The notes beneath the pieces are model-generated. The model made no database searches. It saw only the letters and a list, made by a program, of their open reading frames with translations, and was not told where the DNA came from. A program made the translations under genes and the position numbers. From Comamonas odontotermitis (lineage in GTDB: Bacteria > Pseudomonadota > Gammaproteobacteria > Burkholderiales > Burkholderiaceae_C): DNA of 64,000 nucleotides. The DNA lies in assembly GCF_020080045.1 (NCBI RefSeq), contig NZ_CP083451.1, positions 1,984,001-2,048,000 on the forward strand, written 5' to 3'. Position 1 is the first letter of the stretch; each line of letters opens with the position of its first letter. Shown piece after piece: positions 1 through 64,000 of the stretch.

Positions 1-1221
<1,221 letters not shown>

Positions 1222-1430
1222 TCAAACTTGCAGGACGCTGACGGCCTTGCGGCGACAGCAACGTGGCAATGGCGGGCAGGTGTTGAGTGCCATTGGTTGC
1301 TGTTGATTATGCGATTGCAGCTGCTTTTGGTGTGCGCTTTGCTGATTGAATATACCCAAGTGCACCATTAAGAAAATCAAGCGGTTGGGTTGTGCAAATA
1401 GGCGCCATGGATTCGCTTAGAGCCCAATGG

Positions 1431-1450
1431 AAACGGCCGCATTGCGGCCG
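1431..1450 (-). terminator. Hairpin after arginase gene
   Basis: Seven-base perfect arms CGGCCGC (1434-1440) and GCGGCCG (1444-1450) enclose ATT. On the minus strand the hairpin is followed by only three T, so it is a weak intrinsic terminator candidate for the ocd-arginase operon ahead of katG. Confidence 0.45.
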
Positions 1451-1480
1451 ATCAAAAGTGTTTGTGGAAAGACTGGGAAC

Positions 1481-2431
1481 CTATCTGCGCACGTCCTTGA
1501 CGAGGGTGCTCTTGCCAAAGAGGCTCTGTACCAGATCGACCACCAGCTCGGCGGTCTGGTTGCGCAGGTCGAGCGCTGGATTGAGTTCGACGATATCGAT
1601 CGAGCCCAGCAGGCCGGTGTCGGCAATCATCTCCATGCACAGCTGTGCTTCGCGGTAGTTGGGGCCGCCGCGTACCGTGGTGCCGGTGCCAGGGGCGATC
1701 TCGGGGTCGAGAAAATCGACGTCGAAGCTCAGGTGCAGATGGGTGGTGGCCGGGTCGGCATTGCGCAGCGGCGCAAGCGCCCGCAGCATGGTCTCGCGCA
1801 TGCCCAGCTCGTCGATGGCGCGCATGTCGAACACGTCGATGTTGTGGGTCTTGATGAGGTGCTTTTCCTGGTCGTCCACACTGCGCAGGCCGATCTGGCA
1901 GAGCGATTGCTCTCCCAGGGCGGGTGCGAAACCCGCCAGGTGGGTGAGCTCGCGCGGGCCCAGGCCGCTCAGACAGGCGACGGGGATGCCGTGGATGTTG
2001 CCGGAGGGCGATGTCTCGGGCGTGTTGAAATCGGCATGGGCATCGAGCCACAGCACATACAGGCGCTTGCCTGCAGCCTTGCAGTGGCGCGCCACCGCGC
2101 TGATGGAGCCCACCGCCAGGCTGTGGTCGCCGCCCAGCATCAGCGGCATGCGGCCTGCGGCCAGCTCAGCGTGCACGGCATCGTGCACGGTCTGGTTCCA
2201 GGCCACGGCTTCTTCAAAGTTGCGCAGGTTGCCGTGGGCCGCATCGCGCGGGTGGCGGTGGTTGGCGGGCCCGGCCAGGTTGCCTACATCGCGTACTTCG
2301 CAGCCCAGCTCGGCCAGGGCAGGGCCCAGCTGCGCCACGCGCAGCGCGTCCGGCCCCATGGCTGCGCCCAGGCGTCCGGCGCCGATGTCGGTAGGAGCTC
2401 CTATCAAGCTGATGGCGGTAGAGTTGTGCAT
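1481..2431 (-). CDS. rocF: Arginase
   Basis: Hydrolyses arginine to ornithine and urea in the cytoplasm with a binuclear manganese centre. The 316-residue length is normal. The metal ligands are all present: His103 in GGDHS, Asp130/His132/Asp134 in LDAHAD and Asp237/Asp239 in SFDVDF. The gene starts one base after the stop codon of ornithine cyclodeaminase, so the two are almost certainly co-transcribed and probably translationally coupled. Together they convert arginine to proline, releasing urea and ammonia. The divergent Lrp/AsnC gene upstream of the pair is the natural candidate regulator. Agmatinase is the main alternative in this superfamily; the partner enzyme acts on ornithine, which favours arginase. 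Confidence 0.93.
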   Translation of the reverse strand: MHNSTAISLIGAPTDIGAGRLGAAMGPDALRVAQLGPALAELGCEVRDVGNLAGPANHRHPRDAAHGNLRNFEEAVAWNQTVHDAVHAELAAGRMPLMLGGDHSLAVGSISAVARHCKAAGKRLYVLWLDAHADFNTPETSPSGNIHGIPVACLSGLGPRELTHLAGFAPALGEQSLCQIGLRSVDDQEKHLIKTHNIDVFDMRAIDELGMRETMLRALAPLRNADPATTHLHLSFDVDFLDPEIAPGTGTTVRGGPNYREAQLCMEMIADTGLLGSIDIVELNPALDLRNQTAELVVDLVQSLFGKSTLVKDVRR

Positions 2432-2432
2432 A

Positions 2433-3527
2433 TCAGGCGGTTGCAGCAGTCGTTTTCAATGGGTTGCGGGCAGGGCTATCGGCGTGCAGCACGCCAAACA
2501 GATCCTTGGGGTTGGCCAATTGTGGCAGCAGCAGCAGAGGCTGCAGCATGCCATGCTTTTGAGCCAGGGCGTGGAGGTAGCGCATGGCGGAGTAATCCTC
2601 CAGCGCAAAGCCGACGGAATCGAACACGGTGATCTCGTCATCACGCTGCCGGCCCGGTGCCTTGCCATGCAATACCTGCCACAGTTCGGTCACGGCAAAG
2701 TCGGGGGCCATGTGCTGGATTTCGCCTTCGATGCGGCTTTGCGGCGCAAATTCCACAAATACGCTGGCTTCCGGCAGGATGGCGGCGTCGAGTTCGGTCT
2801 TGCCTGGGCAGTCGCCGCCTACGGCGTTCAGATGCATGCCGGGCTGCACCATGGCGCGGGTCAGGATGGTTGCATTGGTCTTGTCGGCAGTCACCGTGGT
2901 CACGATATCGGCGCCGTCTGCGGCATGGGCCGCACTGTCGCATACCGTCACCTGCACTTGCGGTGCATGGGCCTGCAGGTGGCGTACCAGCTTGTCGGTG
3001 GCGGCGCGGTCGATGTCGAACAGGCGCAGGGCCTCGATGCGCAGCAGACCGATGAATGCCAGTGCCTGAAACTCGCTCTGCGAGCCGTTGCCGATCAGGG
3101 CCATGGTGCGGCTGTTGGCGCGCGCCAGGCGCTTGGCGGCCATCACGCTGGTGGCGGCGGTACGCAGGGCGGTGGTCAGCGTCAGCTCCGACAGCAGCAC
3201 CGGCGCTCCGGTATCGGCCCGCATCAGGGCGCCAAACGCCATGATGGACGGAATGCCGCGCTGCGGATTCTTGGGGTGGCCGTTGACGTACTTGAAGGCA
3301 AAGTGGTCGGCATCGGCCACGGGCATCAGCTCCATCACGCCGTCGCGGGTGTGCTGGGCAAGGCGCGCGGTCTTGTCGAAATCCTGCCAGCGGGCAAAGT
3401 CTTCTTCCAGGGCGGTGACGAGGCCCGCCAGCAGCGGCGTAAGGCCCACGCGGCGCACCAGTTCGGCGGCGGCATCGGTGCTGAGGAAGTCAACGGTTGC
3501 GGTGTAGTTATTGCTTGTGCTGGTCAT
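2433..3527 (-). CDS. ocd: Ornithine cyclodeaminase
   Basis: NAD-dependent enzyme of the ornithine cyclodeaminase/mu-crystallin family that converts ornithine to proline plus ammonia. It has 364 residues. The Rossmann nucleotide-binding stretch is visible as ALIGNGSQSEFQ, and MELMPVADADHFAFKYVNG near residue 60-80 is the typical substrate-lysine region of the family. The ATG at 3527 is preceded on its strand by AAGGAG. It is the first gene of the pair with arginase, which strongly supports an ornithine substrate rather than alanine dehydrogenase or ketimine reductase activity, which also occur in this family. The 143-base gap upstream is shared with the divergent Lrp-type regulator. Confidence 0.92.
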   Translation of the reverse strand: MTSTSNNYTATVDFLSTDAAAELVRRVGLTPLLAGLVTALEEDFARWQDFDKTARLAQHTRDGVMELMPVADADHFAFKYVNGHPKNPQRGIPSIMAFGALMRADTGAPVLLSELTLTTALRTAATSVMAAKRLARANSRTMALIGNGSQSEFQALAFIGLLRIEALRLFDIDRAATDKLVRHLQAHAPQVQVTVCDSAAHAADGADIVTTVTADKTNATILTRAMVQPGMHLNAVGGDCPGKTELDAAILPEASVFVEFAPQSRIEGEIQHMAPDFAVTELWQVLHGKAPGRQRDDEITVFDSVGFALEDYSAMRYLHALAQKHGMLQPLLLLPQLANPKDLFGVLHADSPARNPLKTTAATA

Positions 3528-3670
3528 GGTTTGCTCCTTGTTTTATAGCTTTTGGTGCCCAATGCATGGGCACTGGCAGCTGCCACCAGTGTGGCGCAGG
3601 GCGAAAACAAAGCAAAGTGCAAAAAATGGTAGAAAATGTCAGCCTGTGAAGCAAAATGTAGGCTGTCATT
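3528..3670. promoter_or_regulatory. Divergent promoter region ocd / Lrp-type regulator
   Basis: The 143-base spacer carries several dyads: GTGCCC (3555-3560) with GGGCAC (3568-3573), the palindrome TGGCAGCTGCCA just after it, and CAGCCT with AGGCTG spaced 14 bases apart near 3640-3665. The first dyad starts with TTTTATAGCT and may be a copy of the short dispersed repeat seen elsewhere in the window. The region probably holds both promoters and the regulator's sites; which dyad is bound cannot be told by eye. Confidence 0.4.
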
Positions 3671-4102
3671 GTGCAAATTGACAAAACCGACCAGGCTCTG
3701 ATCAGCATGCTGCGGCAAAACGCACGCGAAAGCGTGGCCACGCTGGCCGGCAAGCTCGGCGTATCACGCGGCACCGTCACCAACCGCATGGAGCGACTGG
3801 AGCGCGAAGGTCTGATCGTGGGCTACAGCGTGCGCCTGCGCCCCGATGTGCAGCCCGAAGTGTTGCGAGCCTGGATGAGCATTGAGATCGTGGGTAACGA
3901 CACGCGCCGGGTGATGGCGTCCCTGTTGGGCGAGCCAGGCGTGGCGGCGCTGCACAGCACCAATGGCCGCTGGGATCTGCTGGCCGAGTTGCAGGTGGCG
4001 AGCCTGGAAGAGCTTTCGCGCGTGCTGGAGCGCATCCGGCTCATCAAAGGCATCAGCAACAGCGAAACCAGCATCCATCTGGAGAGCTTTCGCGTTTCTT
4101 GA
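3671..4102 (+). CDS. Lrp/AsnC family transcriptional regulator
   Basis: A 143-residue DNA-binding protein of the feast/famine family. The N-terminal helix-turn-helix is visible at about residues 5-55 (LISMLRQNARESVATLAGKL, then VSRGTVTNRMERLEREGLI), followed by the RAM ligand-binding and oligomerisation domain. The start is GTG at 3671. It is divergent from the ocd-arginase operon, which suggests it senses arginine or ornithine and controls those genes and itself. The ligand is inference from position only. Confidence 0.9.
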   Translation: MQIDKTDQALISMLRQNARESVATLAGKLGVSRGTVTNRMERLEREGLIVGYSVRLRPDVQPEVLRAWMSIEIVGNDTRRVMASLLGEPGVAALHSTNGRWDLLAELQVASLEELSRVLERIRLIKGISNSETSIHLESFRVS

Positions 4103-4125
4103 AAGCTTCTCTATTTTTCAAGAAA
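4095..4125 (+). terminator. AT-rich inverted repeat at the end of the Lrp-type gene
   Basis: Perfect ten-base arms TTTCTTGAAA (4095-4104) and TTTCAAGAAA (4116-4125) overlap the stop codon at 4100-4102. The hairpin is AT-rich and has no clear T run after it, so it is a weak terminator or an mRNA-end stabiliser. Confidence 0.35.
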
Positions 4126-4191
4126 AATTGCCACTAGCGCATTACAGAGAAGCGACTCTAGCTATTGATTAGATAGCGATTTGGTTATCCA

Positions 4192-4938
4192 TCAATCCAG
4201 CAGAAAGCCTAGCGCGGCGCGCAACTGCCCGGCAGCATGCTGTTCGATCACCGTGTCGTGCGCCAGCACGATGCGCTGTACGGGCCAGCTGCAGATCACC
4301 TGTGCGGCTGCGCGTGCGGCCGCCTTGTCACGGATGGCAAAGCGCACGGCCCGTGGCATGGCCAGGCGGCTACGTGTGCCGTTCAGGCTGTTGAACAGGC
4401 GCGCCGACAGCGACAGATCCTGCGGGTAGTACTGCAGCACATCCGTCACGATCAGGCTGCCGCTGGGCTGGTGCAGCCACACGCATTCATTCAGCAGCGG
4501 AATGCCGCCCACGCATTGCATCTGCAAATGGTTGCGCCAGGCGGAGGGCGTGGCGGAATCGTCCAGCTGGCCCAGTGGGCCCGGCTGTTTTGGCAGGGTC
4601 TGCAACTGCAGCAGATCGCGCCTTTTGGCCGCGAGGCCTGGCGCCCCCCACAACTGTGCCTTTGGATAGAACGGCAGCCAGTCGCCAGCATACAAATGGT
4701 GCATGCGGTTGGGGGCCACCACCCAGGCCACGCTGCCCAGGGCATCGAGCGCGGCGCGCAACTGCGGTGTGGGCGCGACGGGCGAGTGCAACCATAGCTG
4801 GTGGCCGGCCAGCCGGGCCACAGTCATGCGCGTGCGCAGTGGCAGGCCTTGCACACTGATGCGCTGCTGCGCGCTCCATAGATCGGGCGCCAACGGGGTC
4901 AACGGCAGGGAATCATGAGACGACGGATGGGACGACAT
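4192..4938 (-). CDS. DUF4336 domain protein
   Basis: A 248-residue protein that resembles the DUF4336 family, which is related to metallo-beta-lactamase-fold proteins but lacks the standard HxHxDH motif. Recognisable stretches are LAPDLWSAQQ near the N-terminus, RMTVARLAGHQLWLHSP, VVAPNRMHHLYAG in the middle and LNECVWLHQPSGSLIVTDVL towards the C-terminus. The ATG at 4938 is chosen because the protein similarity begins there; an ATG at 5025 in the same frame would add 29 residues of unlikely composition. Its biochemical role is unknown. It is transcribed away from ndh. Confidence 0.8.
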   Translation of the reverse strand: MSSHPSSHDSLPLTPLAPDLWSAQQRISVQGLPLRTRMTVARLAGHQLWLHSPVAPTPQLRAALDALGSVAWVVAPNRMHHLYAGDWLPFYPKAQLWGAPGLAAKRRDLLQLQTLPKQPGPLGQLDDSATPSAWRNHLQMQCVGGIPLLNECVWLHQPSGSLIVTDVLQYYPQDLSLSARLFNSLNGTRSRLAMPRAVRFAIRDKAAARAAAQVICSWPVQRIVLAHDTVIEQHAAGQLRAALGFLLD

Positions 4939-5258
4939 GGAGGGCTGTGGATAGATGCAGGAGGGCCGCGGAACATTGAGGCAGGGTGGCATGGGAACCG
5001 GCCCAGTGTAGGGGCAGAACTGCATATGCCAGCTTGGCTGAAGTCCCCTCAGCGCGACGAGTACAGACCAAGAACCTGTTCAAAGGGCGCGGGTTGTCTG
5101 GGCTGCACTTGCTGCTTTGTATACGCCAGATCGTATAGGCAGAAACGTCGTCTTTTTGTATATACATTCAAGAATGTATGTTAAATTTGACTTAAGTTAA
5201 GCTACGGTTCAACCTGAGATCGAAAGACCGTACCGGAGACCGTGCAAAGGAGTGGCAG
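4939..5258. other. Intergenic region upstream of ndh
   Basis: No gene is seen in this 320-base stretch. It carries a short match to a repeat end (AAGAACCTGTTCAAAG near 5070) that is also present at 12956-12997, a dyad ATACG...CGTAT near 5120-5136 and the stronger inverted repeat at 5162-5179. Composition becomes AT-rich from about 5110 to 5200, as expected for the ndh promoter. Confidence 0.5.
5162..5179. promoter_or_regulatory. Inverted repeat upstream of ndh
   Basis: Perfect eight-base arms ATACATTC and GAATGTAT separated by AA lie 80 bases before the ndh start codon in AT-rich DNA. The size and place suit an operator for a dimeric repressor. I cannot name the protein. Confidence 0.4.
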
Positions 5259-6539
5259 ATGCACTATGACGTGGTAATTGTGGGTGGGGGCGCCGGGGGC
5301 CTGGAGCTGGCCGCACAGCTGGGACGCAAGCTGGGGGCGCGAGAAGGGCGCGAGCGCGTGCTCCTGGTGGACAAGATGCCCTTCCACATCTGGAAGCCCA
5401 CCTTGCACGAAGTAGCGGCAGGCACGCTCGACGCGCACCAGGAAGGGCTGTCGTACACCGTGCTGGCCCGGCGCAACCATTTCAGCTTTGTGATGGGCGA
5501 GTTCATGGCGCTGAACACCGCGCAGCAAAGCATTCGCCTTGCGGCGATCACCAATGAGGCGGGCAAGGAAGTGGTGCCCGAGCGCAGCATTGGCTACCGG
5601 CACCTGGTGCTTGCGCTGGGCAGCGGCTCCAATTCGTTTGGCACACCGGGCATCGAGAACGCCTATCTGCTCGAAAGCGTGCGCGACGCGCAGCGCTTCC
5701 ATGCCGACTGGCTCAGTGCCTGTGCCCACGCCTCGTATGCCGAGCCACGCTCGCTGTCGGTGGCCATCGTGGGGGCGGGCGCTACCGGCGTGGAGCTGTC
5801 GGCCGAACTGCTGGAGGCCCACAGCATGCTGCAGGAGAGCCAGGGCAGCAACCAACGCTTTCGGCTGGACATCAACCTGATCGAAGGAGGCGACCGCATT
5901 CTGGGCGGGCTGCCACCGCGCATATCGGAGCAGGCCACCACTGCGCTTGAGCGCAAGGGTGTGCGCGTGATGACGGGCACCCGCGTGCAGGCGCTGGAGC
6001 CGGGCGAAGTGATCACGCCTGATGGCCCTGTCTCGGCAGATCTGATCGTCTGGGCTGCCGGCATCAAGGCAGCCGACCGCAATGCGCTGCTGGGCCTGGA
6101 GGTGAACCGCATCAACCAGCTGGTGGTGAATGACCATCTGCGTACCAGTGCGCATCAGGTCTATGCGCTGGGCGACTGCGCAGCAACGCCATGGGTAGAT
6201 GGAAAGACCGTACCCGCCCGTGCGCAGGCCGCGCACCAGCAAGGAACCTATCTGACCCAGGTGCTGTATGCCGCGCTGAAGGAAGGGCACTTCAACGAGC
6301 CCTTCGTCTACAAGGATTTTGGCTCGCTGGTCTCGCTGGGTGACAACAAGGGCGTGGGCAACCTGATGGGCGGCCTGTCCGGCAAGAACTTCTTCGTGCA
6401 GGGGCTGCTTGCCAAGTGGATGTACATGTCGCTGCACCTGATGCACCACCGAGCCATTCTGGGCACGGTCAAGACGGCAGTACTGGCCCTGGCGCGCCTG
6501 CTGCAGCAGCGGGTGTCTGGTCGCATGAAGCTGCATTGA
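5259..6539 (+). CDS. ndh: Type II NADH dehydrogenase (NAD(P)/FAD-dependent oxidoreductase)
   Basis: Single-subunit NADH:quinone oxidoreductase that passes electrons from NADH to the quinone pool without pumping protons, bound to the inner face of the membrane. It has 426 residues. The FAD-binding motif is VIVGGGAGGLEL at the N-terminus and the NADH-binding motif is VAIVGAGATGVELSAEL near residue 170. The stretch YALGDCAATPW near residue 310 is the second FAD site. The C-terminal 60 residues are basic and hydrophobic, fitting membrane attachment. AAAGGAG lies just before the ATG. A truncated repeat element follows the stop codon directly. Confidence 0.9.
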   Translation: MHYDVVIVGGGAGGLELAAQLGRKLGAREGRERVLLVDKMPFHIWKPTLHEVAAGTLDAHQEGLSYTVLARRNHFSFVMGEFMALNTAQQSIRLAAITNEAGKEVVPERSIGYRHLVLALGSGSNSFGTPGIENAYLLESVRDAQRFHADWLSACAHASYAEPRSLSVAIVGAGATGVELSAELLEAHSMLQESQGSNQRFRLDINLIEGGDRILGGLPPRISEQATTALERKGVRVMTGTRVQALEPGEVITPDGPVSADLIVWAAGIKAADRNALLGLEVNRINQLVVNDHLRTSAHQVYALGDCAATPWVDGKTVPARAQAAHQQGTYLTQVLYAALKEGHFNEPFVYKDFGSLVSLGDNKGVGNLMGGLSGKNFFVQGLLAKWMYMSLHLMHHRAILGTVKTAVLALARLLQQRVSGRMKLH

Positions 6540-6541
6540 TC

Positions 6542-6611
6542 AAAAAAAGACAACGCAGCGGATCGCCCGAAGCCGTGTTCAGACCACGGCAGGGCGTTTT
6601 GCAGAGGGGCC
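6542..6611. repeat. Truncated copy of repeat family A
   Basis: These 70 bases match the right half of the complete 161-base element at 17163-17323 with only a few differences, ending in GTTTTGCAGAGG. The left half and its terminal inverted repeat are missing. The copy begins two bases after the ndh stop codon and lies between the convergent ndh and luxR-type genes. The short stem CCGTG...CACGG inside it could add to transcription termination. Confidence 0.75.
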
Positions 6612-6625
6612 CTGGTGGCGTTGGA

Positions 6626-7216
6626 TCAGGCCTCGTCCGGCCCCAGCACGATATCGAGCGAGCTGCCACCGGCCAGCAGTTTCTGCACCAGGGCTGCGGA
6701 TGATTCCGCGCCGTACTTGCGCATCAGGCGGGTGCGGTAGATCTCGACGGTGCGGTGGCTGATATCGAGGCAGCGGCCGATCTCCTTGCTGGTCATGCCT
6801 TCGAGCAGGCGGGCGGCCACCTCGCGCTCGCGCGCTGTCAGTTCGGCGCGCACCGGGCGCAGCGCGCTCAGGTCTTCAAAGCTCCACACGCCGCCTTCAT
6901 GCGGATCGTCGCGGTTGAAGGCCCGGCCCATCACATGGCACCAGAACATCTCGCCGTTGGCGCGCTTCATGATGCGGTTGTCCGAATACAGGCCTTGCGC
7001 GCCCATGATGGGAGCAATGCGCCGGCCCAGGCGCTCGAACTCGTCGGCGCTGGGGTAGAGGATCTGGAAGGACTGGTTGATCATCAGCTCGCGCGAAGTG
7101 CGGAACATGGAACAGACCTGTTCGTTGCAGTCGATCATGATGCGGCGGTGCGAAACCACCAGGCCCACGGGCGCCATCTCGAAGGCCTGTCGATAATCAA
7201 GCGGTGTCACTCGCAT
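6626..7216 (-). CDS. PAS domain LuxR-family transcriptional regulator
   Basis: A 196-residue regulator with an N-terminal PAS sensor domain (about residues 8-115, with the typical NRIMKRANGEMFWCHVMGRA stretch) and a C-terminal LuxR/FixJ-type helix-turn-helix (about residues 128-190: LTAREREVAARLLEGMTSKE, then RTVEIYRTRLMRKYGA). It lacks a receiver domain, so it probably senses a small ligand or redox state directly. It is divergent from the CoA-transferase operon and the 92-base gap contains a perfect 26-base inverted repeat, so it very likely controls scoAB and itself. Confidence 0.9.
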   Translation of the reverse strand: MRVTPLDYRQAFEMAPVGLVVSHRRIMIDCNEQVCSMFRTSRELMINQSFQILYPSADEFERLGRRIAPIMGAQGLYSDNRIMKRANGEMFWCHVMGRAFNRDDPHEGGVWSFEDLSALRPVRAELTAREREVAARLLEGMTSKEIGRCLDISHRTVEIYRTRLMRKYGAESSAALVQKLLAGGSSLDIVLGPDEA

Positions 7217-7240
7217 GGCAAAAATTGTCCCCTTTACGAA

Positions 7241-7266
7241 ATACTACGTATGCTAATACGTAGTAT
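7241..7266. promoter_or_regulatory. Operator-like inverted repeat between luxR-type gene and scoA
   Basis: Eleven-base perfect arms ATACTACGTAT (7241-7251) and ATACGTAGTAT (7256-7266) enclose GCTA. The site sits in the divergent promoter, 42 bases before the scoA GTG and 24 bases before the regulator's ATG. This is the most regular dyad in the window and the likely binding site of the PAS-LuxR protein. Confidence 0.7.
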
Positions 7267-7308
7267 GCTTCATTCGCGGAACAAGCCCTTCTTAATTAGG
7301 AGACACGT

Positions 7309-8010
7309 GTGAACAAAATTTATCCGAATGCGGCAGCTGCACTCCAAGGCGTGGTCGCAGACAACCAGTTGCTGGCCGTGGGCGGTTTTGGCCTATGTGG
7401 CATCCCCGAGGCGCTGATCGAAGCGCTGCGCGACAGCGGTGCCAAGAATCTGACCGTGGCATCGAACAATGCCGGCGTCGACGGTTTTGGCCTGGGCAAG
7501 CTTTTGGAGACCCGCCAGATCAAGAAGATGATCGCATCGTACGTGGGCGAGAACAAGGAGTTCGAGCGCCAGTACCTGGCAGGCGAGCTGGAACTGGAAT
7601 TCACGCCCCAGGGCACCCTGGCCGAAAAGATGCGTGCTGGCGGCGCCGGCATTCCCGCCTTTTTCACCAAGACCGGTGTGGGCACGCAGGTGGCAGAAGG
7701 CAAGGAACTGCGCGAGTTCGATGGCGAGACCTATGTGATGGAGCGCTCCATCGTTGCCGATGTGTCGCTGGTCAAGGCCTGGCGTGCCGACAAGAGCGGC
7801 AACCTGCAGTTCCGCCTGACGGCACGCAACTTCAACCCTGCAGCGGCCACCTGCGGCAAGGTCTGCATCGTGGAAGTGGAAGAGATCGTCGAGACCGGCG
7901 CCTTGAAGCCCGACGAAATCCACCTGCCTGGCATCTATGTGCACCGCCTGGTGCTGAACGCCACGCCCGAGAAGCGCATCGAAAAGCGCACCATCACCGA
8001 GAAGAAGTAA
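7309..8010 (+). CDS. scoA: 3-oxoacid CoA-transferase subunit A
   Basis: Alpha subunit of a two-subunit CoA-transferase that moves CoA from succinyl-CoA to a 3-oxoacid such as acetoacetate. It has 233 residues, the family norm. [10 protein letters not shown] near residue 28 is the conserved glycine-rich stretch, and [12 protein letters not shown] and [16 protein letters not shown] are typical. The start is GTG at 7309 with AGGAG seven bases upstream. The beta subunit follows after ten bases. PcaI or AtoD-type specificity cannot be excluded; the absence of catechol or butyrate genes nearby favours the succinyl-CoA:3-ketoacid type. Confidence 0.93.
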
Positions 8011-8020
8011 GGAGCCTGAC

Positions 8021-8659
8021 ATGCCTTGGACCCAAGACCAAATGGCCGCACGCGCGGCGCAAGAGCTGGAAGACGGCTTCTACGTCAATCTCGGCATCGG
8101 CATTCCTACCCTGGTGGCCAACCACACCGGCGACAAGGAAGTGTGGCTGCAGTCGGAAAACGGCATGCTGGGCATCGGCCCATTCCCCACCGAAGACGCC
8201 ATTGACGCCGACCTGATCAATGCTGGCAAGCAGACGGTGACGACCATCGCCGGCTCGTCCATCTTCAGCTCGGACCAGTCGTTTGCGATGATCCGTGGTG
8301 GAAAGATCAACCTGTCCATTCTGGGCGCCATGCAGGTGTCCGAGAAGGGTGACCTGGCCAACTGGATGATTCCGGGCAAGATGGTCAAGGGCATGGGCGG
8401 CGCGATGGATCTGGTCGCTGGCGTCAAGCGTGTGATCGTGCTGATGGAACACGTGGCCAAGAAGAAGGACGGCACCACCGACCTGAAGATCCTCAAGAAC
8501 TGCACCTTGCCGCTGACCGGCGTGGGCGTGGTCGATCGCATCATTACCGACCTGGGCGTGTTCGATGTGACCGAGCAGGGCCTGAAAGTGATCGAGCTGG
8601 CCCCCGAGGTGAGCTTTGACGACGCGCAATCCAAGACGGGTGTGACGCTCATCAAGTAA
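8021..8659 (+). CDS. scoB: 3-oxoacid CoA-transferase subunit B
   Basis: Beta subunit carrying the catalytic glutamate, which forms the glutamyl-CoA thioester. It has 212 residues. The conserved [11 protein letters not shown] stretch and [12 protein letters not shown], whose Glu is the active-site residue, are present. It begins ten bases after scoA with AAGGAG before the ATG and ends in a strong terminator, so the operon is scoAB only. Confidence 0.94.
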
Positions 8660-8682
8660 GCGCTGCATGCGTTGAAAACAGG

Positions 8683-8708
8683 AACGCAGCCCCCGGGCTG
8701 CGTTTTTT
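8683..8708 (+). terminator. Intrinsic terminator of scoAB
   Basis: Ten-base arms AACGCAGCCC and GGGCTGCGTT with a two-base centre are followed by a run of T ending at 8708. This is a clear rho-independent terminator, 23 bases after the scoB stop. Confidence 0.9.
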
Positions 8709-8736
8709 GTGGCCCGGTGCCGGAATATTCAGCACC

Positions 8737-9654
8737 TCAGACTGGTGGCGCCTCGCGCAGAAAATCGATGAACGCCCGCAGCTTGGGAGGCATCTGTTTG
8801 CGCGCAGGGTAGTAGATGTGAAAGCCCGACCAGGGCCTCTCGAACGACTGCAAGGCGGGCACCAGCAAGCCGGTGGCAAGCTCCTCCTGAATGCTGCCCA
8901 CAAACTTGTGCGCTACGCCATAGCCCTGGCAGGCAGCGCGGGTGACATAAGCGTCGTCCGAAAAGATCAGGCGCCCGGTGGGTTCAATAGCTTGTTCCTT
9001 GCCATCCACCACAAAAATCCAGGGCACAAAACGCTTGGAGCCGGGAAGCCGAAAACGGATGCAATCGTGCAGGGCCAGATCGGCCGGAGTCTGCGGCATG
9101 CCGTGTGCCTGCCAGTATGCGGGGCTGGCGACCACGGCTTCCCACTGGCCCTGGTCGAGCGGCAGCGACACCATGTCGCGTGCCAGAAAGGCGCCGAGGC
9201 GAATGCCTGCATCAAAGCCATCCTGCACGATGTCGGAAAACGCATCGTCGGTGAACAGCTCCAGCTGAATGCGCGGGTAGCGCGCCAGAAAGGCATCGAG
9301 CCGGGGCGTGATGAGCAGCCCCGCCGCCAGCCGCGAAGTATTGATGCGCAGCAAGCCGGTGGGCTCATCATGCGCGGCGCGCACCCTCTGCATGGCAAGG
9401 TCGAGCTGGTCCAGCGACGGCGTCACCTCTGCCAGCAGCTGCTCACCCGCTTCGGTGACGGAGACCTGGCGGCTGTTGCGCTGCAGCAGGCGCACCTCCA
9501 GCTGTGCTTCGAGCTTGCGCATCTGCTGCGAAACGGCAGACGCGCTGATGCCCAGCTGGTTGCCCGCCTGGGTAAAGCTGCGCACGCGCGCCACCAGTAC
9601 AAAGGTGCTCAGCGCATTCAGCGAATCGCGCTGGATAGATAAGTTTTTCTTCAC
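8737..9654 (-). CDS. LysR-family transcriptional regulator
   Basis: A 305-residue regulator with an N-terminal winged helix-turn-helix (SFTQAGNQLGISASAVSQQM) and a C-terminal effector-binding domain. I chose GTG at 9654. An ATG at 9738 in the same frame would reach into the divergent gene and adds an atypical N-terminus. It is divergent from a serine hydrolase gene 75 bases away, which is its likely target. The effector is unknown. Confidence 0.88.
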   Translation of the reverse strand: MKKNLSIQRDSLNALSTFVLVARVRSFTQAGNQLGISASAVSQQMRKLEAQLEVRLLQRNSRQVSVTEAGEQLLAEVTPSLDQLDLAMQRVRAAHDEPTGLLRINTSRLAAGLLITPRLDAFLARYPRIQLELFTDDAFSDIVQDGFDAGIRLGAFLARDMVSLPLDQGQWEAVVASPAYWQAHGMPQTPADLALHDCIRFRLPGSKRFVPWIFVVDGKEQAIEPTGRLIFSDDAYVTRAACQGYGVAHKFVGSIQEELATGLLVPALQSFERPWSGFHIYYPARKQMPPKLRAFIDFLREAPPV

Positions 9655-9729
9655 GATGGATGAAGTGTTGCACGCTTTCTCTTGAACGTGAAGTGACGGA
9701 CACTGCGGTTTTCCGCCAAGGAGTTCTCC

Positions 9730-10992
9730 ATGAACCATGTGTTTGCCACCATGGCACGGCCGCTTGCCGCCGGTCTGCTTTCACTGGCCTCCATCGCCCA
9801 CGCGGCCAGCGACGCTGCGCTGGAGCAACGCGCCCGGCTCGCCGCCAATCTCAACACGGTGCTGGATGCGGCCGTTGCGCAAAAGCGAATCGTGGGCGCC
9901 GTGGTGTTGGTGGCGCAGGATGGAGCCGTGCTCTACCGCCAGGCCGTTGGCTATGCAGACCGTGAAGCACAGCGGCCTATGCAGGCATCGACCGGCTTTC
10001 GCCTCGCCTCCATGACCAAGCCGATCGTCACGCTGGCCGCCATGCGGCTGGTGGAAGAGGGCAAGCTGCAGCTGGATGCGCCCGTCACCCGGTACCTGCC
10101 GGATTTCCGGCCGCCCCTGGTAACGGCCCATGGCGAGAAGACCGTGCCCACGCTATCGGTGCGCCAGCTCATCACCCACACCTCGGGCCTGGGCTATGGA
10201 TTTGCGGAAGGGGCCGATGGTGCCTACACCCGACTGGGCGTCTCCGACGGGCTCGACAGCAGCGGCATCAGCCTGGATGAAAACCTGCGCAGGCTGGGCA
10301 AGGCGCCGCTGTACTTTGCCCCGGGCAGCCAGTGGCGCTATTCGCTGGGCATCGACGTGCTGGGCGCCGTCGTCGCCAAGGCAGGGGGCGCTCCGCTGCA
10401 GCAGGTGGTGGCGCAGTCTGTGACCCAGCCCTTGCAGATGCACCACACCCGTTTTGCGGTGCGTTCGGGGTCGCCGCTGGCGGTCCCCTATGCCGACGGT
10501 AAGCCCCAGCCCGTACGCATGCGCGAGAACATGGTGGTTCCCCTCGCTGCTGGGCAGGATGGGGGTGTGCGCTTTTCTCCCAAGCGGGCATTTGACCGCC
10601 ATGCCTTTGCATCCGGCGGCGCAGGCATGGTGGGCAATGCAGACGACTACCTCCAGCTGCTGGAATCGGTCAGGCGCAGCGCCGCCGGGCAGCCCGGCCT
10701 GCTGCAGCCTGGAGCTGCGCAGGAGATGGTGCGTGACCAGGTCGGCCCGCAAGCCCAGACGCAGGGCCCGGGTTGGGGTTTTGGCCTGGGCTGGGCGGTT
10801 CTGGTTGACCCGGCCCTGGCCGGAACACCGCAGGGCAAGGGCAGCCTGCAATGGGGCGGGGCGTATGGACACAACTGGTTTGTCGATCCCGAGCGCCGCC
10901 TGAGCGTGATCCTGCTCACCAACACGGCGTTCGAAGGCATGGCAGGTCGGCTGGTCAACGAAGTGCGGGATGCGGTCTACGCTTCGCTGTAA
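9730..10992 (+). CDS. Serine hydrolase of the beta-lactamase/penicillin-binding family
   Basis: A 420-residue exported protein of the class C beta-lactamase and esterase (EstB-like) family. A signal peptide spans about residues 1-26 with cleavage near AHA-AS. The catalytic Ser94 and Lys97 are in SMTK and the second motif is Tyr204 in RYSLG. Near residue 375 GGAYGHNWF takes the place of the KTG box, as in many family esterases. The substrate is unknown and real beta-lactam hydrolysis is less likely than an esterase or D-amino-peptidase activity. It is paired with the divergent LysR gene. Its last 16 bases overlap the convergent macro-domain gene. Confidence 0.88.
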   Translation: MNHVFATMARPLAAGLLSLASIAHAASDAALEQRARLAANLNTVLDAAVAQKRIVGAVVLVAQDGAVLYRQAVGYADREAQRPMQASTGFRLASMTKPIVTLAAMRLVEEGKLQLDAPVTRYLPDFRPPLVTAHGEKTVPTLSVRQLITHTSGLGYGFAEGADGAYTRLGVSDGLDSSGISLDENLRRLGKAPLYFAPGSQWRYSLGIDVLGAVVAKAGGAPLQQVVAQSVTQPLQMHHTRFAVRSGSPLAVPYADGKPQPVRMRENMVVPLAAGQDGGVRFSPKRAFDRHAFASGGAGMVGNADDYLQLLESVRRSAAGQPGLLQPGAAQEMVRDQVGPQAQTQGPGWGFGLGWAVLVDPALAGTPQGKGSLQWGGAYGHNWFVDPERRLSVILLTNTAFEGMAGRLVNEVRDAVYASL

Positions 10993-11486
10993 TTTGCCAA
11001 GGCCTGGCCTGCCCCGCTTGCACCGCGAAAGCGCACCAGCCGCACATGCGCCTTGCTGTCGATGGTGTTCAGGCTCTCCTGCATCCAGTGCAGGGCCTGC
11101 TCCTCGCACAGCCCGCCGGTGCCTGCCCCCAGGGCGGGAAAAGCCACGGAGCGGTAGCCGCGCGTATTGACGATCTGCATGGCCGAATGCACGCTGGCCT
11201 GGATGGAAGCCTGCGACGCACGCCACCACATATCGATACCGGCCACGTGCACGATTGCCTTGAACGGCAACCTGCCTGCGCAGGTAGTCACGGCGCCGCC
11301 CAGCGGAATGGCGCCCAGCATGCCCAATTGCCAGAAGGGCCGGTAGCCCGCCCGCTTCTTGATGGCGCTCGATACGCCGCGCGGCAGCAGCAGCCACCAG
11401 GGAATGATGTTGCGATTCCAGGCGTTGACAATCACATCCACTGGCTGGTCCAGCAGGTTGCCGTCGATGATTTCTATGTTTTTCAT
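10977..11486 (-). CDS. Macro domain protein (ADP-ribose-binding fold)
   Basis: A 169-residue single macro domain. Recognisable parts are IEIIDGNLLDQPVDVIVNAWN at the N-terminus with the conserved Asn-Ala, a glycine-rich GAIPLGGAVTT loop and FPALGAGTGG, which is the phosphate-binding loop. Such proteins bind or hydrolyse ADP-ribose derivatives. The ATG at 11486 is chosen where the domain begins; ATG at 11534 with AGGAT upstream is also possible and would add 16 residues. Its 3' end overlaps the convergent serine hydrolase gene by 16 bases. Confidence 0.8.
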   Translation of the reverse strand: MKNIEIIDGNLLDQPVDVIVNAWNRNIIPWWLLLPRGVSSAIKKRAGYRPFWQLGMLGAIPLGGAVTTCAGRLPFKAIVHVAGIDMWWRASQASIQASVHSAMQIVNTRGYRSVAFPALGAGTGGLCEEQALHWMQESLNTIDSKAHVRLVRFRGASGAGQALANYSEA

Positions 11487-11701
11487 AGCATTTAGCGTTT
11501 GACTGGTGGACGCCAGAGGCAGTTTTGATGACATATCCTGAAACCGAGGATAGCGATGGATTGCGGACACAATTGGCAGAAATACGGAGCGCATGCAGGA
11601 GACAGTAACAGCCGGTTTGTGCCCCAGGCGCTTGCCTGCGGCTCGGGCGCCTTCCATACTGGTGGAACTTCTTCCGTCTTCCTCTACAGAGTGGCCGCCC
11701 C

Positions 11702-12445
11702 ATGAATGCACCCCATACCCCAGGCAGCACAGCGCACCCCTTGTTCACCGATCCCGATGTCGTCCAGATGCGCGAGGACATGGCGCTGGCCCTGCGTGCG
11801 GCGGCGCATTTCGGCCTGGGCGAGGGCGTATGCAACCATTTCAGCATGGCGCTGCCCGATGGCAGGCACTTTCTGCTCAACCCGCGCGGGCTGATGTGGA
11901 GCGAGGTACAGGCCGATGATGTGGTGATCGTCGATGACCAGGGCTGCGTGGTCGCAGGTGGCCACGCTGTGGAGCCTACGGCCATGTTCATCCACACGGC
12001 GGTGCACCGCATCGCCCGCAAGACCTGCGTGCTGCATACGCACATGCCTCACGCCACCGCGCTCACCCTGACGCAGCAACGCGCGCTCGACACCACCTTG
12101 AGCCAGAACGCAATGCGCTTTCATGGCCGCGTGGCGGTGGACAGCCAGTACAACGGCTTTGCACTGGATGGCCGCGAAGGCGAACGCATTGCCCATGCCA
12201 TGCAGGGCGCGGACATCAGCTTTCTGGGCAACCACGGCATCATCGTTTGCGGCGAGCGCATGGATTACGCCTTTGACGATCTGTACTACCTGGAGCGTGC
12301 CTGCCAGGCCCAGGTACTGGCGCAATCGACCGGAGTGCCACTGGCGCCCTGTGATCCGGCGCTGGCCGCACGGGTGGCCAAGCAGGCCAACGGCGAACGC
12401 CTGCAATCGACCCTGTTTTTTGAAGCGCTGCGCAGAAGGCTGTAA
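11702..12445 (+). CDS. Class II aldolase/adducin family protein
   Basis: A 247-residue cytoplasmic protein of the zinc-dependent aldolase/adducin fold. Metal-binding histidines are visible in VLHTHMPHATAL and in FLGNHGIIVCG. HFGLGEGVCNHFSM and LLNPRGLMWSEV are the usual N-terminal motifs. Proteins of this kind act on sugar phosphates or on hydroxy acids; the true substrate cannot be read from the sequence. A GNAT acetyltransferase gene begins six bases after its stop, so they are likely co-transcribed. Confidence 0.88.
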   Translation: MNAPHTPGSTAHPLFTDPDVVQMREDMALALRAAAHFGLGEGVCNHFSMALPDGRHFLLNPRGLMWSEVQADDVVIVDDQGCVVAGGHAVEPTAMFIHTAVHRIARKTCVLHTHMPHATALTLTQQRALDTTLSQNAMRFHGRVAVDSQYNGFALDGREGERIAHAMQGADISFLGNHGIIVCGERMDYAFDDLYYLERACQAQVLAQSTGVPLAPCDPALAARVAKQANGERLQSTLFFEALRRRL

Positions 12446-12450
12446 TTGCG

Positions 12451-12954
12451 ATGCAGATATCCATTGAAGCCCTGCAGCCTGCGCAGTTCGACGCCGTCTG
12501 GCAGGTGTTTGATACGGTGGCGCGCGAAAAGCACTACCTCGCATCGCAATGCGCGCCAGCGCCTGCGCAGATGCGCGAGCACCTGCAAGCCTATATCGAC
12601 AAGGGCCAGCCGTACTTCGTGGCGCTGGCAGACGGCCAGGTGTGCGGGTGGTGCGGCGTGCAACCCGTGCACGGGCAGGCGCGTGCCCACGTGGGCATGC
12701 TCGGCATGGGCTTGCTGCCCGCAATGCGCGGCCAGGGCATTGGAGAGCGGCTGATGCAGGCCGCGCTGAAAGCCGCGCAATCCTATGGCTTTACACGGGT
12801 GGAGCTTGCCGTGCGTGCAGACAATGCGCGGGCCATAGCGCTCTACGAGCGCCAGGGCTTTGTGCGCGAAGGGCTGCTGCGCGATGGCTTCTGTGTGGAT
12901 GGGGTGTACTTTGACATACACACCATGGCATTGCTGCGCAAGCCGATCGTTTAA
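12451..12954 (+). CDS. GNAT family N-acetyltransferase
   Basis: A 167-residue acetyl-CoA-dependent acetyltransferase. The acetyl-CoA-binding motif A is GLLPAMRGQGIGERLMQAAL near residues 90-110, and the typical C-terminal NARAIALYERQGFVREG follows. The acceptor substrate is unknown. It directly follows the class II aldolase gene and probably shares its transcript. Confidence 0.87.
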   Translation: MQISIEALQPAQFDAVWQVFDTVAREKHYLASQCAPAPAQMREHLQAYIDKGQPYFVALADGQVCGWCGVQPVHGQARAHVGMLGMGLLPAMRGQGIGERLMQAALKAAQSYGFTRVELAVRADNARAIALYERQGFVREGLLRDGFCVDGVYFDIHTMALLRKPIV

Positions 12955-12955
12955 G

Positions 12956-12997
12956 AGACCTGTTCAAAGAACCTGTTTACGCTCTCCTCCCGCCGCT
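12956..12997. repeat. Remnant resembling the left end of repeat family C
   Basis: The bases from 12968 to 12997 match the left end of the complete family C element at 63457 with about five differences in 30. They are preceded by ACCTGTTCAAAG, which also occurs near 5075. No matching right end is seen, so this is a solo end or decayed copy just after the acetyltransferase stop codon. Confidence 0.5.
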
Positions 12998-13001
12998 GCT
13001 G

Positions 13002-13020
13002 AATGCATTTTGAATGCATT
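13002..13020. promoter_or_regulatory. Two AATGCATT palindromes upstream of cupin regulator
   Basis: AATGCATT occurs at 13002-13009 and again at 13013-13020, eleven bases apart or about one helical turn, in the AT-rich promoter of the helix-turn-helix/cupin gene that starts at 13061. The arrangement suits an autoregulatory operator bound on one face of the DNA. Confidence 0.45.
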
Positions 13021-13060
13021 GATTCTGATAAATTGGAAATTTTTCCTTTATGATGGATTC

Positions 13061-13642
13061 ATGTCCATCGACCAGCTTCTCTCCGTCCGCGTGCATGGCC
13101 TGCGCAAGGCGCGCGGGCACACGCTCGATGCTCTGGCGCAGATCAGTGGCGTGAGCCGTTCGACCATCTCGCTGATCGAGCGGGGCGAAACCAGCGCCAC
13201 TGCCGCAGTCCTGGGTAAATTGGCGCAGGCGCTGCAGGTGCCACTGGCATCGTTGTTTGAAGAGGAGCGCAGCGGCGAAGTGGCGCAGCCCCTGGCGCGT
13301 GCCGCCAGCCAGCCGCGCTGGCAGGACCCGGCCACGGGCTACGTGCGCCGCCAGCTCTCGCCAGCCAGCTATCCAGCGCCGCTGGAGCTGGTGGAGGTGC
13401 GCTTTCCTCCTGGCCAGAGCGTGGCTTTTGACCATGCTCTGCGCAGCCAGCCGCTGCACCAGCAGTTGTGGATGCTGGAAGGCACCATGCAGCTGACCCT
13501 GGGCGATCAGCACTGGGAGCTGCAGGCGGGCGATTGCCTGGCGATGGAACTGAACCAGACGCTGGTGTTTTCCAACACCGGCAATACGCCCGCGCGCTAT
13601 GCATTGGCCTTGGTGAACCCCGAATTTTCCCGGAGCAAGTGA
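13061..13642 (+). CDS. XRE-family regulator with cupin sensor domain
   Basis: A 193-residue two-domain regulator. An XRE-type helix-turn-helix covers about residues 8-65 (LRKARGHTLDALAQISGVSR, then TISLIERGETSATAAVLGKL) and a cupin fold about 115-185 (LWMLEGTMQLTLGD, LQAGDCLAM). The start ATG at 13061 is chosen because the domain begins there. Its stop codon overlaps the ATG of the following acetyltransferase (ATGA), so the two are translationally coupled and the regulator probably controls the acetyltransferase. The ligand is unknown. Confidence 0.88.
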   Translation: MSIDQLLSVRVHGLRKARGHTLDALAQISGVSRSTISLIERGETSATAAVLGKLAQALQVPLASLFEEERSGEVAQPLARAASQPRWQDPATGYVRRQLSPASYPAPLELVEVRFPPGQSVAFDHALRSQPLHQQLWMLEGTMQLTLGDQHWELQAGDCLAMELNQTLVFSNTGNTPARYALALVNPEFSRSK

Positions 13643-14172
13643 TGAGTGAACCGAAACTGGTGCCATGCACCCATGAGCGCCATGCCGCTGCAATCCTGGC
13701 CATCTTCAACGATGCCATCGTCAACAGTACGGCGTTGTATGACTACCAACCCCGCACGGCAGAGAGCATGGTGGCCTGGTTTGCCGCCAAGCAAAAGGGC
13801 GGCTGGCCGGTGATCGGCCTGGAAGACGAGGCCGGTGTGCTGCTGGGCTTTGCCAGCTACGGCAGCTTTCGCGCCTACCCGGCCTACAAGTACACCATGG
13901 AGCACTCGGTCTATGTGCGCAACGACCAGCGCGGCCGGGGGCTGGGCAAGCGGCTTTTGCAGGCGGTGATTGCCGAGGCCCGGGCGCACGATGTGCATGC
14001 GCTGGTGGGCGCCATCGACGCCGCCAACACGGGCTCGATTGCGCTGCACGAAAAGCTCGGTTTCAAGAGCGTGGGCCTGATGCCGCAAGTGGGCTTCAAG
14101 TTCGGGCGCTGGCTGGATCTGGCGCTGTACCAGCTGACCCTGGAGACGCCTGCGCAACCCGTGGACGGCTGA
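13642..14172 (+). CDS. GNAT family N-acetyltransferase, phosphinothricin-acetyltransferase-like
   Basis: A 176-residue acetyltransferase similar to the Pat/Bar/YncA group. IFNDAIVNSTALYDYQPRT at residues 21-40 and HSVYVRNDQRGRGLGKRLLQ (motif A) are diagnostic, followed by GAIDAANTGSIALHEKLGF. The group acetylates amino-acid analogues such as phosphinothricin or methionine sulfone. It overlaps the cupin regulator by the ATGA junction, which suggests a dedicated regulator-enzyme pair. Confidence 0.88.
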   Translation: MSEPKLVPCTHERHAAAILAIFNDAIVNSTALYDYQPRTAESMVAWFAAKQKGGWPVIGLEDEAGVLLGFASYGSFRAYPAYKYTMEHSVYVRNDQRGRGLGKRLLQAVIAEARAHDVHALVGAIDAANTGSIALHEKLGFKSVGLMPQVGFKFGRWLDLALYQLTLETPAQPVDG

Positions 14173-14225
14173 ACAGCTGCCACTGGCTTGCGCGTGGTGG
14201 GATAATGCCAGCTTTCGCGCGCAGC

Positions 14226-14312
14226 GTGCGCCCATTCCAAGAAAGGGGCGCACAAACGGATGTATCGAGGCTCGATCAAACACTGCGAAGCTGCTGTTGC
14301 CACGACAGCAGC
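14226..14312 (+). promoter_or_regulatory. Structured leader upstream of mnmH
   Basis: Three dyads lie in tandem: GTGCGCCC (14226-14233) with GGGCGCAC (14246-14253), the palindrome ATCGAGGCTCGAT (14264-14276), and GCTGCTGT (14290-14297) with ACAGCAGC (14305-14312). The last is followed by GCCCTGTTTTT, which resembles an intrinsic terminator 43 bases before the mnmH start. A further dyad ACTCCC...GGGAGT lies at about 14329-14344. The block could be a terminator for the upstream acetyltransferase or a conditional leader of mnmH. Confidence 0.5.
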
Positions 14313-14359
14313 GCCCTGTTTTTGATTGACTCCCATGTGGGAGTGCCGAGCCTTCTGCC

Positions 14360-15412
14360 ATGTCTCACCGCCAGCCTGTCCGCATCAGCGACATTGACCA
14401 GTTCGACACCATCGTCGACGCCCGCTCGCCCGCCGAATTCGAGCAGGACCGCATTCCCGGCGCCATCAACTGCCCCGTGCTCAGCAACGAAGAGCGCGCC
14501 CAGATCGGCACCATCTACAAGCAGGTCAGCCCCTTTGAAGCCAAGCGCCTGGGCGCAGCCATGGTCAGCGCCAACCTGGCGCGGCATCTGCGCGATACCT
14601 TCCATGACAAGCCTGCCAACTGGAAGCCCTTGGTGTACTGCTGGCGAGGCGGGCTGCGCAGCGGCTCCATGGTGACCTGGCTGCGCCTGGTGGGGTGGGA
14701 TGCGCAGCAGCTCGCTGGTGGCTACAAAGGTTTTCGCTCGCATGTGATCGAACAGCTGGACACCCTGGTGCCCCGGCTGCAGTTGCGCGTGCTGTGTGGC
14801 GCAACCGGCAGCGCAAAGACCCGTGTGCTGCATGCCATGGCGGAACAGGGCGCGCAGATCATCGATCTGGAAGGCTACGCCAGCCACAAGGGCTCTCTTT
14901 TGGGCAGCCTGCCGGGCGTTGCCCAGCCCAGCCAGAAGCATTTCGAGACCTTGCTGGCCGAGCAGATCGGCACGCTCGATCTGGAGCGCCCGGTATTCAT
15001 CGAAGGAGAAAGCGCCAAGATCGGCCGCATTGCACTGCCCCTGCCGCTGGTGGCGCACCTGCGCGCTGCGCCGGTGGTCGAAATCCAGGCAACGCCAGAG
15101 GCGCGCCTGGCCTACCTGCTGCGCGACTATGCCTACCTGGGCGACGATGCGGCCCTGCTGGAAGAAAAACTGGGCTACCTCAAGGAATTGCAGGGCAAGG
15201 AGGCGGTGGCACGCTGGCAGGCCTGGGCGCAGCAAGGCGCGCTGTCGCCCCTGTTTGCCGAGCTGATGGCGCAGCACTACGACCCGCACTACGAACGCTC
15301 GCAATCACGCAACTTTGCCCAGTGGCCAGCACGCCAGAGCTATGCGACCGATGATCTGAGCGATGCAGGCATCGAGCGCCTGGCACTCGGCATTACCGCC
15401 CACACCCATTGA
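14360..15412 (+). CDS. mnmH: tRNA 2-selenouridine synthase
   Basis: Replaces sulfur by selenium in the 2-thiouridine at the wobble position of certain tRNAs, using selenophosphate and a geranylated intermediate. The protein is 350 residues. An N-terminal rhodanese domain has the catalytic Cys94 in VYCWRGG, and the C-terminal domain has a P-loop GATGSAKT at 147-154. Both are at the expected places for MnmH/SelU. No selD is in the window. The structured leader directly upstream may regulate it. Confidence 0.95.
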   Translation: MSHRQPVRISDIDQFDTIVDARSPAEFEQDRIPGAINCPVLSNEERAQIGTIYKQVSPFEAKRLGAAMVSANLARHLRDTFHDKPANWKPLVYCWRGGLRSGSMVTWLRLVGWDAQQLAGGYKGFRSHVIEQLDTLVPRLQLRVLCGATGSAKTRVLHAMAEQGAQIIDLEGYASHKGSLLGSLPGVAQPSQKHFETLLAEQIGTLDLERPVFIEGESAKIGRIALPLPLVAHLRAAPVVEIQATPEARLAYLLRDYAYLGDDAALLEEKLGYLKELQGKEAVARWQAWAQQGALSPLFAELMAQHYDPHYERSQSRNFAQWPARQSYATDDLSDAGIERLALGITAHTH

Positions 15413-15444
15413 GATTGAGCCGTGCGGCGGTAAAGAACGACAAA

Positions 15445-16116
15445 CTAAGGCAGCAGATGGCGCCCGGCGGGCGAACATACATACACCAGGGCGGCCACGT
15501 TGAGCAGCACGGTCAGCCAGAAAACCGCGCGAAACTCCGTCTTGGCCGATTTGTGGCGCAGCACCTGTTGCGCCACCAGCGCTCCAGGCCATCCCCCGCC
15601 CAGTGCGAGCAGGTGCAAGGTACGCTCTTTGGTGCGCCACTGGCCGCTTTGGGCTGCGGCTTTGTCCATGGCGTAGATGACAAAGGTCAATGTGCTCAGG
15701 CCTGCATACCACCATAGCAGCCAGGATGGCGGGCGCCACAGCACGCCCAGCCCCACACCCAGCAACACAAAGGCGGGCAAGGCAAACAGGCTGGCGGTTC
15801 CCCAGCGGGCACTGCCATGGGCAGAGCGGGCGGATGCGGGGCTGCGCTGCTGCCCGCCGCGAGTGGTCCTGCCAGCAGGAGTGGTAGGGCCAGCAGTGCC
15901 AGCACGCGGGCGAACCAGTTGCACCTGGCGGGCACGCTTCTTGCCTCCCGGGCCCGGCTCTACCTCAAAGCTCAGCCGCTGCTGTGCCTGGGGCCGCGCA
16001 GCGCCCGGGCCAAATGCCTTGATGTGTACAAAAACAGGGTCGCCCCCTTGGTCGGCGGCAATGAAGCCAAAGCCGCGCTCGTCATTCCACGACTGCAAAG
16101 TGCCTTCAAAACGCAT
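15445..16116 (-). CDS. Cold-shock domain fused to DUF1294 membrane domain
   Basis: A 223-residue protein. Residues 1-65 form a cold-shock/OB fold (GTLQSWNDERGFGFI, then PVFVHIKAF), a nucleic-acid-binding module. After a basic, proline-rich linker the C-terminal part has several hydrophobic segments and the DUF1294 signature YAMDKAAAQSGQWRTKERTL, then LGGGWPGAL. The fusion is a known architecture in proteobacteria but its function is not established. The start at 16116 is the ATG at the cold-shock domain. It follows the DUF523 gene on the same strand by five bases. Confidence 0.85.
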   Translation of the reverse strand: MRFEGTLQSWNDERGFGFIAADQGGDPVFVHIKAFGPGAARPQAQQRLSFEVEPGPGGKKRARQVQLVRPRAGTAGPTTPAGRTTRGGQQRSPASARSAHGSARWGTASLFALPAFVLLGVGLGVLWRPPSWLLWWYAGLSTLTFVIYAMDKAAAQSGQWRTKERTLHLLALGGGWPGALVAQQVLRHKSAKTEFRAVFWLTVLLNVAALVYVCSPAGRHLLP

Positions 16117-16121
16117 GTCGA

Positions 16122-16661
16122 TCAATCCTTGCTGCGGGCGCCGTCCATGGCCTGCAGGGCTTGCGCTGCAGCATCCCATTGGTGTTCGCCAAACACCGTA
16201 ATGCCCGCATCGCGCAGCAAGGCGCTGGTCACGCCCTCGCCAGCCACCTTGCGGCCCGCAAACTGGCCGTCGTAAATATGGCTGGATCCGCAGGAAGGGC
16301 TGAAATCCTTGAGCACTGCAACCCGTATGCCGTGCTTCTGCGCCAACTGCAGCGCAAGCCCAGCGCCACGCGCAAAAGCATCCGTAACATCGTCACCTGC
16401 GCTGTCGCGCACCTGTGCGCGGCCAGACAGCACGCTGGCACCGCTGCCGCCCGTGGTGATTTCTGCCGGCGGGCGGGGTGTTGGCAGGCCGCCTGCCACC
16501 TCCGGGCAGATGGCAACCACCTGGCCCTGCGCCAGCCAGTGTGCCAACACCGGGTGCTGCGCCAATTGGTGGCCTCCGTCATAACGAACGGGCTGGCCCA
16601 GCAGGCAGGCGCTGACCAGTATCTTGGGCAAGCCCTTATCGGTGGTTGGCCGGGTCAGCAT
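16122..16661 (-). CDS. DUF523 family protein
   Basis: A 179-residue cytoplasmic protein of the DUF523 (YbbK) family with conserved cysteines: VSACLLGQPVRYDGG at the N-terminus, ICPEVAGGLPTPRPPAEI in the middle and KDFSPSCGSSHIYDG later. The cysteines suggest metal or cluster binding; no function is established. Its start overlaps the 3' end of the upstream hypothetical gene by seven bases and the DUF1294 gene follows closely, so three genes form one unit. Confidence 0.88.
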   Translation of the reverse strand: MLTRPTTDKGLPKILVSACLLGQPVRYDGGHQLAQHPVLAHWLAQGQVVAICPEVAGGLPTPRPPAEITTGGSGASVLSGRAQVRDSAGDDVTDAFARGAGLALQLAQKHGIRVAVLKDFSPSCGSSHIYDGQFAGRKVAGEGVTSALLRDAGITVFGEHQWDAAAQALQAMDGARSKD

Positions 16662-17086
16662 TGAAAGACCTCATGAAACCGCGCATCCGCTGCCTCTTCG
16701 CAGCGCAGGCCTGTGGCATCGATCCGCAGCCAGGCTCCTTGGGCGCTCTGCAGCTCCAGCCGCAGGGCTGCTCCACCCGCTCCATGGGCGCCATCCGCTG
16801 CATACAGGCTGGGCACGGGCAGGGCGCGCAGGCGTTCTTGCACCAGCACCAACTGGCCTTCCGCCAGCCGGCCCGTGCAAGCTGCCATGTCGCCGGTGAC
16901 CAGGGCACCCGTCAATACCAGGCTCAGGCCGTTGGTATAGCCTTGCCGGAGGCTGCGGCGGGAAGAGAGCGCTTCGTTGGCCTCAGGCACGCACAGCATG
17001 GCCGCTGCAAAACGAATCACCAACCCGGCAGGCAAGGTTTCGATGCGGCTGATTTCGGAATCGGCAAACTCAAAAAGGCGGGTCAT
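16655..17086 (-). CDS. Hypothetical protein, first gene of the DUF523 unit
   Basis: I do not recognise this 143-residue protein. It has alternating hydrophobic and polar stretches typical of a beta-rich soluble domain (LPAGLVIRFAAAMLCV, LSLVLTGALVTGDMAACTG) and no signal peptide or membrane segment. Codon use matches the neighbours and its stop overlaps the start of the DUF523 gene by seven bases, which supports it as a real gene. A role beside DUF523 is inference from the coupling. Confidence 0.7.
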   Translation of the reverse strand: MTRLFEFADSEISRIETLPAGLVIRFAAAMLCVPEANEALSSRRSLRQGYTNGLSLVLTGALVTGDMAACTGRLAEGQLVLVQERLRALPVPSLYAADGAHGAGGAALRLELQSAQGAWLRIDATGLRCEEAADARFHEVFQC

Positions 17087-17158
17087 GCGGCAGAGGGATA
17101 GCGCACACGCAGGAGTGGTGCTATAAAAAACAAAGCGAATCGTGCTTGCGGGTGCGCG

Positions 17159-17327
17159 CTAGGGAGCCTCTGCAAAACCCTCGCCAGATGGGATGGGCGT
17201 GGGTCGGGATGAGCCGCAAGGCGTCTTTTGAAGGCAATAGCTGTAGCTATTGACGAAAAAGACAACGCAGCGGATCGCCCGAGGCCGCGTTCAGACCACG
17301 GCAGGGAGTTTTGCAGAGGCTCCCTAG
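17159..17327. mobile_element. Family A miniature inverted-repeat element with CTAG duplication
   Basis: A 161-base element (17163-17323) has perfect 16-base terminal inverted repeats, GGAGCCTCTGCAAAAC at the left and its reverse complement at the right. It is flanked on both sides by CTAG (17159-17162 and 17324-17327), a four-base target duplication. It has no coding capacity. CAATAGCT and AGCTATTG form a central dyad. The ends and CTAG target resemble those of IS5-type elements, so it is probably mobilised by a transposase located elsewhere. Partial or diverged relatives are at 6542-6611 and 63689-63874. Confidence 0.85.
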
Positions 17328-17346
17328 AGGCTATTTTCTTATGAAA

Positions 17347-17748
17347 TCAGCTGCCTTCGGCAAAGGCGGGCACGTTTTCCAGGTCATGAATCCACGGCAT
17401 GGCAGAACGCGTCCAGATCTGTTTGCGCGGCGGCAGCCCGGCGCGCTCGGCCACGCAGCCCAGGCGAATCACCACATACTGCGGGTTCAGGGCCTCGCTG
17501 CCATACAGAGGCGTGCCGCATTCGGGGCAGAACACCTGCGCGCGCCGTTGGCCGCTTTGCGCGGTCTTGACATAGGCCTTCGGGTTGCCCTGCAGTTGAA
17601 ACTGATCGATGGGCGCCCGGACGATGGCCCGCATCGGCGCGCCCGACAGCGCCTGGCAATCACTGCAATGGCAGAGCGTGACGCGTTCAGGGTCGATATC
17701 GGCGGTGAAGCGGATGGCGCCGCAGTGGCAGGAGCCGTGGATGTGCAT
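17347..17748 (-). CDS. GFA family zinc-binding protein
   Basis: A 133-residue protein of the GFA (glutathione-dependent formaldehyde-activating enzyme-like) fold. The zinc-binding cysteines are visible: GSCHCGAIRF at the N-terminus, LCHCSDCQALSG, and FCPECGTPLYG near residue 75. Proteins annotated this way are a broad family and few have proven formaldehyde activity, so no reaction is claimed. It stands alone between the family A element and the TRAP operon terminator. Confidence 0.87.
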   Translation of the reverse strand: MHIHGSCHCGAIRFTADIDPERVTLCHCSDCQALSGAPMRAIVRAPIDQFQLQGNPKAYVKTAQSGQRRAQVFCPECGTPLYGSEALNPQYVVIRLGCVAERAGLPPRKQIWTRSAMPWIHDLENVPAFAEGS

Positions 17749-17964
17749 GGGTGTCTCCGGTTTTCAGTCAGTCTGTAAAGAGCCGAGTACTGACGATAAG
17801 GCGCCAGGGTGTCAAACGCTGCCGCCATGGCGCCAGCCCAAGGGGGATGCTCCGAAAGGGTATGGCCAGCGCAAGAAGCTCTTGAGAGAAGACATACACC
17901 ACCGGCCATTGTCATTGCGAACGCTGGTGCCATGGCTGGGTGACTGCTGCAAACCCACGGGCGC

Positions 17965-17993
17965 AAAAAAACCGGCTGCAGGAGCCGGTTTTT
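17965..17993 (-). terminator. Intrinsic terminator of the TRAP operon
   Basis: AACCGGCT and AGCCGGTT pair around GCAGG; on the minus strand the stem is followed by a run of T. It lies just downstream of the dctM-type stop codon. The A/T runs on both sides make it potentially bidirectional. Confidence 0.85.
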
Positions 17994-18009
17994 CGCAAGC
18001 GGGAGGGGC

Positions 18010-19305
18010 CTACATATTGTTGGGCAGCACCGTCACGATCTGCGGGAAGAACCACAGAATCACCAGCGCAATCACCATCAGGAAGAAATACGGCGCGCAG
18101 ACCCGGGCGAGGTACGTGATCTGCTTGCCCGTCATGCCCTGCAGCACGAACAGGTTGAAGCCCACGGGTGGCGTGATCTGGGCGGTCTCCACGGTAATCA
18201 CCAGGAAAATGCCGAACCACAGCGGGTCGATCCCTGCAGCCTGGATGATCGGCAGCACCACACTCATGGTCAGCACGATGGTGGAGATGCCATCCAGAAA
18301 GCAGCCGATCAGGATGTAGAAAATACCGAGCACCACAATCAGCATGGCGGGCGACAGGTTCAGGCTGCCCACATACTCGGCCAATTGGCGTGGCAGGCCC
18401 ATGTAGCCCATCGACAGCGTCATGAAAGCGGCGCCAGCCAGAATCAGGGCAATCATGCAGTACAGGCGCGTGGCGCCAAACAGCGAATCCTTGAAGTTCT
18501 TCCAGGTGAGTGCGCCTTGTACCGCAGACAGAACGAGCGAGCCCACCACGCCAATGGCGGCTGCTTCGGTCGCGGTGGCAATGCCGGTGTAGATGCTGGC
18601 AATCACCGAGGCGATCAGCAGCACGACCGGAATCAGGTGGCGCGATTCGTGGATCTTCTGCTTGAAGCTCATTGACGTATCGGCTTTGGGCACCTTGGAT
18701 GGATTCATCAGCGCCCACACCATGATCCAGCCGCTGAACATGATGGCCAGCATGATGCCAGGCAACACGCCTGCCATGAAGAGCTTGGAGATGGAAAGTT
18801 CTGCCGACACGCCATACACGATCAGGATGATCGAGGGTGGAATCAACAGGCCCAACGTGGCGGGGCCGCCCAGCGAGCCGATCACCATGTTTTCGGGATA
18901 GCCACGCTTCATCAGCTCGGGCACATTCATCTTGCCCACGGTGGCGCAGGTGGCGGCAGACGAGCCGGAGACCGCTGCAAAGATCGTGCAGCCGATCACA
19001 TTGGTGTGCAGCAGGCGGCCGGGCAGTGCGTTGACCCACGGTGCCAGGCCCCGGAACATGCTCTCCGACAGATTGGTGCGATAGAGAATCTCGCCCATCC
19101 ACACGAACAGGGGCAGGGCCGTCAACGTCCAGCTGCTGGCCGAACCCCAGATGGTGATCGCCATGGCGTCGCCTGCGGCGCGGGCGGTAAAAAACTCCAT
19201 GCCGAACCAGGCCACGCCGGCGAGCGTCAGGCCCACCCACACGCCGCCGCCCAGCAGCAGCAGGAGCACCACGATGAGTGCAATGCTTGCGGTAATTTCA
19301 CTCAT
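18010..19305 (-). CDS. dctM: TRAP transporter large permease
   Basis: The 431-residue large membrane subunit of a tripartite ATP-independent periplasmic transporter, which imports organic acids using an ion gradient. It has about 12-13 hydrophobic segments. GLAPWVNALPGRLLHTNVIG and AAVSGSSAATCATVGKMNVPEL are the hallmark stretches. Its start overlaps the small-permease gene by eight bases. The operon order is binding protein, small permease, large permease, and the substrate is unknown. Confidence 0.95.
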   Translation of the reverse strand: MSEITASIALIVVLLLLLGGGVWVGLTLAGVAWFGMEFFTARAAGDAMAITIWGSASSWTLTALPLFVWMGEILYRTNLSESMFRGLAPWVNALPGRLLHTNVIGCTIFAAVSGSSAATCATVGKMNVPELMKRGYPENMVIGSLGGPATLGLLIPPSIILIVYGVSAELSISKLFMAGVLPGIMLAIMFSGWIMVWALMNPSKVPKADTSMSFKQKIHESRHLIPVVLLIASVIASIYTGIATATEAAAIGVVGSLVLSAVQGALTWKNFKDSLFGATRLYCMIALILAGAAFMTLSMGYMGLPRQLAEYVGSLNLSPAMLIVVLGIFYILIGCFLDGISTIVLTMSVVLPIIQAAGIDPLWFGIFLVITVETAQITPPVGFNLFVLQGMTGKQITYLARVCAPYFFLMVIALVILWFFPQIVTVLPNNM

Positions 19306-19804
19306 GGTGTGCGTCCTCGTTCACGGCGGTCTGGCGTTTGCCCATCAGCTCCAGCACCAGCTCATCGCACAGGGCGATGAAGAAGATGAGGGTGCCCAGG
19401 GCCATGAAAATCTGCGGAATCCACATGGGCGTGGCATCAATGCCCACCGAAATATCTTCGATGTCCCATGACTGCCAGGTCAGCCGCGCAGAATAGAAGG
19501 CCAGAAAACCCGCCAATATGGTGGCAATCAGCAGCGCGGCAACTTCCATCACCTTGAGTGCCTTGCCCTTGAGCGCGCCCAGCAGCAGCGTCACGCGGAT
19601 ATGCTCGCCCTTCTTGAAAGTGCTGGCCAGCGCCAGAAAACCGGCGCCCGCCATCGCGTAGCCCGCGTAGGCGTCGGTACCGGGTGCGTTGAAGCCGATG
19701 ACGCGGCTGAGGACGGTGAGCAGCACCATCACCAGAATGCCGATCATGGACAGCCCTGCCAGCCAGGCGGCGGCAGAGTACAAGCCATCTAGAAATTTAC
19801 GCAT
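19298..19804 (-). CDS. dctQ: TRAP transporter small permease
   Basis: The 168-residue four-helix membrane subunit of the TRAP transporter. Four hydrophobic segments are visible; SRVIGFNAPGTDAYAGYAMA and AFYSARLTWQSWDIEDISVG are typical of the family. It overlaps the large permease gene by eight bases and lies 90 bases after the binding-protein gene on the same strand. Confidence 0.9.
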   Translation of the reverse strand: MRKFLDGLYSAAAWLAGLSMIGILVMVLLTVLSRVIGFNAPGTDAYAGYAMAGAGFLALASTFKKGEHIRVTLLLGALKGKALKVMEVAALLIATILAGFLAFYSARLTWQSWDIEDISVGIDATPMWIPQIFMALGTLIFFIALCDELVLELMGKRQTAVNEDAHHE

Positions 19805-19894
19805 GTTTGTGTTCCAAGGCTGTGGTCACTGACAAAGGCGCCCATCGGCCCAGAAGGCAGATGGGCGCATGCCATCGTGATCCGGTGCTGATCC

Positions 19895-20878
19895 TTACTT
19901 GCCAGCCTTGTACGCGTCCAGAATGGCCTTGCCATCGGCGCCGGCCTTCTCGGTCCACTCCTTCACCACGGTTTCCCCTACCTTGGCCAGATCTGTCTTG
20001 AGCTGGGCAGAGCCCATCTCGATGCTCATGCCGCCTTGCTTGAGTGCTGCGATCGATTTGGCATCCACTTCCTTCGATTCCTTCCAGCCGCGCTCCTCGG
20101 CTGCGGCTGCGGCCTTCAGCAAGGCATCCTGCTCGGCCTTGCCCAATGCGGCAAAAGCCTTCTTGCTCACGGTCACGGCATTCTTTGGAATCCAGGCCTG
20201 CACGTTGTAGTAATACTTCAGGTTCTCGAACAGCTTGTTGTCGGCGCCAGTCGCGCTTGACGTGATCAGGCCATCGACCACGCCCGTGGCCAGCGCCTGC
20301 GCCAGCTCGGCCTCTTGCACCGTCACCGGCTGCGCGCCGATCAGCTCGCCAATGCGCGCCGTGGTGGGCGAGTACACGCGCCACTTCATACCCTTCAGAT
20401 CGGCCACCGAATTGACCGGCTTCTTGGTGTAGATGCCTTGCGGCGGCCACGCCACCGAATACAGCAGCACCTGGCCCTGCTTGTCGAGCAGCTTTTGCAG
20501 TGCAGGCTTCTGGGCCTGGTACAGCTTGAAGGCGTCGTCATAGCTGCCGACCAGGAAAGGCAGGCCATCCACACCAAAAATCTGCGATTCGTTCTGGAAA
20601 CTCACCAGAAAGAACTCGCCCATCTGCGCGTTGCCGGTCTGCACGGCACGTTTGATCTCGGGCATCTTGAACAGCGAGGCACCGAAGTGGGGCGTGATCT
20701 TGAGCTTGCCGCCCGTGGCTGCGTCCACATCCTTCACAAACAACTCGTTGTTCTTGGAGTGGAAGTTGCCGGGCCCGTAGGCAGTGGCGAAATCCCACTT
20801 GGTCTGGGCGGCAGCCGCCGTGGCAAAACCGAAGCTGGCTATCAGGGTGACGGTAGCACAGAAAAAACGACGCTTCAT
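19895..20878 (-). CDS. dctP: TRAP transporter substrate-binding protein
   Basis: The 327-residue periplasmic solute-binding subunit. A signal peptide spans about residues 1-24 with cleavage after AAA or AQT. VNSVADLKGMKWRVYSPTTA, preceding the conserved Arg that binds carboxylate in this family, and AQALATGVVDGLITSS are diagnostic. It is the first gene of the operon. The substrate is probably a small organic acid; nothing nearby identifies it. Confidence 0.93.
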   Translation of the reverse strand: MKRRFFCATVTLIASFGFATAAAAQTKWDFATAYGPGNFHSKNNELFVKDVDAATGGKLKITPHFGASLFKMPEIKRAVQTGNAQMGEFFLVSFQNESQIFGVDGLPFLVGSYDDAFKLYQAQKPALQKLLDKQGQVLLYSVAWPPQGIYTKKPVNSVADLKGMKWRVYSPTTARIGELIGAQPVTVQEAELAQALATGVVDGLITSSATGADNKLFENLKYYYNVQAWIPKNAVTVSKKAFAALGKAEQDALLKAAAAAEERGWKESKEVDAKSIAALKQGGMSIEMGSAQLKTDLAKVGETVVKEWTEKAGADGKAILDAYKAGK

Positions 20879-21786
20879 AGTGGCTCCTAAAAAGAAAGCG
20901 GCTCAGCGGTCGCTGGCCAGGATGAAAACGGTGAACACACAGCGCTGCAGCCCTCCGCCGCGCGCCGCTTGCAATGTACCTGCAAATTGCTTGCCAAAAG
21001 TAACATTTCTTCCAATTGGCCGCCATCAGGGATTTCAACAATATCGAAATTTTGTAGGTCTTGTTTTTTCTTTTGTTGAGTGTGTTATGAAAGATTGTTC
21101 AACGATTTAAGGGGTCTTCTCAGGCTTTCTTGGTGGCTAGATGGGGATGCGTGGTCTGCAAAATCTCTTCCAAGCTTTCTCTACATCTGTAGGGCGTAGT
21201 GCGCTGAGCGTAGGTACTCTTACGGTGAGATGGTCGACCGTCTTGCTTGAATCATCTCACTCACAGCAATTTTTGGCGTATTTCCGCAGCCTGAAAGCAT
21301 TGCTGAACTGCAGGGCCTTTTCCTCAGCAGATTAACAACACTGAGCTATTCAACAAAGGCTAACGCTGCCAGTGGCGGCGGGCGAACGGCAGTTCGGCTT
21401 TCGCATCAAGGTATCTTCCAAGTGACAGAGGTGGCTGACTTTTGATCTAAAGCAGCATCAGTCTATAGACCTCGGGTTACTACCAGTGTTGTAGCGATCC
21501 ACTATCGATAAATAATTAATAATTGCAAAAATATATCTAGTGTGTTCGCAAATTTCTTAGTGTGCAGTGCATCAATTTGGAGATTAAGATTATTAAAATT
21601 TATACAGGAGACTAAGATAATATTGCTAATCTCGAGGTCTTTCATGAGGAAATTTTGTAGTCAAAAACGTATTTAAAATTAGTATTCATTTTTTATAATG
21701 AAAGCAAAAGGCAATTCGGGTTAAATTCAGTAATTTTTATAATAACTTGATATATGAATGCTCAATGGAATTATTTTCAGCCAGTC
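20879..21786. other. Long AT-rich gap at the left side of the Rhs island
   Basis: This 908-base stretch holds no gene I can support. The first 200 bases must contain the TRAP operon promoter on the minus strand. From about 21050 onward composition is clearly AT-rich, especially 21500-21786. A 64-codon open frame at 21141-21335 has no recognisable domain and a composition that does not look coding. A mixed segment at about 21340-21440 is more GC-rich. Such a gap fits the edge of horizontally acquired DNA with decayed genes. Confidence 0.55.
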
Positions 21787-22518
21787 ATGAGAAATGAAAT
21801 AATTTTCACAACAGTGGCTGTTGTTTATTTCAGTGTCAATGCTGCCCAGCCACCTCAATGGTGTGATTTGAATGAAGAAAATTCCAGGGCAGGGTGTGAT
21901 CAGTATTTCAGTTCAAGGCAAGAGGCTGCTGATTATTTATCAGAAAAATATAAAATAACATATCTGCCCGATTACGAATATACTGCTCCAGCCTCTGTTG
22001 GTGCATATACGGGATATGATGTTGTTTCTTGGACTAGGGAGGGTAGATTTTGGAATCCTACTTCCAATTCTTGGGTGCGCCATCTCAATGGGAAAAATAT
22101 TTTCAAATATTGCCCGCCCATACCCAAAGGGAGTAGGTATAACCCAGGAAGTGATGAGGCTATCGCATGCGGAGGGAGCGAGATATCCATAAGCGGCCCA
22201 TCATTAACAACAGCACTTCCCCAAGGCCCAAGCCTTCCACAGAAGATATCTATTCTTACTGGCGGATATCGACCATTGGCAGAAAATGCCTTTTCTTATC
22301 AATTCATTGAAAATGGAAAAATAATATTTCAGGATAGTATAAAGACTGACTCAAATGGAGAGGCATTTTTAACCTATGTTCCACCATATTTTCTTAATGC
22401 CAAAATAGAAATCAAGGCAACTTGTAGTGAATGCACGAATACTGCATTGCAAGAAATATCTGTCCAGGGCCTGCTGCTGCCTGCCTCTGTTGAAGAGCCT
22501 CAAATTTGTCGACGCTAG
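21787..22518 (+). CDS. Secreted protein with C-terminal Ig-like module, upstream of rhs
   Basis: An unrecognised, AT-rich gene of 243 residues. It has a likely Sec signal (RNEIIFTTVAVVYFSVNA, cleavage near NAA-QP), a cysteine-containing N-terminal region (WCDLNEENSRAGCDQYF) and a C-terminal beta-rich module of about 100 residues. That module contains TDSNGEAFLTYVPPYF, reminiscent of bacterial Ig-like domains, and the cysteine pair TCSECTN. It ends in EEPQICRR. The next gene shares the module and the last eight residues apart from one. An ATG at 21754 in the same frame is an alternative start. Low GC compared with the neighbours suggests transfer. The function is unknown. Confidence 0.65.
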   Translation: MRNEIIFTTVAVVYFSVNAAQPPQWCDLNEENSRAGCDQYFSSRQEAADYLSEKYKITYLPDYEYTAPASVGAYTGYDVVSWTREGRFWNPTSNSWVRHLNGKNIFKYCPPIPKGSRYNPGSDEAIACGGSEISISGPSLTTALPQGPSLPQKISILTGGYRPLAENAFSYQFIENGKIIFQDSIKTDSNGEAFLTYVPPYFLNAKIEIKATCSECTNTALQEISVQGLLLPASVEEPQICRR

Positions 22519-22679
22519 CCGTCTTTGCTTCACATTTTTTAGACTTCATTCGAATGAATTTATGCTGAATCAATCCTCATGTAATTTGTATTAAATTTTA
22601 TAATTGTAAATAAGAAATCTTTGAAGATAAGAAATTTACAAAACTTCTTATTATTGATGTTCATTGGAATTTTCCTTGT

Positions 22680-23625
22680 ATGAATACAAGATTGTTGACG
22701 GTAATGAAGGCGGGCTTTCTTGCTTATATATTTTTTGCTCAAAATGCGATAGCGGGCGACTGCATGATGTGGCCTAGTAATTACTATTGTTGCGATCCGG
22801 AAAAGGCAGTTTGCACGCCAAGAGCAAGTCATTTGAAGTATACATCGCAAACTGGTGATTATGCGCCTCCTGGTTATCCATCTGAGGTGGCTGGGGGGGG
22901 GCTTGGGGTATTATAGATTGAATCTGTCTTCTGCTTCTGAAGCCGTGGAGTGGAGGGTAAAATTCATGCAGGCATATTGGAATAATGTGCAAAGTTGGTT
23001 TCCCGATGGACTCCATGACCAATGTGCACCTGTTGAGTCTTCTGGTCCCGACGGAGATTGGAGTGCTCCTTTGGTAGATTTGACATTATGGAATTCTCAA
23101 TATCAATCATGGAACACCGTGGCATATAAAAAATCTGGAGGTCCTGGAATTCCTGCCTCCTGCAACCCGCCCGGTCCGCTAGTGCAACCATTCTCCATTA
23201 TGAGATATTTAGTAGAGGAAGATTGCCCATCCAATGAGACTGAAGCCTTCTCGATCATTGACGACTCGCGTGTTTGCAAGAAGGAAATACCAATCGAGAT
23301 AGCCATACACGGAGCATCGTCAACGTATTCTTTGCCATCAATTGTTGGCCCAATCCCGCAGGTAATTGAACTTAAAAGAAAAGGTTTGCCGGTGAAATTG
23401 GAGCAAGTATTTTTGAAATTAAGAGGTGCGGATGATACTCTGCTTCAAAATCATTCAGGATCAACTGATGATTCTGGCAAGTTTTATTTCACTTATGTTC
23501 CTCCATTTATGCAGAGATTAGATGTGAAAATAGAAGTCTCCTGTATGGAATGCAGCATCACAGCTTCAAAAGTAATTAGTGTTTTGAAGAGCGAATCAGA
23601 AGAGCCGCAAATGTGCCGCCGCTAG
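22680..23625 (+). pseudogene. Frameshifted, possibly phase-variable, paralogue of the upstream secreted protein
   Basis: The reading frame from ATG 22680 begins with a signal peptide (KAGFLAYIFFAQNAIA, then GDC) and runs to a stop at 22916. The continuation lies in another frame up to 23625. The switch is at a run of nine G (22893-22901). With eight G the whole stretch would read as one 314-residue protein. The C-terminal part resembles the upstream gene: DDSGKFYFTYVPPF, the pair SCMECS and the ending EEPQMCRR. The N-terminal parts differ. Either the gene is off in this isolate by slipped-strand mispairing, or the tract length is a sequencing error, or the gene is dead. Confidence 0.75.
22893..22901 (+). 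repeat. G9 homopolymer causing the frameshift
   Basis: Nine consecutive G, preceded by CT and followed by CTT. Loss of one G joins the two open frames of the secreted-protein gene. It stands out in a locally AT-rich gene. Confidence 0.85.
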
Positions 23626-23678
23626 CCTTACTTATTGCCTTGTTGTCATCTATTCATTAACCCATACCAGCCGACACC

Positions 23679-26600
23679 ATGACCATTGATCCGCTCATCC
23701 GGCGCAAGCTGCTGCCTTTCTCTCTCAAGCCCGCCTTGCGCGCCCTGGTCGCTTTTGGTGCTTTTGGTGCTCTAACCACCCTGGGCACCTTCACCTTCAT
23801 GACTGGCCCGGCCCAGGCCCAGAGCATCCCCAATGGCCCCGAGAACTTCCAGGCGCAAACCGACTGGGTTGACCAAAGCCCCAGCCCACTCACCCTGGGT
23901 CACATCTACCGCAGCTTTGGCGACCCCGATGAAGATGCCGACATCGGCATGGGCAAGGGCTGGATGCACTCATGGTCGGGCCGCATCAAGCTACCCAAGT
24001 ACTACGACGCCCGCTACCCCTCCAGCCTTGCAGTGGTGCTGCCCGATGGCACCTCAGCGCTATTTCTCAAAGAAATCGGAGAGCAGTCGCCGTGGCTTGC
24101 GGCAACTGGGGCGGACTGGATTCAGGGCTCGGTGGGAGGCGCCTGGCAATACCACCGCGCCAGTGACGACAGCGTTTGGAAGTTCGACAACAAAGGCTGG
24201 CTCACCAAGATCACCTTGCGCAATGGCTGGAACTACAGCATCTTGCAAACCAACGGCAAGGTCCTCTCTGTTGCCAACTCCTTTGGGCGCGGGCTGAGCT
24301 TTAGCTACCGGACCGATGGCAGGCTGGGCTCCGTCACCTTGCCCGACGGCAACGCCGTCAACTACGACTACAACGCCAAGGGAAGCCTAAGCTCCGTCAA
24401 GGTCAACAGCTACCAGACCCACGCCTACAGCTACGGCAACACCACCTTCCCGGGCCTGGTCACTGCAGTGGGCGATGCCCAAGGCAACCAGATACTGGGC
24501 TTTACCTATAACGCCGATGGCTCGCTGAACCAGACCACGCGGGCAGGGGTCACCGGTGCCTACCAGGTTTCCTATGCAGGCGCGGCTAACGTCGGCTCCG
24601 CTGGCATGTTGGTGGCCGCTGGTACGGACGATCCCAACTGGTACAAAGCCTCGGTCACCACGACCGACCCCCATGGCAACAGCACCACCCGCCAGTACCA
24701 GGGCACGGCCAGTGGCGTGCGCATGGTCGGGCAGAACAATGCGCGCTTCTGGGACAAATTCAAGGAAGAGCTCAACACCGACCTGCTGCCTGCCTCCAAA
24801 GAAGACTTCCAAGGCAACAAAACCACCTACCAGTGGAACACCAACCGCCAGCTGATCACCCAGGTGGTGGCTGCCTCCAACCGCCCAGAAGCCCAAATGG
24901 CCCAGATCGAGTGGCATCACACCATGTCACTGCCCACCAAGATCACCGAGGCGGGGCGCATCACCCAACTGAGCTACGACGACGGCGGCAACCTCGTGGG
25001 CACCCTGGTCACGGACACGGCCAGCGGCAAAGCCTACTCCAGCGCCTGGGCCTACAACCCCAATGGCCTGCCGTACTCCTACACCGATGCGGGCGGTCAG
25101 ACGGTATTTGGCTACGACACCAAAGGCAACCTCAACAAGGTCACCGACCCCCAGGGGCGCATCAGCCAGTACACCCACGATGGCGCAGGCCGCATCCTCA
25201 CCGCCACCGAGCCCTCGGGCCTTGTGCGCGTCTACAGCTACAACCCCAAGGGCCAGCTCACCAGCTTCAGCGCTGGGGGCTTGCTCACCACGCTCAGCTA
25301 CCTGCCCAACGACAAGCTGGGCACCGTCACATTCGCCAACGGCTACGCCATCACCTACCAGTACGACGGCGCCCTGCGCACCAGCAACTGGAGCGACAAC
25401 CGGGGCAACTCCGGCCAGTACACCCTCGACGCGCAAGACAACGCCACCAGCACCATCGTCAAGGACAGTGCGGCCAATACTGCCTTGCAGGTACAGCGCA
25501 CGATCAACAGTCTGGGCAAGGTGGCAAGCGAGACCCGAGGCGCCAACCAAAGCACAAGCTTGGGCTATGACGCCAATGGCGACCTGACCACGGCCCGCAA
25601 CGGCCTGTCTCAAACCACCACGCTTGCAGTGGACGGCCTGCGCCGCCTGAACAAAGTCACCGACCCACTGAACAATTCCGCCACGCTCACCTACAACCAG
25701 CTGGACGCCATCACCGCCGCCAAAGACTTCAAAGGCGTCACCACCAGCTACACCCGCGATGCGCTGGGCAACGCCAAGCAAGAAGTCACCCCCGATGCAG
25801 GCACGGGAGCCGCCACCTACGACGTGCGCGGGCTCCTGGCATCCACCACTGATGCCACAGGCCGCACCATCGGCGTAGAGCGCGACGCGCTGGGCCGCAT
25901 CACCAAGATCAACTACAACAACGGCACCTCGTCCGTGCTGCGCTACGACCTCACCGGCACCACCTACAACACCGCTGCCGCGCCCAATGCCAGCATCGGG
26001 CACCTGAGTGAAGTACAGGACCCGGGAGTCACCACCCAGTACCAGCGCGACGCGCTGGGCCGCGTGCTGCGCAAGACCCAGATCCTGGCAGGCGGTGAGA
26101 CCCGCTCCATCGCCTACAGCTACGTGCCAGCAGGCCAGGGCGGGGCAGGCAGCGTGCAAAGCATCACCTACCCCTCGGGCAAGCAACTGGCCTACCAGTA
26201 CGACAGCATGGGCCTCATTACCGGCATGCAGTGGAACGGCACGGCACTCCTCTCGGGCCTGACTTGGAGCCCACTGGGCATGCCCACAAGCTGGAGCTGG
26301 CCCGGCATTCTGGCTGGGGCAGGGGCCAGCAGCACGCTGGCAGAAGCGCGCAGCTACAACACGGCAGGCCAGCTCACCCACACCGGCATCCTCGACCTGA
26401 CCTGGGACGCGGCAGGGCGCGTGTCTGCCATCGAGCAAAGCCAGATGGTGCCAGGCAGTGCTGCAGGCCAAGCGCCACAGAACGCCCGCATCGCCAGTGC
26501 CTACAACTACGACGCAACCGGGCGCCTGATCGCAAGCGGCCACAGCCTCAAGAGCACGCCCACGGTCAACTGGCCCCGAGTAGGCACCTTGGCCACGAAC

Positions 26601-28031
26601 CTTCTTGATGTCGCAGGCTACAACTCCATCGGCTATGCGTATGACGCCAATGGCAACCGCCTCTCGGCCTCCATTAACAAGAATCCGGCTTCCAGCAGCA
26701 GCACCACAACCATCCGTGCTTACAGTTTGACTGCAGGCACCAACGTCCTTGCCAGCATCACCAGCGTCACCAACCCTGGCGGGGTAGCCGGTGCCACCAA
26801 AACCTACCAGTACGACGCAGCAGGGGCCATCACCGCAGCCACTACAACTGGCACTACCAGCGGAGCCCAATACCTGCACTACGGCGCCAATGGTCGCGTC
26901 GCCAAAGTCACCGGCACGGCCAGCAGCACCGACCCCAGCGCTGTCAGCTACTTCTACAACAGCGCAAGCCAGCGCCTGCTCAAAACCGATGCACGGCAAA
27001 GCACCACGGCCCCGCGCACCGAGCACACCCTCTACAGCGAAGAAGACAGCGCGCAACTCCTGGGCACCTACAGCAACCAGCGCAGCGCAAGCTCGGCAGC
27101 GCCCGCAGGCGAGATGGACAGCACCGAAGTCATCTACCTGCCCACCGCCCAAGGCATGGTGCCAGTGGCGGCCCAGATCAACGGGCGCCTGTACGCCATC
27201 CATGCCGACCACCTGAGCACCCCCAGGCGCCTGACCAACCAGCAAGGGCAAGTGGCTTGGCAGTGGCTCCTGACTGGGTTTGGCGAAGTGAGCCCGACCA
27301 CCGGGGCGAAAGGCTACGTGCAAGCGGACAGCCCAGTCGCTGGCAGCCTGCCTAGCTACGCGCCAGAGGTGACATTCAACCTGCGCTACCCGGGCCAGCA
27401 GTGGGACGAAGAGACGCAGCTGAGCTATAACGTTAACCGGTACTATGGGCCGCAGGAGGGGAGGTACATCCAGGCTGATCCGATTGGGCTGGATGGCGGG
27501 TGGAATCGGTTTGCCTATGTGGGCGGGAATCCGCTCAATGGGGTTGATCCACTAGGGCTCTTTGAAGTGGTTTGGCACGGTAAAGACTTCACTACTCCTC
27601 CGCCTTCGTGGGTTAGACAATTGCGTGAATATGGTGCTAAGTTAGAGACGAAAATTAAATCTCTGTGCGCTTCTGATTCCGAGTATTTGTTATCTTATTA
27701 TTCCAAATGGAAAGTTGGGGCAAATGGAAGACCGGGCAGTCCAACGACTGATCCTAAAATTTTTTATACGAATTTCACATCTGATTATTTTAAGCTTGAA
27801 AATAATTTTTTTAATCCATTTGAAAAAGGTAGCGAGGATCCATATGCGGTGTTCTTGCATGAGTTTCGCCATCTCATGAATGGCAATGTAAGATTAAATC
27901 CCGGTGGGTCAGAGTATTTAAAGCATAGATTGAATGGCACAACAAATACATTATCAATTGAAATCGACGCTGATGCCTATGCTTTGGAGTTGTTCAAGGG
28001 GAAATGCACATGTGGAAGTATGCAGCGATAG
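23679..28031 (+). CDS. Rhs/YD-repeat protein with a metalloprotease-like C-terminal tip
   Basis: A 1450-residue polymorphic-toxin-type protein. Residues 1-47 look like a Sec signal with cleavage at AQA-QS, so export is not by a PAAR/type VI route. Many YD repeats follow (YDANG, YDGALR, YNYDATGRL), and the Rhs-associated core ends with YYGPQEGRYIQADPIGLDGG and DPLGL at 1290-1294. The 156-residue tip after DPLGL is AT-rich, unlike the GC-rich core, as expected for an exchangeable toxin domain. It contains His1394-Glu-Phe-Arg-His1398 and, about 30 residues later, Glu1428 in EIDADAYALEL. This HExxH plus ExDA pattern resembles ImmA/IrrE-like zincins, so a zinc protease is inferred. The last 22 bases overlap the downstream small gene. 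Confidence 0.9.
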   Translation: MTIDPLIRRKLLPFSLKPALRALVAFGAFGALTTLGTFTFMTGPAQAQSIPNGPENFQAQTDWVDQSPSPLTLGHIYRSFGDPDEDADIGMGKGWMHSWSGRIKLPKYYDARYPSSLAVVLPDGTSALFLKEIGEQSPWLAATGADWIQGSVGGAWQYHRASDDSVWKFDNKGWLTKITLRNGWNYSILQTNGKVLSVANSFGRGLSFSYRTDGRLGSVTLPDGNAVNYDYNAKGSLSSVKVNSYQTHAYSYGNTTFPGLVTAVGDAQGNQILGFTYNADGSLNQTTRAGVTGAYQVSYAGAANVGSAGMLVAAGTDDPNWYKASVTTTDPHGNSTTRQYQGTASGVRMVGQNNARFWDKFKEELNTDLLPASKEDFQGNKTTYQWNTNRQLITQVVAASNRPEAQMAQIEWHHTMSLPTKITEAGRITQLSYDDGGNLVGTLVTDTASGKAYSSAWAYNPNGLPYSYTDAGGQTVFGYDTKGNLNKVTDPQGRISQYTHDGAGRILTATEPSGLVRVYSYNPKGQLTSFSAGGLLTTLSYLPNDKLGTVTFANGYAITYQYDGALRTSNWSDNRGNSGQYTLDAQDNATSTIVKDSAANTALQVQRTINSLGKVASETRGANQSTSLGYDANGDLTTARNGLSQTTTLAVDGLRRLNKVTDPLNNSATLTYNQLDAITAAKDFKGVTTSYTRDALGNAKQEVTPDAGTGAATYDVRGLLASTTDATGRTIGVERDALGRITKINYNNGTSSVLRYDLTGTTYNTAAAPNASIGHLSEVQDPGVTTQYQRDALGRVLRKTQILAGGETRSIAYSYVPAGQGGAGSVQSITYPSGKQLAYQYDSMGLITGMQWNGTALLSGLTWSPLGMPTSWSWPGILAGAGASSTLAEARSYNTAGQLTHTGILDLTWDAAGRVSAIEQSQMVPGSAAGQAPQNARIASAYNYDATGRLIASGHSLKSTPTVNWPRVGTLATNLLDVAGYNSIGYAYDANGNRLSASINKNPASSSSTTTIRAYSLTAGTNVLASITSVTNPGGVAGATKTYQYDAAGAITAATTTGTTSGAQYLHYGANGRVAKVTGTASSTDPSAVSYFYNSASQRLLKTDARQSTTAPRTEHTLYSEEDSAQLLGTYSNQRSASSAAPAGEMDSTEVIYLPTAQGMVPVAAQINGRLYAIHADHLSTPRRLTNQQGQVAWQWLLTGFGEVSPTTGAKGYVQADSPVAGSLPSYAPEVTFNLRYPGQQWDEETQLSYNVNRYYGPQEGRYIQADPIGLDGGWNRFAYVGGNPLNGVDPLGLFEVVWHGKDFTTPPPSWVRQLREYGAKLETKIKSLCASDSEYLLSYYSKWKVGANGRPGSPTTDPKIFYTNFTSDYFKLENNFFNPFEKGSEDPYAVFLHEFRHLMNGNVRLNPGGSEYLKHRLNGTTNTLSIEIDADAYALELFKGKCTCGSMQR

Positions 28032-28492
28032 GTTCAACTTTATTTTTGTCTTCTTCTATTGCTGTCGCTGACGCAAGTAATTGGACATATACCCCAATTG
28101 GGGATAGACAGGCAGCAATATTCTTCTCGATGAGTGATCAGGAGATTACATCTCATTTATATAAAGGAAAGATTTCATTTTGCGAAAGCACTGAAGATTT
28201 TTTTTGCTTTTCGACGGAATATTTTAATTTTGCTATTCCTAAGAAAAATAAAAATAGAATCTCGGAGTGGAGGAGGAATGGAATTGGTTTTAATTCAAAA
28301 AAATTGACATCTCCAATTAAAATAATGGGGAAGGAGATCGATGTGTACAAAATTTCTTCCCAGAAGCCTGATGTTGAATATTATTATTCTGATTTTTATG
28401 GTTTAGTGGCTTTTAGAGCCCAAGGTAAAGACGGGCAATTATTTATTCTTGAGGAGAGTTGCGGTTTTGGTTCTTCGAAATTGTGCAAATAA
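28010..28492 (+). CDS. Candidate immunity protein, exported
   Basis: An unrecognised, AT-rich gene of 160 residues that overlaps the rhs 3' end by 22 bases. ATG 28010 is chosen because AAGGGG lies eight bases upstream; ATG 28004 is the alternative. The N-terminus is a probable Sec signal (MWKYAAIGSTLFLSSSIAVA, then DAS), so the product acts outside the cytoplasm. It has two cysteine pairs (FCESTEDFFCF and CGFGSSKLC) that could form disulfides. Position, overlap, size and composition are those of the immunity gene of an Rhs toxin tip. That role is inferred from context only. Confidence 0.65.
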   Translation: MWKYAAIGSTLFLSSSIAVADASNWTYTPIGDRQAAIFFSMSDQEITSHLYKGKISFCESTEDFFCFSTEYFNFAIPKKNKNRISEWRRNGIGFNSKKLTSPIKIMGKEIDVYKISSQKPDVEYYYSDFYGLVAFRAQGKDGQLFILEESCGFGSSKLCK

Positions 28493-28696
28493 ATTTTTTG
28501 TCAGCAGCACTTGCGGACGAAATGGGGAGCTATGACGCCATGGACTTGCCCGGTACCTATTTTCCAAGGCCCGCATATTGATGATTTTCCCTGCGATGGA
28601 GCGTCGGTGCAACGGCGCTGTCACCTGTGTTGGGGGTATGGGCGGGTGGCTTCGCTAGGCTGCAGGGCAAACAACCACCATTGCAAGGAGACGACC

Positions 28697-29665
28697 ATGC
28701 ATCGCCGTACTTTTGCCGCTGTCGCAGCCAGCATTGCCGTTGTAGGCGCTGCGGGTTTTGCCGCGCCCGCCGTGGCGCAGGCTGATTACCCCAACCGGCC
28801 TGTCGTGCTGATCGTGCCTTATGGGGCGGGTGGTGTGAGCGATGTGGTGGCGCGGGCGCTGGCCCTGTCGATGGGCAAGCAGTTGGGCCAGTCGATCATC
28901 ATCGAGAACAAGCCGGGTGCCGGGGCGTCGATGGGGGTGATGGACATGAAGAATGCCAAGCCCGATGGCTACCGGCTGACCCTGAGCCCGGTGGGTATCT
29001 TTCGCCAGCCGCATATCCAGAAGGTGGCCTACGATCCGATTGCCGATCTGACCTATGTGGCGGCCTATATGTCGTACGACTTTCTGTTGGCCGTGGCACA
29101 AGATTCGCCGTTCAAGTCGGTGAAAGACATTGTGGAGCAGTCCAAAAAGCAGCCCGGCTCGGTGGATTACGGCACGCCCGGCAAGTTTTCGGCCAACCAT
29201 GTGCTGATGGCTTTGCTGGAGAAGAAGGCGGGCGTGCAGTTCACCCATGTGCCGTACAAGGGCGATGCCGAGGCGGTGAATGCCTTGATTGCGGGCCACA
29301 CCAAGACGGGGGTGTTTGGCAATACGGTGCTGCCACATATGCAGTCAGGCAAGCTGCGCGCGTTGGCCATTGCGTCAGAAACGCGCCCGCCAGCCTTTGC
29401 CAATGTGCCGACTTTCCGTGAGCAGGGCTATGACGTAGTGACGCCGTCGCCATTGGGCATTGCCGGGCCCAAGGGTTTGCCGCCCGAGATTGTGCGCAAG
29501 CTCGAAGCCGCCGTGAAATCTGCGATGGACGACCCGGCCTTTCAGCAGGCGGCTGCAAATTACGGTGTGCGGCTGGAGTACCGCAATGCCCAGGATTACA
29601 GCGCCTTTGCGAAGAAGGCTTTTGCTGAAGAGGGCGCGATTGTGCAGAGCATCGGGCTGGAATAG
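28697..29665 (+). CDS. Bug family (TctC-like) tripartite tricarboxylate transporter binding protein
   Basis: A 322-residue periplasmic solute-binding protein of the Bug family, which is greatly expanded in Burkholderiales. A signal peptide spans about residues 1-29 (cleavage after VAQA). YPNRPVVLIVPYGAGGVSD and FTHVPYKGDAEAVNALIAGH are the hallmark motifs. The ATG at 28697 has AAGGAG at good spacing. No TctA/TctB membrane genes are adjacent, so it is an orphan binding protein, as is common. The ligand is unknown. Confidence 0.93.
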   Translation: MHRRTFAAVAASIAVVGAAGFAAPAVAQADYPNRPVVLIVPYGAGGVSDVVARALALSMGKQLGQSIIIENKPGAGASMGVMDMKNAKPDGYRLTLSPVGIFRQPHIQKVAYDPIADLTYVAAYMSYDFLLAVAQDSPFKSVKDIVEQSKKQPGSVDYGTPGKFSANHVLMALLEKKAGVQFTHVPYKGDAEAVNALIAGHTKTGVFGNTVLPHMQSGKLRALAIASETRPPAFANVPTFREQGYDVVTPSPLGIAGPKGLPPEIVRKLEAAVKSAMDDPAFQQAAANYGVRLEYRNAQDYSAFAKKAFAEEGAIVQSIGLE

Positions 29666-29708
29666 AGCCCTGGAATGTTGATCCCTCGGTGTGGGATGCA
29701 TGAAAAAC

Positions 29709-29749
29709 AATAGCATTCAGCGCACGCTAGATAAGCGCTGAATGCTATT
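29709..29749 (+). terminator. Perfect 15-base-stem hairpin after the Bug gene
   Basis: AATAGCATTCAGCGC (29709-29723) pairs perfectly with GCGCTGAATGCTATT (29735-29749) around an 11-base loop, 44 bases after the stop. It lies between convergent genes and looks like a member of the short ATAGCT/GCGCT repeat family, probably doubling as a bidirectional terminator. Confidence 0.6.
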
Positions 29750-29786
29750 TGGACCTTCAACTCAGCAGGCAGATCACGCAGGCCGA

Positions 29787-30074
29787 TCACACCAGCACAT
29801 CGTGTATCGATGCGTCCTTGCCAAACTGTGCCTTGGCAAAGGGGCACAGCGGCAGCACCTTGGTGCCGGTCTCGCGCGCCCAGGCTACGAGTGCATCGAG
29901 CAGCTGGCGGCCTACGCCTTCACCACGCAGCGACTCGTCCACTTCGGTGTGGTCGATGATGACCATGGCGGCATTGGTGCGGCTGTAGGTCATCTCGGCC
30001 ATGCGCTGGCCAGATTTGTCGACAAAGAACGCGCCTTTGGCGTCGGCTTCCTGGTGGTGGATGGTGTATTGCAT
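29787..30074 (-). CDS. Small GNAT-type acetyltransferase (YjdJ-like)
   Basis: A 95-residue minimal acetyltransferase domain. The acetyl-CoA-binding stretch is DESLRGEGVGRQLLDALVAW and the preceding MVIIDHTEVDESL is typical of the COG2388 group. The substrate is unknown. I chose ATG 30074 because similarity starts at MQYTIHHQ; an upstream ATG at 30101 is possible. Confidence 0.85.
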   Translation of the reverse strand: MQYTIHHQEADAKGAFFVDKSGQRMAEMTYSRTNAAMVIIDHTEVDESLRGEGVGRQLLDALVAWARETGTKVLPLCPFAKAQFGKDASIHDVLV

Positions 30075-30178
30075 GGTGAGGTTACCCGGTGAGGCATTCA
30101 ATCAAAAGTTCAATGAATCAGTCAACTGCAAAGACCGCAATGCTGTGCAGGAAGGGCCGTTGCTTACAGCATAGCCAA

Positions 30179-30348
30179 TAAGAGCCGCTAACATAACCCT
30201 TGATACGTCGTTGCTTCGTCGGGGGCGCCTAGCCGGGGGCGCCCAGCCTTGTCGTACTTTTGTACTGTCTGCGGCTTCGCCTAGCGCGGCCCGGCGCCTC
30301 GTCTCAACCGCAAATCTACGATTTGCTGGGTTGTGTTAGCGGCTTTAA
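30179..30348. mobile_element. Family B miniature inverted-repeat element, long form
   Basis: The element runs from 30182 to 30345 with terminal inverted repeats related to GAGCCGCTAACACAACCC (two mismatches between ends) and flanking TAA at 30179-30181 and 30346-30348. It is non-coding. The sequence CTTGATACGTCGTTGC near the left and CGTCTCAACCGCAAATC near the right are shared with the copy at 36749-36869, which lacks two internal GC-rich segments. It lies between genes. Confidence 0.8.
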
Positions 30349-30505
30349 AAGCAAAAGGCACAGGGGCGGTGCCTCTGTGCCTGGGGGTGTAATGCTGTAG
30401 ATGGGCACTGCACGGGTGCCTCGGTTGGCCTTGAGGCCGCAGGCCCTGGGTGGTGTCTGTTCACAGCCTGAAGACAGTAAAGGGCTGAAGGGAGAAGCGG
30501 CTCCG

Positions 30506-31417
30506 TCAGCCTTGCTTCTGCAGCATCTTGATGACGCTGGAGAAGTCCTCCCCGCCGTGCCCGGCGATGCTGTGGGCCGCGTACAGCTGGCGGGCCATGC
30601 CGCCCAGTGGGGTGCTGGCCTTTACCGTCATGGCGCTTTCCTGGGCCAGACCCAGGTCCTTGAGCATCAGGTCGGTGCCAAAACCGCCGGTATAGCCCCG
30701 GGTGGCGGCACTGGCTTCCTGCACGCCGGGGCAGGGGTTGTAGACCTCCAGCGCCCAGTTGCCGCCAGAGCTGCGGCGCATGATTTCGGAGAGCACTTTG
30801 GGGTCGAGCCCGTTGGCCACGCCCAGGGCAATGGCTTCGCTGGTGCCGATCATCAGAATGCCCAGCAGCATGTTGTTGCAGATTTTGGCGGTCTGGCCCG
30901 CGCCCACGTCTCCGGCGTGGAAGATGTTCTTGCCCATTTTCTCGAGCAGGGGGCGGGCGCGCTCCAGGTGGGCCGCACTGCCGCCCACCATGAAGGTGAG
31001 GGTGCCGGCAATGGCGCCGCCGGTGCCGCCAGAGACGGGCGCATCGATGAAGCCAATGCCGCTGGCCTCGGCCGCCTTGGCCACTTTCTGGCTGGTGGCG
31101 GCAGCGATGGTGGAGCTGTCGATGATGAGTGCGCCCTTGGCGATGTGTTGCAGCAGGCCGGGCAGGCTGGCACCGTTTGTGGTGCTACCCAGAAAGAGTC
31201 CTTCCACATGCTGGCTGGCGGGCAGCATGGTGACGATGATTTCGGCGCCTTGTGCGGCCTCTTGCGCGCTGGAAGCCGCCGCACCGCCGCCTGCCACCAC
31301 CTTGGCAACCGCCTCCTGGCTCAGGTCGAATGCCTTGACGCTGTGGCCTGCCTTGGCCAGGTTGATGGCCATGGGCGCGCCCATGTTGCCCAGGCCGATG
31401 AATCCGATATTTGCCAT
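30506..31417 (-). CDS. mmsB: 3-hydroxyisobutyrate dehydrogenase
   Basis: Oxidises 3-hydroxyisobutyrate to methylmalonate semialdehyde in valine degradation, using NAD. It has 303 residues. The N-terminal Rossmann motif is IGFIGLGNMGAPMAINLAKA, the substrate-binding motif is DAPVSGGTGGA near residue 120, and the catalytic Lys is in GAGQTAKICNNMLLG. mmsA and an acyl-CoA dehydrogenase lie on the same strand within five kilobases, which fixes the pathway. Two unrelated small genes separate it from the dehydrogenase. Confidence 0.93.
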   Translation of the reverse strand: MANIGFIGLGNMGAPMAINLAKAGHSVKAFDLSQEAVAKVVAGGGAAASSAQEAAQGAEIIVTMLPASQHVEGLFLGSTTNGASLPGLLQHIAKGALIIDSSTIAAATSQKVAKAAEASGIGFIDAPVSGGTGGAIAGTLTFMVGGSAAHLERARPLLEKMGKNIFHAGDVGAGQTAKICNNMLLGILMIGTSEAIALGVANGLDPKVLSEIMRRSSGGNWALEVYNPCPGVQEASAATRGYTGGFGTDLMLKDLGLAQESAMTVKASTPLGGMARQLYAAHSIAGHGGEDFSSVIKMLQKQG

Positions 31418-31464
31418 GTCTGTCTCCTTGAATATCTGTGTTGATGGTGTTGTCAGCGTGTCAT

Positions 31465-31526
31465 GAAGCTATTAATTTGATAGCTAATGGCGCTCTCCGA
31501 TCAAGCGCTGTAGGCCAAATTTTTTA
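31465..31526. repeat. Short dispersed repeat (ATAGCT/GCGCT family)
   Basis: The sequence contains TTTGATAGCTAATGGCGCT and then ATCAAGCGCTGTAGGCC, which form an imperfect hairpin and match a type of short palindromic repeat I associate with Comamonadaceae genomes. It lies in the 122-base gap before mmsB. Related copies are at 34186-34243, 29709-29749 and 59085-59140. Confidence 0.5.
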
Positions 31527-31539
31527 TGAATTACCGGGT

Positions 31540-31959
31540 TTACGGAGCAACAGCCGCGCCCCGGTCCTGCAGCAGGCTGCGCAGGATGCTGCGGTGGCAG
31601 CGTGCCTCGTTATCGCAGTAGCAGCCAATGGCGAAATTGGTTTGGTGCGACAGCGCGGCCAGCAGATCGAGCGTGCGGGCGGCTGGTGCCTCGGCCAGCT
31701 GTTTTCTGAATGTTTTGTCGAAACTCTTCCAGAGCTTGTCGGCCTGCGTGGTGTCGCCATGATCGGCGAGGCGGAGCGATTCCTGCGCCACTTGCATGGT
31801 TTCGGGCTCGGGCGAGAGTTCGGGGTACCAGACGTCGTAGTAGTTGCGGCTGGCAAACTCTGCCTTGGGCACACCGCGTGGCGGGCGGCGCACGGTGCCA
31901 ATGCGCAGGCCCTCGCTCTGTGCGCGGGGGCTGCCTAGCTGAACGATACGGATGGGCAT
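31540..31959 (-). CDS. DUF488 family protein
   Basis: A 139-residue protein of the DUF488 family. IGTVRRPPRGVPKAEFASRN and YDVWYPELSPEPE are the recognisable N-terminal motifs, and CYCDNEARCHRSILRSLLQ at the C-terminus carries the conserved cysteine/histidine cluster. The function is unknown. It may share a transcript with the TfoX-domain gene 51 bases upstream. Confidence 0.85.
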   Translation of the reverse strand: MPIRIVQLGSPRAQSEGLRIGTVRRPPRGVPKAEFASRNYYDVWYPELSPEPETMQVAQESLRLADHGDTTQADKLWKSFDKTFRKQLAEAPAARTLDLLAALSHQTNFAIGCYCDNEARCHRSILRSLLQDRGAAVAP

Positions 31960-32010
31960 GCAGGGCTCCGTTGGTTGATGGTTGGTTGGTGAAAGGCTGC
32001 GCGGGTTGGC

Positions 32011-32499
32011 TCACAGGTCACTGTCAAACACACTGTGGCGTTTACGTGCGGGGGGCGCGGTGCGCTTTTGTTTTTTCGGGTCCGGGTCAGGATCAGCGCT
32101 TTCTGCGGCTGCCTTGGGCTTTTTCTTGGGCGTGGCCTTGGCCAGCGGGTTGAAGGCGAGGGCGCCGTCAATCCAGTATTGCCAGGCCTCGCGCGTGGAA
32201 TAGGCGCTGGGCCCCACCAGAAAGTAGCCTTGCATGCCCCCGCGTGGCGACAGCGGTCGCACGCCTGCCGTCTCTGCCACCTGGGCATGGGTCTGTGGCG
32301 GCAGGCGCACCAGCAGTTCGTCGTTTTCCACGCCCAGGCACATCTTGCCGTTCACCATGAACACATGGCAGCCAAACATGGTTTTTTCTTCCACATCGGC
32401 GCAGCCGGCAAGCGCATCGCGCATGGTGTCGATGAGCTGCAAGGTTTCGGGGGAGATGGGGCGTGCGGGCATGGGTATCAGTTTCTGGTCGTTCGCCAA
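32011..32499 (-). CDS. TfoX N-terminal domain protein
   Basis: A 162-residue protein with a TfoX/Sxy N-terminal domain at about residues 15-110 (KTMFGCHVFMVNGKMCLGVE is typical) and a long lysine-, proline- and aspartate-rich tail ending in KRHSVFDSDL. TfoX proteins are linked to competence regulation in gammaproteobacteria, but single-domain proteins like this one are of unknown role. An internal ATG at 32472 is an alternative start. Confidence 0.82.
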   Translation of the reverse strand: MANDQKLIPMPARPISPETLQLIDTMRDALAGCADVEEKTMFGCHVFMVNGKMCLGVENDELLVRLPPQTHAQVAETAGVRPLSPRGGMQGYFLVGPSAYSTREAWQYWIDGALAFNPLAKATPKKKPKAAAESADPDPDPKKQKRTAPPARKRHSVFDSDL

Positions 32500-32569
32500 A
32501 GGGCGTCATTCAGGTTGCTTGGCGCATGCTGCCCAATGAAGGGGTGAGGTTTCTTGATACGCATCATGA

Positions 32570-33736
32570 TCAACGGATGGCCTCGGGCGCATCCCCGTCG
32601 AGCATACGCCGTGCAATGATGACCCGCATGATTTCGTTGGTGCCTTCCAGGATCTGGTGTACGCGCGCGTCGCGCATCAGGCGCTCCAGCGGAAAGTCGT
32701 TCAGGTAACCATAGCCGCCGTGCAGTTGCAGGGCGTCGTTGCAGACGTTGAAGCCCACATCCGTGGCAAAACGCTTGGCCATGGCGCAGTAGGTGGAGGC
32801 GTCGCGCGCGCCGGCATCGAGCTTGCTGGCAGCCAGGCGCACCATCTGGCGCGCGGCGACCAGTTCGGTGGCCATGTCGGCCAGTTTGAACTGCAGCGCC
32901 TGAAAGCTCGCAATCGGCTTGCCGAACTGTTTGCGCTCCTGCATGTAGCTTTGGGCCTGGGTGAGCGCGCCCTGGGCAGCGCCCACCGAGCAGGTGGCGA
33001 TGTTGATGCGGCCGCCGTCCAGCCCCTTCATGGCAATCTTGAAGCCTTCGCCCTCGCGGCCGAGCAGGTTGTGGGCCGGAATGCGCACGTTGTCGAAGTT
33101 GATGACGCGGGTGGGCTGGCTGTTCCAGCCCATTTTTTCTTCCTTCTTGCCGTAGCTCACGCCTTGGGCCTGGGCGGGCACCGCAAAGGCGCTGATGCCC
33201 GATGCGCCCGATTGCGCATCACCCGTGCGCGCCATCAGCACCAGCACATCGGTGGCGCCCGCGCCGCTGATGAAGGCCTTGCTGCCGTTGATGATGTATT
33301 CGTTGCCCACCAGCTCGGCCCGGGTTTTGAGCGAGGCGGCGTCTGAGCCCGCGCCGGGCTCGGTCAGGCAGTAGCTGGCGAGTTTTTGGCCGCTGGTGAG
33401 CGCCTCGCCCCATTCGGCGCGCACGGCGTCGGTCGCCCAGGTGCCCAGCATCCAGGTGGCCATGTTGTGGATGGTGATGAAGGCGGTGGTCGATGGATCG
33501 ACGGCGGCCAGCTCTTCAAACACGAGGGTGGCATCGAGCCGTGGCAGGGCAAGGCCGCCCGCGCTTTCGGGCGCGTACAGGCCGCAAAAGCCCAGCTCGC
33601 CTGCGCGGCGGATGGCATCGCGGGGAAAGACGGCGTCGCGGTCCCATTCGGCAGCGTGCGGAGCCAGCTCGGTCTGCGCGAACTGGCGCGCGGTGTCGGC
33701 AAAGGCGCGCTGGTCTTCTGATAGCTCGAAATCCAT
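32570..33736 (-). CDS. Acyl-CoA dehydrogenase, probably isobutyryl-CoA dehydrogenase
   Basis: A 388-residue flavoprotein that introduces a double bond into acyl-CoA and passes electrons to ETF. Typical motifs are YCLTEPGAGSDAASLKT near residue 125, GGYGYLNDFPLERLMRDARV and QILEGTNEIMRVIIARRML, which holds FAD-contacting residues and, in most short-chain members, the catalytic Glu. It lies between mmsB and mmsA on the same strand, so valine catabolism and an isobutyryl-CoA substrate are likely but inferred. Confidence 0.9.
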   Translation of the reverse strand: MDFELSEDQRAFADTARQFAQTELAPHAAEWDRDAVFPRDAIRRAGELGFCGLYAPESAGGLALPRLDATLVFEELAAVDPSTTAFITIHNMATWMLGTWATDAVRAEWGEALTSGQKLASYCLTEPGAGSDAASLKTRAELVGNEYIINGSKAFISGAGATDVLVLMARTGDAQSGASGISAFAVPAQAQGVSYGKKEEKMGWNSQPTRVINFDNVRIPAHNLLGREGEGFKIAMKGLDGGRINIATCSVGAAQGALTQAQSYMQERKQFGKPIASFQALQFKLADMATELVAARQMVRLAASKLDAGARDASTYCAMAKRFATDVGFNVCNDALQLHGGYGYLNDFPLERLMRDARVHQILEGTNEIMRVIIARRMLDGDAPEAIR

Positions 33737-33823
33737 GGTCGTGTCTCCTTGTTCTTATCGGTTCACCGTATTCGGGTGTTATGGCATTTGGGCCTCTGAC
33801 GCTTGGTGGGAAAGCGGTGGCTG

Positions 33824-34318
33824 CTATGGTTTTTGTACTGCGCCCGCTGGCGGGCCTTCGTGCAGCCAGACCATCAGCTCCTTCTTGCGCTTGCTGGTTT
33901 CGGCCACCAGGCATTCATGGTAGCGGCGGCTCCAGTCGGGCTTGGCCTCGTGCGCGGCTTCCTGCTTTTTGCAGGTGGCGGCGCGCTGGCGGGTCCAGTC
34001 GTTCTGGTCGCGGCGCAGGGCAGGGCGCTCGTGGGCAGAGAGGATGCGCATCACATCGCCATACAGGATGTTGTTGTCGGTATCGGCTTGCTGAAAGGCC
34101 TGCACGGCGCAGGCATTGGTCTGCTCCACCGTGCCGCCGGGCACGCAGGCAGCGCCTGCCTGGGCCTGGGCGAGCCCGGTGTTTGCTAAAAAAACAATAG
34201 CTGATAGCGCTTGACAGGCGGGCGCAAACCAATGGTTTTTATCTGAGCGAGGCGCGGCACTTGCCGTACCGCGCCCTTCAGAGCGGAATGGGGGGATGAA
34301 AGCCATGCCGTGCATCAT
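33824..34318 (-). CDS. LprI-like (lysozyme inhibitor) domain protein
   Basis: A 164-residue secreted or periplasmic protein. After a hydrophobic segment (LSAIVFLANTGLAQAQAG) comes an LprI/DUF1311-type domain with spaced cysteines (AACVPGG, TNACAVQAF, ATCKKQE, HECLVAE). LprI of mycobacteria inhibits lysozyme; proteobacterial members are untested. The signal region is unusual: it is preceded by some 35 polar residues and is encoded by a short dispersed repeat, so the true start may be internal or the export signal recently acquired. Confidence 0.7.
   Translation of the reverse strand: MMHGMAFIPPFRSEGRGTASAAPRSDKNHWFAPACQALSAIVFLANTGLAQAQAGAACVPGGTVEQTNACAVQAFQQADTDNNILYGDVMRILSAHERPALRRDQNDWTRQRAATCKKQEAAHEAKPDWSRRYHECLVAETSKRKKELMVWLHEGPPAGAVQKP
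34186..34243. repeat. Short dispersed repeat inside the LprI-like gene
   Basis: AACAATAGCTGATAGCGCT followed by GGCGGGCGCAAACC and a T run aligns with the repeat at 31465-31526. Read on the minus strand it encodes roughly WFAPACQALSAIVFLANT, the hydrophobic core of the signal peptide. Confidence 0.5.
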
Positions 34319-34404
34319 CGCAGCAAAAACGCACTGGAATTGCGCAGAAGGCTGGCCGGGGCCTTGCCATCTGCGTGTTTCCTGGTCCGCCCCGCCCGGG
34401 CAGG

Positions 34405-35928
34405 TTATTTCAGGCTGATCGTGGTGTTGACGCCCTGGCTGGTGGTGCTGTCGTCAAACCAGCGGGCCGTCACCGTCTTGGTCTGGGTGTAGAACATGAC
34501 GACCTGCTTGCCGTAGGGGCCCAGATCGCCCAGCTTGGAGGCGCGGCTGCCGGTGAACGAGAAGAGCGGCACGGGCACGGGAATCGGCACATTGATACCA
34601 ACTTGACCAACGTCAATGTCTTCCTCGAACTTGCGCGCTGCGGCGCCCGATTGCGTGAAGATGGCTGTGCCATTGCCATTGGGGTTGGCGTTGATGAACT
34701 CGATGGCCTGGTCGATATTGTCTGCAGCAACCAGGCACAGCACGGGGCCGAAGATTTCCTGCTCGTAGATGCTCATGCCGGGCTTGACGCCCGAGAACAC
34801 CGTGGGGCCGACGAAATTGCCTTTTTCGTAGCCTGCCACCTGGGGCTTGCGGCCGTCGAGCTCCAGTTTGGCGCCATCGGCCAGGCCGCGCTCGATCAGG
34901 CCTTCCACGCGCGAGAGGGCGGCGCAGCTCACCAGCGGGCCGACGTCGGTGCCGGGCTCGGTGCCGCCGCTCACCTTGAGGGTCTTGGATTTTTCTACCA
35001 GCTCGGGAATCCACTTTTGTGCATCACCCACCAGCACGGCAACTGACAGCGCCATGCAGCGCTGGCCTGCGGCACCGAAAGCGGCGCCCAGCACGGCGTT
35101 GAGGGTCTGCTCCTTGTTCGCGTCAGGCATGACGATGGCGTGGTTCTTGGCGCCCATCATGCACTGCACGCGCTTGCCGGCCAGGCTGGCTCGGTTGTAG
35201 ACGTGGGTGCCGACCTTGGTGGAGCCGACAAAGCTGATGGCCTTGATGTCCGGGTGGTCGCAGATGGCGTTGACCACGTCCTCGCCGCCATGGATGACGT
35301 TGAGCACGCCAGGTGGCACGCCCGCTTCCAGCGCCAGCTCGCACAGGCGCATGGTGACCATCGGATCCTGCTCCGAAGGCTTGAGCACGAAGGTGTTGCC
35401 CGTGGCAATCGCCATGGGGAACATCCACAACGGAATCATGGCGGGGAAATTGAAAGGCGTGATGCCTGCGCACACGCCCAGGGGCTGCAGCAGCGAGTAG
35501 GTATCGACACCATTGGCCACGTTGTTGGCCAGTTCGCCCAGCTGCAGGTTGCCAATGTTGGCGGCATGCTCCACCACTTCCAGCCCGCGGAAGACATCGC
35601 CCTCGGCGTCCGGCAGGGTCTTGCCCTGCTCGGCGGTCAGAATGGCGGCCAGCTCCTTCATGTTTTCGCGGATCAGCTGCTGCAGCTTCAAAAAGATGCG
35701 GGCGCGGGTGCCGATAGGCGTCTTGCGCCAGGTCTTGAACGCTTCCTTGGCGTTGGCCACGGCGGCATTCACTTCATCGGGCGTGGCAAAGGGCACGCGC
35801 GCCAGCACCTGTTGCGTGGCAGGGTTGACCACGTCGCGCCATTGGGTGGTTTGGGATTCGACCATCTGGCCGTTGATGAGCAGCTTGACGGTGGGCGCCA
35901 GCGTGCCGGTGGATTGCGGTGCGTTCAT
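34405..35928 (-). CDS. mmsA: Methylmalonate-semialdehyde dehydrogenase (CoA-acylating)
   Basis: Converts methylmalonate semialdehyde to propionyl-CoA in valine degradation. The protein is 507 residues. [19 protein letters not shown] is the family signature, the catalytic Cys291 is in GQRCMALS, and [20 protein letters not shown] is the usual C-terminal motif. ATG 35928 has AGGAG upstream; the frame is open further 5' but no conserved residues lie there. It works with mmsB and the acyl-CoA dehydrogenase on the same strand. Confidence 0.95.
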
Positions 35929-36134
35929 GTTTGTCTCCTGGGAATCTTGAAAATCTTGGGTTGTGACAGCGGTGGATGCAGTCAGGCAGCACACCGTTAC
36001 CGCACATGGTAGATGTGCGCATTCGCCCAGACAAGAGCGCCGAGTGCACATGGCCTGTGCAGGGGCGCACATTGATGGCAAGGGGTGGATCGTGGTGCAT
36101 ACTGCACTGCTATCAGTCCATGAAGGAGGCTGCG

Positions 36135-36749
36135 ATGGGTTGGTTTGATTGGATAGGGCTGCTGCTGGGCGGCAAGGCCGCTACGGGGAGAGCGCATGCT
36201 GCATCGGCAGCGCCTGCACCTCCTGCGCCGCCTGCTGCAACAAGCGAAGATTGGCAGGCCCTGTGCACCGCCGTGGGTGAGGCACTGGCGCTTGAAGATG
36301 TTGACGAATTATGGGGCGAAGTTCATCAGGCGCTGACGCAGCCGCAGCAGTACTACAACCGTTTTGCCGATGACCTGCCCAACCGTGGCATTGACGCGCA
36401 CGAGCATGTCACGCCATGGCTGGCTCTGGTGGACGGCCTGCAGCGCAGGGGCCAGAACTTTGAACTGGACTGGAAGCTGGACATGGGCGACGCCATCTGG
36501 GCCTTGCGGGCACTCAAGACCGTGCAGCAGCGCGCGGTTCCGCTGGAGCCATTGGCGGCCAGCAAGGCATTGAGCCACGATGCCTTGCTGGAGGCAGGGG
36601 ACTATCTGCGCACGCGGGGCCTGAGCCTGGTTTCTTTCGATATCGAGAGCGACAGCTATCCACTGTCTGTGCTGGAGACCAGTGCCGTTGCGCCGCTGCA
36701 GGCCTTGGCGAAGCGCGTGGGTAGCAAGGTGGTACACCTGACCAATTAG
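36135..36749 (+). CDS. Hypothetical protein (possible DUF6630 family)
   Basis: A 204-residue protein. The start [16 protein letters not shown] is preceded by AGGAGG. A short alanine/proline-rich linker (residues 17-40) leads to an acidic domain with [20 protein letters not shown] and [20 protein letters not shown]. It may belong to DUF6630, but I am not certain. It is soluble by composition. Its stop codon TAG is formed at the junction with an inserted family B element. It is divergent from mmsA. Confidence 0.7.
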
Positions 36750-36872
36750 AGCCGCCAACACAACCCTTGATACGTCGTTGCTTCGCCTTGTCGTACGTCT
36801 GTACTGTCTGCGGCTTCGCGCCTCGTCTCAACCGCAAATCTGCGATTTGCTGGGTTGTGCTGGCGGCTCTTA
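36746..36872. mobile_element. Family B miniature inverted-repeat element, short form
   Basis: A 121-base element (36749-36869) has terminal repeats GAGCCGCCAACACAACCC and GGGTTGTGCTGGCGGCTC (one mismatch) and flanking TTA at 36746-36748 and 36870-36872. It matches the copy at 30182-30345 but lacks two internal segments. The left duplication plus the first base of the element make the stop codon of the preceding gene. Confidence 0.85.
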
Positions 36873-37010
36873 GTTGCGCAGCAAAATAACCATGCAGGCC
36901 TCTCAGGGCAAACCCCTGCATTATCCTTGCGCACCCTCGCGGCGGGCCTGGAACCTTCCGGGCTGATGCCGCGCAATTTTTCTCGCCAACGCACTGCACC
37001 GAGCTTTTCT

Positions 37011-38405
37011 ATGAGCAAACAGGCCCCGGCGGAGCAATCGGGGCACGTGGGTGCCGACGACCTCCAGCGCAACCTCAGCAACCGCCATATCCAGTTGATC
37101 GCCATTGGCGGCGCCATCGGCACCGGCCTGTTCATGGGCTCCGGCAAGACGATCAGCCTGGCGGGGCCCTCCATCGTGTTTGTGTACGCCATCATCGGCG
37201 TGATGCTGTTCTTTGTGATGCGCGCCATGGGTGAGTTGCTGCTGTCGAACCTGCAGTACAAGAGCTTCATCGATTTCTCGGACGATCTGCTGGGCCCCTG
37301 GGCGGGCTTTTTCACCGGCTGGACGTACTGGTTCTGCTGGGTGATCACCGGTATTGCCGATGTGATTGCCATTTCTGCCTACGCCCAGTTCTGGTGGCCC
37401 GATCTGCCGCAATGGGCACCGGCCATTGCTTGCGTGGCAGTGCTGCTGTCGCTCAACCTGCTCACCGTCAAGCTCTTTGGCGAGGTGGAGTTCTGGTTTG
37501 CAATGATCAAGATCGTGGCCATCGTCACCCTGGTGGGCACGGGCCTCTATATGGTGCTGCATGGCTTTACCTCGCCCGCAGGCCGCACGGCGAGCTTTTC
37601 CAACCTGTGGAACGACGGCGGCATGTTTCCGCATGGCGCCATGGGCTTCTTCGCGGGCTTCCAGATCGCCGTGTTTGCCTTTGTGGGCATTGAACTGGTG
37701 GGCACCACGGCCGCCGAAGCCAAGGACCCGCACCGCACGCTGCCGCGCGCGATCAACTCGATTCCCGTGCGCATCATCGTTTTCTATGTCTGCGCGCTGA
37801 TTGCCATCATGGCGGTGACGCCCTGGCGCGATGTGGTGCCCAGCAAGAGCCCGTTTGTCGAGCTGTTCGTGCTGGCGGGCCTGCCAGCAGCAGCGAGCGT
37901 GATCAACTTCGTGGTGCTCACATCGGCAGCCTCGTCGGCCAACAGCGGCGTCTTCTCCACCAGCCGCATGCTCTATGGCCTGGCGCTCAAGGGCGACGCG
38001 CCGCGCGCTTTCGGCATTCTGTCGGCCAGCAGCGTGCCATCGCGCGGGCTGGTGTTCTCCTGCGTCTGCCTGCTGGGCGGCGCCTTCCTGATGTGGGTGG
38101 TGCCCAATCTAGTGGAAGCCTTCACCCTGGTGACCACGGTGTCGGCCATTCTCTTCATGTTTGTCTGGTCATTGATTCTGCTGTCCTACATCAGCTACCG
38201 CAAGAATCGGCCCGATCTGCACCAGCAGTCGCACTACAAGATGCCCGGCGGCGTGGTCATGTGCTGGCTGTGCCTGGCCTTTTTTGCCGGTATTGTGGTG
38301 CTGCTGACCTTGGAAGCAGATACCCGCCAGGCGCTGATTGCAACGCCGCTGTGGTTTGTGCTGCTGGGCGGCGCCTATGCGTGGCTGCGCGCACGCAAGC
38401 AATAA
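37011..38405 (+). CDS. cycA: D-serine/D-alanine/glycine:proton symporter
   Basis: A 464-residue amino-acid permease with about 12 transmembrane segments. Long stretches match my recollection of E. coli CycA: RHIQLIAIGGAIGTGLFMGS, then GKTISLAGPS, GWTYWFCWVITGIADVIAIS, and SAASSANSGVFSTSRMLYGL. The ATG at 37011 is chosen; an upstream in-frame ATG at 36966 is possible. It imports glycine and small D-amino acids. A family B element sits about 140 bases upstream and could affect its promoter. Confidence 0.93.
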   Translation: MSKQAPAEQSGHVGADDLQRNLSNRHIQLIAIGGAIGTGLFMGSGKTISLAGPSIVFVYAIIGVMLFFVMRAMGELLLSNLQYKSFIDFSDDLLGPWAGFFTGWTYWFCWVITGIADVIAISAYAQFWWPDLPQWAPAIACVAVLLSLNLLTVKLFGEVEFWFAMIKIVAIVTLVGTGLYMVLHGFTSPAGRTASFSNLWNDGGMFPHGAMGFFAGFQIAVFAFVGIELVGTTAAEAKDPHRTLPRAINSIPVRIIVFYVCALIAIMAVTPWRDVVPSKSPFVELFVLAGLPAAASVINFVVLTSAASSANSGVFSTSRMLYGLALKGDAPRAFGILSASSVPSRGLVFSCVCLLGGAFLMWVVPNLVEAFTLVTTVSAILFMFVWSLILLSYISYRKNRPDLHQQSHYKMPGGVVMCWLCLAFFAGIVVLLTLEADTRQALIATPLWFVLLGGAYAWLRARKQ

Positions 38406-38466
38406 CTGAATAACTGGTTCGACTGCCCGGAAATCCAACCCAGGCACTGCGGTGTGCAGGCAAGGA

Positions 38467-38500
38467 AACAACGGGCAGCGTCGCTGCCTGTTGTTTTTTT
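38467..38500 (+). terminator. Intrinsic terminator of cycA
   Basis: Thirteen paired positions (one G-T) between AACAACGGGCAGC and GCTGCCTGTTGTT around a three-base loop are followed by a T run to 38500, 60 bases after the cycA stop. Confidence 0.9.
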
Positions 38501-38635
38501 ACGCGGCACTTTTGATTACCAGTGGATGCGGGCATGGCGGGTGTAGCTATTGTTTTGATAGTAATTGAATAGACGCCTTCCTCTCTGCAGCTTTGCACAA
38601 TAATGCTGTGCATCGATTGGTACGGAGGCATACGC

Positions 38636-39526
38636 ATGGATTGGGACCATTTGCGCTACTTTGGCGCGCTGGTGCAGGCAGGCACCCTGGTGGGTGCCGC
38701 CAAGGCGCTGGGCGTGGAGCACACCACCGTCGCCCGCCGCATCCAGGCCCTCGAAAAGCAGCTCGGCGCCACCTTGTTCACCCGAGAAGGCAGCGGCTAC
38801 AAGCTGACCGATGCCGGGCGGCAACTCCAGCCGCGGGCCGAAGCCATGGACCAGATTGCCCGCGGCATTGCGCCCGTGGCTGCAAGCCAGAACACCGAAA
38901 CCCCAAGCGGGGTGGTGCGCATCGGCGTGACCGAAGGCTTTGGCACCCAGATCCTCGCCAAGCACTTGGCGGTGCTGGCCCAGCGCTATCCGCTGCTCAC
39001 CATCGACCTGCTGGCCGTGCCGCGCATGCTGCAGCTGTCGCGGCGCGAGGCGGACATCGTCATCTCGCTGGAGCGGCCGATTCGAGACACGGTGGTCACC
39101 AGCCGGCTGACCGAGTACCGCCTCTACCTGTATGGACAGCGCGAGTACCTGGCGCGCCATGCGCTGATCACATCGACAGACGATCTGGCTGCGCACCGCT
39201 TTGTGCACTATGTCGATGATCAGCTCTTCACCAAGGAGCTGCAGTTTCTGGACACATTGACATCGCAGCAGCGCTTCAGCTTTCGCAGCACCAGCATTCT
39301 TGCGCAGTACACGGCGGTACGCACTGGCGCCGGGCTGGGCGTGCTTCCCGGCTTTCTGGCAGACAAAGACCCGCTCCTGCAGCGCGTGCTGCCCGAGCAG
39401 GCGCAGTTCACGCGGACGTTCTGGATGTCCATGCCGCCAGAGCTGCGCCAGGTGCCCGGCATTCAGGTGGTGTGGCGCTTTTTGCAGGCGACCGTGCAGG
39501 AGCAGCAGTCGCTGCTGATGTGCTGA
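38636..39526 (+). CDS. LysR-family transcriptional regulator
   Basis: A 296-residue regulator. The N-terminal helix-turn-helix is visible (LRYFGALVQAGTLVGAAKAL, then GVEHTTVARRIQALEKQLGA), followed by the substrate-binding-like effector domain. The start ATG 38636 has GGAGG nine bases upstream. Neither neighbour is divergent and close, so its target cannot be guessed from position. The group with a VEHTTVARRI helix often regulates distant genes. Confidence 0.9.
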   Translation: MDWDHLRYFGALVQAGTLVGAAKALGVEHTTVARRIQALEKQLGATLFTREGSGYKLTDAGRQLQPRAEAMDQIARGIAPVAASQNTETPSGVVRIGVTEGFGTQILAKHLAVLAQRYPLLTIDLLAVPRMLQLSRREADIVISLERPIRDTVVTSRLTEYRLYLYGQREYLARHALITSTDDLAAHRFVHYVDDQLFTKELQFLDTLTSQQRFSFRSTSILAQYTAVRTGAGLGVLPGFLADKDPLLQRVLPEQAQFTRTFWMSMPPELRQVPGIQVVWRFLQATVQEQQSLLMC

Positions 39527-39863
39527 AGCAGAGGAGTTGGGGCAGCATTTGTGCCCCAGTAGCAGCGCGTCCGCCGCTGTTCAGCGTTACTGCCGAACCT
39601 GGCAGCAATACAAGAATGTTGCGGTGCGTCAATTGCAACCGTGGTTGCGAATAGAAACAAATTTATAAAATGATGAAATAATAGTCAGATTGACAAAATT
39701 TCAATCAAAACATATCTCTGGAGCGGAGACCTCGTGTGGTTTGATCTGCAACAATATATGGCAAGGAATATGCAATCCTAGGGTATATACGCATTAGCTG
39801 ATTCGTAATTGGTTACATTTTTGTGAATTGCTTCCAAAATATTCCGTGCTAAAGTCGCCCGCT
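39527..39863. other. Intergenic region upstream of the NlpC/P60 gene
   Basis: No gene is seen in these 337 bases. The part from about 39650 to 39850 is AT-rich. TTGCTT (39828-39833) and TAAAGT (39850-39855) with 16 bases between them could be a promoter, but it would start transcription almost at the ATG. The left part is GC-rich with no clear structure. Confidence 0.5.
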
Positions 39864-40502
39864 ATGTCTTCGAAATGGATCTGCACCCTCATCGTGGCCG
39901 TGGCGGCAAGTGCCCATGCTGCGCCCGATAGCGACAAAAAGCCATCTGATCTGGATCTGCTGCTTGGCATAGGCCAGAGCAGCCTGGCCAAGCTCGATGA
40001 TGTGCACCACCAGGTCAAGGACCAGGCCACTGTCCTCATCAGCAACGCGCTCAACCTGATTGGCGTGCCGTACCGCCGTGGTGGCAACAGTGCGGAAACC
40101 GGGCTGGACTGCAGCGGCCTTGTCCGTGCCGTATTTGCAGAGAGCTGGGGCAAGATCCTGCCTCGCCGTGCCGAAGAGCAGGCCGCTGCCACCGAGCAGA
40201 TTGCCAAGGCAGATCTCAAACCCGGTGATCTGGTGTTCTTCAACACCATGCGCCGCGCCTTCAGCCATGTAGGCATCTATATGGGCGATGGCAAGTTCAT
40301 CCACTCACCCCGCACCGGCAGCACCGTGCGCGTGGAAAGTATGAACATCGCCTACTGGGAAAAGCGCTTTGATGGCGCGCGCCGCGTGGAGTTGAGCGAA
40401 GACGCCCGCAGCAAGCTGATGCAGCAGGTGAACCTCGATGGCGCCGATGCGCAGGACATGATCAGCAAGGTTATCACCAAAGCGGGCATGCGCGGCAACT
40501 GA
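39864..40502 (+). CDS. NlpC/P60 (C40) family peptidoglycan peptidase
   Basis: A 212-residue exported cysteine peptidase that cuts peptide stems of peptidoglycan. The signal peptide is about residues 1-19 (cleavage near SAHA-AP). The catalytic triad is Cys83 in GLDCSGLV, His135 in FSHVGIYMG and His147 in KFIHSPR. The family length is normal. The ATG at 39864 is taken as the start because it begins the signal peptide. It is monocistronic, ending in a strong hairpin. Confidence 0.92.
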   Translation: MSSKWICTLIVAVAASAHAAPDSDKKPSDLDLLLGIGQSSLAKLDDVHHQVKDQATVLISNALNLIGVPYRRGGNSAETGLDCSGLVRAVFAESWGKILPRRAEEQAAATEQIAKADLKPGDLVFFNTMRRAFSHVGIYMGDGKFIHSPRTGSTVRVESMNIAYWEKRFDGARRVELSEDARSKLMQQVNLDGADAQDMISKVITKAGMRGN

Positions 40503-40540
40503 ATTCTGGATGGCGGGCACGTCGCCTGCTTGTCCCAACA

Positions 40541-40568
40541 AAAAAGCTTCCGTTTGGGAAGCTTTTTT
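40541..40568. terminator. Bidirectional intrinsic terminator
   Basis: AAAAAGCTTCC and GGAAGCTTTTT pair around a short loop, with A and T runs on the two sides. It lies between the convergent NlpC/P60 and isochorismatase-type genes and can serve both. Confidence 0.88.
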
Positions 40569-40613
40569 GTTTTCAACGCAGTGGCGCGCTGACTTCAAGT
40601 ATTTTCTGGCAGA

Positions 40614-41216
40614 TCATTTGATCCACTGCAGTACTTCGCGGAAGTCTTCGTGCTCGCAACTGCGCAGCCATTCGAAGGCGACCATCTCGGTGGTCACGAG
40701 TTCGGCGCCAGCGCCTGCAAGGCGGTCGAACGCGGCATCGCGGTTGCGTTCGGTGCGGCTGCTGCAGGCATCGGTGACGACCCAGACTTCAAACTCATCT
40801 TCCAGCAACTCCAGCGCCGTCTGCAGCAGGCAGACATGCGCTTCGCAGCCGGCAATGACGATGCTGTTGCGCTCGGGGGCTTGCTGCTGGGGTTTTTGCA
40901 GGTGCTTGGGCAGGCTGCGGGCATTGCCGCCTTGCGGCTTGGCTGGCGGGCGCAGCCATTCGTTGAGGCCCTCGGGCACGGCGCTGAAGAACATCTTGGA
41001 CAGCGTCTTGTTGCACAGTGCGCGCAGTTCCTCGGCATTGGGGCCCAGCTTGCTGGGGTTCTGTTCGGTGCCGAACACGGGTACCTGCAGCTGCCGGGCA
41101 ATGCGGGCCAGTGTGGTGGCATTGCGCAGGACCTGCCCGCCTTCAAAAATGGCGGGCATCAGCTTTTCCTGGTAGTCCACCAGGACGAGTTGGGATTCTT
41201 CGAAATCTAGAAGCAT
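40614..41216 (-). CDS. Isochorismatase-like cysteine hydrolase
   Basis: A 200-residue hydrolase of the isochorismatase superfamily. The catalytic triad is Asp14 (LVLVDYQEKLM), Lys74 (TLSKMFFSA) and Cys129 (GCEAHVCLLQTA). The insert of about 25 residues around 88-112 (rich in Pro, Lys, Gln) is longer than usual. Members act on amides or N-carbamoyl compounds; the substrate here is unknown. The gene ends near a shared bidirectional terminator. Confidence 0.9.
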   Translation of the reverse strand: MLLDFEESQLVLVDYQEKLMPAIFEGGQVLRNATTLARIARQLQVPVFGTEQNPSKLGPNAEELRALCNKTLSKMFFSAVPEGLNEWLRPPAKPQGGNARSLPKHLQKPQQQAPERNSIVIAGCEAHVCLLQTALELLEDEFEVWVVTDACSSRTERNRDAAFDRLAGAGAELVTTEMVAFEWLRSCEHEDFREVLQWIK

Positions 41217-41273
41217 AGGAATTGGATGGCCTCAGGTGCCAGCAGGGCAGGCGTCTGGGGCAAAAGACACGGA

Positions 41274-41807
41274 TTAATCACGGGCGTAAGCGATGGGCAG
41301 GACAATGCCCGCCTCGTGCGCCACCCGCACGCAGTCGCGCAGGTGTTGTTCGCCCAGGTAGCGTAGTGTCGCATAGCCCAGTGCCGCAGCCACCGCCTGG
41401 CCTGCAATGGGCACATATTTGCTGGCCTGCTGCGCAGTCAACCGCATGCCCAGCGCCTTGGCGGCACGCATGATGACATCCTTGGTGATGAGCTTGCCGA
41501 TGAGCACCCCGCCCAGCATGTTGACGGTGTTCTGCACCTTGTCGCGCTTGGCGGGTGAGAGGCGGGCAATCTGGTCGTCGCTGAGGCCGAAGTTCGTGCT
41601 GATCTGCGGAATCAGCCGTGAGAGCAGGGCGGCATCCACCGCCATGTCCAGACCCGGAATCGGCGTTGCGCTGGCAAGCGCCGCCGTCAGGGCCTTGCGG
41701 TGCAGCAGCTTGCGCGATTGCTCCACGGCTTCGATCAATGCCGGGTTGCCGGTGTCCATGGCGAGCTGCAGCGCAGATGGGGGGCGAGGCTTGCGGGCGA
41801 ATTTCAT
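41274..41807 (-). CDS. Uncharacterised protein with TPIPGLD motif (EcsC-like)
   Basis: A 177-residue protein with hydrophobic glycine-rich helices. ASATPIPGLDMAVDAALLSR and KYVPIAGQAVAAALGYATLR are the key stretches and recall EcsC-type or GTPase-associated membrane proteins, though I cannot place it firmly. ATG 41807 is chosen by protein pattern; there is no ribosome-binding site and the minus strand before it reads as anti-Shine-Dalgarno. An in-frame ATG at 41864 is an alternative. Confidence 0.65.
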   Translation of the reverse strand: MKFARKPRPPSALQLAMDTGNPALIEAVEQSRKLLHRKALTAALASATPIPGLDMAVDAALLSRLIPQISTNFGLSDDQIARLSPAKRDKVQNTVNMLGGVLIGKLITKDVIMRAAKALGMRLTAQQASKYVPIAGQAVAAALGYATLRYLGEQHLRDCVRVAHEAGIVLPIAYARD

Positions 41808-41901
41808 GGCAAGGAGGTGAGGCAGTGCAGGGAAAAAACAAGGCTGCCCGCGCGGCAGGCGCATGGCAGCCTTGTCTGGCGACGGGTGGGCAGGTCTGCG
41901 G

Positions 41902-42150
41902 TCAAGCCTTCTTGCGCACCAGGCCGTAGATGAACAGCAGGATGATGGCGCCCACGATGGAGGCAATCCAGCCCGCCGCCTGGCCTTCCTGGTACCAGCC
42001 CATGGCGACACCGGCATAGCTGGCAAGCAGGGAGCCGGCAATGCCCAGGAGGATGGTCATGATCCAGCCCAGCTTGTCATCGCCAGGTTTGAGGGCCCGC
42101 GCAAGCAGGCCGACAATCAGGCCGACAAAAATGGTTCCAATGATTGACAT
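41902..42150 (-). CDS. GlsB/YeaQ/YmgE family membrane protein
   Basis: An 82-residue inner-membrane protein with three hydrophobic segments: TIFVGLIVGLLARAL, IMTILLGIAGSLLASYAG and IVGAIILLFIYGLV. KPGDDKLGWIMT is the family signature (transglycosylase-associated domain, Pfam name only). It is a small general-stress-type protein. AGGA lies ahead of the ATG. Confidence 0.9.
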   Translation of the reverse strand: MSIIGTIFVGLIVGLLARALKPGDDKLGWIMTILLGIAGSLLASYAGVAMGWYQEGQAAGWIASIVGAIILLFIYGLVRKKA

Positions 42151-42354
42151 GCAAATTCCTCCAAAAAGCCATGTGAAAAGAGATTGAACGACCCGCGCAG
42201 ACCAACGGCCCAGCGTGTACCGAGCGTAGCGACAGAATGTAGCCTGTTTTGTAGGACACGTTTAAAAACATGCAGCCAATTGCAAACAGCTGCAAACCCG
42301 CCGGGAGCCAGGCGCCGCGAGTCATGGTAATCCCGGGGTGGCGGCTTCTGGGGC

Positions 42355-42382
42355 AAAAAAATGCCCCGCAGGCTGCGGGGCA
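42355..42382 (-). terminator. Intrinsic terminator of the aminotransferase gene
   Basis: TGCCCCGCAG and CTGCGGGGCA pair around one base; on the minus strand a run of seven T follows. It lies 56 bases after the aminotransferase stop. Confidence 0.88.
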
Positions 42383-42437
42383 GGGTTTGCATTCGACGGC
42401 AGCTGCCGTTCCACGCCAGCTGCCGACCGGTGCGATA

Positions 42438-43637
42438 TCAGGCCATGACCTTGGCTACCGAGGCGCAGACGTAGTCAATGTTCTTGCTGTTGAGTGCAGC
42501 CACGCACATGCGGCCGGTGTCGGTGCCGTAAACGCCGAATTCGTTGCGCAGGCGCACCATCTGGTCCTTGGACAGGCCGGAGTAGCTGAACATGCCGATC
42601 TGCGTGGTGATGAACGACATGTCCTGCTTCACACCGGCAGCCTTGAGGCCGTCCACCAGCTTCTGGCGCATGGCCTTGATGCGCACGCGCATCTCGCCCA
42701 GTTCCCTTTCCCACAACGCACGCAGCTCGGGGTTGTTCAGCACGGCGGCCACCACGGCGCCACCGTGGGTGGGTGGGTTGGAGTAGTTGGTGCGGATGAC
42801 GACCTTGAGCTGGCTCAGCACGCGGGCGGCTTCTTCCTTGTCGGTGCAGACCACCGACAGGGCACCCACGCGCTCGCCGTACAGGCTGAAGCTCTTGGAG
42901 AACGAGGTGGACACGAAGATGGTGAGGCCGGCGGCAATGAACTTGTCGATAGCGGCACCGTCTTCCTTGATGCCGTGGCCAAAGCCCTGGTAGGCCATGT
43001 CCAGGAATGGGGTCAGGTTCTTGGCCTTGACGGCGGCGATCACCTGGTCCCACTGGGCGGCAGTGATGTCGTAGCCGGTGGGGTTGTGGCAGCAGGCGTG
43101 CAGCACCACGATGGTGCCGGGCGCTGCGGCGTTCAGGTCGGCCAGCATGCCGTCGAAGTTGACCGAGCGGGTGGCGGCATCGTAATAACGGTAGCTGCCC
43201 ACTTCAAAGCCAGCATTGGTGAAGATGGCGCGGTGGTTTTCCCAGCTGGGGTCGGAGATCAGCACCTTGGCATTGGGGCTGAGCTTTTTCAGGAAGTCGG
43301 CGCCGATCTTCAGGCCGCCGGTGCCGCCCACGGCTTGCACGGTGGCAACGCGGCCGGATTTGACGACGTCGGAATCGGCGCCAAACACCAGGCCCTTGAC
43401 AGCGCTGTCATAAGCGGCGATACCGTCAATGGGCAGGTAGCCACGCGGCGTGGGCTTGTCCATCATGGCCTTTTCGGCGGCTTGCACGCATTGCAGCAGC
43501 GGCAGCTTGCCGTTGTCGTCGAAATACACGCCCACGCCCAGGTTCACCTTGCTCGGGTTGGTGTCAGCTGCGAATTGTTCGTTCAGACCCAGGATAGGGT
43601 CGCGGGGGGCCATTTCGACGGAAGAAAAAAGAGACAT
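42438..43637 (-). CDS. tyrB: Aromatic/aspartate amino acid aminotransferase
   Basis: A PLP enzyme of aminotransferase subfamily I-alpha with 399 residues that exchanges amino groups between aromatic amino acids or aspartate and 2-oxoglutarate. HACCHNPTGYD is the N194-type motif, STSFSKSFSLYGERVGAL holds the PLP lysine, and RTNYSNPPTHGG the family Arg/Asn stretch. ATG 43637 begins MSLFSSVEMAPRDPILGL as in TyrB/AspC proteins. Tyrosine against aspartate preference cannot be told from the sequence alone. Confidence 0.92.
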   Translation of the reverse strand: MSLFSSVEMAPRDPILGLNEQFAADTNPSKVNLGVGVYFDDNGKLPLLQCVQAAEKAMMDKPTPRGYLPIDGIAAYDSAVKGLVFGADSDVVKSGRVATVQAVGGTGGLKIGADFLKKLSPNAKVLISDPSWENHRAIFTNAGFEVGSYRYYDAATRSVNFDGMLADLNAAAPGTIVVLHACCHNPTGYDITAAQWDQVIAAVKAKNLTPFLDMAYQGFGHGIKEDGAAIDKFIAAGLTIFVSTSFSKSFSLYGERVGALSVVCTDKEEAARVLSQLKVVIRTNYSNPPTHGGAVVAAVLNNPELRALWERELGEMRVRIKAMRQKLVDGLKAAGVKQDMSFITTQIGMFSYSGLSKDQMVRLRNEFGVYGTDTGRMCVAALNSKNIDYVCASVAKVMA

Positions 43638-43771
43638 GAGGAGTCCTAAGAAGGTAGAAATCTGGCGTTTCGCCCCAAGATGCAAGAATCTCGTTTCAAG
43701 AAATTGCCGTACGCTCCGGGGTTAACCCCCGTATTCTAGCGATGCCCGCTCGCGCGTGGCATACCCGACCT

Positions 43772-45865
<2,094 letters not shown>

Positions 45866-45921
45866 TGGAAACTGGTTGTGTCAGTAATCTTTGCTTACCC
45901 GAGCGAATTTATGGGGCATTG

Positions 45922-45955
45922 TGCTATACTGACACAAATTACTCAACAACAAGAA
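45922..45955 (+). promoter_or_regulatory. Promoter and likely IscR site of the isc operon
   Basis: TATACT at 45925-45930 with TG at 45922-45923 forms an extended -10 element; no good -35 is present. The following ATACTGACACAAATTACTC resembles the start of a type 1 IscR box and overlaps the -10, which fits repression by cluster-loaded IscR. The leader to iscR is about 145 bases. Confidence 0.5.
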
Positions 45956-46084
45956 TAAAGCCTTTCGATGAACGGGACCTGCCCTGGCAACAGGGTAGAG
46001 CGACGGGCTATGACGAAGCCGATGCGGGTGGCTTGCTTGCTTCGGATGTCTATGGTTATCAAGCCTGACCTCTAAGGAACGATT

Positions 46085-46630
46085 ATGCGTCTCACGACCA
46101 AGGGCCGATTTGCTGTTACTGCCATGATTGATCTGGCTTTGCGCCAGAACAATGGTCCAGTTACCCTGGCTGCCATCAGCCAGCGCCAGCAAATCTCGCT
46201 GTCTTATCTGGAGCAGCTGTTTGGCAAGCTGCGCCGCCACGAACTGGTGGAATCCACGCGTGGCCCGGGCGGCGGATACACGCTGGCCCGCAAGGCTGCC
46301 GAAATCACCGTCGCGGACATCATTGTGTCGGTGGACGAACCCATTGATGCCACCCAGTGCGGTGGCAAGGAAAACTGCATGGGCGAAGCAGGTCGTTGCA
46401 TGACGCACGAGCTGTGGGCTTCGCTGAACCAGCGCATGGTGGAGTTTCTTGATTCCGTCACCCTGCAAAAGCTGGTGGACGATCAGCTCGCCAAGGGCAT
46501 TCAGATCGAAGACAAGCCCGTGGTGCGCCGCGCCATTTCGACCACGCCGGTGGTCAAGCCTATCCGCGTGACCGCGCCGAACTCGGTGTTTGCACTCGGC
46601 AACGTAGGCAATGCATTTGCCAAATCCTAA
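46085..46630 (+). CDS. iscR: Iron-sulfur cluster regulator IscR
   Basis: An Rrf2-family regulator of 181 residues that senses Fe-S supply through a [2Fe-2S] cluster. The N-terminal winged helix is RLTTKGRFAVTAMIDLALRQ, then SLSYLEQLFGKLRRHEL. The cluster ligands Cys92, Cys98, Cys104 and His107 are at the same positions as in E. coli IscR. AAGGA lies before the ATG. The C-terminal tail of about 30 residues is longer than in E. coli. It is the first gene of the isc cluster and is expected to repress it when Fe-S is abundant. Confidence 0.97.
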   Translation: MRLTTKGRFAVTAMIDLALRQNNGPVTLAAISQRQQISLSYLEQLFGKLRRHELVESTRGPGGGYTLARKAAEITVADIIVSVDEPIDATQCGGKENCMGEAGRCMTHELWASLNQRMVEFLDSVTLQKLVDDQLAKGIQIEDKPVVRRAISTTPVVKPIRVTAPNSVFALGNVGNAFAKS

Positions 46631-46637
46631 GGTTTGA

Positions 46638-46656
46638 TGCGGCGCCTGGCGCCGCA
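46638..46656 (+). promoter_or_regulatory. Hairpin between iscR and iscS
   Basis: TGCGGCGCC and GGCGCCGCA are perfect nine-base arms around one T, seven bases after the iscR stop. As RNA this would be a strong, tight stem at the 3' end of iscR. In E. coli an iscR-iscS intergenic structure protects iscR mRNA; a similar role here is analogy. Confidence 0.5.
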
Positions 46657-46781
46657 GCCCGGGGCATGCGGAGCGCCGGGCAGGGTGGGTGCGCCTGTAC
46701 GTGGCATCTGCCTGTGCTGTTAGCACAACGTGTTTTGTGATTTTGCGTGTGCCTCGCCCGCACATGCCTGAGAAGCCAGAT

Positions 46782-48002
46782 ATGGACATGACCCCACATT
46801 TCCCCATTTACCTCGACTACGGCGCCACCACGCCGGTGGACCCCCGTGTGGTCGAAGCCATGATTCCCTGGCTGTCGGAGAATTTCGGCAACCCGGCCTC
46901 GCGCAGCCATGCCTGGGGCTGGACTGCGGAAGAGGCGGTGGAGAAGGCGCGCAAGCAAGTGGCCGATCTGATCCACGCCGATCCGCGTGAAATCATCTGG
47001 ACCAGCGGCGCCACCGAGTCGGACAATCTGGCCATCAAGGGTGCCGCCCAGTTCTACAAGGGCAAGGGCAAGCACTTGATCACGGTCAAGACCGAGCACA
47101 AGGCCGTGCTGGACACCATGCGCGCCCTGGAGCGTGAGGGTTTTGAAGTCACGTATCTGGACGTGCTGGAAAACGGTCTGGTCGATCTGGACGTCTTCAA
47201 GGCCTCCATCCGCCCCGACACCATTCTGGTGAGCGTCATGTTCGTCAACAACGAAACTGGCGTGATCCAGGACATCGAGACGATTGGCGACATCTGCCGC
47301 GAAAAGGGCATCATCTTCCACGTGGATGCAGCGCAGGCCACGGGCAAGGTGGAAATCGACGTCACCAAGCTCAAGATCGATCTGATGAGCCTGGCTTCGC
47401 ACAAGACCTATGGCCCCAAGGGCATCGGTGCACTGTACGTGCGCCGCAAGCCACGCGTGCGCCTGGAAGCGCAGATCCACGGTGGCGGCCACGAGCGCGG
47501 CATGCGTTCGGGCACCCTGGCTACGCACCAGATCGTAGGCATGGGCGAGGCCTACCGCCTGGCACAGGAAGAAATGGCCAAGGACTACGCCCACGCCAAG
47601 GCACTGCAGCAACGCATGATCGATGGCTTGAAGGACATCGAGCAGGTCTTCATCAACGGCGACCTGGAACACCGCGTTCCGCACAACCTGAACATCAGCT
47701 TCAACTACGTGGAAGGTGAATCGCTGATCATGGGCATCAAGGGACTGGCGGTGTCGTCCGGCTCGGCATGCACCTCGGCCAGCCTGGAGCCCAGCTATGT
47801 GCTGCGCGCCCTGGGCCGCAGCGACGAGCTGGCCCACAGCAGCCTGCGCATGACCTTCGGCCGTTTCACGACCGAGGCCGACATCGATTACGCCGTGCAG
47901 TCTATCCGCGAGAACGTCGCCAAGCTGCGCGAGCTGAGCCCCCTGTGGGAAATGTACAAGGACGGTGTCGATCTGAGCACCATCCAGTGGGCTGCTCACT
48001 GA
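46782..48002 (+). CDS. iscS: Cysteine desulfurase IscS
   Basis: A PLP enzyme of 406 residues that takes sulfur from cysteine and passes it to IscU and tRNA thiolation. The PLP Lys208 is in [10 protein letters not shown] and the mobile active-site Cys330 is in [32 protein letters not shown] is the N-terminal signature. ATG 46782 (MDMTPHFP) is chosen; the frame is open upstream without conserved sequence. Second gene of the isc operon. Confidence 0.96.
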
Positions 48003-48041
48003 GCCCCTGCACCACGAAGCAACAGTAAAGAGGTATCCAAA

Positions 48042-48440
48042 ATGGCATATTCCGACAAGGTCATCGACCACTACGAAAACCCCCGCAATGTGGGCTCTTT
48101 CGACAAGGGTGACGAATCCGTTGGTACCGGCATGGTGGGCGCGCCCGCTTGCGGCGACGTGATGAAGCTGCAGATCAAGGTCAATGCCGAAACCGGCGTG
48201 ATCGAAGACGCACGCTTCAAGACCTACGGCTGTGGCTCTGCCATCGCCTCGTCGTCGCTGGTGACCGAATGGGTCAAGGGCAAGACGCTGGACGAAGCCG
48301 CCGCGCTCAAGAACGCGCAGATCGCTGAAGAGCTGGCATTGCCCCCTGTCAAGATCCACTGCTCCATCCTGGCAGAAGACGCGATCAAGGCTGCCGTGAG
48401 CGATTACAAGGCCAAGCACACCGCCAAGGTGGAGGCATAA
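48042..48440 (+). CDS. iscU: Iron-sulfur cluster scaffold IscU
   Basis: A 132-residue scaffold on which [2Fe-2S] clusters are built. The three cluster cysteines are in PACGDVMKLQ, KTYGCGSAIASS and KIHCSILAEDA. LPPVK, the HscA-binding motif, precedes the third cysteine. It follows iscS by 39 bases with AGAGG before the ATG. Confidence 0.97.
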   Translation: MAYSDKVIDHYENPRNVGSFDKGDESVGTGMVGAPACGDVMKLQIKVNAETGVIEDARFKTYGCGSAIASSSLVTEWVKGKTLDEAAALKNAQIAEELALPPVKIHCSILAEDAIKAAVSDYKAKHTAKVEA

Positions 48441-48446
48441 GCACCA

Positions 48447-48770
48447 ATGGCTGTCACGCTTTCTGAATCGGCTGCGCGCCACATCACCCGCTACCTGTCG
48501 CGCCGCGGCAAGGGCGTGGGTGTGCGCCTGGGCGTCAAGACCACCGGCTGCTCGGGCCTGGCCTACAAGCTGGAGTACGTGGACGAGGCCGCGCCTGAAG
48601 ACGTGGTGTTCGAGGAACACGGCGTCAAGATACTGGTCGACCCCAAGAGCATGGCCTATATCGATGGCACCGAGCTGGATTTTGTGCGCGAAGGCCTGAA
48701 TGAAGGCTTCAAGTTCCACAACCCCAACGAGCGTGACCGTTGCGGCTGCGGCGAGAGCTTTCGCGTGTAA
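48447..48770 (+). CDS. iscA: Iron-sulfur cluster assembly protein IscA
   Basis: A 107-residue A-type carrier that delivers clusters to targets. The three conserved cysteines are in [13 protein letters not shown] and [11 protein letters not shown] near the C-terminus. It begins six bases after iscU, so it is translationally close to it. A large hairpin follows before hscB. Confidence 0.96.
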
Positions 48771-48782
48771 GCTATTGAAAAC

Positions 48783-48864
48783 AGAGCTGTCGGCGCTCGT
48801 GATACGGGGTTTCAAGCTGAAATATGCTGAAGTTTCGTACAGAAGGCCGCAGACAGCTCTTTTT
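48783..48864 (+). promoter_or_regulatory. Long hairpin between iscA and hscB
   Basis: AGAGCTGTC (48783-48791) is perfectly complementary to GACAGCTCT (48852-48860), which is followed by TTTT. The 60-base loop contains smaller dyads. It could act as a partial terminator between iscRSUA and hscBA-fdx. The start of the block also looks like the short dispersed repeat family. Confidence 0.5.
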
Positions 48865-48882
48865 GATCACCGGCAACTTATG

Positions 48883-48914
48883 ACCGCCTTCGCACACCGC
48901 CAGGCGGTTTTTTA
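48883..48914 (+). terminator. Second terminator-like hairpin before hscB
   Basis: ACCGCC (48883-48888) can pair with GGCGGT (48903-48908), and the stem runs into TTTTTT. The loop is 14 bases. With the preceding hairpin this makes two stop-like structures in the 230-base iscA-hscB gap. Confidence 0.5.
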
Positions 48915-49000
48915 ACGCCATGCCGAGCGAGGACAATGGCGATTTTGTTGGCGAAAAGGCCGCCGTGTGTGGCGAGCGAGCCGAGGCGACTTGAAGAACG

Positions 49001-49519
49001 ATGAACCTGCAATCCAATGATTTTGAGCTGTTCGGCGTGGCCGAGCAGTTTGCGCAAGACGCAGGCCAACTGGCCGAGCGCTGGAAGCTGCTGCAGAAAG
49101 AGGCGCACCCCGACCGGTTTGCGGCCCAGGGTGCGGCGGCGCAGCGCGTGGCCATGCAATGGTCGGTGCGCATCAACGAGGCTTACCAGCGCCTCAAGGA
49201 CCCGCTCAAGCGCGCCGCCTACCTGTGCGAGCTGCATGGCGCGCCCATTCGTGCCGAAGACAACACAGCCATGCCCGCAGCGTTCCTGATGCAGCAGATG
49301 GAGTGGCGCGAGGCCCTCGAAGACGCGCAGAGCGCCGCCGCAGTTGACGCGTTGGAGGACGAAGTGCAGGCTTCGCGCCGAACCATGCTCGCGCGCTGCG
49401 AGCAACTGCTTGATGCCGAGCGCAACTACGCGGAAGCCGCCCAGCAGGTGAGAGCCCTCATGTTTGTTGCGCGATTTAGCGCAGATATCGACCGCCGCCG
49501 CGAGCAACTGGGACAATAA
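49001..49519 (+). CDS. hscB: Co-chaperone HscB
   Basis: A 172-residue J-protein that brings IscU to HscA and stimulates its ATPase. The J domain has KEAHPDRFA near residue 35 (HPD motif) and [20 protein letters not shown]; the C-terminal helical domain with [10 protein letters not shown] binds IscU. It lies 126 bases before hscA. Confidence 0.95.
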
Positions 49520-49644
49520 GCCCTGTACCGCGACTTGCGGGATCCAGCCGCTGGGCACTGGGGCGCTGCTTGGCAGTGGTTTGCATGAAGCAGATCGCCA
49601 GCGCCCATCCTGCAAGCGATAGAACTCATAAAAGAATAGCATCC

Positions 49645-51507
49645 ATGGCATTGCTCCAAATTTCCGAACCCGGCCAGTCTCCCGATCCGCACCAACGTCG
49701 CATCGCTGTGGGTATTGACCTGGGCACCACGCATTCGCTGGTGGCCGCCGTGCGCAACGGCGTAGCCGAATGCCTGCCTGATGACGATGGCCGCGTGCTG
49801 CTGCCGTCCGTCGTGCACTACCATGAGGGCGGCAAGCGCGACATTGGCTACGCGGCGCTCACCACGCCGGGGCTGGACGCTGCCAACACCATTGCATCTG
49901 CCAAGCGGCTGATGGGCCGCACCCTGACCGATGTGCAGCACCCCGAGCAACTGCCGTACCAGCTGGTGCAGCCCGAAGATGCTGGCATGGTGGCCATCGA
50001 GACCGTGGCGGGCCGCAAGTCTCCGGTGGAGATCAGTGCCGAGATCCTGGCTACCTTGCGTTACCGCGCAGAAGACACGTTTGACAACGACCTGTATGGC
50101 GCCGTCATCACCGTGCCCGCGTATTTTGACGATGCACAGCGCCAGGCCACCAAGGATGCGGCGCAGCTGGCCGGCATCAGGCTGCTGCGCCTCATCAATG
50201 AACCTACAGCCGCTGCCATTGCCTATGGGCTCGACAACGCCGCAGAAGGCATCTACGCCGTCTACGACCTGGGCGGCGGCACGTTCGACATCTCCATCCT
50301 GCGCCTGGCACGCGGCGTGTTCGAGGTGATTGCCACCGGCGGTGATTCGGCCCTGGGCGGTGATGACTACGATGCGGCGCTGGCCCAATGGGCGCTTGCC
50401 AAGACCGGCGCCGTGGCGCAGAGTGCGCAGGACAAGGCCGTGCTGCGCCTGGCCGCCAAGGCGGCGAAGGAAGGATTGACTGCTTCTGAATCGATAGCAT
50501 TCAGCGCACAGCTGGCGGGCGCCAACATTCATTTTGATCTGAATCGCGCAGATTTTGACGCAGCCACCCGTCATTTGACCGACCGCACACTCACCGCCGT
50601 ACGCCGCGCGCTGCGCGATGCGCAACTGGACAAGGACGAGGTGCAGGGCGTCGTCATGGTGGGCGGCTCCACCCGCATGCCGCAGGTGCGGCAGGCCGTG
50701 GCCGGTTATTTTGGCCGCGAACCATTGACCAACCTCAACCCGGACGAAGTCGTGGCCCTGGGGGCGTCGATCCAGGCCAACCAGTTGGCGGGCAACGACA
50801 CCAATGGCGACCTGCTGCTGCTCGATGTGATTCCGCTGTCGCTGGGCATCGAAACCATGGGTGGCTTGGTCGAGCGCATCGTCAGCCGCAACGAAACCAT
50901 TCCGACCGCGCGCGCGCAGGATTTCACCACCTACAAGGACGGCCAGACCGCGCTGGCGATCCATGTAGTGCAAGGCGAGCGCGACCTAGTGGCCGACTGC
51001 CGCAGCCTGGCGCGCTTCGAGCTGCGCGGCATCCCTCCGATGGCAGCGGGCGCCGCACGCATTCGCGTCACCTTCACCATCGATGCGGATGGCCTGCTTT
51101 CGGTGGGCGCGCAGGAGCAGATGAGTGGCGTGCAGGCGCAGATCGACGTCAAGCCGTCGTACGGCCTGTCGGACGACCAGATCGCCCGCATGCTGCAGGA
51201 CAGCTTCAGCACCGCGCAGGCCGACATGCAGGCGCGCGCGCTGGTGGAGGCGCGCGTGGACGGCGACCGCCTGCTGATTGCCGCGCAAAGCGCGCTGGAT
51301 GCCGACGGCGACGTGCTGAGCGACGCCGAGCGCGAGCAGATCGACGCGCTGATGAATGCACTGCGCGCCACCTTGACGGGCGACAACGCTGCCGCCATCG
51401 AGGCTGCCAGCGAAGCCCTGGGCAAGGGCACCGAGACCTTTGCCGCAGAGCGCATGAACCGCGGCATCCGCCAGGCGCTTGCCGGCAAGAACGTGCAATC
51501 CATTTAA
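49645..51507 (+). CDS. hscA: Fe-S assembly chaperone HscA
   Basis: A 620-residue Hsp70-type chaperone specialised for IscU. Nucleotide-binding motifs are [26 protein letters not shown] and [14 protein letters not shown]; the substrate domain starts around [21 protein letters not shown] 49645 is chosen where the conserved N-terminus begins; an upstream in-frame ATG at 49570 is less likely. Fifth machinery gene of the isc cluster. Confidence 0.95.
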
Positions 51508-51529
51508 AAAATTACCAGAAAACGACCCC

Positions 51530-51868
51530 ATGCCAGTTATCAAGATCCTCCCGCACGCCGAATACTGCCCCAATGGCGCTGAAATCAAGGCGCCCACCGG
51601 AACATCGGTCTGTGAAGCCCTGCTGGAAAACGGCATCAACATCGAACATGCCTGCGACATGAGCCGCGCCTGCACCACCTGCCACGTCATCGTGCGCAAG
51701 GGCTTTGATTCGATGGAGCCCTCGGAAGAGGAAGAAGACGATCTGCTGGACAAGGCCTGGGGCCTGGAGCCGCAGTCCCGCCTCTCGTGCCAGGCCATTG
51801 TGGCGCGCGAAGACCTGACGGTGGAAATCCCCAAATACTCGATCAACCACGCCAAAGAAAACCACTGA
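51530..51868 (+). CDS. fdx: ISC-system [2Fe-2S] ferredoxin
   Basis: A 112-residue adrenodoxin-type ferredoxin that gives electrons for cluster assembly. Cluster ligands Cys42, Cys48, Cys51 and Cys87 are at the positions known from E. coli Fdx (ACDMSRACTTCHV, LSCQAI). ATG 51530 lies 22 bases after the hscA stop. No iscX is seen after it, so the cluster ends here. Confidence 0.96.
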   Translation: MPVIKILPHAEYCPNGAEIKAPTGTSVCEALLENGINIEHACDMSRACTTCHVIVRKGFDSMEPSEEEEDDLLDKAWGLEPQSRLSCQAIVAREDLTVEIPKYSINHAKENH

Positions 51869-51985
51869 GCGCCTGCACCCGCAGGGCGTTGCTGCGGCGC
51901 CCAGGCTCTTCGCTCAGGAGCGAGAAAGGGCGGGGCGCAGCGGCTGAGGTAGCATGCACGGGCATATGATTGAGAGGATGTAGGG

Positions 51986-52711
51986 ATGGCTCGCCAAATT
52001 GTTCTGGATACGGAAACCACCGGCCTGTCGGCCGCCGAAGGCGATCGCGTGATCGAGCTGGGCTGCGTGGAACTGGTAGACCGCAAGCTCAGCGGCAACA
52101 ACCTGCACCTGTACTTCAACCCCGACCGTGAAAGCCACGAAGATGCGCTGCGCGTGCACGGCATCACGACGGCGTTTCTGGCCGACAAACCGCGCTTTCA
52201 TGAAATGGCGGCGCAGATTCAGGAATACCTGCAGGGCGCGGAGCTGATCATCCACAACGCGCCGTTCGACATGGGCTTCCTGAACAAGGAGTTCGAGCGT
52301 GTGGGCATGCCCAGCCTGACCAGCATGGTCAGCGGCGTGATCGACAGCCTGGTGATGGCCAAGGAGCTGTTCCCCGGCAAACGCAACTCGCTCGATGCCC
52401 TGTGTGATCGCCTGGAAGTGGACAACTCGGGCCGCGACCTGCACGGCGCCTTGCTGGACGCAGAGCTGCTGGCAGACGTCTACATCAACATGACGCGCGG
52501 GCAGGAGCAATTGCTGTCCATGGATGCTGCACCCGGTGCGCTCGGTTCGTCTGCTGGCAAGGCCGGAATTGTGGTGCAGCGCCAGGATTTGAGCCACTTT
52601 GACCTGCCCGTGATCGTACCTTCGGACGCAGAATTGGCCGCGCACGAAGAAGTGCTTGCGCAGATCGACAAATCAAGCGGCGACAAAACAATTTGGCGAA
52701 AAATAGCCTGA
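51986..52711 (+). CDS. dnaQ: DNA polymerase III epsilon subunit (proofreading exonuclease)
   Basis: A 241-residue 3'-5' exonuclease of the DEDDh class. Exo I is IVLDTETTGLSAAEGDRVIE with Asp8 and Glu10, Exo II is ELIIHNAPFDMGFLNKEF and Exo III is NSGRDLHGALLDAELLADVY. A C-terminal tail of about 50 residues carries the polymerase-binding part. It is followed by the tRNA-Val array. Confidence 0.95.
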   Translation: MARQIVLDTETTGLSAAEGDRVIELGCVELVDRKLSGNNLHLYFNPDRESHEDALRVHGITTAFLADKPRFHEMAAQIQEYLQGAELIIHNAPFDMGFLNKEFERVGMPSLTSMVSGVIDSLVMAKELFPGKRNSLDALCDRLEVDNSGRDLHGALLDAELLADVYINMTRGQEQLLSMDAAPGALGSSAGKAGIVVQRQDLSHFDLPVIVPSDAELAAHEEVLAQIDKSSGDKTIWRKIA

Positions 52712-52770
52712 TTTACCGGGCACGCAACAAATTGCTGCCATAATAGCGGTCTTGACGGAAACGTCATCCG

Positions 52771-52845
52771 GGGTGATTAGCTCAGCGGTAGAGCACTGCC
52801 TTCACACGGCAGGGGTCACATGTTCGATCCATGTATCACCCACCA
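52771..52845 (+). tRNA. tRNA-Val(CAC), copy 1
   Basis: A 75-base tRNA with acceptor arms GGGTGAT and ATCACCC, anticodon stem CTGCC/GGCAG around TTCACAC (anticodon CAC), T arm with TTCGATC and encoded CCA. Confidence 0.97.
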
Positions 52846-52882
52846 GTTTTTCGGAAAGATGTCTGCAAAGGCGGCTTTCTTT

Positions 52883-52957
52883 GGGTGATTAGCTCAGCGG
52901 TAGAGCACTGCCTTCACACGGCAGGGGTCACATGTTCGATCCATGTATCACCCACCA
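52883..52957 (+). tRNA. tRNA-Val(CAC), copy 2
   Basis: Sequence identical to copy 1 through CCA, starting exactly 112 bases later. Confidence 0.97.
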
Positions 52958-52994
52958 GTTTTTCGGAAAGATGCCTGCAAAGGCGGCTTTCTTC

Positions 52995-53069
52995 GGGTGA
53001 TTAGCTCAGCGGTAGAGCACTGCCTTCACACGGCAGGGGTCACATGTTCGATCCATGTATCACCCACCA
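52995..53069 (+). tRNA. tRNA-Val(CAC), copy 3
   Basis: Sequence identical to copies 1 and 2, again 112 bases later. It is followed by an intrinsic terminator. Confidence 0.97.
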
Positions 53070-53077
53070 ATGCGGAC

Positions 53078-53109
53078 AAAAGGCCTGGTGCATGCACCCG
53101 GCCTTTTTT
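53078..53109 (+). terminator. Intrinsic terminator after the tRNA array
   Basis: AAAAGGCC and GGCCTTTT enclose the palindrome GGTGCATGCACC and are followed by T residues. It ends the tRNA transcript nine bases after copy 3. Confidence 0.88.
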
Positions 53110-53204
53110 GCTTTTTCCTTTTCATTTGGGATGCGTTGCTGTGATTGCAGCACGCCAAGACGAGGCTATACGGGGCTCTGGCGGTTTTTGCTGCTGGTTC
53201 AGGC

Positions 53205-54611
53205 TCAGGGCTTGGCGGTGGTTTGTGGCTTGGCCAGCAGCAGATCGACGGCGCGAACGTCGTCCAGCGTCAGATTGCCGCTCGCCTGCTTGAGCTTGAA
53301 TTGGCCCAGCAGGGTGTTGTAGCGCGCCTGTGCCAGGTCGCGCTTGGTCTGGAACAGCTGGCTCTGGGCATTGAGCACATCGATGTTGATGCGCACGCCA
53401 ACTTCGTAGCCCGTGCGGTTGGCGTCCAGCGCAAGCTGGCTGCTGGCCTCTGCGGCTTCCAAGGCCTTGACCTGGCTGGCACTCGACTGCACGCCGAAAA
53501 AGGCGTTGCGCACGCTTTGCGTCACCGTGCGGCGCGCGTTGTCCAGCTCTGCCTCTGCCTTGGTCTCCAGCGCCACGGTTTCCTTGACCCGGTTTTGCAC
53601 GGCAAAGCCGGAGAAGAGCGGCACATTCAGGACGACGCCCACCGTGCCCTGGTTGGCGTTGTAGCCATTGGTGGGCATGGTGATGCTGCCCTTGGGGTAG
53701 AACTGCCGGCCTACGCTTGCTTGCAGGTCCACTGTGGGGAGGTGGCCGGTTTCGGCCTTTTTCGTGTCGAGCCGGGCATTGTCGACCGCCAGTTGCGCAA
53801 TGCGGATCTGTAGCTGATCGGCCTGCGCCTGGTCGACCCAGGGCAGCACGCTGTCGGGCATGAGCGCAGGCAGCCTGGCGGGCTGCTGCAGTGGCCAGGG
53901 CTGGTTGCCGGGCATGCCGACCACATTGTCGAGCGCGAGCCGCTTGACGGTCAGATCGTTGTCGGCGGCAATTTCCTGGGCGCGCACGAGGTCGAAGCGG
54001 GCCTCGGCCTCGCGAGAATCGGTGATGGTGGCGGTACCCACATCAAAATTGCGCCTGGCAGCGGCCAGCTGCTCCTGCACCGCCGCTTTCTGTGCCTGCA
54101 CGAAGCGCATGGTGTCTTCGGCGGCCAGTACATCAAAATAGGCCTGGGCCACCCGCACCAGCAAGTCCTGGGCCGCGGCGTCGAGCTGAAGTCTGGCGAT
54201 GTTGGCGCCGAGCTTTCCCTGCTCCAGTGCAATGCGGTTGGCGGGCCGGTACAGTGGCTGGCTGGCAACCAGGCCCAACTGGTGGTTGGGGCCGGTGATC
54301 GTCAGCTCCGGCTTGCTGACTTCGGTGCGGCTGTATTGCGACTGCGCCTGCAGGGCGACCTGTGGCAGCAGCCCCGCACGGGCCTGCTCTGCGCGGCTGA
54401 TGGCGGCGTCCACATTGGCGCGTGCGGCCAGCCATGCTGCGTCGTAGCCGCTGGCCTGCTCGGCCATCTGCGACAGGCTCTGGCTGTGGGCGGCAGTGCC
54501 GCCCCAAGCGAGCAATGTGCCTGCAATGCAGGTGTGGAGCCACAAGAGACGGGGCAGGGCAGGTGCTGGGCGCATGGTAGGTCTGGAGATGGGGCGCAAG
54601 CGCTTGTTCAT
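53205..54611 (-). CDS. tolC: TolC-family outer membrane efflux channel
   Basis: A 468-residue outer-membrane channel protein used by efflux pumps and type I secretion. An N-terminal signal is present (LLWLHTCIAGTLLAWGG, then TAAHSQS). The repeated helical hairpins are visible as ARANVDAAISRAEQARAGLLP and NRTGYEVGVRINIDVLNAQS, with YDAAWLAARANVDAA at the start of the mature protein. It is downstream of the rhodanese and pcm genes on the same strand, a common order in related bacteria. Confidence 0.92.
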   Translation of the reverse strand: MNKRLRPISRPTMRPAPALPRLLWLHTCIAGTLLAWGGTAAHSQSLSQMAEQASGYDAAWLAARANVDAAISRAEQARAGLLPQVALQAQSQYSRTEVSKPELTITGPNHQLGLVASQPLYRPANRIALEQGKLGANIARLQLDAAAQDLLVRVAQAYFDVLAAEDTMRFVQAQKAAVQEQLAAARRNFDVGTATITDSREAEARFDLVRAQEIAADNDLTVKRLALDNVVGMPGNQPWPLQQPARLPALMPDSVLPWVDQAQADQLQIRIAQLAVDNARLDTKKAETGHLPTVDLQASVGRQFYPKGSITMPTNGYNANQGTVGVVLNVPLFSGFAVQNRVKETVALETKAEAELDNARRTVTQSVRNAFFGVQSSASQVKALEAAEASSQLALDANRTGYEVGVRINIDVLNAQSQLFQTKRDLAQARYNTLLGQFKLKQASGNLTLDDVRAVDLLLAKPQTTAKP

Positions 54612-54650
54612 CCAGCGCAGGCGGCTCTGAGTTGACGGGTCTTGCGTGTC

Positions 54651-54986
54651 TTAGTAGCGAGGAACGCGGGGGTCGCGCTCTGCGCTCCACAGGTCGATGC
54701 CGCCGGTGATGTTGGACACCTCGGTAAAGCCGTTCTGCGTGAGGAAATGCGCCACCTGCAGGCTGCGCATGCCATGGTGGCACAAGCAGGCAATCGGGCG
54801 GTCTTCATCCAGCTGCGAGAGGGCTGCCGGAATCTGCTGCATGGGGATGTTCAGCAGCTCGAAGCCTTCGGGGCTGACCGAGGCGGTCTGCACTTCCCAG
54901 GGCTCGCGCACATCCAGCACCAGGGGTTGTGCCCCGGCGTGGCGGGCCAGCCATTCTTGCAGTTGTGCAGGGCGGATTTGCTCCAT
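54651..54986 (-). CDS. Single-domain rhodanese-like sulfurtransferase
   Basis: A 111-residue rhodanese domain (GlpE-like). The active-site loop is CLCHHGMRS with the persulfide Cys, preceded by VLDVREPWEVQTAS. ATG 54986 is chosen where the domain starts; an ATG at 55028 would overlap less plausible sequence. It lies between pcm and the TolC gene, 39 bases from the latter. Confidence 0.88.
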   Translation of the reverse strand: MEQIRPAQLQEWLARHAGAQPLVLDVREPWEVQTASVSPEGFELLNIPMQQIPAALSQLDEDRPIACLCHHGMRSLQVAHFLTQNGFTEVSNITGGIDLWSAERDPRVPRY

Positions 54987-55046
54987 AGCTTTCTTTCCGC
55001 CATGCAGCTGCGCCAAGGGCCGCTGCATGGCAATGGGAGGGCGGGT

Positions 55047-55760
55047 TCAGAACTTGAAGCGTGGCGCTTCCGGGAAACCCTTGAGGCGTGCCACGACGAT
55101 ATCCCAAGGCTGGCTCACATCGATCTTGCCCTTGGTGCGGGTGTACAGCGTGGTGCGCATCATCGGCTCGTTGCCGACAAAGGCGATCAGGCGACCGCCT
55201 TCGTTGAGCTTGTCGAAGAAGGCTGCCGGCACTTCGTGCACCGAGCCGCTCAGCACGATCACGTCGTAGGTGCCGCCGATGGCCTTGACGTTGGAGCCGT
55301 CATCGAGAACCACGTCCACATTCCTGATCTGCGCGCGGTGCAGGTTGGCGCGGGCCAGCTCGACCAGAGCAGGCTCGATCTCGATGGTGGTGACCTGCTT
55401 GGCCAGGCGCGACATCAGCGCAGCCATGTACCCCGATCCGGTACCGATCTCGAGCACGTTGTCATTGGGCTGCAGCTTCAGATCCTGCAGCACGCGGGCT
55501 TCGACGCGCGGAGGCATCATGCAGTGACCGTTGGCGATGGCCTCTTCGCCGTCGTCGCCGAGCAGCGGCAACTGGATGTCCATGAAAGCCATGTCCTGCA
55601 GGCCATCGGGTACGAACTCTTCGCGGCGCAGGGTGCCGATGAGTTCGAGCACCTGCTCGTCACCCAGGCTCCAGGGGCGCACCTGCTGCTCCACCATGTT
55701 GTAGCGTGCGAGCTGGTACTTATCACTTCCATTCGTGACCATGTTCAAGGGCAAACTCAT
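55047..55760 (-). CDS. pcm: Protein-L-isoaspartate O-methyltransferase family protein
   Basis: A 237-residue SAM-dependent methyltransferase that repairs isoaspartyl residues. The SAM motif is VLEIGTGSGYMAALMS near residue 105, with VTTIEIEPALVELARANL after it, and an N-terminal RYNMVEQQVRPW. The motif VLSGSVHEVP replaces the usual LTG, a feature of one common branch of the family. First gene of the pcm-rhodanese-tolC unit. Confidence 0.88.
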   Translation of the reverse strand: MSLPLNMVTNGSDKYQLARYNMVEQQVRPWSLGDEQVLELIGTLRREEFVPDGLQDMAFMDIQLPLLGDDGEEAIANGHCMMPPRVEARVLQDLKLQPNDNVLEIGTGSGYMAALMSRLAKQVTTIEIEPALVELARANLHRAQIRNVDVVLDDGSNVKAIGGTYDVIVLSGSVHEVPAAFFDKLNEGGRLIAFVGNEPMMRTTLYTRTKGKIDVSQPWDIVVARLKGFPEAPRFKF

Positions 55761-55926
55761 TCCAGACTCCAGTTGACTTGTGGGGTGAGATAAAACGATG
55801 ACAAACCCCTGATTTTAGGCTGCTTACGCAGCTTGCGCGGGTTGGCACCGCTTTTGCACCAACCATTGCGCAAAATCATTGGCTTGGCAGCGTTGAAGTG
55901 CAGCAGGGTGGGGCAAGGCGAGGTCT

Positions 55927-56607
55927 TCATGGCAGGGCACCTCTGGCGTCGGGAGCGAGGCCGCGTACCAGGGTGTCAGCCTGCAGCCGCAAGAACGCCG
56001 GTACGTCAAACTGCGGGTTGGGCAGGCACAGCCCGCCGGAGCTCTGGGCAATGGCGCAGAAGATCAGCGGGGCCAGTACCAGGGTGGTGCCGTACCCCAC
56101 ATCCATGGCGCGCAACTCGCCCCGGTCGATGCCGCGCTGCAAAATGCGCTCAACCAGGCGGTTGCCCGGCACGACCACTTCCTGCCGGTAGAACGCGGCG
56201 ATCTCGGGGAAATTGTTGGCCTCGGCCATTACCAGGTGCGGCAGGCCGCAGGCCTTGGTGGCGCCGATGCGCGTCCACCAGACCTCGTAGCAATAGTGGA
56301 TCAGGCTGGCGGTGTCGTCCTGGTAGTTGTCCAGCTCCAGGCTCCATTCGGCAAAACGGTCGGCCAGCACATGGCGAACGACAGCCTTGAACAGATCCTG
56401 CTTGCTGGGAAAGTACAGGAACAGGGTGCCCTTGGATACGCCCGCAAGCCGCGCGACTTCTTCCACCTTGGTGGCGGCGTACCCCTTGCTGACAAACAGA
56501 TCCAGCGCGGCGTCCAGCAACTCACCCGGGCGCGCCTGCTTGCGCCTGCTTCTTCGAGCAGGTGCAGAGCTGGTGCCCGGGGGAAGGTCGGAGGTGAGGG
56601 TGCCCAT
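55927..56607 (-). CDS. TetR-family transcriptional regulator
   Basis: A 226-residue regulator. The helix-turn-helix is at about residues 27-73 (GELLDAALDLFVSKGYAATK, then VARLAGVSKGTLFLYFPSKQ), followed by an all-helical ligand domain. It lies upstream of pcm on the same strand. It could control the TolC unit, but no efflux pump genes are adjacent, so the target is unknown. Confidence 0.9.
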   Translation of the reverse strand: MGTLTSDLPPGTSSAPARRSRRKQARPGELLDAALDLFVSKGYAATKVEEVARLAGVSKGTLFLYFPSKQDLFKAVVRHVLADRFAEWSLELDNYQDDTASLIHYCYEVWWTRIGATKACGLPHLVMAEANNFPEIAAFYRQEVVVPGNRLVERILQRGIDRGELRAMDVGYGTTLVLAPLIFCAIAQSSGGLCLPNPQFDVPAFLRLQADTLVRGLAPDARGALP

Positions 56608-56849
56608 GCGAACAGAAGGAAATCAGTGCCAGGAGTGGAGGTGGCGTGCAAGCAGAAGGCCAGGAAAAATTACTGACCCGTTGGTTATTAATGTAGTGGC
56701 GCAGTTCCTTGCCGTCAAGCCCGAGTGGCTCTTGAATGGCCTGGAGGCCGCCCGCAAATAAAGCCATGCGCTGACGAAATGGGCCACATTTTCTCTGGTA
56801 CAACAGTCAGCCATACCGTCACTTGTTGCATATGTCTCCTGGAGCACGC

Positions 56850-57401
56850 ATGGCCATCGATGAACGTTCCACTACCGAAAAAATCTATCTGGCGGGAGGG
56901 TGCTTCTGGTGCACCGAAGCCGTGTTCTCACGGGTGCGCGGCGTCCAGAGTGTGACCAGCGGCTATGCCAATGGCCATGTGGCCCAGCCCAGCTATGAAG
57001 CGGTCTGCAGCGGCACCACCGGCCACGCCGAATGCATTGAGCTGGTGTTTGACCCGGGCGTGCTGCCGCTTGCGCAGGTGCTGCAGATATTCTTTGCCAC
57101 GCACGACCCGACCACCCCCAATCGCCAGGGCAATGATGTGGGCACGCAGTACCGCAGCGGCATCTACACCACCAGTGCCGAGCAGTTGGCAGCGGTGCGT
57201 GCGTTTGTGCAGCAATTGGCAGACAGTGGCCAGTTCGGTGCGCCGGTGGTCACGGAGGTGGCACTGCTCACTCAGTTCTGGCCAGCTGAGATCTACCACC
57301 AGGAATACTTCGAGAACAATCCGCGTCAGCCGTACTGCCAGTACGTGGTCAGCCCCAAGGTGGACAAGTTGGAAACCCGCTTTGCCAACTGGCTGAAATA
57401 G
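56850..57401 (+). CDS. msrA: Peptide-methionine (S)-S-oxide reductase MsrA
   Basis: Repairs oxidised methionine in proteins. The protein has 183 residues with the catalytic Cys18 in GGCFWC. THDPTTPNRQGNDVGTQYRS and EIYHQEYFENNP are the family motifs. ATG 56850 is chosen because GGAG lies at good distance; in-frame ATGs at 56823 and 56832 are weaker. Confidence 0.94.
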   Translation: MAIDERSTTEKIYLAGGCFWCTEAVFSRVRGVQSVTSGYANGHVAQPSYEAVCSGTTGHAECIELVFDPGVLPLAQVLQIFFATHDPTTPNRQGNDVGTQYRSGIYTTSAEQLAAVRAFVQQLADSGQFGAPVVTEVALLTQFWPAEIYHQEYFENNPRQPYCQYVVSPKVDKLETRFANWLK

Positions 57402-57436
57402 GTGGCAATGCCTGGACATGCATTTGGACAGGCATA

Positions 57437-57453
57437 ATGCAACACAATTGCAT
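57437..57453. promoter_or_regulatory. Inverted repeat upstream of the Fur-family gene
   Basis: ATGCAA and TTGCAT are perfect arms around CACAA, 22 bases before the ATG of the Fur-family gene. This is close in style to metal-regulator boxes and may be its own operator. Confidence 0.5.
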
Positions 57454-57474
57454 CAGCATTGGTTCACTCGCCCC

Positions 57475-57951
57475 ATGTCCGCACGTACCCCATCCACCAC
57501 GACTGCTGCCTTGCGCGTAGACGCGCTGCCCGCCGGCATGCGCGCAACGCGTGCCACCAAAGCCTTGCTGGCCCTGGTGGCCGCGCAGCCGGACATGCAG
57601 TGGTCTGCCGCCGATGTACAGGCGCGCCTGCAGAAAATGGGCGTGGACGTGAACCGGGTCACAACCTACCGCTTGCTCGACAGGCTGGCAGCCGCCGGAA
57701 GGCTGGTCAAGAGCGTGGACAGCGAACGCCTGACCCGCTATTCGGTGCCCACCCATGCCGAGGCATTGCACGTGCGCTACGAATGCACCGATTGCCACCA
57801 GGTACAGGCGCTCGACGAGAGTGCCGATGCCCAGATTGCCCACGCCATGGCGCAGTACCTGCAGACCCTGCAGGGCCAGGGCCTGGCGCCTTCACAGAGC
57901 GAGCTGCGCCTGCAGGGGCTGTGCGCTGACTGCAAATCAGGCCATCGCTAA
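57475..57951 (+). CDS. Fur-family metal-responsive regulator
   Basis: A 158-residue Fur-superfamily protein. The winged helix is at about residues 20-90 (VNRVTTYRLLDRLAAAGRLV). The structural zinc cysteines are in YECTDCHQVQ and LCADCKSG. The His-rich regulatory metal region of Fur is reduced, so a Zur-like or PerR-like role is more likely. ATG 57475 begins the conserved part. A perfect dyad lies just upstream. Confidence 0.85.
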   Translation: MSARTPSTTTAALRVDALPAGMRATRATKALLALVAAQPDMQWSAADVQARLQKMGVDVNRVTTYRLLDRLAAAGRLVKSVDSERLTRYSVPTHAEALHVRYECTDCHQVQALDESADAQIAHAMAQYLQTLQGQGLAPSQSELRLQGLCADCKSGHR

Positions 57952-57982
57952 GGCATTGAAAGAAGCCCTTGCTGGGCGGCGC

Positions 57983-58942
57983 TCAGGCCTTCTTGGCCCC
58001 GATGAGCCCTGTCGAGAGCATGGTGCCTCCGATGATGATCGCGCCGCAGCCCACCATCCAGGCCGTGATCGGCTCGGCCAGGAACCAGTTGCCGTAGAGC
58101 AGGGCAAACACCGGCGCCAGAAAGGTCACCGCAATGGCGCGACTGGGCCCGGCCGTCTGGATGATGCGGAAATACAGAATGTAGGCGATGCTGGTGCACA
58201 GCAGGGCCAGCGCTGCCACTGCCAGCCATGACGAAAGTGGCGGCATCTGCGCGGGCCACAGCGCAATGGTGGGCAGCAGCAGGCCAAGCGCCGCGCCAAT
58301 CATGCTGCCGGTGGCTGTGGCCAAGGGCGGCACGCCCACCAGGTAGCGCTTGGCAAAACTGGCCGCAATGCCGTAGCTGAGTGATGCACACAGGCAGGCG
58401 CCTATGGCGGTATAGGCGGCCCAGCCGCCGTCGGTGCTTGCCGGCCGGTCATGCAGGGCCAGCAGGGCCACACCAGCAAAACCCATCAGAAGGCCGATGG
58501 CGCGCAGCGGCGTGATGCGGTCGCCCAGCCACAGCCAGGCTACCAGTGCGCCAAACAGCGGTGCCGCTGCATTGAGCACCGAAGCCATGCCGGTGGGCAT
58601 GTGCACCACGGCATAGGAAAACAGGGCAAACGGAATGGCCGAGTTGATGAGGCCCGAGAACAGCACCGGGCGCCAGTGCGCGCGCAGCGCAGGCCACTCG
58701 CCGCGCACCAACATCACCGGCAGCAGAAACAGCGCGGCCAGCGCCACGCGCAGGCCTGCCGTGGGCACGGGGCCGAACTGCGATGCGCCCAGGCGCATGA
58801 ACAGAAACGATGCTCCCCACAGAACGGCGAGCACGACAAATTCCGGCAACCAGCGCATCACGGGGATGGATGCGGCTGAGGGCAGGGCGGCTGGCGGAGA
58901 GACGGTCTGTGCCGGGGCTTGGGGCGTGGTGGTGCTGGGCAT
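57983..58942 (-). CDS. EamA/DMT-family transporter
   Basis: A 319-residue inner-membrane protein with ten predicted hydrophobic segments in two EamA repeats (FVLAVLWGASFLFMRLGAS and the second starting at YTAIGACLCASLSYGIAASF). Members export or import amino acids, nucleosides or drugs; the substrate is unknown. It is convergent with the Fur-family gene. Confidence 0.88.
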   Translation of the reverse strand: MPSTTTPQAPAQTVSPPAALPSAASIPVMRWLPEFVVLAVLWGASFLFMRLGASQFGPVPTAGLRVALAALFLLPVMLVRGEWPALRAHWRPVLFSGLINSAIPFALFSYAVVHMPTGMASVLNAAAPLFGALVAWLWLGDRITPLRAIGLLMGFAGVALLALHDRPASTDGGWAAYTAIGACLCASLSYGIAASFAKRYLVGVPPLATATGSMIGAALGLLLPTIALWPAQMPPLSSWLAVAALALLCTSIAYILYFRIIQTAGPSRAIAVTFLAPVFALLYGNWFLAEPITAWMVGCGAIIIGGTMLSTGLIGAKKA

Positions 58943-59289
58943 GGTGGGGGCGGGTCAGCGCAAAGCGGTTGTCACGGCCGGAAAAGGCCGTGGACAGATG
59001 CTGGTAACAGATGCTCCATGCTAGCGGGAGCGGGGGCCGTGATTGGTGACATTCTTGCGCCGAATTGATGCGCTGTGTTGATTGCTACTTATTTTATAGC
59101 TTATAGCGCAAGCCCGTTGGGCGGTTGCAGTCCATTTTGCCCCCCTACTCCTCTTGTTGACAGGCAGGGGCCGTGTGCCTTCTGGCCGGAAGCGGCTCAC
59201 ACAGTGCCTACAATAGCCTGCTCCCGGCATTGCGGCTTCCGAGCGAAGCCGTTTTTGTGTGCGCCGGGCCAACCAAAGGGTTTCGTACT
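58943..59289. other. Intergenic region between EamA and phosphomannomutase genes
   Basis: No gene is seen in 347 bases. It holds a copy of the short dispersed repeat (about 59085-59140: TTTTATAGCTTATAGCGCA, then GGGCGGTTGC), a possible -10 TACAAT at 59208-59213, and a terminator-like hairpin at 59233-59256. Confidence 0.5.
59233..59256 (+). promoter_or_regulatory. Terminator-like hairpin in the phosphomannomutase leader
   Basis: CGGCTTC and GAAGCCG pair around CGAGC and are followed by TTTTT, only 34 bases before the GTG start. A promoter-like TACAAT lies about 20 bases upstream of the hairpin. This is the layout of an attenuated leader, though a terminator for unannotated upstream transcription is also possible. 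Confidence 0.5.
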
Positions 59290-60678
59290 GTGCCGATTTC
59301 TCCATCGATCTTCAAAGCCTATGACATTCGCGGCATTGTGCCCAGCACGCTGAACGAAAGCGTTGCGCTGAAACTCGGCCGCGCCTTTGGCCAGCAGGCC
59401 CTGGCCGCAGGCGAGATGGTGGTGGCCGTGGGCCGCGATGGCCGGCTCTCGGGCGATGAGCTCGGCCGCGCGCTGATCCAGGGTCTTGTGGAGGCGGGCG
59501 TCGAAGTGATCGACGTTGGCCGCGTCACGACGCCGATGCTGTACTTTGCAGCCAGTACCCTGTGCCACAGCGGTATTCAGATCACTGGCAGCCACAACCC
59601 CAAGGATTACAACGGTTTCAAGATGGTGCTGAGTGGCCGCGCCATCTACGGCGACGAGATCCAGAAGCTGCGCCAGATTATGGAAAAGGAAGCCTGGCGC
59701 ATGCAGGGCGGCGGCAAGGTGCGCGAGGCCGATGTGACGCAGGCCTACCAGGAGCGCATCGTGTCCGATGTGAAGCTGGCCCGCCCGATGAAGATTGTGG
59801 TGGACAGCGGCAACGGCATTGCCGGGGCCACGGCGCCGGGCATTTTCCGCGCGCTGGGTTGCGAGGTGACCGAATTGTTTTCCGAGGTGGATGGCAATTT
59901 CCCCAACCACCACCCGGATCCGAGCAAGCCCGAGAACCTGAAGGATCTGATCGAAGCGCTGCAGAACTCCGATGCCGAGTTGGGCCTGGCCTTTGATGGC
60001 GACGGCGACCGCCTGGGCATCGTCACCAAGGACGGCCAGAACATTTTCCCCGACCGCCAGATGATGCTGTTTGCGCAGGACGTGCTCTCGCGCGTGCCAG
60101 GGGGGGAGATCGTCTACGACGTGAAATGCTCCCAGCGCCTCGCGCCCGCCATCGCGGCGGCAGGTGGCAAGCCGGTGATGTTCAAGACCGGCCACTCACT
60201 CATCAAGGCGCGCATGCGCGAAACCAATGCACCGCTGGGCGGCGAGATGAGCGGACACATCTTCTTCAAAGAGCGCTGGTACGGCTTTGACGATGGCACC
60301 TACGCCGGCTGCCGCCTGCTGGAGATTCTGAGTCGCGCGCAAAACCCCAGCGCCGTGCTCAATGCCCTGCCCACCAGCTACAGCACGCCCGAGCTGAACG
60401 TTGCCTGCGAAGAGGGCGAGCCGCACAAGCTCACCGCCCAGTTGCAGGAAATGGCGCCTGCCGCCTTTGCAGCGCCCGCCGTCATCAACACCATTGACGG
60501 CCTGCGCGTCGACTGGCCCGATGGTTTTGGCCTCATTCGCGCAAGCAACACCACCCCCGTGCTGGTGCTGCGCTTCGAGGGCCACAACCAGGCCGCGCTG
60601 CACCGCATCGAGCAGGACATGAAAGCCCTGCTGTTGAAGGTCAAGCCGGACGCCGTGGTTGGCAGCGCTGCGCACTGA
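59290..60678 (+). CDS. manB: Phosphomannomutase/phosphoglucomutase
   Basis: A 462-residue alpha-D-phosphohexomutase (AlgC-like) making mannose-1-phosphate or glucose-1-phosphate for envelope sugars. FKAYDIRGIVP at the N-terminus, the phosphoserine loop ITGSHNPKDYNG, the magnesium loop FDGDGDRLGI and the sugar-binding GGEMSGHIFF are present. The start is GTG 59290 (VPISPSIFKAYDIRG). waaA follows 39 bases later, which fits a lipopolysaccharide role. Confidence 0.94.
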   Translation: MPISPSIFKAYDIRGIVPSTLNESVALKLGRAFGQQALAAGEMVVAVGRDGRLSGDELGRALIQGLVEAGVEVIDVGRVTTPMLYFAASTLCHSGIQITGSHNPKDYNGFKMVLSGRAIYGDEIQKLRQIMEKEAWRMQGGGKVREADVTQAYQERIVSDVKLARPMKIVVDSGNGIAGATAPGIFRALGCEVTELFSEVDGNFPNHHPDPSKPENLKDLIEALQNSDAELGLAFDGDGDRLGIVTKDGQNIFPDRQMMLFAQDVLSRVPGGEIVYDVKCSQRLAPAIAAAGGKPVMFKTGHSLIKARMRETNAPLGGEMSGHIFFKERWYGFDDGTYAGCRLLEILSRAQNPSAVLNALPTSYSTPELNVACEEGEPHKLTAQLQEMAPAAFAAPAVINTIDGLRVDWPDGFGLIRASNTTPVLVLRFEGHNQAALHRIEQDMKALLLKVKPDAVVGSAAH

Positions 60679-60717
60679 CACCCCCGCCACGAACGCCAAC
60701 GCCGCCAGGAAAGCGCC

Positions 60718-62130
60718 ATGGGACTGAGCCTGATTCTCTACCGCTGTGCGGCGCGCATGGCGCGGCCGCTGGTGCGGCGCAAGCTGGCCCGCCGCGCGGT
60801 GGCCGAGCCCGGCTACGCCGAAGCGGTGGAGCAGCGCTTTGGTGATTACGGCGATATACCCGCCTACCAGGCATTGCCCGATATGCCGCTGGTGTGGATT
60901 CACGCCGTCTCGCTGGGGGAGACGCGAGCCGCCGCCATTCTGCTGCGCGAGCTGCGCCTGCAGATCCCTTCGTTGCGCCTGCTGCTCACCAACGGCACGG
61001 CCACTGGCCGGGAAGAGGGCAGAAAACTGCTCTTGCCTGGAGACATCCAGGTCTGGCAGCCGTGGGATGACAAGGCTTCCGTGCGGTCGTTTCTGCGCCG
61101 CTTTCGGCCCGCCATCGGCATTCTGATGGAGACCGAGATGTGGCCGGGGCTCGTTGCCGAATGCCAGAAGGCCCATGTGCCGCTGGTGCTTGCCAATGCG
61201 CGGCTCAATGAAAAATCGTGGCGCGGTGCCAAACGGCTTGCATGGCTCTCGCGCCCCGCCTACCAGGGACTGTCTGCCGTCATTGCCCAAAGCTACGCTG
61301 ATGCGGCGCGCCTGCGCGAGGTGGGTGCGCCGGTGCAGGCCGTGCTGGGCAATCTGAAGTTCGACGTGCAGCCCGATGCCGAGCAGCTGGGCCAGGGCCA
61401 GGCGTGGCGGCAAGGCGCCCAAAAGCCGGTGGTCCTTCTGGCCAGCAGCCGAGAAGGTGAGGAACAGCTGTGGCTGGACGTGGTGTTGCAAAGCAAGGCG
61501 CTTGCGCCCGCTCAGCAAGCGCCAGATGCTATCGATAGCGAAGCATCTCATGCCTCTGAGACGCCTTCTCAAAGCCTGTGCTCTGTACAGTGGCTGATCG
61601 TGCCCCGGCATCCGCAGCGCTTTGACGAAGTGGAAAAGCTGCTCACCGGCGCGGGCCTGAGCGTATCGCGCCGCAGCCAGTGGCAGGGTGGCCCGGAGGC
61701 TGCCGATGTGTGGCTGGGCGACAGCATGGGCGAGATGCAGCTGTACTATGGCCTTGCCGATGCAGCCCTGCTGGGCGGCAGCTTTGCGCCCCTGGGCGGC
61801 CAGAACCTGATCGAGGCAGCCGCCTGCGGCTGCCCGGTGGTGATGGGGCCGCACACCTTCAACTTTACGCAGGCCGCTGCCAGCAGTGCAGAGGCCGGTG
61901 CTGCGCTGCGCGTTGACGGCATGGCACAGGGCATTGCACAGGCCGTGCTGATTGCCACCCAGCCTGCGCTGCGCAGCAGGATGCAGCAGGCCGCCTTGCA
62001 TTTTGCGCACCACCACCGGGGGGCCGCCAAAGCCAGCGCGCAGATGATCGCCGCGTTGCTGGAGTCGACCGAAGGCTTTGTGAACACCGGTTTTGAAGCG
62101 TCGATCTTCGACGAAGAGTCGCGCGGCTGA
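60718..62130 (+). CDS. waaA: 3-deoxy-D-manno-octulosonic acid (Kdo) transferase
   Basis: Transfers Kdo from CMP-Kdo to lipid A precursors; essential inner-membrane-associated enzyme. It has 470 residues, longer than the usual 420-430. HAVSLGETRAA with the catalytic Glu, METEMWPGLV and LLGGSFAPLGGQNLIEAA are the family motifs. Residues about 262-290 (between LQSKAL and WLIVPRHP) are an extra, polar segment encoded by sequence resembling the short dispersed repeat. The position is a surface loop between strands, so the enzyme is probably active. Confidence 0.93.
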   Translation: MGLSLILYRCAARMARPLVRRKLARRAVAEPGYAEAVEQRFGDYGDIPAYQALPDMPLVWIHAVSLGETRAAAILLRELRLQIPSLRLLLTNGTATGREEGRKLLLPGDIQVWQPWDDKASVRSFLRRFRPAIGILMETEMWPGLVAECQKAHVPLVLANARLNEKSWRGAKRLAWLSRPAYQGLSAVIAQSYADAARLREVGAPVQAVLGNLKFDVQPDAEQLGQGQAWRQGAQKPVVLLASSREGEEQLWLDVVLQSKALAPAQQAPDAIDSEASHASETPSQSLCSVQWLIVPRHPQRFDEVEKLLTGAGLSVSRRSQWQGGPEAADVWLGDSMGEMQLYYGLADAALLGGSFAPLGGQNLIEAAACGCPVVMGPHTFNFTQAAASSAEAGAALRVDGMAQGIAQAVLIATQPALRSRMQQAALHFAHHHRGAAKASAQMIAALLESTEGFVNTGFEASIFDEESRG

Positions 62131-62271
62131 AGGCTTCTGCCTCTACGAGGCGCCGCCGTGATTGCGGATAGCTGGAGGCTTGGGATGCGATAGCCAGAAT
62201 TGGCATTGACTTCAAGTGCGCTTCAATTTTTAGACTGCAGGCCATTTCCTGTTCTTCTTGATCTGGCGGAT

Positions 62272-63456
62272 ATGCAAGCACAACCCCATCACACCTCCTG
62301 GCGCACCATTGCACTGGCGATCTTTGCGGCACTCAATGCCGCCTTCCAGATTGGCAAGGCCATCATTGCGCTGCCACTCCTGCAAGGCGCGCCGCTGCAC
62401 CTGAGCCTGCGGGAAACCGGCCTGGTCATCTCGTCGCTCGCCATTGTGGGCGCCGTGCTGGCCATGCCGCTGGGCCTGATGGTTTCGCGCTTCGATGCGC
62501 GCAAGGTGCTGTGCGCCGGGGTGGCGGCGCTGGCATTGACCAACTTTGCCGGCAGCTTTGCCACGGGGATCGGGTTATTGATCGCGTCGCGCGTGGTGGA
62601 AGGCATTGCGGTGGTCGTGTTGTTGATCTGCGCGTCGAGCGTGGTAGGGCGCCAGGCCGCGCCCCGCGAGCGCGACCTGGCCATGGCGTTGTCAAGCACG
62701 GCGGTGCCCAGCGGCATTGCCCTCATGATGCTGGGCGCCACCGTGGCGGCGTCGCTGGGTTACCCCGTGTCCTGGCAGCTGCTGTGGCAGCTCAATGGCT
62801 GGCTGGCCGTGGCCAGTGGCGTGGTGCTGTGGCTGTGCCTGCCTGCCATGCCGGCGCTGGCGTCAACCGCTGTGGGCAGCGGCGCATGGAGCGCCATTCG
62901 CAGCGTGGCGCAGGCGCGAGGGGCGCAGCTCATCGCCCTCTGTTTTGCAACGTACGCGATGATCTATTTCGCGTTTTCCGGCTTCCTGCCCCTGCTGCTG
63001 CGCGATCTGCTGGGCCTGTCGGCCCGGCAGGCGGGCTATGTGAGCGCCGCCATCGTGGCGGTCAATGTGCTGGGCAATATCAGTGCAGGTGCCCTGATGC
63101 GGCGTGGCGTGCCGCCGCGCTGGGTGGTGGGGGCAGGTTTTACCATCGGTGCGGTGTGCATTTCGCTGCTGTTCTGGGTTCCACTGCCCATGCAGGCGTC
63201 GGTGGCCGTTGCCATGCTGATGACCGGGTGCATGGGCTCCATCCCGGGCGCCCTGACTGCAGGCGCGCCCAAGGCCGCGCCCAGCGCGGCGCTGGTGCCG
63301 CCCACCATTGGTTTCATGCTGCAGGGCAGCTATGTGGGGCAGTTGCTCGGGCCGCTGGCGGCCGGCGTGCTGGCCCAGGCGGGAGGGTGGACGACGGTGG
63401 CCTGGATGCTGCTGGCTCTGGCCGCCTGCGGCGTGTGGCTGGCCCGCAAGCTGTAA
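62272..63456 (+). CDS. MFS transporter
   Basis: A 394-residue major facilitator protein with about 12 hydrophobic segments. SRFDARKVLCAGVAALALTN is the loop 2-3 region. It resembles the CynX/NimT or drug-efflux groups, but the substrate cannot be told. ATG 62272 is the first methionine ahead of the first membrane segment. Its stop codon TAA coincides with the target duplication of an inserted family C element. Confidence 0.87.
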   Translation: MQAQPHHTSWRTIALAIFAALNAAFQIGKAIIALPLLQGAPLHLSLRETGLVISSLAIVGAVLAMPLGLMVSRFDARKVLCAGVAALALTNFAGSFATGIGLLIASRVVEGIAVVVLLICASSVVGRQAAPRERDLAMALSSTAVPSGIALMMLGATVAASLGYPVSWQLLWQLNGWLAVASGVVLWLCLPAMPALASTAVGSGAWSAIRSVAQARGAQLIALCFATYAMIYFAFSGFLPLLLRDLLGLSARQAGYVSAAIVAVNVLGNISAGALMRRGVPPRWVVGAGFTIGAVCISLLFWVPLPMQASVAVAMLMTGCMGSIPGALTAGAPKAAPSAALVPPTIGFMLQGSYVGQLLGPLAAGVLAQAGGWTTVAWMLLALAACGVWLARKL

Positions 63457-63688
63457 GAACGTGTTTACGATCTCCTCGCGCCGCGACAGTGGCTTTGCGG
63501 GGCGCCCCTGACCGAGCGCCCCTAACTGGGCGTCCCCAAACCCACTGTCCCTACGGGTTGGAGTGAAATCGGGCGATTTCTTCGCGCTCGCCCTTGCTTG
63601 CACCCCGGTGCAAACTGCGGCCCAGCGCTTCGAACTCATCCCGATTGCACTCCAACGCGGCTGCGTAGAGATCGTAAACACGTTCTAA
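63454..63688. mobile_element. Family C miniature inverted-repeat element
   Basis: A 229-base non-coding element (63457-63685) has perfect 18-base terminal repeats, GAACGTGTTTACGATCTC and its reverse complement. It is flanked by TAA on both sides (63454-63456 and 63686-63688). The left TAA is the stop codon of the MFS gene. A partial relative lies at 12968-12997. Confidence 0.85.
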
Positions 63689-63874
63689 GGAGCGCCGCGC
63701 TGCGGGCGCGAGCAACACGCCCGGCCATGGTCTGATCGCGGTCTGAACACCGTCTGGCGCGAGCCGCTGCGCTGTCTTCTTCGCCAGTGGCGACAGCGAT
63801 TGCCTTCAACAGGCGCCTTGCGGTGTATCCCGACCCGTGTCCAGCCCATGTGGTGAGGGCCCTGCAGCGCATCC
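63689..63874. repeat. Diverged, inverted relative of repeat family A
   Basis: In reverse orientation this 186-base stretch aligns with the complete element at 17163-17323: GGTCTGAACAC, CCGCTGCGCTGTCTTCTTCG, GCCTTCAAC, GCCTTGCGG and ATCCCGACCC all match with few differences. The ends are decayed. It abuts the family C element and reaches into the soxR-like gene. Confidence 0.7.
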
Positions 63875-64000
63875 GTGGCAGCTTTCGTCCTGCGCGGGCA
63901 CCAGCCGGTCGCCAAGCCAGACCCGGGGGCCGGCGCCATTTTCTGCAATGCAGTCGGCGCGGTTGAAGACGTTGCACACCTTCATCGACAGGCAACCGCA
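63806..64000 (-). CDS. soxR: SoxR-like redox regulator, C-terminal end (cut by window edge)
   Basis: Only the last 64 codons are in the window. They begin CGCLSMKVCNVFNRAD, which matches the [2Fe-2S] ligand motif CxxCxCxxxxxC of SoxR from its second cysteine on, and continue GAGPRVWLGD, the normal end of SoxR proteins. Here the frame runs on for about 33 residues (ending GRDTPQGAC) through sequence derived from the family A repeat relative. SoxR is a MerR-type sensor of redox-cycling compounds. The identity rests on this short motif. Confidence 0.72.
   Translation of the reverse strand, partial: CGCLSMKVCNVFNRADCIAENGAGPRVWLGDRLVPAQDESCHGCAAGPSPHGLDTGRDTPQGAC

Follow-up and report, generated by a model that had tools for sequence, protein, structure and literature searches.

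Several described toxins resemble the locus reported here in their catalytic signature, their carrier or the way in which they are neutralised. In the case of Pseudomonas aeruginosa VgrG2b, the C-terminal domain shares with the present tip an HExxH signature of the gluzincin type followed by a later Glu; it kills from the periplasm and is neutralised there by PA0261, an exported, cysteine-bearing immunity protein (PMC6899460). Unlike the Rhs tip here, VgrG2b is carried by VgrG and the type VI secretion system (T6SS), and its first His and third ligand (H935 and E983) lie farther apart than those of the tip (H1394 and E1428). VgrG2b and PA0261 belong with the Tpe–Tpi pairs of P. aeruginosa and Acinetobacter baylyi, in which a periplasm-active toxin goes with an immunity protein that is exported or held in the membrane and whose cysteines are partly conserved (excerpted text of PMC6899460). 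Tox-MPTase1-5 and Tox-HopH1 are C-terminal HExxH metallopeptidases of RHS-repeat toxins, some with export through Sec and the type II secretion system (T2SS), a route that the table of PMC3482391 includes for RHS-repeat toxins. Unlike the tip here, they have no immunity partner in that table, and secreted or membrane immunity proteins are called exceptional in the same source. Bcn-A of Xanthomonas perforans, compared by description, is an Rhs protein of similar size (1398 aa) that is found in the supernatant, has a linked immunity gene and loses its activity in a T2SS (xpsD) mutant (PMC7259588). Its tip is not described as a protease in the excerpted text of PMC7259588, the product of its immunity gene (ORF5) is predicted in the inner membrane, and three further ORFs of the locus are reported as mattering.

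In the window, the whole 64,000-nucleotide stretch of Comamonas odontotermitis DNA analysed here, an Rhs gene ends in a tip with an HExxH signature and is overlapped by the gene of a small, exported-looking partner (Table 1). The locus is probably an antibacterial Rhs polymorphic toxin locus with a periplasm-acting metallopeptidase tip and an exported immunity protein. The analysis itself shows the conserved signature, the gene linkage, the signal-like starts, an orphan copy of the partner and two unmatched T6SS markers; zinc binding, protease activity, toxicity, exit through the T2SS, entry into the target and the substrate are inferred. The sequence-only reading had suggested an undescribed effector pair; systems of this kind are known, and it is the tip family and the partner family that appear new, neither having a convincing library match. 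A literature search, judged by titles and the beginnings of abstracts and mostly outside subscription journals, returned no description of this pair. To our knowledge, how Sec-exported Rhs toxins of Gram-negative bacteria lacking a T6SS reach and enter their rivals has been little studied.

Table 1. Features of the Rhs locus, in positions of the window
Feature	Position	Strand	Basis or remark
Upstream ORF 1, 254 aa, seven cysteines, signal-like start	21754..22518	+	signal rule positive
Upstream ORF 2, 256 aa, with a C-terminal part paralogous to that of ORF 1	22855..23625	+	signal rule negative
Rhs protein, predicted toxin carrier, 1450 aa	23679..28031	+	RHS_repeat E 1.8e-49; Rhs_assc_core (residues 1231-1294) E 5.1e-21
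Residues 1-47 of the Rhs protein, signal-like	23679..23819	+	hydropathy rule
Tip boundary, two DPxGL motifs, residues 1267-1294	27477..27560	+	pattern search
C-terminal tip, 156 aa, predicted zinc metallopeptidase toxin	27561..28031	+	directly after DPLGL
HEFRH at residues 1394-1398; H1394 and H1398 predicted to bind zinc, E1395 predicted to be catalytic	27858..27872	+	invariant in 8/8 members
EIDADAYALEL at residues 1428-1438; E1428 predicted as the third zinc ligand	27960..27992	+	E, D and A of ExDA invariant in 8/8
Predicted exported immunity protein, 160 aa	28010..28492	+	homologue beside the tip in 8/8 loci; signal-like start

The Rhs carrier

The carrier is built from YD/RHS repeats and an Rhs-associated core that ends in DPxGL ahead of a variable tip, the organisation of an Rhs polymorphic toxin. 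Two such motifs, DPIGL and DPLGL (residues 1290-1294), are separated by a spacing of 18 residues. A Photorhabdus Rhs protein with two DPLGL motifs at a spacing of 17 residues cleaves itself after them and so frees its tip (excerpted text of PMC8636562). The Rhs core has a G+C content of 0.633, whereas that of the tip is 0.391 and that of the small partner gene 0.350, a drop that fits the expectation for an exchanged tip cassette. The Pfam search found the RHS repeats and no PAAR or VgrG part in the protein, and the start is positive by the hydropathy rule, so that a Sec-type start without a PAAR or VgrG link, as read from the sequence beforehand, was borne out. A possible cleavage site follows AQA, judged by eye. 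The RR pair at residues 8-9 was not taken as a Tat signal because, on inspection by eye, the hydrophobic stretch begins only near residue 22.

Two AT-rich ORFs (21754-23625) precede the Rhs gene; they have a common C-terminal domain (36.8% identity between ORF 2 and ORF 1 across 114 residues) and both end in CRR. The C-terminal part of ORF 1 is similar to the N-terminal region of a G047 Rhs protein (L104) with an E-value of 1.2e-5, and ORF 1 had no match in Pfam or NCBIfam. Both may be split-off carrier parts. ORF 1 is a possible accessory whose membership in the system is uncertain, and an accessory role for ORF 2 is likewise uncertain. A promoter and terminator scan, in which terminators were no richer than noise, was left unused.

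Export route

Signal calls were made with a home-made hydropathy rule in a strict and a permissive form. All five tip carriers with an available Rhs N-terminus (the window, L007, L008, L013 and L014) have a signal-like start by eye; in the other three, the N-terminus is cut by a contig end or displaced. Among sampled Rhs proteins of the same bacterial family, 42 of 60 pass the strict rule, compared with 22 of 397 segments from protein interiors used as controls. Of the 18 that fail, about ten nevertheless appear exported when inspected by eye, and two are truncated at a contig end. In the window's genome, signal-like starts were likewise seen by eye in two further long YD-repeat proteins (2464 and 2469 aa). 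Sec export is thus the norm for Rhs proteins in this family and not an oddity; with literature precedents as well, the earlier view of it as unusual is not supported. A general pairing of Sec-exported Rhs proteins with exported immunity proteins was tested and found no support, 23 of 57 downstream genes in the sample being called exported or membrane-type against 24 of 57 ORFs of the window.

The secretin gene product GspD scored above the cut-off in all six carrier genomes, against matches in 6 of 14 well-known control genomes, two of them above the cut-off; GspD is needed for type II secretion but does not suffice for it, and the Gsp genes by themselves prove neither use of a T2SS nor exit of this Rhs protein. 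TssC was found in three of the six carrier genomes and had no match in those of the window, G127 and G015. VgrG had no match in the window's genome or G015 and a sub-cut-off match alone in G127. With GspD present and TssC and VgrG unmatched in the window's genome, which is listed as 100% complete in 3 contigs, Sec export followed by type II secretion is the likely route. Delivery by a type VI or another contractile system would accord with the statement that most rhs genes lie in T6SS clusters or hcp-vgrG islands (excerpted text of PMC8636562) and with the TssC genes of half of the carrier genomes. Such delivery is nevertheless highly improbable for this protein, which begins with a signal-like sequence, contains no PAAR, VgrG or Hcp domain and comes from a genome in which the T6SS markers covered by the search (TssC and VgrG) are unmatched.

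The tip domain and its zincin signature

The sequence-only reading had placed a 156-residue tip after DPLGL, with HEFRH at residues 1394-1398 and EIDADA from residue 1428, and both motifs lie where it put them. In 200,000 shuffles of the tip, HExxH alone arose in 0.56%, and HExxH followed by ExDA 20-60 residues on arose 4 times. Conservation is a better test than shuffling because the pattern was picked after being seen. Across the alignment of eight tips, the residues C36, W50, P61, T70, H100, E101, F102, R103, H104, M106, N109, E134, D136, A137, A141 and C151 (tip numbering) are invariant. The six tips outside Comamonas are only 19-31% identical to the window tip; nonetheless, HExxH, the later E and the two cysteines are invariant. 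The pattern, HExxH with a downstream Glu kept in all eight members as in gluzincins, looks like a preserved metal site.

Libraries and structures gave little for comparison. All eight tips were without a match in Pfam and NCBIfam at an E-value of 0.001 or better. Pfam includes models for several Tox-MPTase families, and none of its toxin-metallopeptidase models matched any of the eight tips at E-values up to 10. The weak library matches to Lit (0.022), Reprolysin_5 (0.062) and eCIS_core (0.16) were too weak for use. Sequence searches of the PDB matched only unrelated proteins, with no VgrG2b chain among the matches listed for the tip profile. The AlphaFold model of the tip, from an alignment of four sequences, was poor (pLDDT 52.1), and Foldseek and VIA-align searches with it found no credible match. 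A tip that has lost or never had peptidase activity, or that has another metal-dependent activity within what would still be a toxin–immunity pair, is compatible with the poor models, the blank fold searches and the missing significant profile link to a peptidase family; against this, HExxH and ExDA have stayed unchanged although the members have diverged strongly, and we consider it unlikely.

A likeness to the ImmA/IrrE peptidases (M78) had also been proposed. Peptidase M78 and the tip are alike in having HExxH followed by E-x-x-A-D-x-x-A. In a profile comparison, the HExxH and E..AD..A elements of the two were paired in register at a probability of 25%; the M78 profile was made of three sequences, since eight of nine matched loci were translated and only three had HExxH in the stretch. 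PF06114 matched none of the eight tips at E-values up to 10, and the class-level tip profile touched an ImmA/IrrE-like protein (L037) at an E-value of 0.007, which is within chance for 369 genomes. The motifs align, and we take ImmA/IrrE as a resemblance of the tip and not as a membership. We know of no M78 proteins that are Rhs tips.

Relatives and distribution of the tip

The tip family comprises eight distinct loci, namely the window and seven further members: L010 (C. odontotermitis), L003/L007 (G119), L004/L008 (G127), L005/L009 (G015), L036 (G885), L013 and L014. The closest relative, on the C. odontotermitis contig NZ_JACHKZ010000040.1 (L010), is 96% identical; beyond this species, members were found in three further genera of the same family, in another family of the Gammaproteobacteria and on two IMG/VR contigs. 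The family-level search with the tip alone matched 5 of 399 genomes, and the tip profile matched 2 of 53 genomes at genus, 1 of 399 at order and 1 of 299 at phylum level, the window's own being included each time; these counts are lower bounds because the first-look search step limits sensitivity. At class level, 5 of 369 genomes matched, and the window's own and G885 were accepted. The rejected ones were L037, which looks by eye like a protein of the ImmA/IrrE type, L038, whose frame overlaps other reading frames, and L039, which has internal stops. Plasmid and phage collections contained no match to the tip. L013 and L014 sit near the ends of contigs classed as viral by IMG/VR; repeat viral scans with the tips found no contigs beyond these two, and the L014 partner, used as a query, matched its own contig only.

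The arrangement of the carriers varies. In L007 and L008, a long exported-looking ORF (893 and 873 aa, respectively) lies upstream of a shorter tip-bearing Rhs protein, as if the carrier were split in two. L009 (G015), L066 (G000) and L008 (G127) contain tandem displaced Rhs C-terminal pieces with different tips, as in orphan-tip arrays.

The partner gene

Directly behind the tip, a homologous partner gene is present in all eight loci, in G015 split between two frames; its absence beside homologous tips, which would have spoken against a pair, was thus not observed. In all eight loci, the partner gene overlaps the tip gene, its first listed start falling 19-56 bases ahead of the point where the tip gene ends. 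In the window, the ATG at 28004 or that at 28010 could serve as the start. A stretch AAGGGGA, located by eye, ends 1 base before the former and 7 bases before the latter, a good spacing for the ATG at 28010, and this start, giving 160 aa as first proposed, is preferred. The Sec-type signal proposed for the partner is matched by a signal-like start under the simple hydropathy rule. All seven intact partners have such a start under the permissive form of the rule, which also marks 24 of the 57 ORFs of the window; the case for export accordingly draws on the recurrence in every intact member and not on the home-made rule alone.

The alignment of seven partners contains nine invariant residues (Y29, C60, C68, P79, W89, G109, S129, G133 and G154). 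None of the seven matched Pfam, nor the window's partner NCBIfam, at an E-value of 0.001 or better. Two tips and two partners likewise found nothing in PHROGs and PADLOC at 0.001, the best match (phrog_10198, 0.0098) being too weak. The AlphaFold model of the partner, made from four sequences, is mostly beta with low confidence (pLDDT 52.6), and Foldseek found no credible match with this poor model.

When the seven-partner profile was run over the 3567 ORFs of the fetched loci, the extra matches were two pieces in L005 and one orphan, L078:5825-6304 in genome G126, at an E-value of 9.9e-20. By eye, the orphan follows an Rhs gene whose tip is unrelated and the ankyrin-like partner that belongs to that tip, and G126 gave no tip match at an E-value of 0.01 in the family-level search. 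Retention of the partner in the absence of its toxin is what immunity genes typically show, and it is the strongest argument for an immunity role. It also bears on two alternatives. A tip that processes or matures its own Rhs protein, with the partner as a regulator or chaperone, would have a precedent in the PVC-type metallopeptidases, which are releasing enzymes in some polymorphic toxins (excerpted text of PMC3482391). This is quite improbable given that the domain lies at an exchangeable C-terminal end with a G+C break and occurs on differently built backbones, and that the partner is also found without the tip. Action of the tip on eukaryotes or extracellular proteins, with the partner shielding the producer's own envelope proteins, is improbable as well: the Rhs protein probably ends outside the cell and a secreted protease can have many targets, but the dedicated partner and its orphan in G126, where no tip matched, better fit an attack by other bacteria.

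Proposed mode of action

In the preferred reading, that of an antibacterial toxin with its immunity protein, the Rhs carrier would be exported by Sec and then probably leave the cell by type II secretion, and the tip would be released at the DPLGL boundary. The tip would be a small zinc metallopeptidase, with H1394, H1398 and E1428 as the candidate ligands and E1395 as the putative catalytic residue; after entering a competing cell, it would cleave some protein of the periplasm or envelope and thereby act as a toxin. The product of the overlapping gene, a small exported protein, would neutralise the tip in the periplasm of the producer, most simply by binding. An exported partner implies a toxin active outside the cytoplasm. 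The two invariant cysteines of the tip fit a periplasmic compartment, where they may form a disulfide. Since tip and partner recur together in other bacteria, they most likely form a small, uncatalogued toxin–antidote family.

A more specific proposal is that of an Rhs capsule released by Sec and the T2SS, carrying a new zincin clade together with a dedicated family of exported immunity proteins (motif C-x(6-7)-C) and needing no T6SS; this we regard as conceivable but rather doubtful. If true, it would represent an envelope-protease weapon for bacteria without a T6SS. The locus adds two unnamed domain families, one of which is also found as an orphan immunity gene, and it is in line with the idea that, in this bacterial family, many Rhs proteins are bacteriocins released by secretion rather than effectors of a T6SS. 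With tip and antidote both seemingly periplasmic, the question of inner-membrane crossing is avoided, which makes the pair a convenient test case.

Other Rhs proteins

Further Rhs genes were noticed during the searches. In L067 (G000:C1:2361000-2375000), a locus of the window's genome, the minus strand (4651-12344) encodes a second exported-looking YD-repeat protein of 2469 aa with a His-rich tip, presumably resembling phospholipase C-type toxins as judged by eye, followed by a 95-aa membrane-type ORF. In L069 (G000:C1:3946000-3958000), another Rhs ORF of the window's genome adjoins a 512-aa transposase-like ORF that is also present in L067. Three of the 60 sampled Rhs proteins (L103 in G079, L127 and L100 in G127) contain another HExxH in their last 400 residues; these ends may be further metallopeptidase tips. 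A scripted scan found an exported-looking gene behind L103 and L127 and none behind L100. Meanwhile, Rhs core matches lie in open frames of 13,633 residues (G078:C2, near 116143) and 14,318 residues (G034:C10, near 51464), possibly giant Rhs-type proteins.
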